A DNA stretch of 28,340 nucleotides. It comes from a virus. Below are positions 1 to 28,340 of the stretch, in pieces. The position numbers and the translations under genes were made by a program. The stretch spans positions 1 through 28,340 of the IMG/VR virus record IMGVR_UViG_3300028837_002679; one strand, written 5' to 3'. Below the pieces are notes generated by a model. That model made no database searches, was not told where the DNA came from, and saw only the letters and a program-made list of their open reading frames with translations. The first letter of the stretch is position 1, and each line of letters begins with the position of its first letter.

Positions 1-137
1 GTATCTATGCTTATCACATATTTCGATGGATCCCCAAAACCCTCTAGCCAGATCACGAACGTTGGATTCCTGATTCTTCCTTGTTGTGCTAATTCAAATA
101 GTACAATTTTGCTTGTTGATAGCGCTCCATATTGCAT
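1..137 (-). CDS. Partial unknown protein running off the left edge
   Basis: An open minus-strand frame starts at ATG (137-135), immediately after the stop codon of the preceding gene, and stays open to the window edge, giving about 45 residues (begins MQYGALSTSKIVLFELAQQG). A GGAGAG ribosome-binding sequence lies 7 bases upstream of the ATG, inside the end of the previous gene. It continues the leftward tail operon, so a tail or fibre-related product is plausible by position only. No domain can be recognised in this fragment. Confidence 0.6.
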   Translation of the reverse strand, partial: MQYGALSTSKIVLFELAQQGRIRNPTFVIWLEGFGDPSKYVISID

Positions 138-1796
138 TTATCTACTCTCCGATAGAGTTTCTAGCACTATGTTTATATCTCTATCATCTGTATCTGCATC
201 TCTATTTAGCCATTCTTCCGGTAACGAACCAAACATTACCTCAAAATAGCGGTTATATTTTACTTCTATTTTATCACCACTTGTCTGCCCTGAAACTGTT
301 ACTGATCTTCTATCTGCCGTTATTGTGTAATCTGTATTCTTTACTAGTACTGTTCCCTGAGTCAGGTTTTTGACCCACATCACGTCATCATTTTCATTTA
401 AGATCGCCTTATGTGTAAGTTCTATTATGAGATTTAAATCCTCATTGATCTCGCATTCTACATAATAGGTTCGCAGATTTAAGCTTTCCGTGTATTTCCG
501 CCTTGCATATTGTGATCGCACCAGGAGCCTTATATAGCTGTCAGAAGAATCCACAAATTGCTGAGCGATTTCAGGTTCAACTGTAGCATATTCGAGATGA
601 TTTTTGCTGCTGCTGCTACTTTCTGCGAATTTCACCCAACTGGCTCCGTTCCATCCATATAAAACACATCCATCGATATCTTCGGTTGACGTGTCCTCCG
701 AGAGACAGGCTATTCTAACCCGGAATCGTTGGACTCCAGATTGCGCTATAGAGGACAGGATGAGAAATTTATGATACAAATATTTCGGCACTGAGGGATC
801 TGCAGTTTCTTTGTAGCTGCTATCGTTTGCATCGATAGCTTGATAATCAGCCGTGGAGAATTCTGTTGTCTCAAAATCTGTTTTACCTGATGGAAGGGAG
901 GAAGAGCTGTCGGAATATGCCTTGTGCGTGCTCGACGGATTCGTTATTCCTTCGTAATCATACTCCGCGTCTTCATATACCACGTCACTTTCAGCTAACG
1001 CAGGCACATCACCATCGTTGAAATAAAGTAATTCGTTTGAATAATAAGCCTTTCTTAAGTTTTCGTATTCATCACCATCGGCCAGCTTCCAATGCATAAG
1101 AAATTCGTAATGGAATGCCCGGATGTCATAAATTCTTCGTCCGGATAGAGTTTGATGGAAACTTCCAATTCTTATTGGGATCCGCTTGTATTCATCAGGG
1201 TCTCTTCTCAGGATGTTACCGTTTAGGGAGACATTATCTATCAAGAAGGGTCCCGGGTGCTGGCTGTCAGCTTGTATAAATTTCACTCTGATCGTCGTGC
1301 AGTTATCCGGCGCAGTTATCTGAAATATTGCACTATTCCAGGATGAATCTATTACGTTTTTCGAGCTGATCTCCGCTCCATTAGTCTGATCGTACAACTG
1401 TATCGTCACTGTTCCGCCTTCCGGGATACGATAGAGACAATTCAGGACGTAAATGACCTTTTCCTGGACACTATAATCTTTGTATGCCCCTTCTCCTTTC
1501 CCCTGAGGATTTGCCAGGTAATACCCATCGCCCAATTTCACTCCATCTCCAAGTGTCCAGGATTTTCCCCGAACTGCCATCACGCTGTTTCGGGGAGCGG
1601 GGTCCGAAGTGTATCTCCAAACTGTAGTTTTGGCAGAATCTGTCGCACTCCATATATCTGCGTCTACCTCAAAATCTTCTACTTCGTATTCCTCAGGGGC
1701 TATCATTACCAACACAAAATCCCCCTGCCCAGAGTATTTGTGTAGGTAGCCTGTTAGGACTCCTGATGATCCTCCGTATCCCCATGTATTTGGCAT
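138..1796 (-). CDS. Large virion-associated protein, probable tail or adhesion protein
   Basis: 552 residues, starting at ATG 3 bases after the stop of the 159-aa gene. I do not recognise the full protein. It looks like a beta-rich, Ser/Thr/Asp-rich exported or virion protein with no signal peptide. Around residues 130-195 there is a stretch ending in FLIDNVSLNG that resembles the end of carbohydrate-binding jelly-roll modules, where a strand pair ending in 'DNV' is common. A second beta-rich region follows near residues 330-450, and the C-terminal 100 residues contain further strand-like sequence (KNTDYTITADRRSVTVSG) typical of phage tail appendage proteins. It lies in the same operon as a spike and a fibre, so a role in surface binding is inferred. 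No catalytic motif is visible. Confidence 0.7.
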   Translation of the reverse strand: MPNTWGYGGSSGVLTGYLHKYSGQGDFVLVMIAPEEYEVEDFEVDADIWSATDSAKTTVWRYTSDPAPRNSVMAVRGKSWTLGDGVKLGDGYYLANPQGKGEGAYKDYSVQEKVIYVLNCLYRIPEGGTVTIQLYDQTNGAEISSKNVIDSSWNSAIFQITAPDNCTTIRVKFIQADSQHPGPFLIDNVSLNGNILRRDPDEYKRIPIRIGSFHQTLSGRRIYDIRAFHYEFLMHWKLADGDEYENLRKAYYSNELLYFNDGDVPALAESDVVYEDAEYDYEGITNPSSTHKAYSDSSSSLPSGKTDFETTEFSTADYQAIDANDSSYKETADPSVPKYLYHKFLILSSIAQSGVQRFRVRIACLSEDTSTEDIDGCVLYGWNGASWVKFAESSSSSKNHLEYATVEPEIAQQFVDSSDSYIRLLVRSQYARRKYTESLNLRTYYVECEINEDLNLIIELTHKAILNENDDVMWVKNLTQGTVLVKNTDYTITADRRSVTVSGQTSGDKIEVKYNRYFEVMFGSLPEEWLNRDADTDDRDINIVLETLSESR

Positions 1797-1799
1797 TTC

Positions 1800-2279
1800 T
1801 TAGGTTGCCTTTCCCCTATTTAGTGGTGGCGCCACAGAGAGATTCCCATGTGAGACTGGCCAGGTTAGTAAAGGAGTAGAATTATCATCGTCATAAAGAA
1901 TCATGTTGCTCCCACTGAATTTCTGACCATTCCTGATCCACCGCAGTAGCAGGGCATTTAACTCGTATCCACCGAGTACGACGAATTCAATTGTATCTCT
2001 GAATTTTGTGGTTGCTGTCCCGGTATATTCTGTATATGCGGTATAGACGCCAGCAGACCAGCTTGACGTATTAACGTTCTTCTCATATTCTCCGGGCACT
2101 ACCGTAATGTTGATCTCTGCCATCTGTCCACTGATCGTTGTATGTCCGGTTGCTTTAAAGCTACTGTCATTCCAGTCATAGAAATAATCATCAGCATCTC
2201 TTTTTATCTTGACTCCTAGATCCGTGGAAGACGAAATTGGATCGCCAGAAGCATCATAAAGTCCAGCTTTGAAGTCCAT
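1800..2279 (-). CDS. Small tail/baseplate-like protein, unknown family
   Basis: 159 residues from an ATG preceded by AGGAGGAAT, a very good ribosome-binding site. The N-terminal 110 residues (MDFKAGLYDASGDPI...) look like one beta-sandwich with alternating short strands, similar in character to receptor-binding baseplate proteins that begin 'FKAG..D..G'. The last 50 residues include a hydrophobic helix (ELNALLLRWI) and then NGQKFSGSNMILYDDDNSTP, a pattern seen at the ends of phage appendage proteins. It sits between a fibre gene and a large beta-rich gene in the leftward tail operon. Function beyond virion component is not supported. Confidence 0.65.
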   Translation of the reverse strand: MDFKAGLYDASGDPISSSTDLGVKIKRDADDYFYDWNDSSFKATGHTTISGQMAEINITVVPGEYEKNVNTSSWSAGVYTAYTEYTGTATTKFRDTIEFVVLGGYELNALLLRWIRNGQKFSGSNMILYDDDNSTPLLTWPVSHGNLSVAPPLNRGKAT

Positions 2280-2291
2280 AAAATATTCCTC

Positions 2292-3083
2292 CTACGCGAT
2301 CAGCCCAAGCTCCTGAAGTCTATCTATAACAGCTATAATAGCTGTTCTAGCTTCTGCGTCTACTGTTCCGCCGCCTGTTGGATCACTTACAGTTGCAGGT
2401 TGATCTACAGCTTCAGCTCCATAGAATGATAATAGTTGATTTGCTGCTGTTCCTATTTTAGTCCCAGTAGCAGTAGCAAAAGTCAAGTTCTTACCTGCAG
2501 GCAGAATGATTTCATCGCCGCTTGGTGTAATAGTGAGATCACCGTTCGAGTCAGTTTTAATATCCGTGTAAATACTATTATCTGTATGTGTAAGTCTGAT
2601 TTGCGCAGCAGATGTATCCAGAATGTCTAATCTTCTTCGGGGGTACGAGGTATTTATGCCGATTTTCGATCCACTATCTATAACTAAACTATTTGTTCCT
2701 GCTCCACCCAGAATAACAAAGACATTTTTTCCTAGTGTGTCGTCTCTGATTCTGAATTCATTGTATGTATTGACGCCCATCTTCCATTCTTTACTACTTG
2801 TCTTAAATGAAAATCCTGCTGCACCTGAGGTAGCCGTATTCTCTACAACTGGCTCAACGTAGCCGCCATTTATGTCAGCTACAATATGTAATGTACTGTC
2901 AGGAGAATCTGTTCCGATTCCTACTCTTTCATTTTCTGTATCCACATTTAGAACAGCAGTGCTGCCTGCTGCGTTAAGTACCTGAAATAAAGTCGTTGAA
3001 TCAACTACAGGTTTTATTATATCTCCTTCAGAATTTACATAACGTCCATCAAGCACTCCATAAGGTATTCTCGTTGTTGGCAT
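2292..3083 (-). CDS. Tail fibre-like protein
   Basis: 263 residues; ATG preceded by GAGGTTGAGATC. The sequence has hallmarks of phage fibre shafts: short beta-repeats with the motif 'GIGTDSPDSTLHI' around residue 55 and 'KIGINTSYPRRRLDI' near residue 140, which recur in tail fibre and chaperone-domain proteins. A glycine-rich linker (PTGGGTVDAEA) leads into a C-terminal helix (ARTAIIAVIDRLQELGLIA) that is probably a trimerisation coiled coil. No intramolecular chaperone or enzyme motif is visible. The gene lies just after the tail spike and a small coiled-coil protein, so it is probably part of the same adhesion apparatus. Confidence 0.75.
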   Translation of the reverse strand: MPTTRIPYGVLDGRYVNSEGDIIKPVVDSTTLFQVLNAAGSTAVLNVDTENERVGIGTDSPDSTLHIVADINGGYVEPVVENTATSGAAGFSFKTSSKEWKMGVNTYNEFRIRDDTLGKNVFVILGGAGTNSLVIDSGSKIGINTSYPRRRLDILDTSAAQIRLTHTDNSIYTDIKTDSNGDLTITPSGDEIILPAGKNLTFATATGTKIGTAANQLLSFYGAEAVDQPATVSDPTGGGTVDAEARTAIIAVIDRLQELGLIA

Positions 3084-3093
3084 GATCTCAACC

Positions 3094-3282
3094 TCATTTT
3101 GTTACGATTCTTATCTCAGTTGCTTTTATTAAAGCTATGCCTTCGATCTGCACGTTATATTTGACCAAAATCTCGTTAATTTCTAAGGTAGCTCTCCTTA
3201 TTCTTTCTTCTTCGAGATTCTTTGCTTCCTCGGCTAAATTTCTTTCCTTTTCCTCATTTTCTTCTTTTTCTCGCATTTCCAT
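3094..3282 (-). CDS. Small charged coiled-coil protein
   Basis: 62 residues. Residues 1-40 are almost entirely Glu, Lys, Arg and Ala in heptad-like spacing, predicting a long coiled coil; the last 20 residues (VQIEGIALIKATEIRIVTK) look like a short beta hairpin. The ATG is preceded by AAGGAGTGA with tight spacing; a second in-frame ATG two codons on has better spacing from the same site. It sits between spike and fibre genes and could be a connector or an assembly chaperone for one of them. No family recognised. Confidence 0.6.
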   Translation of the reverse strand: MEMREKEENEEKERNLAEEAKNLEEERIRRATLEINEILVKYNVQIEGIALIKATEIRIVTK

Positions 3283-3289
3283 TCACTCC

Positions 3290-5941
3290 TTAGCTTCCTA
3301 CGTAAACTTTTATCCAGGACGAACCATCGTATACAAAATATCCTCGCTCGTCTTGAGCTACTGCTACAGCAATTCCGCCGGAATCTACAGTTAGAGTTTC
3401 AGCAGCGTCCGCGGTATTTATTACCCAGATTTCTGCGCGTTCAGGGAAAGCTCCTGATGGATTATAATTTCGTGGAGCTCCTCCAGGATCTATGAGATGG
3501 AGTTCACCATCCCCATACGTGAACGTACCATGCGCGCTTAAAGTTTCGGTTTTGCCACCACGTAAGGAATTTCCAGATACCCGGAAATTTCCCTCGAGCC
3601 CCCTAGCATCGTTGAACGTGAGCGGAGCGTGATCCCCCTCGACTATGGTTATTCCGTCGATGTAGCAGTGATCGCCTGGGGAAATGCTTTGCGCGCCAAT
3701 ATAAATTTTCGGATTAGTCCAGCCCGCCGCTCCCGCGAACAAAAAACTTTCCTGGCAAGGAGTCCAGATTTCTGCATCTATTGAAAAAGTATGTCCTATT
3801 GTTGTGCCGCCATCATAGCCAATAGCGATACGCGGGTTAAATCCGGCTGTGGCCGGCTTGTATGCCCAGAACCTGACCGTGAATGCTTGCGGGAAGAATG
3901 TCTCCGAGCGATCGTATTTGGAGGCATCAACTGTATATTTGATATTTGCTGAAGTTTGCCCTGCAACACAGATCACTTTGGCGCTTCTCTTGTTATATTT
4001 CACTATTGTGGATTCCTCCAGGATTGTGGCTGCTGTTGGATGGCCAACAAAATCCAGGGGTTGATTTGCGTCATTCCACACTTCTAGATCGCCATCACAC
4101 ATGTTGCGGACATGGCTAGTTGGGAAGAAGCTACCATGTCCTCTGAGCACATCATTAGTGACATTCCAATTACCTGACCATTCAATACTTTTGGCCTTCA
4201 GATCTATACTCCCGTATGCTGAGATATCATATTTGCAATTTTTAACTTTGATATCTCTGCAAGTTGAGCTTATCGTTATCCCACCATACAGATAACAGTT
4301 TTCAATGCTAGTTCCCTTGCATCCAGTTACGGTAAATCCAGGGGTAAAGCATCCTCTCACGCTTGCGCCTGTACATGATACTAACTCGATTGGGGCAGTT
4401 CCTTCCAGGTGAGTTCCGATAATAGTTGTACCAAGGCCAAATGTCGTGATATAAATCCCTTTGCCCCCGCTCGTCTTCATATATTCGATGCAGCCACCTA
4501 TAATGACGCAATTGGATTCGCTTTTCCCAACGCCACTGAGATTTATTCCACACACTGATGTGTTACCACCCTGGAGAGTAGGTTCTATTATAGTGAGGGC
4601 GTTAATAGCTTTTCCCCCTCCAACCTCTCCGTAGATATAAGCCTGGGTTGTAGCACCTACCGAGTGCCAACAACTCGTGGTGCTCACGGGATGTTCGATA
4701 AGTACGAATAAAGCCCCATAAAGCGCAATTCCATAATATCCTCCCTGCAGCCATACGTTCCGAATTATTCCGTGGCTCATTGAAGCATCGACACGAAGCA
4801 AGCATTTGCCGGCAGTGGTTTGCTCCCCTGCCAACATAATATTCTCGACTCCAAAATTCCCCGCACCTGTGAAATGAAATAAATTGAGGTTATTCGCGCT
4901 TTGATAGATTTGCGAAAATGGGCCATCTCCTTTGACCAATAGATTCTTAGTGATATCAAGCTCCCCTGAGATGAGATAGTTCCCACGAGGGACATATAGG
5001 ATACTTCCGGTAGTGGCTGCGGCGATTGCAGCTTGGAATGCTGCTGTCTCATCTGTTACACCATCTCCAACTGCTCCGTAGTCAAGTACATTAAAGATTC
5101 CGGGAGAGCCTCCAGGAGTTGCTAAGAAGTTCTGCCAGGCTCCTCCAGAATTTCTATATTCCATCACTCCGCTATTAGATCGGATTCCAAATCCAGGAGC
5201 TCCCTCCACAGTATCCCAGTTCAGATAATTATCTGCTGGCAGCTTCGCTCCGCTAGAGTGAATAGTGAGTCCAGTTTCGCTACTATTGAATAACTGAAGG
5301 CCAGCTCCATTTCTCGCACGGATCTCGTCCGCTATTATTTTTTTGCCATCTCCGATATCCCAGTCGGCTGTTAGGGCAATTGTGCCATCCTTTTTCAGAA
5401 CAACAGAATCCGCCGCCTTTGCATTCAACTGCGTTTGTAGAGCTGAAGTAACACCGTTAAGGTATTGATATTCCGCGTCTGAAACTGAACCATCTGCAAT
5501 TTTCGCAGCATCGATAGCTGTCGGCAAGTCTTCAGCTTGTATGCTCCCCCATGCTGCTGATGCTGCCCCTGTAGCGCGCAATACCTGGCCGATGGATAGA
5601 CCCGACAAGTCCAGTAGGTTTACCTCTGCCGCTGTAGCTGTTACATCGGTAGCGCCACTGGATAGAATATGTGTATGACCACCCCCGCCTACAGCATCAT
5701 CCACGTATTTCTTTGTAGCTGCGTTTAGATCAGCCGACGGAGCACCTGAAAGTGTTAGTAGTCCTGTCATTGGCCTGGAGCCATCCGCTTTTAATACGCT
5801 TTCTTCGTTCGCCTTGCTATCTATTAGATTTTGAGTGTTGAGTGGAATTTTACCTATAATTTCTCGATCTCGGTAGATTATAACCTCACCCGTTTCTTCA
5901 GAGCCCTCGATTTTCTTTATTCTTTGTATTTTTCCGTTCAA
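3290..5941 (-). CDS. Tail spike with right-handed beta-helix (pectate-lyase-like fold)
   Basis: 883 residues from the TTG at 5941, which overlaps the stop codon of the upstream gene (TTGA) with GTGAG about 10 bases upstream; an in-frame ATG 18 codons earlier (5995) would overlap that gene by 58 bases, so I prefer TTG. The N-terminal 100 residues contain 'SRPMTGLLTLSGAPSADLNAATKKYVDDA'-type repeats (key residues MTG...L.AATKKYVD), typical of phage fibres that attach to the virion. Near residue 285 the sequence FNVLDYGAVGDGVTDETAAF marks the start of a Pectate_lyase_3 beta-helix, which runs about 300 residues. A jelly-roll-like region and a C-terminal beta domain follow. Such spikes bind and often cleave host polysaccharide; the catalytic residues are not identifiable by eye. 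Confidence 0.88.
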   Translation of the reverse strand: MNGKIQRIKKIEGSEETGEVIIYRDREIIGKIPLNTQNLIDSKANEESVLKADGSRPMTGLLTLSGAPSADLNAATKKYVDDAVGGGGHTHILSSGATDVTATAAEVNLLDLSGLSIGQVLRATGAASAAWGSIQAEDLPTAIDAAKIADGSVSDAEYQYLNGVTSALQTQLNAKAADSVVLKKDGTIALTADWDIGDGKKIIADEIRARNGAGLQLFNSSETGLTIHSSGAKLPADNYLNWDTVEGAPGFGIRSNSGVMEYRNSGGAWQNFLATPGGSPGIFNVLDYGAVGDGVTDETAAFQAAIAAATTGSILYVPRGNYLISGELDITKNLLVKGDGPFSQIYQSANNLNLFHFTGAGNFGVENIMLAGEQTTAGKCLLRVDASMSHGIIRNVWLQGGYYGIALYGALFVLIEHPVSTTSCWHSVGATTQAYIYGEVGGGKAINALTIIEPTLQGGNTSVCGINLSGVGKSESNCVIIGGCIEYMKTSGGKGIYITTFGLGTTIIGTHLEGTAPIELVSCTGASVRGCFTPGFTVTGCKGTSIENCYLYGGITISSTCRDIKVKNCKYDISAYGSIDLKAKSIEWSGNWNVTNDVLRGHGSFFPTSHVRNMCDGDLEVWNDANQPLDFVGHPTAATILEESTIVKYNKRSAKVICVAGQTSANIKYTVDASKYDRSETFFPQAFTVRFWAYKPATAGFNPRIAIGYDGGTTIGHTFSIDAEIWTPCQESFLFAGAAGWTNPKIYIGAQSISPGDHCYIDGITIVEGDHAPLTFNDARGLEGNFRVSGNSLRGGKTETLSAHGTFTYGDGELHLIDPGGAPRNYNPSGAFPERAEIWVINTADAAETLTVDSGGIAVAVAQDERGYFVYDGSSWIKVYVGS

Positions 5942-6615
5942 TTTTCTATACTCACTTTGATTATTCTGCCATTTGCATCTGATAAGCATATCCACGTGCA
6001 GTTGTGGATTGTCAGATCGCTCTTGGAAAATGGCAGAACCAGGTCCTCGCAGATCCCCTTGTCAGCTTCCACCTCCAGTTTCTTTCCATCATCGGTTTTG
6101 ATAATCTGAAATAGCACCTGGAGGTAATTTGGTTTGGTTTCTTGTGTAACTGTAAATGAGGTGGCAGAGCTAGAGTCATCTGCTAGTTTATCATTTGTGT
6201 TATAGCTTACATCCCAGAGAAGTTTAAGATTCTCTGGTTTGAATACTACTTCTTCGATCTCTACAGTTGCTATCCCTGTATTATATCCCACGGAATTTGA
6301 GAATCGTTTCCCCCCTGATTGTACGGTCCGTTCACTGTACTCTACTTTCAGCGAAAATTTGCCACTGAAGTTTCCGATCTCCTTTTTTGCGGTTGCTTCT
6401 ACGTTTACGGGATCTGCATATATCTTCCCTGTTGCTGCAGTTGTTGCTATTACTGAAGGAGAGGAGTATAACACCTCATATCTTGCCCGCAGTTCCCACA
6501 CTTGATTTGCACCATCGAAGACATTATCCCGAAGTTCAGCCTCATATATCGCATGTATCAGAACCTCTGAGGTAGTTTGCCAGCTCAGCATTGTACGAGC
6601 TGGTAATGTCCCCAA
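5938..6615 (-). CDS. Tail protein (distal part of a frameshifted gene)
   Basis: 225 residues as an open frame from a TTG at 6615, with no convincing ribosome-binding site. The true gene start is probably the ATG at 6682, in another frame (see the 6542-6682 entry). Reading from 'IHAIYEAELRDNVFDG' onward gives a coherent beta-rich protein of about 200 residues. Its position after connector and head-closure genes is where SPP1 gp17-like tail-completion proteins or the tail tube normally lie, but it is longer than a usual tail-completion protein (about 130 residues). The stop codon overlaps the TTG start of the spike gene. Family assignment is by position only. Confidence 0.6.
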   Translation of the reverse strand: MGTLPARTMLSWQTTSEVLIHAIYEAELRDNVFDGANQVWELRARYEVLYSSPSVIATTAATGKIYADPVNVEATAKKEIGNFSGKFSLKVEYSERTVQSGGKRFSNSVGYNTGIATVEIEEVVFKPENLKLLWDVSYNTNDKLADDSSSATSFTVTQETKPNYLQVLFQIIKTDDGKKLEVEADKGICEDLVLPFSKSDLTIHNCTWICLSDANGRIIKVSIEN

Positions 6616-6682
6616 TTGGAACTTCAGCGTTCAATGTTGCATCAGTCAGAGCTGCTCTGATTGCTTTGAACAATAGTTTCAT
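6542..6682 (-). pseudogene. N-terminal fragment of the frameshifted tail-completion-like gene
   Basis: A 46-residue frame starts at ATG 6682, overlapping the stop of the head-closure gene as ATGA, the normal arrangement for translational coupling. It begins MKLLFKAIRAALTDATLNAE, which resembles the N-terminal helix of tail-terminator proteins, and ends at a TGA (6544-6542). The same DNA in the next frame leads straight into the 225-residue protein. Joining the frames near 6570-6580 would give one protein of about 245 residues. Going from one frame to the other needs one extra base removed or two added. No classical -1 slippery heptamer is visible, so an indel mutation or assembly error is the simplest reading. 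Confidence 0.55.
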
Positions 6683-7041
6683 GTCCCTGTCACCTTTATC
6701 AGAAGGGCTTCTTTATGGTGAATCCTTCCTCCTCTTTTCCAGGGAAGTACCAATGCCACAGTATATGTAGCTCCATCAGCATCTGTCACTACATCGTTAT
6801 CTTCGATACTCTGACCTGCCTGCAGGAATAATATATGAGTGGTCCTTTGAATTACTCCTTGTTGATCCTGGATTCTAATTCTTTGTGGAAATTCGTAAGC
6901 GAGGCTCCGAGAGCGAGGTTGGAGATTACAAGCTACGTCTGAAGCGCGCTGAGTGAGTGTGCGGGAAGGCTCACCCAGGTCGTTCCTAGAACCTTCTGCA
7001 TAATAACTGATGGTACATTTGGAGTTAAACAATCTACGCAT
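6679..7041 (-). CDS. Head closure / head-tail joining protein
   Basis: 120 residues. Small beta-barrel-like sequence with 'CTISYYAEGSRNDLGEPSRTL' near the N-terminus (key: Y...NDLGEP) and 'GQSIEDNDVVTDADGATYTVALV' later, the pattern of SPP1 gp16 / Phage_H_T_join head-closure proteins, in which a segment before '..D.V...G..Y.V' is conserved. Usual length for the family is 100-120 residues. It starts 4 bases after the connector gene and its stop overlaps the next start by ATGA. It would close the portal channel after packaging and form the tail-attachment surface. Confidence 0.72.
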   Translation of the reverse strand: MRRLFNSKCTISYYAEGSRNDLGEPSRTLTQRASDVACNLQPRSRSLAYEFPQRIRIQDQQGVIQRTTHILFLQAGQSIEDNDVVTDADGATYTVALVLPWKRGGRIHHKEALLIKVTGT

Positions 7042-7045
7042 TTCA

Positions 7046-7657
7046 TCATACTACAGATAGCATTGGCTTTCGATTGATGAATCGATCTAATAATCGATCA
7101 GCTTCCTCTACGCCCGTCAGCGGTTCTACATCTGTTCTATAGCTTTCTCCACCGATTTCCTCCTGCCCCTGAATACGGTGGGTATAAAGCGTAGGGTCAT
7201 TCTCATCCCGGCAGAGGATAATACACGCTTCCTTTACATTTTTCGGGCAGGTGCTTTGCCCATAAGTTCCTGTCACGTGGATATTTCCTATTCCTTCGGG
7301 AAACAGCCCCCCGGCATGTTGCCTGAGAAGCCAGCGAAGCTCCGGGAAGGAAGCAGCGCTCCCGGGATCCCGGTATATGAAGTCCTTATCGTGTGTGTAG
7401 TAATCAGATGACAATTCTACTCCAGATATCTCTATCTTGGTTATACTTAGGATATCCGGCTTGAGACCCAAGCAGAGTCTGTCTTTCCCATTTCCATCCA
7501 TGTAGATATCGAAGCTGGCTGCGTAGAACAGATCTTCTGTCACTGCCTCGGCCAGCTCCTCGATTCGATCGATAACCGCCTGCTTTTCTGCCTCCGTGGC
7601 TCCGGCAGGCCAGTTATCAACATCAGTCTCACTCACGTAGTTCCCTGCGGCTGCCAT
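7046..7657 (-). CDS. Head-tail connector (gp6/gp15-like adaptor)
   Basis: 203 residues. The N-terminal part (SETDVDNWPAGATEAEKQAVIDRIEELAEAVTEDL) fits the helical start of phage gp6-like or SPP1 gp15-like adaptors, which begin with 'a...dl..w.....' and a helix bundle. The middle (ILSITKIEISGVELSSDYY) is the characteristic beta insertion, and the C-terminal helix (EEADRLLDRFINRKPM) is also typical. Its start region overlaps the end of the 111-aa gene by 29 bases. The adaptor binds under the portal ring and extends the DNA channel. The call rests on pattern and on the order connector, closure, tail protein. Confidence 0.75.
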   Translation of the reverse strand: MAAAGNYVSETDVDNWPAGATEAEKQAVIDRIEELAEAVTEDLFYAASFDIYMDGNGKDRLCLGLKPDILSITKIEISGVELSSDYYTHDKDFIYRDPGSAASFPELRWLLRQHAGGLFPEGIGNIHVTGTYGQSTCPKNVKEACIILCRDENDPTLYTHRIQGQEEIGGESYRTDVEPLTGVEEADRLLDRFINRKPMLSVV

Positions 7658-7964
7658 CTGACATCTCCACCATTTGTTTTACCAGCTCGTGCTGCTGGTC
7701 CATACGTTCATAAAGCCTCTGGCGCGTTTCCTTGATCTGATTGCTGATGTTTCTCGTCCGTTCATCCAGCAATCCCCTGAGAGACCTTAGTGATTCCTCT
7801 ATCCTCGGCAGGCTTGCTTCCAACGTCCCAACGCGCTTTTCAATTCGCTCAACCCGGGCTTCTGCCTTCTGTATTTGCTGGACGTATATTCCACCCAGGC
7901 AGGTAAGCGCACTTACCAGGCAAACCAGGAGTATTTGAATTATGTGTGTTTTCAGCCAGCTCAT
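7629..7964 (-). CDS. Membrane-anchored coiled-coil protein
   Basis: 111 residues. Residues 8-28 (IIQILLVCLVSALTCLGGIYV) form one transmembrane segment preceded by a short positively tagged N-terminus, and residues 30-108 are an amphipathic coiled coil rich in Glu, Arg, Leu and Gln. The ATG follows GGGATGGTAA. This shape resembles XhlA-like haemolysin/holin-associated proteins and spanins, but its place between head-decoration-like and connector genes is odd for a lysis gene. A structural or membrane-tethered assembly role cannot be excluded. It overlaps the connector gene by 29 bases. Confidence 0.6.
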   Translation of the reverse strand: MSWLKTHIIQILLVCLVSALTCLGGIYVQQIQKAEARVERIEKRVGTLEASLPRIEESLRSLRGLLDERTRNISNQIKETRQRLYERMDQQHELVKQMVEMSDGSRRELRE

Positions 7965-8004
7965 TTACCATCCCCGGATCCAGTCTATCTACGGACTGAT
8001 CTTC

Positions 8005-8883
8005 TTATTGAGCCAACTGCAACATCACCAACTGATCACCGTCTGACGTGGTGGTTTGGGAAAGTATATAGCCGGCTCGCTGCTTGTTATAAGCTGTTCC
8101 ATCGCCTTTGCGGGCATCAACCACACTTCCGTCAGTTTGAAATACCACTTCTCTGTACCCTGAAGTCTTACCAGGAGATGTCTGGCCATCTGGCCCAGAA
8201 CCAGCCTGGAAGAATGCGGGCCCCCAGGTCTGACCCCAGAAGTACGAGTCCTTTGCTACTTCTACCAGCGGCTTGCAAACCACCGATTTAAAACCACTAT
8301 TAGGGGGTACGACATTTCCATAGATGCTCGGCCAGATAGTTATCCACATTGTATCGCCACCGGAAGCCGATTCTGGTAGCGCATACTGGATGCCGTTAGC
8401 AAGCGTCAAGATCTGGGTTGTTCCAGATTTTGCCGTATTGCTGGCGATTCGATGAAACATATGCGGATCCATCTGGAACCAGATAAAGCCATCTGCGTAA
8501 GCATCTTTAGCTTCATTAGCTACGGCATTCCCAGTGGATGTCGATGGAATCGTTATTGCGGTCGCGCCTATTGCATAGGCAGTCGCGGGTCTGTCACCCT
8601 CATAAGGCTTATTATCATTGTGACAGCCCTTGATCAGGGTCGCGCCTTCAAGAGCCGCGCCAGCTTTACAATATCTGAATATCCGCCCATCCAGAAGCTG
8701 ACGCCTCGTTCCGAGCAGGTAATTTTGTATGGTACTTGTCTCCAGGATGCTTTGCGCTGAGCGGCCTGCCAACATACCACCCTGAAGAATATCGCAATCA
8801 ATACCATCTGCGAAGGCTTCCTGAAAAATACGCATAGTGTCTCCGCGTATATCTCTATCCAGATTGCTTAAGTCTCTTCTCAT
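8005..8883 (-). CDS. Virion structural protein, unknown (possible capsid decoration)
   Basis: 292 residues. Start ATG overlaps the stop of the 91-aa gene as ATGA and has GAGGTGG 6-7 bases upstream, so translation is probably coupled. The sequence is Gly/Ala/Thr-rich with beta character (TAYAIGATAITIPSTSTGNAV; YADGFIWFQMD), typical of phage decoration or neck proteins, with no enzyme motif. Residues 1-60 (MRRDLSNLDRDIRGDTMRIFQEAF) are helical. Its position directly after the major capsid gene supports a head component. I do not recognise the family. Confidence 0.6.
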   Translation of the reverse strand: MRRDLSNLDRDIRGDTMRIFQEAFADGIDCDILQGGMLAGRSAQSILETSTIQNYLLGTRRQLLDGRIFRYCKAGAALEGATLIKGCHNDNKPYEGDRPATAYAIGATAITIPSTSTGNAVANEAKDAYADGFIWFQMDPHMFHRIASNTAKSGTTQILTLANGIQYALPESASGGDTMWITIWPSIYGNVVPPNSGFKSVVCKPLVEVAKDSYFWGQTWGPAFFQAGSGPDGQTSPGKTSGYREVVFQTDGSVVDARKGDGTAYNKQRAGYILSQTTTSDGDQLVMLQLAQ

Positions 8884-9155
8884 TTCTTTTCCACCTCTCT
8901 CAATTTTGCAACCAGTTCGGCTTTTCTCAAACCGAACGGGTTGATTCCAGCTTTGCCTGCCTTTTTATTCAGATCCTTCATCGGCAGGTCTTCCAGCGCT
9001 GTAAGTTCTTTAACCGAGATAAGAGGAAACTTGCCCAGTGCCTCAGCCATTTTTCCATCCTCGGTATATATTCCGTCTTCTTGCACAAGTTCTACGCTTC
9101 CGTCTTTGTATGGCAGCACACGCGTGGCGCCCCAGTTCCAGATTTCATATTGCAT
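8880..9155 (-). CDS. Small head-module protein with SAP/Rho-N-like C-terminus
   Basis: 91 residues; ATG preceded by AAGGTGGCATGA. The first 45 residues are beta-like (YEIWNWGATRVLPYKDGSVELV). The C-terminal part, LPMKDLNKKAGKAGINPFGL followed by RKAELVAKL, matches the helix-extension-helix pattern of SAP and Rho N-terminal-like domains, common in small proteins next to phage capsid genes and sometimes binding nucleic acid. It starts 31 bases after the capsid stop and its stop overlaps the next start. Likely a head accessory protein; whether it binds DNA is inference. Confidence 0.6.
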   Translation of the reverse strand: MQYEIWNWGATRVLPYKDGSVELVQEDGIYTEDGKMAEALGKFPLISVKELTALEDLPMKDLNKKAGKAGINPFGLRKAELVAKLREVEKK

Positions 9156-9186
9156 TCATGCCACCTTCGATCCTTCCGCTACCGGT

Positions 9187-10305
9187 TTATGCCACCTTTA
9201 GTCTTTTGCAAAAGGTCACGCCGTGCACATCCTCCATTTTCGCGTCAACTCTCAGCGTATAGAAGAAAAGATTGGCTCTGTCCGCGGCCGATCTTTCCAT
9301 TTCTATCTGGATGTCCTTCTGCACTCCGATGATAAAGTTGCTCTGATGGGTTAGTGTGCAGTCGGTCAAATCTCCATCTGCTTTCAGCGCCTCTTTTTGT
9401 GGATCAACGGTGTCGATTTTCATGGTGGTAGGCATTAATGGGCAGGGTATGATTGGGACTAGCCCATAGCTCATGGGAGCTTTTCCCGCGAGTATAGAGT
9501 CGCCCAAGCCAGTCGCCCGGCGCGACAGTTTCCTATGGTACCGGGATACAATCTGATCACTCGTAAAAAACCTGAGCTTGTCAAGCCCGCCCACTTTGTA
9601 TTCACTCGGAAGTTTCTCGATCATCAGATCGAATTTAAATTCTGTTTCGTATGATCCAGAAGCGGCCGTCTCCGCGATGCCCTGGGTAACTACAAGTTCG
9701 AAATCCGCTGCTCTTGCACTTACGATGTTAGACGCGTCAAGAACGACCGTCGAACCGGTAACTTTGTTCTCGTAGGCCTCATCAGATTGGCTGTGGTCCA
9801 ATTGGTATCTCCAGCCGTTAAGTCGGCTTCTGGCATCGGTATTGGCAAACCCTGATAGGCCCTCTTTATCACCGATCCAATACAGCTCATCCAACTCGTT
9901 GGCCAGTTTCATCGAGACCATGCCCATGACCGCTCGCTTGAACTCGGCAGCAGTCCCCACATTTATGTCTTCCAGATCGCTGTCGTAGATTACCACACAG
10001 CAGCGAAATTCCTCTGTCGCCAGCGGAATTAGGTTATTGGCGAAGTTTTTCTTATAATCCGATGAGCTGAACGTAGACGCCGGATGCAGTATCCGGTCTG
10101 TGCCTATCCCTAGAGCCCTCACGTTCCGCGTTGCGGAATTCATTGTAACCAGCCGGGCATTGTTTTTTAGCACAGATTTGTCCCACACCATGAGGGTGAA
10201 TCGCTTCGACTCTTCTGCGTTGAGGGTTATTGCCGTCAACGAGATCATTTTTTCGATGAGCGTTCGTTTCGTTTTCATGCTCAACATATCCCTGTTTGAA
10301 CGCAT
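9187..10305 (-). CDS. Major capsid protein (HK97-like fold, inferred)
   Basis: 372 residues, ATG preceded by AGAGGTGAAAGAGT. The gene directly follows a typical acidic scaffold and is followed by decoration and connector-like genes, the canonical place for the major capsid protein. Sequence features agree: an N-terminal helix, an extended-loop-like region (GIGTDRILHPASTFSSSDYKK), long amphipathic helix near residues 120-160 (AEFKRAVMGMVSMKLANELDEL, a spine helix), and a C-terminal beta region (TLRVDAKMEDVHGVTFCKRLKV) that resembles the P-domain end of capsid proteins. The length suits a capsid subunit. No cross-linking residues can be proposed. Confidence 0.78.
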   Translation of the reverse strand: MRSNRDMLSMKTKRTLIEKMISLTAITLNAEESKRFTLMVWDKSVLKNNARLVTMNSATRNVRALGIGTDRILHPASTFSSSDYKKNFANNLIPLATEEFRCCVVIYDSDLEDINVGTAAEFKRAVMGMVSMKLANELDELYWIGDKEGLSGFANTDARSRLNGWRYQLDHSQSDEAYENKVTGSTVVLDASNIVSARAADFELVVTQGIAETAASGSYETEFKFDLMIEKLPSEYKVGGLDKLRFFTSDQIVSRYHRKLSRRATGLGDSILAGKAPMSYGLVPIIPCPLMPTTMKIDTVDPQKEALKADGDLTDCTLTHQSNFIIGVQKDIQIEMERSAADRANLFFYTLRVDAKMEDVHGVTFCKRLKVA

Positions 10306-10326
10306 ACTCTTTCACCTCTCTTGTCT

Positions 10327-10345
10327 ACCACTTGTTTTCAGTGGT
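10327..10345 (-). other. Short hairpin in the leader of the major capsid gene
   Basis: Perfect 6-base arms (ACCACT / AGTGGT) around a 7-base loop, located between the scaffold stop and the ribosome-binding site of the capsid gene. There is no T-run after it on the minus strand, so it is not an intrinsic terminator; it may stabilise the capsid mRNA or set relative expression. Confidence 0.4.
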
Positions 10346-10360
10346 TCCTGATAGCTAAAA

Positions 10361-11143
10361 TTATATCTCTATACTGGGAAATAGATCTTCGTCTTTCTCG
10401 TCTTCGTCTTCGTTATCCTCCAGATCCCGCTTTTTTCCCTTCATTTTTTCCAGTTTTTCCAGCCGTGAATCGATCTGCTTCAGAACTTTCATCACCTTGC
10501 CTGTTTCCTTATCCTCTTCTTCGTCCTCCTCTTCGTCCTCCTCTTCATCCTCGGGCTCGGCAAACAGCTTATCATGCATTTTCTGAAGCATCTCAAATGC
10601 CACCTCGTCTTTATCCTTTTCTTCAGCCATCTTCTTTATGTCATCAGGAAGCAGCTCATCGACCAGCTTCCGCATAGCCAGCAGCTTCTCGAGCGTGGCT
10701 TTGGACAGCTTCTTCCCAGCTTTCTCCAGATCGCTCTCTTTTTCCTTTTTTTCTTTCTTCTCGTATGGCTTCGGGTAGGGATATTTGGTGGTTGCGTACT
10801 TTACCAGGGTATCAACTGCTTCTTTCGCATCGTCGGGTAGAGCATCCTTGTACTCGTTCAGGATCTTCAGCGCCTCTTTGATCGCGTTGACTACCTTCTC
10901 CGTCAGCTTTTCAGCCTTCTCAATATCACCCTCGTCCTTGATTTTCTCGTCGAGGAACGCTTCCAATAGTTCTTTCAGCTCCTTATCCATGATTTTTACC
11001 TCTTTCTTCTGCTCTTCGTCAGTCTCATGTTCTCCGTGAGCACTTTTGAAAAACAGGAATGTTTTCCGGTTCGCCGGAGTCTTCACAAAGGAAACCTCTC
11101 TGAGTTTGATATCTCGGAGTTCCCTTCCTTTCTTAAATTGCAT
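10361..11143 (-). CDS. Capsid scaffold protein carrying an XkdF-like protease tail at its N-terminus
   Basis: 260 residues, ATG preceded by CCGGAGGTAACTTAA. Residues 52-240 are highly charged and helical with an acidic run (EDEEEDEEEDEEEDKE, about 170-195) and a final coiled coil (LKQIDSRLEKLEKM), a typical capsid scaffold. The N-terminus is different: LREVSFVKTPANRKTFLFFK (about residues 14-34) matches the 'EVSlVd.PAn' segment that normally ends XkdF/Peptidase_S78_2 head proteases. That protease is otherwise encoded by the separate gene at 11643-13523, which stops just before this segment would be expected. An internal in-frame ATG with its own ribosome-binding site at residue 52 could yield the scaffold alone (see separate entry). 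Confidence 0.78.
   Translation of the reverse strand: MQFKKGRELRDIKLREVSFVKTPANRKTFLFFKSAHGEHETDEEQKKEVKIMDKELKELLEAFLDEKIKDEGDIEKAEKLTEKVVNAIKEALKILNEYKDALPDDAKEAVDTLVKYATTKYPYPKPYEKKEKKEKESDLEKAGKKLSKATLEKLLAMRKLVDELLPDDIKKMAEEKDKDEVAFEMLQKMHDKLFAEPEDEEEDEEEDEEEDKETGKVMKVLKQIDSRLEKLEKMKGKKRDLEDNEDEDEKDEDLFPSIEI
10988..11003 (-). promoter_or_regulatory. Internal ribosome-binding site and start inside the scaffold gene
   Basis: AGAGGT (11003-10998) lies 7 bases upstream of an in-frame ATG (10990-10988). Initiation here would give a 209-residue scaffold lacking the N-terminal XkdF-like segment, analogous to lambda Nu3 nested in gene C. Confidence 0.45.
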
Positions 11144-11149
11144 TTAAGT

Positions 11150-11382
11150 TACCTCCGGCATCCTAAAAAAAAACGGATGCCAGCTTAATCGGTAATCCAA
11201 CCAAGCCCAGGCATCCGCCCATATTCACACTCGAGACCGCGACGTGAGGAGAAATTATCTCGCGTCTTTTATCTCTGATCCTGGCTTCAGGACTTACGCA
11301 CGGAGGAAACGAAGGCCAGCGATTTTAAGTCGACTTGCCCCCGTCTCCTCCGTCTGTCTTGCGACCTTATTCATTTATAAAT
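11150..11382 (-). ncRNA. Structured 5' leader RNA of the scaffold-capsid operon (attenuator candidate)
   Basis: About 230 bases between the minus-strand promoter and the scaffold start. In RNA order it holds: a stem ACGGAGGA/TCCTCCGT (11353-11346 with 11307-11300) whose loop contains one arm of a second stem (11319-11311 with 11288-11281, one bulge), so the two cross and form a potential pseudoknot; a GC-rich hairpin around 11230-11270; then GGATGCC (11216-11210), GGCATCC (11181-11175), nine T, and GGATGCC again (11163-11157), directly followed by the GGAGG ribosome-binding site. The middle GGCATCC can pair with either flanking copy. Pairing with the first makes a terminator; pairing with the second makes a competing hairpin. 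It matches no riboswitch class I know. Confidence 0.6.
11165..11217 (-). terminator. Intrinsic terminator within the scaffold-capsid leader
   Basis: On the minus strand an 8-bp stem CGGATGCC/GGCATCCG (11217-11210 with 11181-11174) encloses a further GCTT/AAGC pairing and is followed at once by nine T (11173-11165). This is a strong rho-independent terminator shape placed before, not after, the scaffold gene. Confidence 0.75.
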
Positions 11383-11384
11383 TA

Positions 11385-11413
11385 AATATACCAGATCGTC
11401 TGTAGAAAGTCAA
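11385..11413 (-). promoter_or_regulatory. Sigma-70-type promoter for the scaffold-capsid operon
   Basis: On the minus strand -35 TTGACT (11413-11408), 17-bp spacer, -10 TATATT (11390-11385). The 10-bp palindrome ATTTATAAAT (11382-11373) lies at the predicted transcription start. It sits in the intergenic space after the 67-aa gene, so the capsid operon can be transcribed independently of the terminase operon. Confidence 0.7.
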
Positions 11414-11424
11414 GGAATAATTCT

Positions 11425-11628
11425 TTATCTTGCTACCAGCTCCTTGATCAACGGAAAGTGTTTTTGCTCGAAATTAAGGATCTCTTTTTCTCCATCCCTC
11501 ACTATCACTCCCGTTGTACCTGGTTTAGAAATAGCACTTATTATACGTTTAGCTACTTCTCCGGTTTCCTTTTCGCTAAAAGTTATTGATTCTTCAACAG
11601 TAGTGGACACGGCCAGTGTTAGTTTCAT
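11425..11628 (-). CDS. Small unknown protein of 67 residues
   Basis: ATG preceded by AAGGAGATGAAATCTG, a strong site, 14 bases after the stop of the XkdF-fusion gene. The sequence has a beta start (MKLTLAVSTTVEESITFSE), a helix (GEVAKRIISAIS) and a strand pair (GTTGVIVRDGEKEILNF). It lies between the two apparent halves of the XkdF protease domain. No family recognised. It may belong to the end of the upstream operon, because a promoter and leader follow it. Confidence 0.6.
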   Translation of the reverse strand: MKLTLAVSTTVEESITFSEKETGEVAKRIISAISKPGTTGVIVRDGEKEILNFEQKHFPLIKELVAR

Positions 11629-11642
11629 CAGATTTCATCTCC

Positions 11643-13523
11643 TTACATTGTCGCTTTGCCTGCCATGGAGTAACCTGTGATCTCACCAGATTTTATCTTC
11701 TTCCATAGCTCGTTTGAAATTATTCTTGTTATTAGAACCCAACTGCCTTTTCTTACAAATTCGCCTTCGATGGTTAGATCGCAGGGTGCTAAATAGGTTT
11801 CGAGAATTTTCGCGATCGTTTCTTTCCCGAAAGCCCACGTAATAGAAGCTCTAATATGATTCGTTCCGAATCTCTGGACACGCTCCATGAAATCGTAGGC
11901 TGCCTTTCTAATTTCATCCGCGCTTGCCTGGTCGCCCTGGGCGTCTTCTTCATTGGGGGAATATACAACACCGCAAACTATATGTTCCTCATCATTCTTG
12001 CTGATGTCAAAGATTTTCACGAACTTCTGAAGTACTTCCTCGCGTTTCTTATCCCAGAGCTTTACCTCATTAGTTTTGGGAGGTTTAGTTTGCATGTATT
12101 TTTGCGCTTCCAGATAACATTTCCAGTAGCTTGAGCTGAACTTCTCATCTCCAATTTTCGGAGGCATAACAGGGAAATAGATATTACGCAGCGCATCAAC
12201 TATCTTCGCGAAGTATCGGAATATATCCTCCAGTATCCACTCTCCCCATTCCTTGCCAGCCGATAGCCGGGGATAACCGGCATTGCCCAGGTAACGGAGA
12301 TCGGCTTGCAACTGCCTCCAGCGCTGTTTAGGATTATTCAGGTCCTCGTCAATTTCTTCCTGGCGGAACTCCTCCAGATTTAGCTTGGTGAAAGTTTCGC
12401 TCAGAGCATTTTCTATTTTTTCGCTCAGCGAACTCCACCATTTTTCCCAGCCCCCCTGGCCGTAGTAGGTCTTTCCTGCTACTACGATCCTCGGTCTGCC
12501 TTCCATCCCTTCGTCGGAGAGCGAATATAACTCCGGCTGATGTGATAGAGCTGCGCTTATTTCTTTTGCTCGACTCTCGTCCTCTTTCAGCCGGAAAACT
12601 ATATAGGCGACTCTCTCTTCGGAATGTCCTTCGCAGCTTGCTCGCAGCTCGATTCCGGGGATAGCATTTAATTTCTGCATCCATTCGCATTTGATATGCT
12701 CATCTACAAAGGCGCCATCGCATTCATGCTCAGCTCCGCCAGTTCTGCCAGGGAGCCACTTGGTTTCGCCGTAGACTGCTTTGTACGCCAGGGAGGGACT
12801 ATTTACTTTCTCTGTACGAGAAAGCTTCTTCTGTAGCTCTTCTACATCGATCTCTACTTCAATCAGGGCTTCCAGGACATCTGGATTTTTGTTCTCCTTG
12901 TGATCTCTATGGGCTTGCCCATCACAGGCTTTGACCCATACTATATCACTTGATTCCATGCCCAGCTTGAACTTTTCCCTGACTTTTTTCCTGATGAATT
13001 CAATAGCATGTTTTCTGCAGAACCATACATGCCCCATCCCTTCGGCCCATAGCATTTCAAATTCGGGAGGTTTTTCACAACTCATGCACCTTGATCTTGA
13101 ATACTCTTTGTAGAATCTCTCTGCAAATTCTGGCTCATTTATCTCCCGGATTTCATCAGGCTCATGAGGGACCAGAACCAGATCCCACAGAGGCTTATAC
13201 CTCCAGTTGGGCCCGGTCATTGCTGCGGTCCAGGAGGTGGAGTCACAACCCAGGAGATCCTCCATTACTCTATCAACTTTCAGCCGGAGCCCTGCATCAA
13301 GCTCGACCTTGAACCCATCACCACTCTCCTCTGCCCGAACTATTACATCCACGTCGCCCGGCTCCCTGCTATCCCGTTCGTACATAGTGGAGCCAGCAAG
13401 GGAAACGAACTCCGGGATCCAGACGAAGGATGGAAGCTCTGAGCTATCCAGATCATCTCCCTCCGCCTTCTCAAACTCTTTTTCCCCACGCTCTGTCATC
13501 ATCTTGATTTCTGAAAGTTCCAA
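11643..13523 (-). CDS. Nucleotidyltransferase-like / zinc-finger / XkdF-type head protease fusion
   Basis: 626 residues from a TTG with AGGAGGTGAGAG upstream. Residues 33-120 look like a DNA-polymerase-beta-type nucleotidyltransferase: G43-S45 (AGST), D57-V-D59 (GDVDVIV) and D114 (LWDLVLV) would be the G-S and three acidic positions. Residues 146-172 hold C-x2-C ... C-x2-H, a probable zinc site. Residues 240-390 are a Trp-rich region I do not recognise. Residues 510-626 match the putative phage serine protease XkdF (Peptidase_S78_2): 'VVYSPNEEDAQGD', H556 in GTNHIR, 'FVRKGSWVL', and S619 in GYSMAG, the likely His and Ser. The protein stops 7 residues after S619, before the usual 'EVSxVxxPAN' segment, which is found in the scaffold gene instead. 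Confidence 0.75.
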   Translation of the reverse strand: MELSEIKMMTERGEKEFEKAEGDDLDSSELPSFVWIPEFVSLAGSTMYERDSREPGDVDVIVRAEESGDGFKVELDAGLRLKVDRVMEDLLGCDSTSWTAAMTGPNWRYKPLWDLVLVPHEPDEIREINEPEFAERFYKEYSRSRCMSCEKPPEFEMLWAEGMGHVWFCRKHAIEFIRKKVREKFKLGMESSDIVWVKACDGQAHRDHKENKNPDVLEALIEVEIDVEELQKKLSRTEKVNSPSLAYKAVYGETKWLPGRTGGAEHECDGAFVDEHIKCEWMQKLNAIPGIELRASCEGHSEERVAYIVFRLKEDESRAKEISAALSHQPELYSLSDEGMEGRPRIVVAGKTYYGQGGWEKWWSSLSEKIENALSETFTKLNLEEFRQEEIDEDLNNPKQRWRQLQADLRYLGNAGYPRLSAGKEWGEWILEDIFRYFAKIVDALRNIYFPVMPPKIGDEKFSSSYWKCYLEAQKYMQTKPPKTNEVKLWDKKREEVLQKFVKIFDISKNDEEHIVCGVVYSPNEEDAQGDQASADEIRKAAYDFMERVQRFGTNHIRASITWAFGKETIAKILETYLAPCDLTIEGEFVRKGSWVLITRIISNELWKKIKSGEITGYSMAGKATM

Positions 13524-13529
13524 TTTCTC

Positions 13530-13925
13530 TCACCTCCTGCTCAGCAACCCTCTCTTCTCGCCATCCATATAGAATCTGCAATTTCTCAAAACGTCCATGC
13601 CCAATAGCCCTATTTCCAGGTTCTTCGGAACTATGCCGCATCTGGACTGTAAGGTTCCCAGGCCCTCAACGTAGATACCACAACCAAATGTCTTAACTCC
13701 CTTTTCCAGCCTCCCATCTCCGTATACCAGGTTAACCATACCAATTTGGAATACAGGCGTGATTTCCCGGAACGCAGTTGCAGGAACGATTGTCACGTCC
13801 GCGCCAGTATCAATCCGGGCCGCAAACCAGGAGCTGCGTTTCCTATTGTAGCCTACTAAGCAAGCTCTCATGAAGTATCCATATTTTGAACCTTCGACTT
13901 TTCCTATCTGGCATGTTATTGTCAT
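13530..13925 (-). CDS. Retropepsin-like aspartic protease, second copy
   Basis: 131 residues. The active-site signature R-I-D39-T40-G41-A-D (RIDTGADVTIVPA) and the second conserved turn GLLGMDVL (about 106-113) are the two hallmarks of clan AA retroviral-type aspartic proteases, which act as dimers because each chain supplies one Asp. Length fits a single-lobe retropepsin. The ATG has only a modest GGTGG upstream. Its stop lies inside the ribosome-binding site of the XkdF-fusion gene (AGGAGGTGA), so expression is probably coupled. It is a paralogue of the gene at 14313-14783. Likely substrates are head precursor proteins, by context only. Confidence 0.78.
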   Translation of the reverse strand: MTITCQIGKVEGSKYGYFMRACLVGYNRKRSSWFAARIDTGADVTIVPATAFREITPVFQIGMVNLVYGDGRLEKGVKTFGCGIYVEGLGTLQSRCGIVPKNLEIGLLGMDVLRNCRFYMDGEKRGLLSRR

Positions 13926-14134
13926 CTAAATCCACCAACTCACTGCGGATCCGTATTCTACTTTGGCATGTATATGGCATTCAAAATCACCAGCTCACCC
14001 TGGCTCCAGAACTATTTTGGCATCATTATGGCATGAATGCTTATTGTGTGAGCTGGCAGCCGAGTCTACGAATTAAGTTGTAATGCTGGTCCAGACTGTG
14101 TTGGAATTCTCCAATTTCTGGCATCATTATGGCA
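13926..14134 (-). repeat. Intergenic repeats TGGCAT-N5-TGGCAT
   Basis: About 209 bases without a convincing gene. It holds three 17-bp direct repeats: 13964-13980, 14018-14034 and 14119-14135, the last two identical (TGGCATCATTATGGCAT). The first two belong to a degenerate 54-bp tandem duplication that also repeats a GTGAGYTGGTG-like segment. A 9-bp inverted repeat CCAGCTCAC / GTGAGCTGG (13990-13998, 14048-14056) flanks the middle copy. A 28-codon frame at 14127-14041 (minus) lacks a good ribosome-binding site. Operator or recombination scar are both possible. Confidence 0.55.
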
Positions 14135-14347
14135 TCAAACTTCTCTTGACATGAACAGAGTATCTGCAATCATTGCTATCGCTACAGGATCTGGAGTAAT
14201 CTTCCACTTATCGAATTCTCGGCCGTAACCTTCGATAAAAAAAGCATCCTTCCACGCGTCCATAGCGTCCCGAAGGCATTCAGCCATTTTCTTCTTGTAG
14301 TCTTTCTTCTCTTCAAGCTTTTGCTGTTTCTTTTCTGCCGTAGTCAT
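14135..14347 (-). CDS. Small charged helical protein, unknown
   Basis: 70 residues from the ATG at 14347, which has GGAGG 8 bases upstream; a TTG five codons earlier is less likely. It overlaps the end of the first retropepsin gene by 35 bases. Residues 1-30 are Lys/Glu-rich and helical (TTAEKKQQKLEEKKDYKKKM), followed by AMDAWKDAFFIEGYGREFDK and a C-terminal helix. No family recognised; it lies between two protease genes in the head operon. Confidence 0.55.
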   Translation of the reverse strand: MTTAEKKQQKLEEKKDYKKKMAECLRDAMDAWKDAFFIEGYGREFDKWKITPDPVAIAMIADTLFMSREV

Positions 14348-14783
14348 AGTATTTTCCTCCAAAGGATTTCACCTCCTCCGCTTTCGCTAGTATGCCATTA
14401 CCACCTTCCAACACCATTATGAACTGATCCAGTATATCCAGTCCAAGAAATCCAAACTCTTTGTCAATAACGGATATTCCTTCTACAGGGTGGAAGATTT
14501 CATCTATCCCATCTATCTTAATTCCACATGAGATTGTTTTTACATCTTCAAATTTGCCATTCGCCAGGAGTACATTTTTAGGTTCATTATATAGATTTAT
14601 TCCTATCTCATTTACTGCGGATGCAGGGATTATAGAGGTATCTGCGCCTGTATCTACTCGCATGAGGAAACTGCGGCTCTGCTTTCTTCCATTGCAAGCA
14701 TGGGCTTTAACGCAAGGGCCTCTGCTGGTCATTCCGGGCATCTTCATTTTCTTAATTTTTACTAACCGGCGCTTTTTGCCCAT
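14313..14783 (-). CDS. Retropepsin-like aspartic protease, first copy
   Basis: 156 residues from ATG 14783; a TTG seven codons earlier is possible. R-V-D44-T-G-A-D (RVDTGADTSIIPA) is the catalytic motif and FGFLGLDIL (about 111-118) the second conserved turn of clan AA retropepsins. The N-terminus is basic (MGKKRRLVKIKKMKM). The C-terminal 25 residues (AKAEEVKSFGGKYYDYGRKE) closely match the end of the upstream ligase-like protein (VKAEEIKAFGREHYKYGQKA), also at DNA level. The start lies inside the 3' end of the ligase gene and the end contains the start of the 70-aa gene, so all three are likely translationally coupled. Placed among portal, XkdF protease and scaffold, it probably cleaves virion precursors; no cleavage site can be named. 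Confidence 0.78.
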   Translation of the reverse strand: MGKKRRLVKIKKMKMPGMTSRGPCVKAHACNGRKQSRSFLMRVDTGADTSIIPASAVNEIGINLYNEPKNVLLANGKFEDVKTISCGIKIDGIDEIFHPVEGISVIDKEFGFLGLDILDQFIMVLEGGNGILAKAEEVKSFGGKYYDYGRKETAKA

Positions 14784-17325
14784 ATTTATAGTGCTCTCTG
14801 CCAAAGGCTTTAATTTCTTCCGCTTTTACTGGATAGTAGTATCCGCCGTCTTTGTGCTCCACCGGATCCTGCGGAAGAGGTTCGGAAGTTGCTTTCCATG
14901 TCTCCCACCGAGCGCCGTCCTTATCCCGCTTCAAACATTTGAAAACGAATCGTTCATTGAAAAAACTTTTGTTTCTTTCCGGAAGGCCTGGCCCCGGGTA
15001 TAAGAAATATTCGTGATAGTCTTTTCGCTGGATCCCGGATTTTACTCTTCCTTTCCAGATCAGCCCCATCCAGGAGTAAGTATGTGCAGTAGCACCCACA
15101 CCACCAGGAGGGATCAGGTAGCTGCCGCTTGTTATCTGGATCTCCTCCAGCATCTTTGCGCCCTCAGCCGAAATTGTAAGCTCTTTCTTTTCGCTTTCCT
15201 TTCTGAGTTTCTGCGGTTCTTCTGCTGATGGTTTCACCACGGCCATGCTGTGCTGCACATTCTTCCCGCCGGCAGTTTCCCGAAGTTCACCTTTCAGGTA
15301 TCGCATATAAGAGGGGATATCGTTATCAAGGATAACCCATTGTATCAGCTTCTTCTTCCCTAGATCCATCCGCAGATCCACGTGGATGGAATGGCCTTCC
15401 ATCAGCTCAGCCAGGGAGAGCTGCTTCTTTTCGTACTTCTCCACTTCTTCTGGCTTCAGACCACGAATATGCGTCTGAGCCCAGGCATCGCCTTCCTGGT
15501 AATCCGTATAGAACTCCTTCGGGAGCGGCTCTCCAGCTTTAGCATATTTCTTATATATCGGCTTAGGAATTTTGCCGTACTCAATGCTAGCTTTCACCGC
15601 ATCCTCCACGGTCGCCTTGCCTCTTAGCTCTCTCTCCGTGAATAGTGCTTTTTTCATCTGTTCTCTGCGGGCTGTCATCTCCGAAAGTCTCTCCAGGACC
15701 TGCATGGTATCCGGTGATTTCCGCTCAGGTACGGGCTGCATCACCACTGAGACGTAAGCTTTGAAATACGGTTTCTCCGGGTCGTCTGTCTTAAATCGGT
15801 TTACATCTTCCGAAGCTACCCGAAGTATACTTCCGATAGCTACTTTTTGCTTCGTGTTATCCGATTTCCCAATGTAGTTATATTTTTTCTCACCATATTC
15901 CACAACAGCTTTTTCATTCTTTCGTTCAATGGCGGATGCCCATTCTGGCGAAAGAGGTCCCACTGCCAGTGAATAATTCCAATTATCAGTCCTTTTCCCT
16001 TCTCGAATGATCTCATGTTTTCCCACCACCAATGTGTCTATCTCAAATTTTTCTTTGAATTTACACCACGACTTTCCTGAATAAGGTGCGTCCAAGAGCT
16101 TTATCATCGCCCCCTCGGATATGAATTTAGGTGTTGCTTTCATTACCAGCTCCATGGCTCTCTCTGCCGCTGAGACCGGAACCACATAAGATAAAGCTGG
16201 GCTGGTAAGTGTTATTACTGGTCTGACGAATTTGATATGTTCGGTATCTTTGAATTTTTCCAGAGCTTCCTTTCTCTCCTTCAGCGGCCAGGTCCTGGTG
16301 GAGTTTCCGTCCAGTTCGAGAATATCAAATACGTATACTCTTGCTCGTTTGCTCTTCTCTGTGGGATCGAACTTGCCGTTTATCAGCGCATTAATAGCGG
16401 TCCGATGGAGGACCTCATCACCATTCTCGCTGAGCATGACGATCTCAGCGTCCAGGACAAAGTTATCGTTATACATTTTTTCTAGCTCAGCGATCTGATA
16501 TGGGAGCCGTTCCGTCTTATCAGGAGTGGAAGTCTCCTCCGGGTCGGTGAAGATTATCGCTTTGCCACCATGTTTTTCCAGCCTGGTTCTCACGCCATCA
16601 AACTTTGCTTCAGTGATTACTTTCTGCTGCTCTTCCTGGAAGCCAGGGGTGTTTTCCAGGTCCTCCACCTCGAATATTCTGTATCCGGGTTTTTCCAGTT
16701 CCCATTTCAGCTTCGCTTTTTCTAATTTCACATCCTTGTTTTCAGGGAAAACAACATCCTGGATGAAAGTCTGAACGCCCTGGGGTACTGCTATACCCTT
16801 TGGGGTGTCATATCTCTCTTGCACAGTGAACTCATACGCGTAGAGAGATTTCTTACCAGGCCACCACGCTTCCCGCTCTTTTTCTGATATTTTGTGATCA
16901 CACTTTAGCTTCTCAAATTCTTTGAGGGAGATCCGTTTCGGCACTTTCAGCTTGATCACTCCATAAGCTTTATCTTCTGAAACCAGAATGAGCGGCTTCC
17001 CCACCATTCCTTTGAAAGCTCGTGCTTTAACGATCAGGGTCTTCTCGCCTTCCCAGATCCATCGACCGTGAGGTGGGACCAGGTAGATCCCCTGAAGATT
17101 TTTGTCTATCTCCCATTTGGAATAAGGGATTTTTCGCTTGTCGAACTCAGTCATTAGCAAATTGTATTTGGCCTCCAGATCCTTCTTGTCTATGTGTATC
17201 AGTTGCTCTTTCTTTTCCAAGGTATCGTACTTGCGAAACAACTGACGGCAGCGCAGCCGAAGCTCTCGCAAGTCGCTGTTTGACAATCCGATCAATGTCT
17301 CATGGGAGATGTCTTCAATTCGCAT
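14752..17325 (-). CDS. ATP-dependent DNA ligase with N-terminal ASCH/PUA-like and C-terminal LigD 3'-phosphoesterase-like domains
   Basis: 857 residues from ATG 17325, preceded by GGAGGAAGAAAAGGAAA and overlapping the portal stop by 11 bases. Residues 80-168 (HGRWIWEGEKTLIVKAR...) resemble ASCH/PUA-like folds. The ligase core shows motif I K241-F-D-G-V-R, motif III FVLDAEIVM (289-297), IIIa VYVFDI (330-335), IV EGAMIK (404-409) and V WCKFKEK (420-426), then an OB-fold (IGSILRVASEDVNRF, about 497-535). K241 should be adenylated by ATP. Residues 645-660, HSIHVDLRMDLGKKKLIQWV, resemble the H-x-D-x-R...W core of the LigD 3'-phosphoesterase domain. The last 150 residues (SGSYLIPPGGVGATAHTYSW) are an extra beta-rich domain ending in the tail shared with the retropepsin. 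A ligase between portal and head protease is unusual; nick sealing of packaged or ejected DNA is inference. Confidence 0.8.
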   Translation of the reverse strand: MRIEDISHETLIGLSNSDLRELRLRCRQLFRKYDTLEKKEQLIHIDKKDLEAKYNLLMTEFDKRKIPYSKWEIDKNLQGIYLVPPHGRWIWEGEKTLIVKARAFKGMVGKPLILVSEDKAYGVIKLKVPKRISLKEFEKLKCDHKISEKEREAWWPGKKSLYAYEFTVQERYDTPKGIAVPQGVQTFIQDVVFPENKDVKLEKAKLKWELEKPGYRIFEVEDLENTPGFQEEQQKVITEAKFDGVRTRLEKHGGKAIIFTDPEETSTPDKTERLPYQIAELEKMYNDNFVLDAEIVMLSENGDEVLHRTAINALINGKFDPTEKSKRARVYVFDILELDGNSTRTWPLKERKEALEKFKDTEHIKFVRPVITLTSPALSYVVPVSAAERAMELVMKATPKFISEGAMIKLLDAPYSGKSWCKFKEKFEIDTLVVGKHEIIREGKRTDNWNYSLAVGPLSPEWASAIERKNEKAVVEYGEKKYNYIGKSDNTKQKVAIGSILRVASEDVNRFKTDDPEKPYFKAYVSVVMQPVPERKSPDTMQVLERLSEMTARREQMKKALFTERELRGKATVEDAVKASIEYGKIPKPIYKKYAKAGEPLPKEFYTDYQEGDAWAQTHIRGLKPEEVEKYEKKQLSLAELMEGHSIHVDLRMDLGKKKLIQWVILDNDIPSYMRYLKGELRETAGGKNVQHSMAVVKPSAEEPQKLRKESEKKELTISAEGAKMLEEIQITSGSYLIPPGGVGATAHTYSWMGLIWKGRVKSGIQRKDYHEYFLYPGPGLPERNKSFFNERFVFKCLKRDKDGARWETWKATSEPLPQDPVEHKDGGYYYPVKAEEIKAFGREHYKYGQKAPVSKN
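16729..16757 (-). repeat. Copy of the dispersed 24-bp palindromic-core repeat inside the ligase gene
   Basis: The core GTTTTCAGGGAAAAC (16738-16752) is the reverse complement of GTTTTCCCTGAAAAC, and flanks match too: read on the minus strand it runs from GATGTT through the core to AAGGATGT, nearly identical to 25583-25612 on the plus strand. It is translated in frame as DVVFPENKDV, between the ASCH-like and ligase domains. Confidence 0.7.
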
Positions 17326-18760
17326 TTTCCTTTTCTTCCTCCATGTATTTGCCCCATTGAACTCCGGCGGCATCAAGCACGTCTACAGGAATTAAGCTTC
17401 GATTCATATAGAATCTATCCCCAAGCGGATACGGCTCGCCCAGGTCCAGTGTGCCCCTTGCCTGGTTGGGTGTTTCCAACCCATGTTCTATTCTTTTACA
17501 GTGTCTATCTAATTCTTTGTCTTCATCCTCTGTATCTAGCTCGTTCAGTTCCCATTTATAGGACGAACATCCAAGGCCTTCTTCTAGGAGCTTCCTGTTC
17601 ACTATATTTTCTACATCCTCCTGTAGGGGATTCACAACGCTTTGTTTATAGATTTTAGTTGCCTCTTCTGCGATATTTCCGCCTAATCTGCCGACTATTG
17701 CGATCCCTTTTCTGGAGGGCGGCATAGAATACGATGACCAAATGTCCTCCCTGTATAACTGAACCATCAACCTGAAGCTTCCTTCCTTCGATTCTACTGA
17801 GAGTTTTTGTGCTTCGATCTCCCCGCCGGTGGGAAGTTGCAGGACCAGGGTTTTATGGGCGTTGTCTGAGCCTTTAACTTCTGTGTTCATGAAGTTACGG
17901 ATTTTCTGATCGCTGCCTGGTTTCCACTTCCCGGTGAGTGTTACCATGTAGGTGGGAACTCCGTAGCTCTCGAAAAATGAGATATTGTAATCTCTCGCGC
18001 CGATCAGCAGTATCACGCTGCCTACTGCGGGCAAGATTAGCGGAACACCGTAGTGGATGTACCTGGGATGATGTCTCCGATAGAATATCAGCTCGTTAGC
18101 CGCATCTTCTATATCAAAGCTCCCCTCTTCTCCTGTTTTGGGTGAGATTTGTATTGGATCGTCATCTCCATCTTTCAGGCCGAATTTCTTGAACCATAGC
18201 TCCTGTGATCCTCGCCGCCGGCAGTATTTCCGGCCGGATCTGTGGATCCACATCTCGTAAGCCGCGGTATCGTATATCTCCACTACCTCGCCGCCGGCGT
18301 TTCGTACCACCTGAAGAGCCCAGTAACCCAATACTCCCCAATCAATCATCAGTGCTTCTAGAATCCCCCGCAGAGAATCGTCGGGATTTGGGTGTTCCAG
18401 GAAGGCCTCTATTTTCTCTCGCTCTTCTTTGTTCTCCTTTTTGTCTTGCTTTAGTTGCAAACTCCCTCCGAGTCCAGCTATGTCGCTTGCGATCTGGTTC
18501 ACCGTCCCCGCGAAGATTGGATTGTGATCATAGAGTGCGAGAAAGGATTCCGGTTCGTAGGGCCTGGGACGCAGATCCAGACCAGAATACCAGCTCTTTT
18601 CCTCTTCCAATTCTTTCTTGCCTTTGCTTATCTCGAACTCCCGCAAGGTTTTGAATGGAACCAGGCTTTGTGCATCTGTGTAGATAAACACCTCGCCCAC
18701 GATCTCCTCCGGCTGGTGAATCTCAGGCTCTTTCCACACGAATGGATTGCGGATTTTCAT
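17315..18760 (-). CDS. Phage portal protein (PBSX/XkdE-like family)
   Basis: 481 residues; ATG preceded by AAGAAGGAGGCATCTAA. The N-terminal region (FLALYDHNPIFAGTVNQIASDIAGLGG) is the typical portal start 'l..l.e.np...r.I...a.di'. Residues 120-165 (LRGILEALMIDWGVLGYWALQVVRNAGG) are the usual 'l...G.a.le..rd..G' segment. HHPRYIHYGVPLILPAVGSVILLIGARDYNISFF around residue 235-270 gives the 'YG.s.l..a...i......yn..ff.n' stem signature, and MPPSRKGIAIVGRLGGN the later helix. Portals of this type occur with XkdF proteases, as here. The dodecameric portal is the DNA gate and packaging motor base. Overlaps the ligase start by 11 bases. Confidence 0.88.
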   Translation of the reverse strand: MKIRNPFVWKEPEIHQPEEIVGEVFIYTDAQSLVPFKTLREFEISKGKKELEEEKSWYSGLDLRPRPYEPESFLALYDHNPIFAGTVNQIASDIAGLGGSLQLKQDKKENKEEREKIEAFLEHPNPDDSLRGILEALMIDWGVLGYWALQVVRNAGGEVVEIYDTAAYEMWIHRSGRKYCRRRGSQELWFKKFGLKDGDDDPIQISPKTGEEGSFDIEDAANELIFYRRHHPRYIHYGVPLILPAVGSVILLIGARDYNISFFESYGVPTYMVTLTGKWKPGSDQKIRNFMNTEVKGSDNAHKTLVLQLPTGGEIEAQKLSVESKEGSFRLMVQLYREDIWSSYSMPPSRKGIAIVGRLGGNIAEEATKIYKQSVVNPLQEDVENIVNRKLLEEGLGCSSYKWELNELDTEDEDKELDRHCKRIEHGLETPNQARGTLDLGEPYPLGDRFYMNRSLIPVDVLDAAGVQWGKYMEEEKENAN

Positions 18761-18792
18761 TTAGATGCCTCCTTCTTCTGCATTGAATAGCA

Positions 18793-19965
18793 TCAAGTAT
18801 TGCGAATACCAGCCAACCTCCGAGTGACGAGAAGAATAGTATTCCCTTGCCAGTGATCTTTAGCGCGTCTATTCAGGAATTTCATGCCCTCTTCTTCTGG
18901 TTCAACTTCTGCTCCGCCTACATAGGGTAGAACCGGATAGCCTTGCTCTTTAAGCCTATCGTAGGGGCCTTTCCCCAGACCAACAACGTCGATGTTAGCT
19001 GACTCTGGCTCATATTTTTCTATCACCATAGCCAGCTCTCTAGCAGTCTGCATTGTATCTTCAAAAGAGGAGCGATGCACAATTCTCGCCACAGGCCCCC
19101 AGCGCATTACCGCCACGGTCATATTTGCTCCACCAGCGGCAATATCGATCCCCATGCGTTTGGGTGAGGTTGCTTCGCATTCACGATACATAGCTGCCTT
19201 AACCCATTTGTATGGGAATACTAAGTAACTTTCCAGCATTGCCTCCCAATCGCTTTCCAGGTAACGGAGCACCCACTCTTCTGGATATAACTCTCTGAGC
19301 CGTTGTTCATAATCGGGTGGGAGATGAGGATTGTCCCGTGGTAAAGCTTCCACGTAGCGATGATCAGGTAGATCCTGGTCGATGAACCTGGTTTTCAGCC
19401 ACCCGGGCTCGGGATTTCCTGCCAGCAAGCCTCGATACCGGATGCCGGGCGCCTTTAGTCTCAACCTGCTGCATAGCATAAGGAAGACATCTTCCGGAAC
19501 TTCGCCTGCCTCGTCTATAGCAATCCAGCCAAGCGACAAAGATCCCAGGTGCTTGAGAGGATCGCTACCAGCGGAAGGTTTCAAGCCACCGTAATAAATC
19601 TCTGAGTTGTTGATCAACCTATACCATTGCTCGGCTTTGTTCTGTTGTGCTACTATTTCATTTGGAAGAAATTCCTGGAAGGTCTTGAAGGTGGTTTTTT
19701 TGAATATCCTGTTTTCCCATCTGCAGATGAGGCCCCGATTATTCGGGGTGTCCAGGGAGAGCTGTATGCCTTCGGTGCTGAGGAAAACCGATTTCCCGCC
19801 GCCCACCGCACCGCCATATAAGAGATATAGCTCAGGAGCGGTGTGGGCAATACATTGTTTCTCGGTCGGCCTATATATCTGACTCAGATCTATTGTTGTT
19901 GTTTTCCCTGAAAACATTGTCGTTGCTTTCTCTGAAAACAATGTCTTTGTTGCCACTGAAGCCAT
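18793..19965 (-). CDS. Terminase large subunit, apparently truncated at its C-terminus
   Basis: 390 residues from ATG 19965, chosen because GAGGAAT lies 9 bases upstream; an ATG at 20031 lacks a good site. Walker A GGAVGGGKS (51-59), Walker B/coupling WIAIDEAGEV (D151, E152) and the LLAGNPEPG motif (about 180-188) define the packaging ATPase. The nuclease domain starts at MGIDIAAGGANMTVAV (D274) with a second acidic strand ANIDVVGLG (D326). After FLNRRAKDHW the protein ends quickly (...LAGIRNT), 30 bases before the portal start. The usual last nuclease helix with an Asp ('SPD.aDAl' type) is missing. Residues 6-24 are encoded by the 24-bp repeat array. The enzyme would pump and cut concatemeric DNA; cutting competence is doubtful. 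Confidence 0.85.
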   Translation of the reverse strand: MASVATKTLFSEKATTMFSGKTTTIDLSQIYRPTEKQCIAHTAPELYLLYGGAVGGGKSVFLSTEGIQLSLDTPNNRGLICRWENRIFKKTTFKTFQEFLPNEIVAQQNKAEQWYRLINNSEIYYGGLKPSAGSDPLKHLGSLSLGWIAIDEAGEVPEDVFLMLCSRLRLKAPGIRYRGLLAGNPEPGWLKTRFIDQDLPDHRYVEALPRDNPHLPPDYEQRLRELYPEEWVLRYLESDWEAMLESYLVFPYKWVKAAMYRECEATSPKRMGIDIAAGGANMTVAVMRWGPVARIVHRSSFEDTMQTARELAMVIEKYEPESANIDVVGLGKGPYDRLKEQGYPVLPYVGGAEVEPEEEGMKFLNRRAKDHWQGNTILLVTRRLAGIRNT

Positions 19966-20164
19966 TGCGTAATTCCTCGAATGATTTTGTTTTCTCTGAA
20001 AACAATGATTCTGCTCTATGGAACTGGTCAAGTAATTTCATGATACATGAGCGGCTAGCTTTGATCCGGTATTTGCCTGATAGTATGACAAATTCTTCTC
20101 TTTCGACATGCTTTACCTGCAGGTTTTCGCTGAGCTGAATAATTTCGATATTCATTGCACTCAT
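19871..20164 (-). CDS. Small unknown protein with repeat-derived C-terminus
   Basis: 97 residues; ATG directly after the stop of the 69-aa gene (TAAATG). Residues 1-50 look like a compact alpha/beta domain (NIEIIQLSENLQVKHVEREEF, then SRSCIMKLLDQF). From residue 52 on it is translated from the 24-bp palindromic repeats (IVFRESNDNVFRENNNN), so the tail is probably unstructured. It overlaps the terminase start by 95 bases in another frame, so the repeats are read in two frames here. No family recognised. Confidence 0.5.
   Translation of the reverse strand: MSAMNIEIIQLSENLQVKHVEREEFVILSGKYRIKASRSCIMKLLDQFHRAESLFSEKTKSFEELRNGFSGNKDIVFRESNDNVFRENNNNRSESDI
19901..20003 (+). repeat. 24-bp repeat array with palindromic core GTTTTCYCTGAAAAC
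   Basis: Cores at 19901-19915 (GTTTTCCCTGAAAAC), 19925-19939 (GCTTTCTCTGAAAAC), a degenerate one at 19949-19963 (GTTGCCACTGAAGCC) and 19989-20003 (GTTTTCTCTGAAAAC). Starts are 24, 24 and 40 bases apart. The 9-base spacers are related (ATTGTCGTT, AATGTCTTT, AATGATTCT after the last). Each core has 6-bp inverted arms round 3 bases. Confidence 0.8.
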
Positions 20165-20374
20165 TTATATCTCTACGGCGAATGACTCGAATGTCACGAT
20201 AGCTGTTCCATTATTCTGCCTATCAATAACACATCTGTCAAATTCAAAGGAGTTTCCGTATAGTTCCTTCCCTTTTGCTAAAACCAGGGCATAGAAATCT
20301 GTATCGCTCCGTTGGTTTGTGCCATCCTCTGCTGTTCTTCCCTGTTCAGACGATACTATAATATCTTTAAGCAT
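20165..20374 (-). CDS. Small unknown protein of 69 residues
   Basis: First gene of the leftward structural operon: ATG preceded by GAGGAGGCTATC, an excellent site, after a long structured leader. The sequence (MLKDIIVSSEQGRTAEDGTN... FYALVLAKGKELYGNSFEF... GTAIVTFESFAVEI) looks like a small alpha/beta protein with no motif I know. The next gene starts directly at its stop codon. Confidence 0.6.
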   Translation of the reverse strand: MLKDIIVSSEQGRTAEDGTNQRSDTDFYALVLAKGKELYGNSFEFDRCVIDRQNNGTAIVTFESFAVEI

Positions 20375-20553
20375 GATAGCCTCCTCAGCATCTCCGGATA
20401 CCTTAAAGCATTACTATCAATTTGCGGCAAATTGAACGCTTTAACTGATTTATAAATCAATCAACCATAGAGTAAAAAAAAAGAGAGGTTAAAGCAACAC
20501 TTTAATTATTTATAAATAACTAATGATAACTTATCCTCATTTGGAGTACTTCA
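20375..20553 (-). promoter_or_regulatory. Structured leader of the terminase-portal operon, attenuator-like
   Basis: Untranslated leader of about 180 bases. In RNA order: palindrome TTATTTATAAATAA (20519-20506); TTAAAG (20505-20500) pairing with CTTTAA (20494-20489); nine T (20482-20474); palindrome GATTTATAAATC (20458-20447); GTTAAAGC (20445-20438); a 7-bp hairpin CAATTTG/CAAATTG (20434-20418); GCTTTAA (20409-20403); then the ribosome-binding site. GCTTTAAC at 20495-20488 can instead pair over 8 bp with GTTAAAGC at 20445-20438, so two folds exclude each other. The first stem is AT-rich and would be a weak terminator. Confidence 0.5.
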
Positions 20554-20559
20554 TTCTAT

Positions 20560-20588
20560 ATTGTACTTACTTCGCATCAAACTGTCAA
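20560..20588 (-). promoter_or_regulatory. Strong sigma-70-type promoter for the terminase-portal operon
   Basis: Minus strand: -35 TTGACA (20588-20583), 17-bp spacer, -10 TACAAT (20565-20560). It is the best candidate start of the leftward structural operon and is followed by the structured leader. Confidence 0.8.
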
Positions 20589-20628
20589 GGAAAACTAGCT
20601 AATCGGCCTCTTTTCTGCTTACTCCTGG

Positions 20629-20850
20629 CTATTCTTTCTTGGGGGACGGTTTCTTCGGACCAGCATCCGCGTCAGGTTTTGGCTTATCTCCTGAAGATGC
20701 TTGTGGTCTATTACTTGAAGATGCCTGTGGTCTACTGCTCGGCGGTGGGGTTGGCCAAGGTCGCGGACGTTGCTTTTTCTCAGCCACAAGTGTTTCTCCC
20801 GGTTTATCCTTTTTGAGAATGCCTGTCAATATTTTCTTCTCCTTAGACAT
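20629..20850 (-). CDS. Proline-rich low-complexity peptide
   Basis: 73 residues; ATG overlaps the previous stop (TAATG) and has AAAGGAG 6 bases upstream, so it is translated. The N-terminal 25 residues are Lys-rich; residues 28-70 are Pro/Ser/Lys-rich with an 8-residue repeat (RPQASSSN, RPQASSGD) made by a 24-bp tandem DNA repeat. It is probably disordered. It is the last gene of the leftward accessory block. No function can be proposed. Confidence 0.6.
   Translation of the reverse strand: MSKEKKILTGILKKDKPGETLVAEKKQRPRPWPTPPPSSRPQASSSNRPQASSGDKPKPDADAGPKKPSPKKE
20691..20738 (+). repeat. 24-bp tandem repeat in the proline-rich gene
   Basis: Two units, 20691-20714 and 20715-20738, identical at 20 of 24 positions (core TGAAGATGCYTGTGGTCTAY). 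Unrelated in sequence to the palindromic 24-bp repeat, but with the same unit length of eight codons. Confidence 0.75.
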
Positions 20851-21401
20851 TATTGACTCCTTTCTTCAGTTTCTAATCCCCTAGACTTGATAACGTTCCA
20901 CCAGCTTTCTTCCCATAATTTGGTATCACGACCAGGTAAATCAGGTGAATCTTCTTCTGCTAGTGGTTCCATATATCTGGTGTGCTTATACTCTCGAACA
21001 ATGTCATCTAGATTTTGACCTATCTCAAAATCGAACCACATCATTTCATATTGCGATTGGATCTGATGCCATTTGCCATTTAAGCGAGACATGTCTCGTA
21101 TCGTCTTTTTCCAATCTAGCAGATAAAGTCCGTGTGCAATGCCAGCCATGAAAAAGGATATTATTTTCCATGCAAGTCCTATTGTTTTAACTACAGGATG
21201 TGAACTTCCAGCTAAAGATGCTAACCATGATATGAACCAGCCTCCCACAACACCTGAAGTTGTATATGCCAGGACTAGCCCGAAGAACCTTTGTTTTTTC
21301 TCCCATTTCCTACTTTTAGTGCCCCAGTAGAAGACGCTGAGTTCTGCATTTAGCATGGAATCCCAGATAGCGTTTCTGAGAGCTTCACTTCCTATTTGCA
21401 A
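20850..21401 (-). CDS. Two-helix membrane protein, SLATT-like
   Basis: 183 residues from a TTG with AAAGGAGAGGACAA upstream. Residues 35-62 and 70-96 are hydrophobic and probably transmembrane (FGLVLAYTTSGVVGGWFISW; VKTIGLAWKIISFFMAGIAH), followed by a long charged helix (LDWKKTIRDMSRLNGKWHQI...) and an acidic, Trp-containing C-terminus. A helix, two membrane helices, then a soluble helix is the layout of SLATT-domain proteins, which often serve as membrane effectors in bacterial defence or conflict systems. This is a shape-based resemblance only. It could be a phage accessory membrane protein such as a superinfection-exclusion factor. Confidence 0.6.
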   Translation of the reverse strand: MQIGSEALRNAIWDSMLNAELSVFYWGTKSRKWEKKQRFFGLVLAYTTSGVVGGWFISWLASLAGSSHPVVKTIGLAWKIISFFMAGIAHGLYLLDWKKTIRDMSRLNGKWHQIQSQYEMMWFDFEIGQNLDDIVREYKHTRYMEPLAEEDSPDLPGRDTKLWEESWWNVIKSRGLETEERSQ

Positions 21402-21485
21402 TTGTCCTCTCCTTTTTCCTTTCCGTGCTGGATCTCCCTTCTAATCCCTGCTGCCCACCTCCCTCTCTTCAAACTTTCTAGCAGA

Positions 21486-21812
21486 TCAAATGTCAGGAAC
21501 GTCAAATTCCAATACCGCATCATGAAACTCAGTCCATTGATCTTCGGTGGAAAAGCGAACCGCTAACTTGTAGCCCACCGGGAGATCATATTTACCCCCT
21601 GCGCGGAATGTGGCGTCTGCAATCTCTGTGACTTCCACCAATTTGCGAAAACCTGGCCAGGCGTCTTCGCTAAGACACAGGATCAGTGTGTCCTCAAAAA
21701 TTACCATTACATTTTTGAAGATTTTATCATCTGCCCGGATTTCATCATGATACAGTCTAAAACCAGCACCCGCATCAACAATGACGTCCCATTCATCTTT
21801 TTTTTGCTTCAT
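21486..21812 (-). CDS. Unknown 108-residue protein
   Basis: ATG preceded by AAAGGAGTCATA; overlaps the end of the nuclease gene by 20 bases. The sequence alternates strands and helices (WDVIVDAGAGFRLYHDEIRA; FKNVMVIFEDTLILCLSEDAW; YKLAVRFSTEDQWTEFHDAV), suggesting a compact alpha/beta domain. No cysteine pairs or enzyme motif. It is part of the leftward accessory operon between a lipoprotein nuclease and a membrane protein. Confidence 0.6.
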   Translation of the reverse strand: MKQKKDEWDVIVDAGAGFRLYHDEIRADDKIFKNVMVIFEDTLILCLSEDAWPGFRKLVEVTEIADATFRAGGKYDLPVGYKLAVRFSTEDQWTEFHDAVLEFDVPDI

Positions 21813-22602
21813 TATGACTCCTTTCCGGCCTGTCGGCTGCCTGATTCCCTTCTCTGTACCAACTTTTCTTTAATCCATCTTCCTCATCCATGGGATAGCA
21901 GACCCTACACGGCCTCCTGCCAGAATCTATAGCCTCCTGGTACGTGGTAAAATATATCATGTTTCCTTCAGATATCCTCTTTGCCCATTTGCACGAGGGA
22001 AGATGAAAAACTTCCGAATTCCTACTGGCGATGTATTTCCTCTCGATTGGATTGGCGGATTCTGTTTCCTCTGGCGCGGCTGGAGTTAAATCCGCAAGAG
22101 TGGACCACATTCCTCTGCCATCTGCCCGGGCCTCGTCTTCTAATTGTCTGAAAAGTTTCTCGTATCTGGTATTCGGCTCAACGGGATAAGCCCGGGCATA
22201 ACCTCGCTTAACCACTTCCGCATTTACAAAGACATCATCATCAACGTAAACATAAGCCAGTAGCCTGTTGTACCTGTCGGTCCTTTCCCTATCGAATTCA
22301 AGTCTCACCCGCTTTCTATAAACCAGGCTCTTGTTCAGCGCCCTGGCAGCTCTCCAGAATGGATCGTTATGCTCCGGGGTATCAACGCCGATGTATCTGA
22401 TGCGGGTTATGCGTTTAGGCTTACCATTCTCAGACCATCTTATCGGGCGTTTCACTCTAATGGTATCACCATCTAGCGCCTGATCCACAAAAACCGTGAT
22501 CGCTTTGTCTCCCTGACCAGGAACTAAGTGCCCCACGTTGTCAACTCCGCATCCAAGGAGGAAAAGAAAGATATACCCTAATGTCAATCGCACACTTCGC
22601 AT
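21793..22602 (-). CDS. Secreted lipoprotein thermonuclease (SNase fold) with C-terminal Ada-type metal-binding module
   Basis: 269 residues from the ATG at 22602, chosen because it gives a lipoprotein signal: MRSVRLTLGYIFLFLLGC, with lipobox LLGC and Cys18. A frame extends 48 codons upstream to a TTG overlapping the previous stop, but that extension would hide the signal. The SNase domain covers about residues 30-165: DGDTI (Ca-binding region), RIRYIGVDTPE, FDRERTDRYNRLLAYVYV and VNAEVVKRGYARAY are standard motifs of this family, which cuts DNA and RNA using Ca2+. Residues 195-240, with CKW...CRVC, resemble the Ada metal-binding or 'YIASRNSEVFHLPSC' module often attached to secreted nucleases. 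It would act outside the membrane. Confidence 0.82.
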   Translation of the reverse strand: MRSVRLTLGYIFLFLLGCGVDNVGHLVPGQGDKAITVFVDQALDGDTIRVKRPIRWSENGKPKRITRIRYIGVDTPEHNDPFWRAARALNKSLVYRKRVRLEFDRERTDRYNRLLAYVYVDDDVFVNAEVVKRGYARAYPVEPNTRYEKLFRQLEDEARADGRGMWSTLADLTPAAPEETESANPIERKYIASRNSEVFHLPSCKWAKRISEGNMIYFTTYQEAIDSGRRPCRVCYPMDEEDGLKKSWYREGNQAADRPERSHNEAKKR

Positions 22603-22742
22603 ATTCGACCAGCCATATTTCGCTTCTAAGCGATTCGATCTCCGCCGCCATCTACCATCCGAATCAGGGCGTCTTCCATTCGCCACCAAAAAGAGAGAAC
22701 TATCCAGCAAGTTGTTTGGGAGCAGTTTACGGTTTAGTAAAT

Positions 22743-22988
22743 TCAATCAGATATCGAAACCCTCGACTTTTTCTTCGAAGGTATTTCTATGCAATGAATA
22801 GCTGATCTAGGAACGAAATACTTCTCTTTCCCTGCTTCATCAGCCAACGCAATAATATCAGAGCCAGTTCGGGAGATGATTCCTGATACTTTATGAGCCT
22901 CACCCAAATGAATATATACTTTTTCACTGCTATCTTTGAGATCTATCAACAGACTTGTGAAAGTGATACCCACTTTTTCCTGTGACAT
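22743..22988 (-). CDS. Small LSm/SH3-like beta-barrel protein
   Basis: 81 residues; ATG preceded by AAGGAGAGATAAAT. The core 'VYIHLGEAHKVSGIISRTGSDI...' then 'YFVPRSAIHCIEI' follows the pattern of Sm-like five-strand barrels (a strand, G-x-I, D-x-I-x-L, then 'ip...I..I'). Such proteins may bind RNA or act as scaffolds; none of the Hfq RNA-binding residues can be assigned. The stop overlaps a TTG of the nuclease frame. The C-terminus is basic (SKKKSRVS). Confidence 0.6.
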   Translation of the reverse strand: MSQEKVGITFTSLLIDLKDSSEKVYIHLGEAHKVSGIISRTGSDIIALADEAGKEKYFVPRSAIHCIEIPSKKKSRVSISD

Positions 22989-23071
22989 ATTTATCTCTCC
23001 TTAAGATGCCTAACCAGTTTTCTAGCAATATTTTCTCCCCCGAAGAACTGCTAGTTCCTGCTTAGGATTTC

Positions 23072-23359
23072 CTATCGCCGCTCCAAACCCTTCCGCGATT
23101 CTTTAAGCAGCAGATCGAATTGCTCCGCGCTGATCAGAAAGCAAATTCTATTATCATGCTGCTTGATGTCATTATCCTGCTTGCGAGGACGATCAGCCGC
23201 AGTATATGCCACTGTCAACTCATAGTCCTCTCCATCAGGTGTCGCACAGAAATCCACGTCCGTCTGGCGCAGATCTACCGTAATGTCGGTGATCATCCAT
23301 TTGCCCATTTTCCTCATCTCCTCAATAAGCTCCCAGATGTCTTTCTTATCGCCACTCAT
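23072..23359 (-). CDS. Unknown 95-residue protein
   Basis: Start chosen at ATG 23359, which has GAGGAGAGCGCG upstream and overlaps the end of the HTH gene by 14 bases; a frame begins 31 codons earlier but without a site. The protein starts MSGDKKDIWELIEEMRKMGK (helix), continues with beta strands (WMITDITVDLRQTDVDF; YELTVAYTAADR) and ends in a helix (AEQFDLLLKESRKGLERR). No family recognised. Confidence 0.55.
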   Translation of the reverse strand: MSGDKKDIWELIEEMRKMGKWMITDITVDLRQTDVDFCATPDGEDYELTVAYTAADRPRKQDNDIKQHDNRICFLISAEQFDLLLKESRKGLERR

Positions 23360-23747
23360 CGCGCTCTCCTCTATCTGCAGCAACTTTCTTCCTGAACAAC
23401 CGTCGATACCAGGGCTCCTGGTGATATTCCAGCAGTCGCTGGCTTTGCTCAAGTTGTTTTGTCATTTGCAAAACTATTGTATCGTGTCGCTGGCTTGCAT
23501 CTCCTAATTGACGTTGCAGGCTCTCTATTTGTTTATCTTTCTCCTGAAGCTGCTCTTTCAGCACACTAATAACTTCTGCATCCTGCGGAACATCTTCGGC
23601 ATAATCTTCCGGAAAATCTATCAGCACTTCCCAGCGGCGTCCGTCTTTTCTTCCCTCAAGACGCCCACGCTGGATCAGATCCAGGATGTTCCTTTCCGAA
23701 CAATTTCGGAAGCGAGCTGCTTCTTTGACAGTTACCCATCTCTCCAT
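23346..23747 (-). CDS. MerR/excisionase-type HTH protein with coiled coil
   Basis: 133 residues. Residues 1-45, WVTVKEAARFRNCSERNILD followed by LIQRGRLEGRK and RWEVLI, are a clear winged helix-turn-helix of the HTH_17/excisionase type, with the usual 'W.v....r' wing. Residues 60-110 form a coiled coil (LKEQLQEKDKQIESLQRQL) for oligomerisation. The ATG lacks an obvious ribosome-binding site. It is the first gene of the leftward accessory operon, facing the rightward early block. It probably acts as a transcription or recombination-directionality regulator; the coiled coil favours transcription. Confidence 0.72.
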   Translation of the reverse strand: MERWVTVKEAARFRNCSERNILDLIQRGRLEGRKDGRRWEVLIDFPEDYAEDVPQDAEVISVLKEQLQEKDKQIESLQRQLGDASQRHDTIVLQMTKQLEQSQRLLEYHQEPWYRRLFRKKVAADRGERDEWR

Positions 23748-23845
23748 ATTTTATCTTAATGGACGGGCAACAAGGGTAGCGAGCAAAACTAATTTGGGAG
23801 CTTTTTGTTACCCCGCCATATTCTTTATTTACTCGTAAGAAAATT

Positions 23846-23878
23846 GTTGTTGACAACGTCGGACACCTGTGCTATAAT
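23846..23878 (+). promoter_or_regulatory. Consensus sigma-70 promoter with overlapping operator
   Basis: Plus strand: -35 TTGACA (23850-23855), 17-bp spacer, -10 TATAAT (23873-23878) with a TG extension. Every position matches the consensus. The inverted repeat GTTGT-TG-ACAAC (23846-23857) covers the -35 box and is a likely operator, perhaps for the ribbon-helix-helix protein it drives. Confidence 0.88.
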
Positions 23879-23903
23879 AGACCGCACTAAGGAGGTGAAG
23901 GAC

Positions 23904-24071
23904 GTGCCGACCAAAGGAAGTGACAGAATCACAGTTAGATTCCCGGAGCCGCTCCACTCGGAACTCTTGAGTCTCGCTAAGCGAAAGGAGACGAACCCAT
24001 CTGCAATCATCCGGGAGGCAACCCGGGAATTCATACTTAAATCCAATAATCCGAAAGACGAAAAGCCCTGA
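23904..24071 (+). CDS. Ribbon-helix-helix (CopG/Arc-type) regulator
   Basis: 55 residues from GTG 23904, preceded by AAGGAGGTGAAGGAC, a near-perfect ribosome-binding site. The pattern SDRITVRFPEPLHSELLSLA followed by KRKETNPSAIIREATREFI is the classic ribbon-helix-helix: strand 'riTvRlpe', helix 'L..la', 'g.n.Sa.IReAi..fi'. Such proteins form dimers and bind operators through the strand. It is expressed alone from a consensus promoter and followed by its own terminator. Autoregulation through the inverted repeat over its -35 box, and control of the nearby TTGACGC-TG-GCGTCAA operator, are reasonable inferences. Confidence 0.85.
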   Translation: MPTKGSDRITVRFPEPLHSELLSLAKRKETNPSAIIREATREFILKSNNPKDEKP

Positions 24072-24097
24072 GAAACTTCCCTTCTCTCAGGGCTTTT
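24061..24097 (+). terminator. Intrinsic terminator after the ribbon-helix-helix gene
   Basis: A perfect 13-bp stem AAAAGCCCTGAGA/TCTCAGGGCTTTT (24061-24073 with 24085-24097), loop of 11 bases, with the stop codon inside the stem and a T-rich tail. It can also work on the minus strand because the stem starts with AAAA. Confidence 0.9.
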
Positions 24098-24137
24098 CAA
24101 TTCTTTCATACCCAAAAACCGAAAGCGCGGTCTCTTT

Positions 24138-24190
24138 TTGAAACGCCCTTTCTATTTTCTATTCTATCACAAAATTGACGCTGGCGTCAA
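24138..24190 (+). promoter_or_regulatory. Promoter and palindromic operator of the replication initiator operon
   Basis: Plus strand -35 TTGAAA (24138-24143), 16-bp spacer, -10 TATTCT (24160-24165). Just downstream of the predicted start is a perfect inverted repeat TTGACGC-TG-GCGTCAA (24175-24190), ending next to the ribosome-binding site AGAGGGA of the initiator gene. A repressor bound there would block transcription. Confidence 0.65.
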
Positions 24191-24202
24191 GAGGGAAATA
24201 AG

Positions 24203-25183
24203 ATGGCGGAAGAGGATCAGACTGAAAAACCACAGTTTAACTACTTTCGTATGAAGAAGGCCTACTACGAACTTGGGATCCACCAGGAGTTGGGGTTGGT
24301 TAGTCATTCCCTCTTCCTCGCTCTTCTCCATAAAGCCAACAACCTTCACTTTCCCCGTTTTTTCAGAATATCTGGTAGAGAGTTGGCAGATCTCGCTGTA
24401 TTATCTGACCGCAGTGTGCGCCTGGCCAGAGCTAATCTGATTAAGTTTTCTATCAATAATTTGCCTCTGGTACTATATTGGAGAGGAAATAGAGGGAAGG
24501 CTCCAACTTTTGCTATTATCTATGAACTTCTGGATCTTGAGGCCAACCACGATGAGGTTGAAAGAAAAATAACTGAACTGCGTTTGATCATGGTTGAGAT
24601 GAAAAAGTGGGAAAGCCCTGCCAAAAAAGATGGGAGCCAAGATGACTTAGCGGCACCACATGCCGCTAAGTCGGAGAAAGCGGCATCTCATGCCGCTAAA
24701 GATAGCGGCACCACGTGCCGCTATCCCCCACTTAGCGGCATAGTTAGCGGCACCACATGCCGCGATCCTAACAAACTATTGGGATCTATTAATACCCCTC
24801 TTCCCATTAATGATATCTCTATGGGGGAAAACGAAAATGAGAATGTGGGGGAAGAAGGGGAAGAAATTCTTTCAAAAAGGAATAAGACGGAAAAGGAAAT
24901 CCAGGATATAATATTGCAGCTTGCTCAACACAGCGTCAAAAGCGAGAGGGTTGCAACGCAGTTAGCGAAGAAGTATACAACGTCATTTATTTACCGCCAC
25001 ATCATGCAGGTTAAACACGATCATAGAAAGGGGCAGCACTGGAAAGATCCCGGCGGGATCCTCGTAGCCAGGATTAGGAAAGGGGATCCCACTCCGGATT
25101 TTCCGCCTGAAGAGTACCCAGAATCTGTTTACGTGCAGAAATTTGCAACGGATGATGGAATACCACGAGCTTCAGAGCCATAG
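24203..25183 (+). CDS. Replication initiator / replisome organizer with internal origin repeats
   Basis: 326 residues; ATG preceded by AGAGGGAAATAAG. Residues 10-105 (FRMKKAYYELGIHQELGLVS... RISGRELADLAVLSDRSVRL) are a winged helix like those of phage and plasmid initiators and DnaD-type helper proteins. Residues 150-235 form a low-complexity linker, part of which is encoded by palindromic iterons (24646-24764). Residues 240-310 (EIQDIILQLAQHSVKSERVA... WKDPGGILVARIRKGDPTP) match the C-terminal helical domain seen in such initiators, ending with the 'nPgG.L..rlr.G' motif. It probably binds the iterons in its own gene and recruits the host helicase, as lambda O does. It heads the rightward early operon. 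Confidence 0.75.
   Translation: MAEEDQTEKPQFNYFRMKKAYYELGIHQELGLVSHSLFLALLHKANNLHFPRFFRISGRELADLAVLSDRSVRLARANLIKFSINNLPLVLYWRGNRGKAPTFAIIYELLDLEANHDEVERKITELRLIMVEMKKWESPAKKDGSQDDLAAPHAAKSEKAASHAAKDSGTTCRYPPLSGIVSGTTCRDPNKLLGSINTPLPINDISMGENENENVGEEGEEILSKRNKTEKEIQDIILQLAQHSVKSERVATQLAKKYTTSFIYRHIMQVKHDHRKGQHWKDPGGILVARIRKGDPTPDFPPEEYPESVYVQKFATDDGIPRASEP
24646..24764 (+). other. Candidate replication origin: four palindromic iterons inside the initiator gene
   Basis: Each iteron is GCGGCA-N5-TGCCGC with extended arms. Iteron 1, 24646-24670: arms CTTAGCGGCA/TGCCGCTAAG (10 bp). Iteron 2, 24679-24697: 7-bp arms. Iteron 3, 24702-24724: 9-bp arms. A half site CTTAGCGGCA lies at 24731-24740. Iteron 4, 24747-24763: 6-bp arms. 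The 5-base centres are CCACA, TCTCA, CCACG, CCACA. AT-richer DNA with two ATTAAT motifs follows at 24765-24825. This closely mirrors the lambda origin inside gene O. Confidence 0.7.
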
Positions 25184-25197
25184 AGGTTTCTTATACC

Positions 25198-25554
25198 ATG
25201 TCAACGAAACTTGAACGCATAGTCTGGATTGATGCTCAGATACTTTGTGAGAAGTATCCAAATTGCCAGAAGGTCGTTGAGCATTTTGAGGTGCAATCCC
25301 GGGTTGCGTACCTGGACCGGCGGTTTATGATAGAGCATCTGGGCGCTCCTATAAAGTACAGTCGCAAAGACAATGGCTGGTACTATACAGACCCAAACTA
25401 TAGCATTTTCAAGATCGCAACTGAGAAGATGGAAGTAATCAAAGCACTGAAAGAGCATATATATGATTTGCAGCGCCGTATTGAATATCTTGAGAGTGAA
25501 AACAGAGAACTGAGGCGGACTATTGCGCTTTTAGCGGGAAAAGAGAGGCCTTGA
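25198..25554 (+). CDS. WYL-regulator-type HTH fragment with coiled coil
   Basis: 118 residues, ATG 14 bases after the initiator stop with AGAGG upstream. Residues 30-65, with 'YLDRRFMIEHLGAPIKYSRK' then GWYYTDPNYSI, match the HTH plus linker found at the N-terminus of WYL-domain regulators ('dlefLrd.LgApi.yd...gyyYtdp.f.lp'). The WYL domain itself is absent. In its place is a leucine-rich coiled coil (LKEHIYDLQRRIEYLESENRELRRTI). It is probably a DNA-binding regulator that dimerises through the coil. Confidence 0.7.
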   Translation: MSTKLERIVWIDAQILCEKYPNCQKVVEHFEVQSRVAYLDRRFMIEHLGAPIKYSRKDNGWYYTDPNYSIFKIATEKMEVIKALKEHIYDLQRRIEYLESENRELRRTIALLAGKERP

Positions 25555-25564
25555 TAATGATGTC

Positions 25565-25612
25565 GTTTTCCCTGAAAACTATGATGTTGTTTTCCTTGAA
25601 AACAAGGATGTT
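25565..25612 (+). repeat. 24-bp palindromic-core repeat, two units
   Basis: Cores GTTTTCCCTGAAAAC (25565-25579) and GTTTTCCTTGAAAAC (25589-25603), exactly 24 bases apart, in the gap between two genes. Same family and plus-strand orientation as the array at 19901-20003; the second unit with its flanks nearly matches the copy in the ligase gene. Confidence 0.8.
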
Positions 25613-25659
25613 GTTGGGTGTCATGACGTTCGGAATTGTGGGATGTCAAGGGGAACAAG

Positions 25660-26145
25660 ATGCTGCTGATATTTGATTTGAAAGATTGTGTCAACTGCAA
25701 CTTCTTTAGAAGTTTTGCTTACGACTATGACGATGATATGGAGCCAAACGACCAGGGTTTTTGTCTGAATGATAAATCCCCATATTTTTTCAACGAAGGA
25801 GCTGGGCGTGATGTCGTCTGCGAGTATTGGGAGGGGGAGGAGTTTGAGCTGACGCATCTGGCACGAAAGCCGGATGTGCGTAGATATTACGTGCACAAGA
25901 CTAAGCGCCTGCTTCTGGTTCTGCGAAACGGTCTTGATCTGGCTCATGTCCAAGGTCAGGTCGTCGATGCAAATATCGGGTGGGATCGGGGTGAAGCAGG
26001 TTTTGTCCGGGAAGTTGGCCAGTGGCATAGTAAGCTTACTGTATATAAGTTAGCTGAGGGTGATGCGGAATCTTCGTTGAGCAAACTTCTGATGGAAGCG
26101 CCTGTAGGCGAACGAGGAAGAAGGGCTGAAGATGAGTCAGATTGA
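25660..26145 (+). CDS. Cys-rich small protein, probable zinc-binding, unknown
   Basis: 161 residues from ATG 25660, chosen for AAGGGGAACAAG upstream. Residues 9-62 contain C-x2-C (DCVNCNFF), then GFC, then VVCEYWEG. This spacing resembles small phage proteins that bind zinc through four Cys, with motifs like 'C..Cryw...gyC......C.ew'. The rest is mixed alpha/beta (KTKRLLLVLRNGLDLAHVQG) with an acidic, Arg-rich C-terminus. Overlaps the next gene by 14 bases. No function proposed. Confidence 0.6.
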   Translation: MLLIFDLKDCVNCNFFRSFAYDYDDDMEPNDQGFCLNDKSPYFFNEGAGRDVVCEYWEGEEFELTHLARKPDVRRYYVHKTKRLLLVLRNGLDLAHVQGQVVDANIGWDRGEAGFVREVGQWHSKLTVYKLAEGDAESSLSKLLMEAPVGERGRRAEDESD

Positions 26146-26578
26146 AACTCGCTTAATGGTTATAGCTCGAGAACTAGGGGAAATGTCCCTCACAGCGAAG
26201 AGAGAAGGTAGAGATTCACTAGAGGTTTGGCTAAAACAACAAGCTATTGAATTTTTGGTGAAGAGACAAGAACTTTGTGTCAGTAGGGGAAAAGAGGGTA
26301 GATGGCGTGCTAAGGCGATTCTGGGCAACGCTCCTTCTCCCTGTGAAAGATATATCTTACTGGACGGAGCGTACAGAGGTGGCAGATCCTCCAGGTTGCT
26401 GAGCGAAGCTATAAGGACTGGCAGTAAAGTCACATGCCGCAAATCCAATATAGACTATTTCATCTCCAGGGGACTTCTGCCTTCAAAAATTGATACTCTC
26501 GAAGAAATACGCATGAAACGCAGGTTTGACGGAATGCCAGTTGTGGAAGATCAGAATCAACAGCACAGGGGGTTCTGA
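26132..26578 (+). CDS. Unknown 148-residue protein of the early operon
   Basis: Overlaps the previous gene by 14 bases; GAAGAAGGGCTGAAG precedes the ATG. The N-terminal half is helical (MSQIETRLMVIARELGEMSL... DSLEVWLKQQAIEFLVKRQEL); the second half contains ILLDGAYRGGRSSRLLSEAIRTG and CRKSNIDYFISRGLLPSK. Basic overall (many Arg, Lys), so nucleic-acid binding is possible, but no known motif is recognisable. Confidence 0.55.
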   Translation: MSQIETRLMVIARELGEMSLTAKREGRDSLEVWLKQQAIEFLVKRQELCVSRGKEGRWRAKAILGNAPSPCERYILLDGAYRGGRSSRLLSEAIRTGSKVTCRKSNIDYFISRGLLPSKIDTLEEIRMKRRFDGMPVVEDQNQQHRGF

Positions 26579-26601
26579 AGGCGACGGGGAGGGATGATTA
26601 A

Positions 26602-26682
26602 ATGAGAACCAGGCGAGCCATAAGGTTTAGGGCTTGGAATCCCATTGACTGCAGGATGGAAGAACCTATGGGGAAAAGGTAA
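26602..26682 (+). pseudogene. Short YopX-like N-terminal remnant
   Basis: 26 codons; ATG preceded by GGGGAGGGATGATTAA and stop overlapping the next ATG (TAATG). The peptide MRTRRAIRFRAWNPIDCRME begins like phage YopX proteins ('...ikFRAWd...k.M'), which are normally over 100 residues. It may be a truncated remnant kept for translational coupling of the next gene. Confidence 0.4.
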
Positions 26683-27149
26683 TGGAAAGTGTAGATCATC
26701 ACAGGCTTAAGCAAGTGGCATTGAGGTGGCTGCAGAATACTGGCTGTGTGGCGTTTTGCTGTGAGTTGAGCTGGGGATGGGTTGGTATTGTAGATGCTGC
26801 TGGTATAAAAGCGAGTGGTGATGTGTATATTGTCGAGGCGAAGATCTCGAACAGTGACCTGAAGGCAGATTACAAGCGGCGCAAGGCGTATAAGATACGG
26901 GCCTCCAGGCGCATAGATTTTGTTTATTACATTTTAGCAGATGGTGTTGATAGAACGCTTCTGCAGGATCCGAGCATTGGTATTCTTAACCAGTATGGTC
27001 GTGTGTTGAGAAATGCTAAGCGCAGACAACGACAAAAGACGCTGGAAGTCAAATGCGCTGACTTCGAGCGATTTGCCAGGTCACTTAGCTGGCGGGCTTA
27101 CAAGCATGTTATACGTGAAGAAAAGGAGCAGTTGGAGTTCTGTATTTAG
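26682..27149 (+). CDS. PD-(D/E)XK nuclease, MmcB-like
   Basis: 155 residues; ATG overlaps the preceding stop and has GGGGAAAAGGTA upstream. The motif VD37 ... GDVYIVEAKISNSDLKADYK followed by the basic helix RRKAYKIRASRRIDFVYYIL fits the MmcB-related PD-(D/E)XK fold ('D......g.iwivEiK.s..Df.aD.Kw..Y...cd.fYfav'): an Asp, then E-x-K on the next strand, then a helix with Asp. Members are nucleases linked to DNA repair. In a phage early operon it could be a repair, recombination or host-DNA-attacking enzyme. Cys residues near the N-terminus (TGCVAFCCELSW) are unusual. Confidence 0.7.
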   Translation: MESVDHHRLKQVALRWLQNTGCVAFCCELSWGWVGIVDAAGIKASGDVYIVEAKISNSDLKADYKRRKAYKIRASRRIDFVYYILADGVDRTLLQDPSIGILNQYGRVLRNAKRRQRQKTLEVKCADFERFARSLSWRAYKHVIREEKEQLEFCI

Positions 27150-27200
27150 TATGTTTAGAGTTGGTTGAGCTTACAATGTTGCGGAAAGCATACAAATACT

Positions 27201-27338
27201 ATGTTTGCATATTCTCAAGCTGATGAGATAGAATTGACCATCTTCCCACACCAGGTTTGGAAGTGTCCGAGATGTGGGAAGGTCTATGCGCTGTTTAACG
27301 AGGCGGCGGATGGGGGTTCTGATGGAATACCCGAATAG
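27201..27338 (+). CDS. Small zinc-ribbon protein
   Basis: 45 residues: MFAYSQADEIELTIFPHQVW then KCPRCGKVYALFNEA. C-P-R-C is a half zinc knuckle; the second Cys pair is missing in this chain, so it may be a partial ribbon or need a partner. There is only weak Shine-Dalgarno sequence (GGAAAG at distance). The end overlaps the next frame by 17 bases. Support is the motif and tight spacing in the operon. Confidence 0.45.
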   Translation: MFAYSQADEIELTIFPHQVWKCPRCGKVYALFNEAADGGSDGIPE

Positions 27339-27474
27339 ATATACCAGCTATTGGAAGGAAGATGATAATCATAGAGTTATTGGAAATGTTGTAACCCAGG
27401 TTCTATGTTTGAAACACAGGGAAGAACTGATGGATGCAGGATACGTTTTTGAAATGCTATATGGTTGCGGATGA
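27322..27474 (+). CDS. Small unknown protein of 50 residues
   Basis: Start at ATG 27322 with GATGGGGGT upstream; a frame begins 16 codons earlier. Sequence MEYPNRYTSYWKEDDNHRVI ... VLCLKHREELMDAGYVFEML has one Cys-x3-His and many aromatics. It overlaps the genes on both sides (17 and 14 bases), suggesting translational coupling. No family recognised. Confidence 0.4.
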   Translation: MEYPNRYTSYWKEDDNHRVIGNVVTQVLCLKHREELMDAGYVFEMLYGCG

Positions 27475-27634
27475 TTGGGACTGTCAGAAATGCCAAGAAT
27501 ATGAAATTGGAAAACAGACTATTCCAAAGAGAATACTGTTTCCTAAGAATGGGGAGGAAGCTTGGGTTTGTCCGCCCAGAATCCTGGATCCTGATCAGAT
27601 TCATCCGTGGATCCAGGTCTGGGAATTGCTGTGA
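27461..27634 (+). CDS. Small Cys-motif protein overlapping the small terminase gene
   Basis: 57 residues from ATG 27461: MVADDWDCQKCQEYEIGKQT ... EEAWVCPPRILDPDQIHPWI. The C-x2-C and a later WVCPP resemble a degenerate zinc ribbon. It overlaps the preceding gene by 14 bases and runs 92 bases into the 3' end of the oppositely oriented terminase gene, so the two transcripts would be antisense there. It may be the natural end of the rightward operon. Confidence 0.4.
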   Translation: MVADDWDCQKCQEYEIGKQTIPKRILFPKNGEEAWVCPPRILDPDQIHPWIQVWELL

Positions 27635-28028
27635 TCACATTTATAGTCGTTTCGCCACGTGGCATTCGGCCAGTGAGAGTCATGAACGTGCGGATTAGAC
27701 TCTCAAGGTCGCTCACTCGTTCAATCTTTATCTTGCCATCTTTTGCTTTGTCTTTGAATTGTACGATCAGGTCCTCGATTATCTCGGCAGCTACGTCCTC
27801 GATTTGACGTAGCGCGTGAGCTGTTGTTTCTTTTAGCTCTTCAGTTCGTTCTTTACGAAACTCATCTGCCCGATCTTTCCATTGGAACTTTTTATACCAG
27901 GCCCAGAATGTGCGTACCCCAACGCCAACCTTATCAGCTACATATTGCGCCGTTGCATCATTAGTCTGGGCGCCTTTTAGTAAAAATAGCTCATAGGCTA
28001 ATTGCTGAGTTAGATTTTCCTTAAGCAT
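27543..28028 (-). CDS. Terminase small subunit (HTH DNA-binding)
   Basis: 161 residues; ATG preceded by GTGAGGTGATAAC. Residues 22-55 (TNDATAQYVADKVGVGVRTF followed by WAWYKKFQWKDRADEF) are the classic HTH of small terminases and related phage proteins ('..eiA..lgvs.rTi..W.kk..W..r...'). A coiled central helix (LKETTAHALRQIEDVAAEII) would oligomerise the ring, and the C-terminus (IPRPGSTDESDQDPGFW) is acidic and flexible as in terminases that contact the large subunit. It has its own promoter and is 7.6 kb from the large subunit gene. Confidence 0.72.
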   Translation of the reverse strand: MLKENLTQQLAYELFLLKGAQTNDATAQYVADKVGVGVRTFWAWYKKFQWKDRADEFRKERTEELKETTAHALRQIEDVAAEIIEDLIVQFKDKAKDGKIKIERVSDLESLIRTFMTLTGRMPRGETTINVITAIPRPGSTDESDQDPGFWADKPKLPPHS

Positions 28029-28045
28029 GTTATCACCTCACATTA

Positions 28046-28074
28046 ACATTACCAGAGATACGCGGCGATGTCAA
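28046..28074 (-). promoter_or_regulatory. Sigma-70-type promoter for the small terminase gene
   Basis: Minus strand -35 TTGACA (28074-28069), 17-bp spacer, -10 TAATGT (28051-28046). The predicted start is only about 10 bases from the ribosome-binding site, so the leader is very short. Confidence 0.72.
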
Positions 28075-28121
28075 TGTAAATGGTGATGAGGATACGGATG
28101 ATGCCGTACCATGCTAGGCCC

Positions 28122-28209
28122 GTGCGCAGAGCAGCGGGAGTTTGTAGTTAAGCTATCCCACGTATTCCTGGCTAGCTCTGTTAATTGTATCGCCCGCTGC
28201 TCAGCGCAC
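28122..28209. other. Long imperfect hairpin next to the small terminase gene
   Basis: 17-base arms GTGCGCAGAGCAGCGGG (28122-28138) and CCCGCTGCTCAGCGCAC (28193-28209) pair with a single A-A mismatch around a 54-base loop, which itself contains AGCTA/TAGCT (28151-28155, 28173-28177). It lies in a 312-base stretch (28029-28340) with no gene. A structured RNA or a packaging/recognition site are possible; no known RNA family recognised. Confidence 0.6.
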
Positions 28210-28250
28210 TACCGTGTGTAATAACGCGTATCCCATCTTGTCCAGTTGTG

Positions 28251-28278
28251 TTGCGCATCCTCAGAGCAGGAAGCGCAA
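28251..28278 (+). terminator. Possible terminator hairpin
   Basis: Arms TTGCGC-A-TCCT and AGGA-A-GCGCAA around a 6-base loop, followed by ATTTATTTATTATATT. The T-run is broken by A residues, so termination on the plus strand is only a possibility. Confidence 0.35.
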
Positions 28279-28340
28279 GATTTATTTATTATATTCCCAT
28301 CCCACCCACCCTCATGACATGCTTGGCGACCCGATGATGC

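Follow-up and report, generated by a model that had tools for sequence, protein, structure and literature searches.

The platforms of SAM-I and lysine riboswitches contain an antiterminator/terminator pair, and an anti-antiterminator can hold the antiterminator strand. In BglG/LicT and ANTAR systems, a short antiterminator overlaps the terminator 5' arm. The lambda pR'-tR' leader (Q antitermination) and the HK022 put RNA combine a promoter, a leader RNA and a terminator before late genes. Attenuators with mutually exclusive structures are a known kind of regulatory element (PMC3369936). Riboswitches encoded by phages are described as rare, and the glutamine riboswitch of phage Melnitz belongs to a known class tied to a tmRNA gene (PMC9004378). 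In the open-licence literature, no RNA attenuator was found described before phage head genes.

The DNA analysed here, referred to as the window, is the whole 28,340-base virus record IMGVR_UViG_3300028837_002679, from an environmental phage. Its minus strand carries a unit composed of an extended -10 promoter, a structured RNA of ~214 nt, a terminator with nine T residues, GGATGCC, GGAGG and the ATG of a scaffold gene (Table 1). The elements named in a first-pass annotation, GGCATCC included, were all located on this strand. On balance, the leader appears to act in cis as a three-state transcription attenuator that controls the scaffold and capsid genes, judging from its sequence and that of two relatives. 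It resembles SAM-I and lysine attenuators in the order promoter-leader-terminator-gene, in the pairing of an upstream strand with the terminator 5' arm, and in a possible anti-antiterminator. In contrast, it has no conserved sensor domain or Rfam match, and it would control phage head genes. As in BglG/LicT and ANTAR systems, its antiterminator overlaps the terminator 5' arm and could be stabilised by a protein, but it is in two parts, contains bulged G residues and is interrupted by hairpins, and no regulator of either type was recognised among the window proteins scanned (Pfam, PHROGs). The arrangement also recalls the lambda and HK022 leaders, except that in the window a conserved alternative pairing is built into the RNA. 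GOLLD and ROOL are likewise structured phage RNAs, the role not being known for either; RNAs of the window type are shorter (214-550 nt), lack an Rfam match and have a terminator directly before head genes. The Melnitz riboswitch is phage-borne regulatory RNA too, whereas the window RNA is unmatched and precedes capsid genes. The window and its two distant relatives, which keep this switch with matching mutations, suggest that production of the virus head is under a form of RNA control not described so far.

Table 1. Features of the leader and of its neighbouring genes in the window, in order of transcription
Feature	Positions	Strand	Basis
XkdF-type head maturation protease, C-terminal part, upstream of leader	11643..13523	-	PF14550, E 6e-30
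Sigma70-type promoter TTGACT-17-TATATT, TG before -10 hexamer	11385..11413	-	sequence; equivalent place in L002 and L049
Variable 5' domain: small GNRA hairpin and 17-bp hairpin (11353-11300)	11298..11378	-	folding
GACUUA, complement of left antiterminator strand; may be an anti-antiterminator or form a pseudoknot	11326..11331	-	found in 3/3 5' domains
Left (antiterminator) strand GUAAGUCCUGAAGCCAGGAUC	11277..11297	-	shared 7-mer, consensus pairing, nascent-RNA folding
Extra hairpin inserted in antiterminator loop, window phage only	11233..11275	-	folding/alignment
Intrinsic terminator: 5' arm GGGCGGAUGCC..., loop GGAUUACC (11198-11191), 3' arm GGCAUCCG, T9 (11173-11165)	11165..11220	-	hairpin and T-run
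Second GGATGCC, probable partner of the 3' arm freed on read-through (CUGGCAUCC:GGAUGCCGG)	11157..11163	-	duplex test, antiterminated fold
Shine-Dalgarno GGAGG, 8 nt before ATG at 11143	11152..11156	-	sequence
Scaffold-like head protein, 260 aa	10361..11143	-	PHROG head maturation protease family match at N-terminus
Major capsid protein, 372 aa	9187..10305	-	phrog_1623 virion structural protein, E 2e-41

The genes on either side of the leader belong to head formation. The scaffold-like protein is acidic, directly precedes the capsid gene and is 48% identical to the L002 protein. The capsid protein matches major capsid proteins of GenBank phages, with 63% identity in L002. Upstream, a 67-aa ORF lies between the XkdF gene and the leader promoter in the window phage. 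A capsid search of IMG/VR yielded one phage contig, L002, the nearer relative, which shares the gene order over most of the window, and a ligase-profile search yielded the second relative, L049 (one contig with L054). Both carry a promoter, a structured RNA and a terminator between the XkdF and scaffold genes. The promoter alone is not beyond chance (3 found in a 3 kb scan vs 2.8 expected); its location matches in L002 and L049, 7-12 nt past the XkdF stop codon. The transcription start of the window leader would be near 11378.

The RNA that follows the promoter is structured, as had been proposed: over ~214 nt its folding gives a z of -5.3, with none of 200 shuffles as good, and its two 150-nt windows rank 2nd and 3rd among 188 on the minus strand. 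The leaders of the relatives reach z values of -6.7 and -7.5, for RNAs of about 360 and 550 nt. The 5' domain spans 81 nt in the window, 249 nt in L002 and 457 nt in L049; these domains differ in length and sequence, with little in common beyond GACUUA. In the window, a 26-codon ORF starts at 11374 inside the leader, with no evident L002 counterpart. An Rfam search of the window brought no family to threshold (T-box was absent even up to E 5), and a lax search of the leaders returned sub-threshold microRNA/UTR matches only, one microRNA in the case of the window. No Rfam riboswitch, GOLLD or ROOL family matched, and a tRNA/tmRNA search found none. A small-molecule riboswitch, one form that the first-pass annotation had envisaged, is thus unsupported: the 5' domain, not being conserved, argues against it, and the candidate signals that remain are a protein, a host factor or polymerase kinetics.

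The terminator hairpin (-31.1 kcal/mol) contains GGATGCC at 11216-11210 and GGCATCC at 11181-11175. It can be aligned across the window, L002 and L049, so that an intrinsic terminator stands between the promoter and the first gene in all three phages. In the window and L049, there is no room for a further promoter after it. Four of its pairs are maintained by changes on both sides. Its 5' arm, GGATGC(C)TGRGCTTG, and its loop, RGATTAC, are nearly invariant, and its 3' arm varies. This uneven conservation would arise because the arm and loop pair twice, in the terminator and in the antiterminator; no strong alternative pairing site for the conserved arm was found elsewhere in the phage.

The partner of the 5' arm and loop in that second pairing is an upstream strand, GUAAGUCY...YCAG(G)AUC, and the pairing is present in 3/3 phages. 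GUAAGUC is the sole 7-mer common to the three RNA bodies, with 5 copies in total, three of them in L049, and a shuffle frequency of 0.0005. Pairwise local alignments that ignore folding pick GUAAGUCCU-GAAGCCAG between the window and the third L049 copy, and CAGGATCA(G)AGATAA between the window and L002; singly they are weak (p 0.29 and 0.046), yet they are collinear. In L049, the left antiterminator strand recurs within the leader as a 30-nt direct repeat (87%; 7451-7480 and 7603-7632). The core alignment of the three sequences was chosen by sequence similarity and built partly by hand, with two loop hairpins handled as insertions. From it, RNAalifold returned the helix between the upstream block and the 5' arm and loop, not the terminator. 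This helix consists of GUAA:UUAC, UCY:RGA, YCAG(G):(C)CUGR and AUY:RAU; its bulged G residues occupy corresponding positions, and the phages have 18, 15 and 19 standard pairs in it. When compared with column shuffles, three versions of the alignment gave consensus z values of -4.35, -3.9 and -3.2 (p 0.002, 0.006 and 0.004); in two of these versions no bases had been removed.

Covariation in the stems across related phages had been put forward as one test of such a switch, its absence counting against the idea. Compensatory changes were seen in the stems of the three phages, so this refuting outcome did not arise. The R of TGRGCTTG and the Y of YCAG form G-C in the window and A-U in L002 and L049, and the R of RGATTAC and the Y of GUAAGUCY form G-C, G-U and A-U in the three phages. 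Furthermore, a paired deletion in L049 removes one C from the arm and one G from the left strand. The upstream antiterminator is thus mutually exclusive with the terminator and maintained by compensatory change in these three sequences, more weakly in the full L002 leader, where the GUAAGUC half is mostly paired elsewhere. Duplex energy between the 5' arm and the leader is by itself not better than shuffles, and the case for the antiterminator therefore rests on the comparative test.

Folding of the growing RNA follows the same alternation. In RNA truncated immediately ahead of the 3' arm, the window and L049 adopt the antiterminator as their minimum-energy fold, and L002 forms it in part. With the 3' arm added, the terminator prevails and the left strand reverts to a local hairpin, GUCCUG:CAGGAU in the window; the left strand alone folds there as GUCCUG-AAGC-CAGGAU (11293-11278). 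In read-through RNA, the terminator fold is more stable by 12-13 kcal/mol in the window and L002, and by ~3 in L049. Being disfavoured energetically, the ON state must therefore be kinetic or bound and stabilised.

A terminator within a late operon would, as can be reasoned, require a means of read-through, and a leader of the lambda pR'-tR' type would offer one: its promoter and terminator would be constitutive, its read-through would depend on modification of RNA polymerase by an antitermination protein of the phage, and its folds would be incidental. The promoter, the short leader and the terminator directly before structural genes are what such a leader would present. We regard it as unlikely, the conserved alternative pairing and the strong structure being unexpected under it. 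Moreover, the window leader sits amid the head gene cluster, between the protease and scaffold genes, and no Q- or N-like protein was recognised among the window proteins scanned (Pfam, PHROGs), a scan that covers part of the ORFs of a possibly partial record and concerns proteins that diverge fast.

The attenuator reading was originally attached to a different pair of hairpins, in which the 3' arm GGCATCC chooses between the upstream GGATGCC, forming the terminator, and the downstream GGATGCC, forming a hairpin at the ribosome-binding site. Both pairings exist: in the window, pairing of GGCATCC with the downstream copy is beyond chance (p 0.000-0.002 vs shuffled downstream sequence), and L049, where the copy is partly kept, holds a weaker counterpart (p 0.016-0.043). 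In L002, the copy is absent and the duplex is no better than shuffles (p 0.57). The downstream GGATGCC was rejected as an antiterminator, being transcribed after the T-run and missing in L002; it cannot decide termination because the polymerase is already past the T-run when it is made. The terminator hairpin also beats the downstream pairing, -31.1 against -15.9, and the choice as first drawn is highly improbable. The best-supported reading remains an attenuator that alternates between exclusive hairpins ahead of the scaffold and capsid genes, with the upstream pairing in place of the one named at first.

The downstream pairing is more readily placed in the ON state. In window read-through RNA constrained to the antiterminated fold, the 3' arm is captured and AGGU of the ribosome site is unpaired (0.87-0.97); L049 also shows this capture, and L002 lacks it. 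In the terminator fold, part of the ribosome site is covered. In these models, the downstream GGATGCC is probably an accessory of the ON state that captures the freed 3' arm in 2/3 phages.

A third layer may be provided by GACUUA, which each of the three phages has in its 5' domain (joint shuffle frequency 5e-5). In the window it lies in the loop of the 17-bp hairpin, at 11331-11326, and its complement UAAGUC at 11296-11291; this pair is the potential pseudoknot noticed at first reading, and GACUUA recurs in both relatives. In nested folding, GACUUA holds the left strand with a probability of 40% in L049 and not at all in the window and L002. On steric grounds, GACUUA:GUAAGUC and the full 17-bp hairpin of the window should be unable to form together. 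GACUUA may sequester the left strand in the OFF state.

Under the attenuator reading, polymerase would initiate at the promoter just past the XkdF gene and make the structured leader. In the OFF state, the left strand GUAAGUC...CAGGAUC would be held locally (GUCCUG:CAGGAU in the window) and possibly also by the upstream GACUUA(C); the terminator hairpin would form and a short RNA would be released. In the ON state, the left strand would pair with the terminator 5' arm and loop, so that no terminator forms and polymerase could proceed into the scaffold and capsid genes. In 2/3 phages, a sequence immediately ahead of the ribosome-binding site would then capture the freed 3' arm, so that AGGU stays open. 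Candidate triggers are a phage protein, a host factor, or the state or kinetics of the polymerase. We infer from the RNA sequences that termination and read-through take place in the cell and that the pairings alter them, as well as the direction of control. If this is true, the amount of capsid made by the phage would be set by a single RNA fold. Individual bases for mutation can be read from the conserved core, and the variable 5' domain offers a starting point from which to look for the signal. Tentatively, the leaders could further represent a new phage sensor RNA family, a three-state switch of GACUUAC, GUAAGUC and the terminator arm. Such a switch would respond to a signal from the phage or its host, of which a head protein and a host factor are possible examples, and would adjust the synthesis of capsid and scaffold through transcription read-through, its core being conserved and its 5' sensor domain exchangeable.

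In about thirty more distant XkdF relatives the unit is absent, and the next gene follows within some tens of bases, mostly ~13 nt after the stop; in L012 and L013, an endonuclease-like ORF occupies the gap between the XkdF and scaffold genes. No DNA relatives of the leader were found in GenBank phages and plasmids. A DNA-pattern search of IMG/VR gave, beyond the two relatives, matches without the terminator and GUAAGUC context, and a stricter pattern had no matches in genomes. A covariance-model search of other loci returned nothing convincing, with one match in L022 at E 0.38.

This gap, which accepts inserts and in most XkdF relatives lacks the unit, bears on the main rival to the attenuator, a stand-alone phage non-coding RNA gene that acts in trans (as decoy, antisense, packaging or structural RNA) and whose position before the capsid genes is inherited. 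Such a gene would have its own promoter and terminator and the high degree of structure measured in all three RNAs, and could accommodate the three GUAAGUC copies and the 30-nt repeat of L049. It is possible but doubtful, since it needs no double pairing of the terminator 5' arm with compensatory changes. In two phages, ~20 nt separate the terminator from the ribosome-binding region that follows; strand and place are identical in 3/3, and no Rfam family is matched. These points also argue against a stand-alone gene, and the cis-acting attenuator is preferred.

Several other features of these genomes may be mentioned. An ATP-dependent DNA ligase, encoded between the portal and protease genes (window 14752-17376), is common to both relatives. 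The best matches of the window portal are methanogen viruses, although the promoter and terminator look bacterial. Two related ORFs (window 13530-13925 and 14313-14804) both match one region in L009; the former resembles a retropepsin-like aspartyl protease, under the Pfam cut-off. On the minus strand, ATGCCATAATGATGCCA is repeated in an intergenic stretch (14145-13950). Inverted tandem repeats of TTAGCGGCACCACATGCCGCTAA lie at 24648-24723, within ORF 24203-25183; no other 150-nt segment of the minus strand of the record is as structured (z -7.8). A 24-bp tandem repeat with the palindrome GTTTTCCCTGAAAAC is found at 19892-19960 and again at 25556-25615. In L013, XkdF (1904-4507) is interrupted by an intein-like insert, beside the endonuclease-like ORF of the gap (4441-5418). 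No hammerhead ribozyme reaches the Rfam threshold in the window; two of type II exceed it on the minus strand of L010, from the contig of L002 (18259-18194 and 16621-16557). Finally, L049 contains an intergenic region of ~400 nt with long hairpins (12045-12448; z -6.1 for the segment at 12099).
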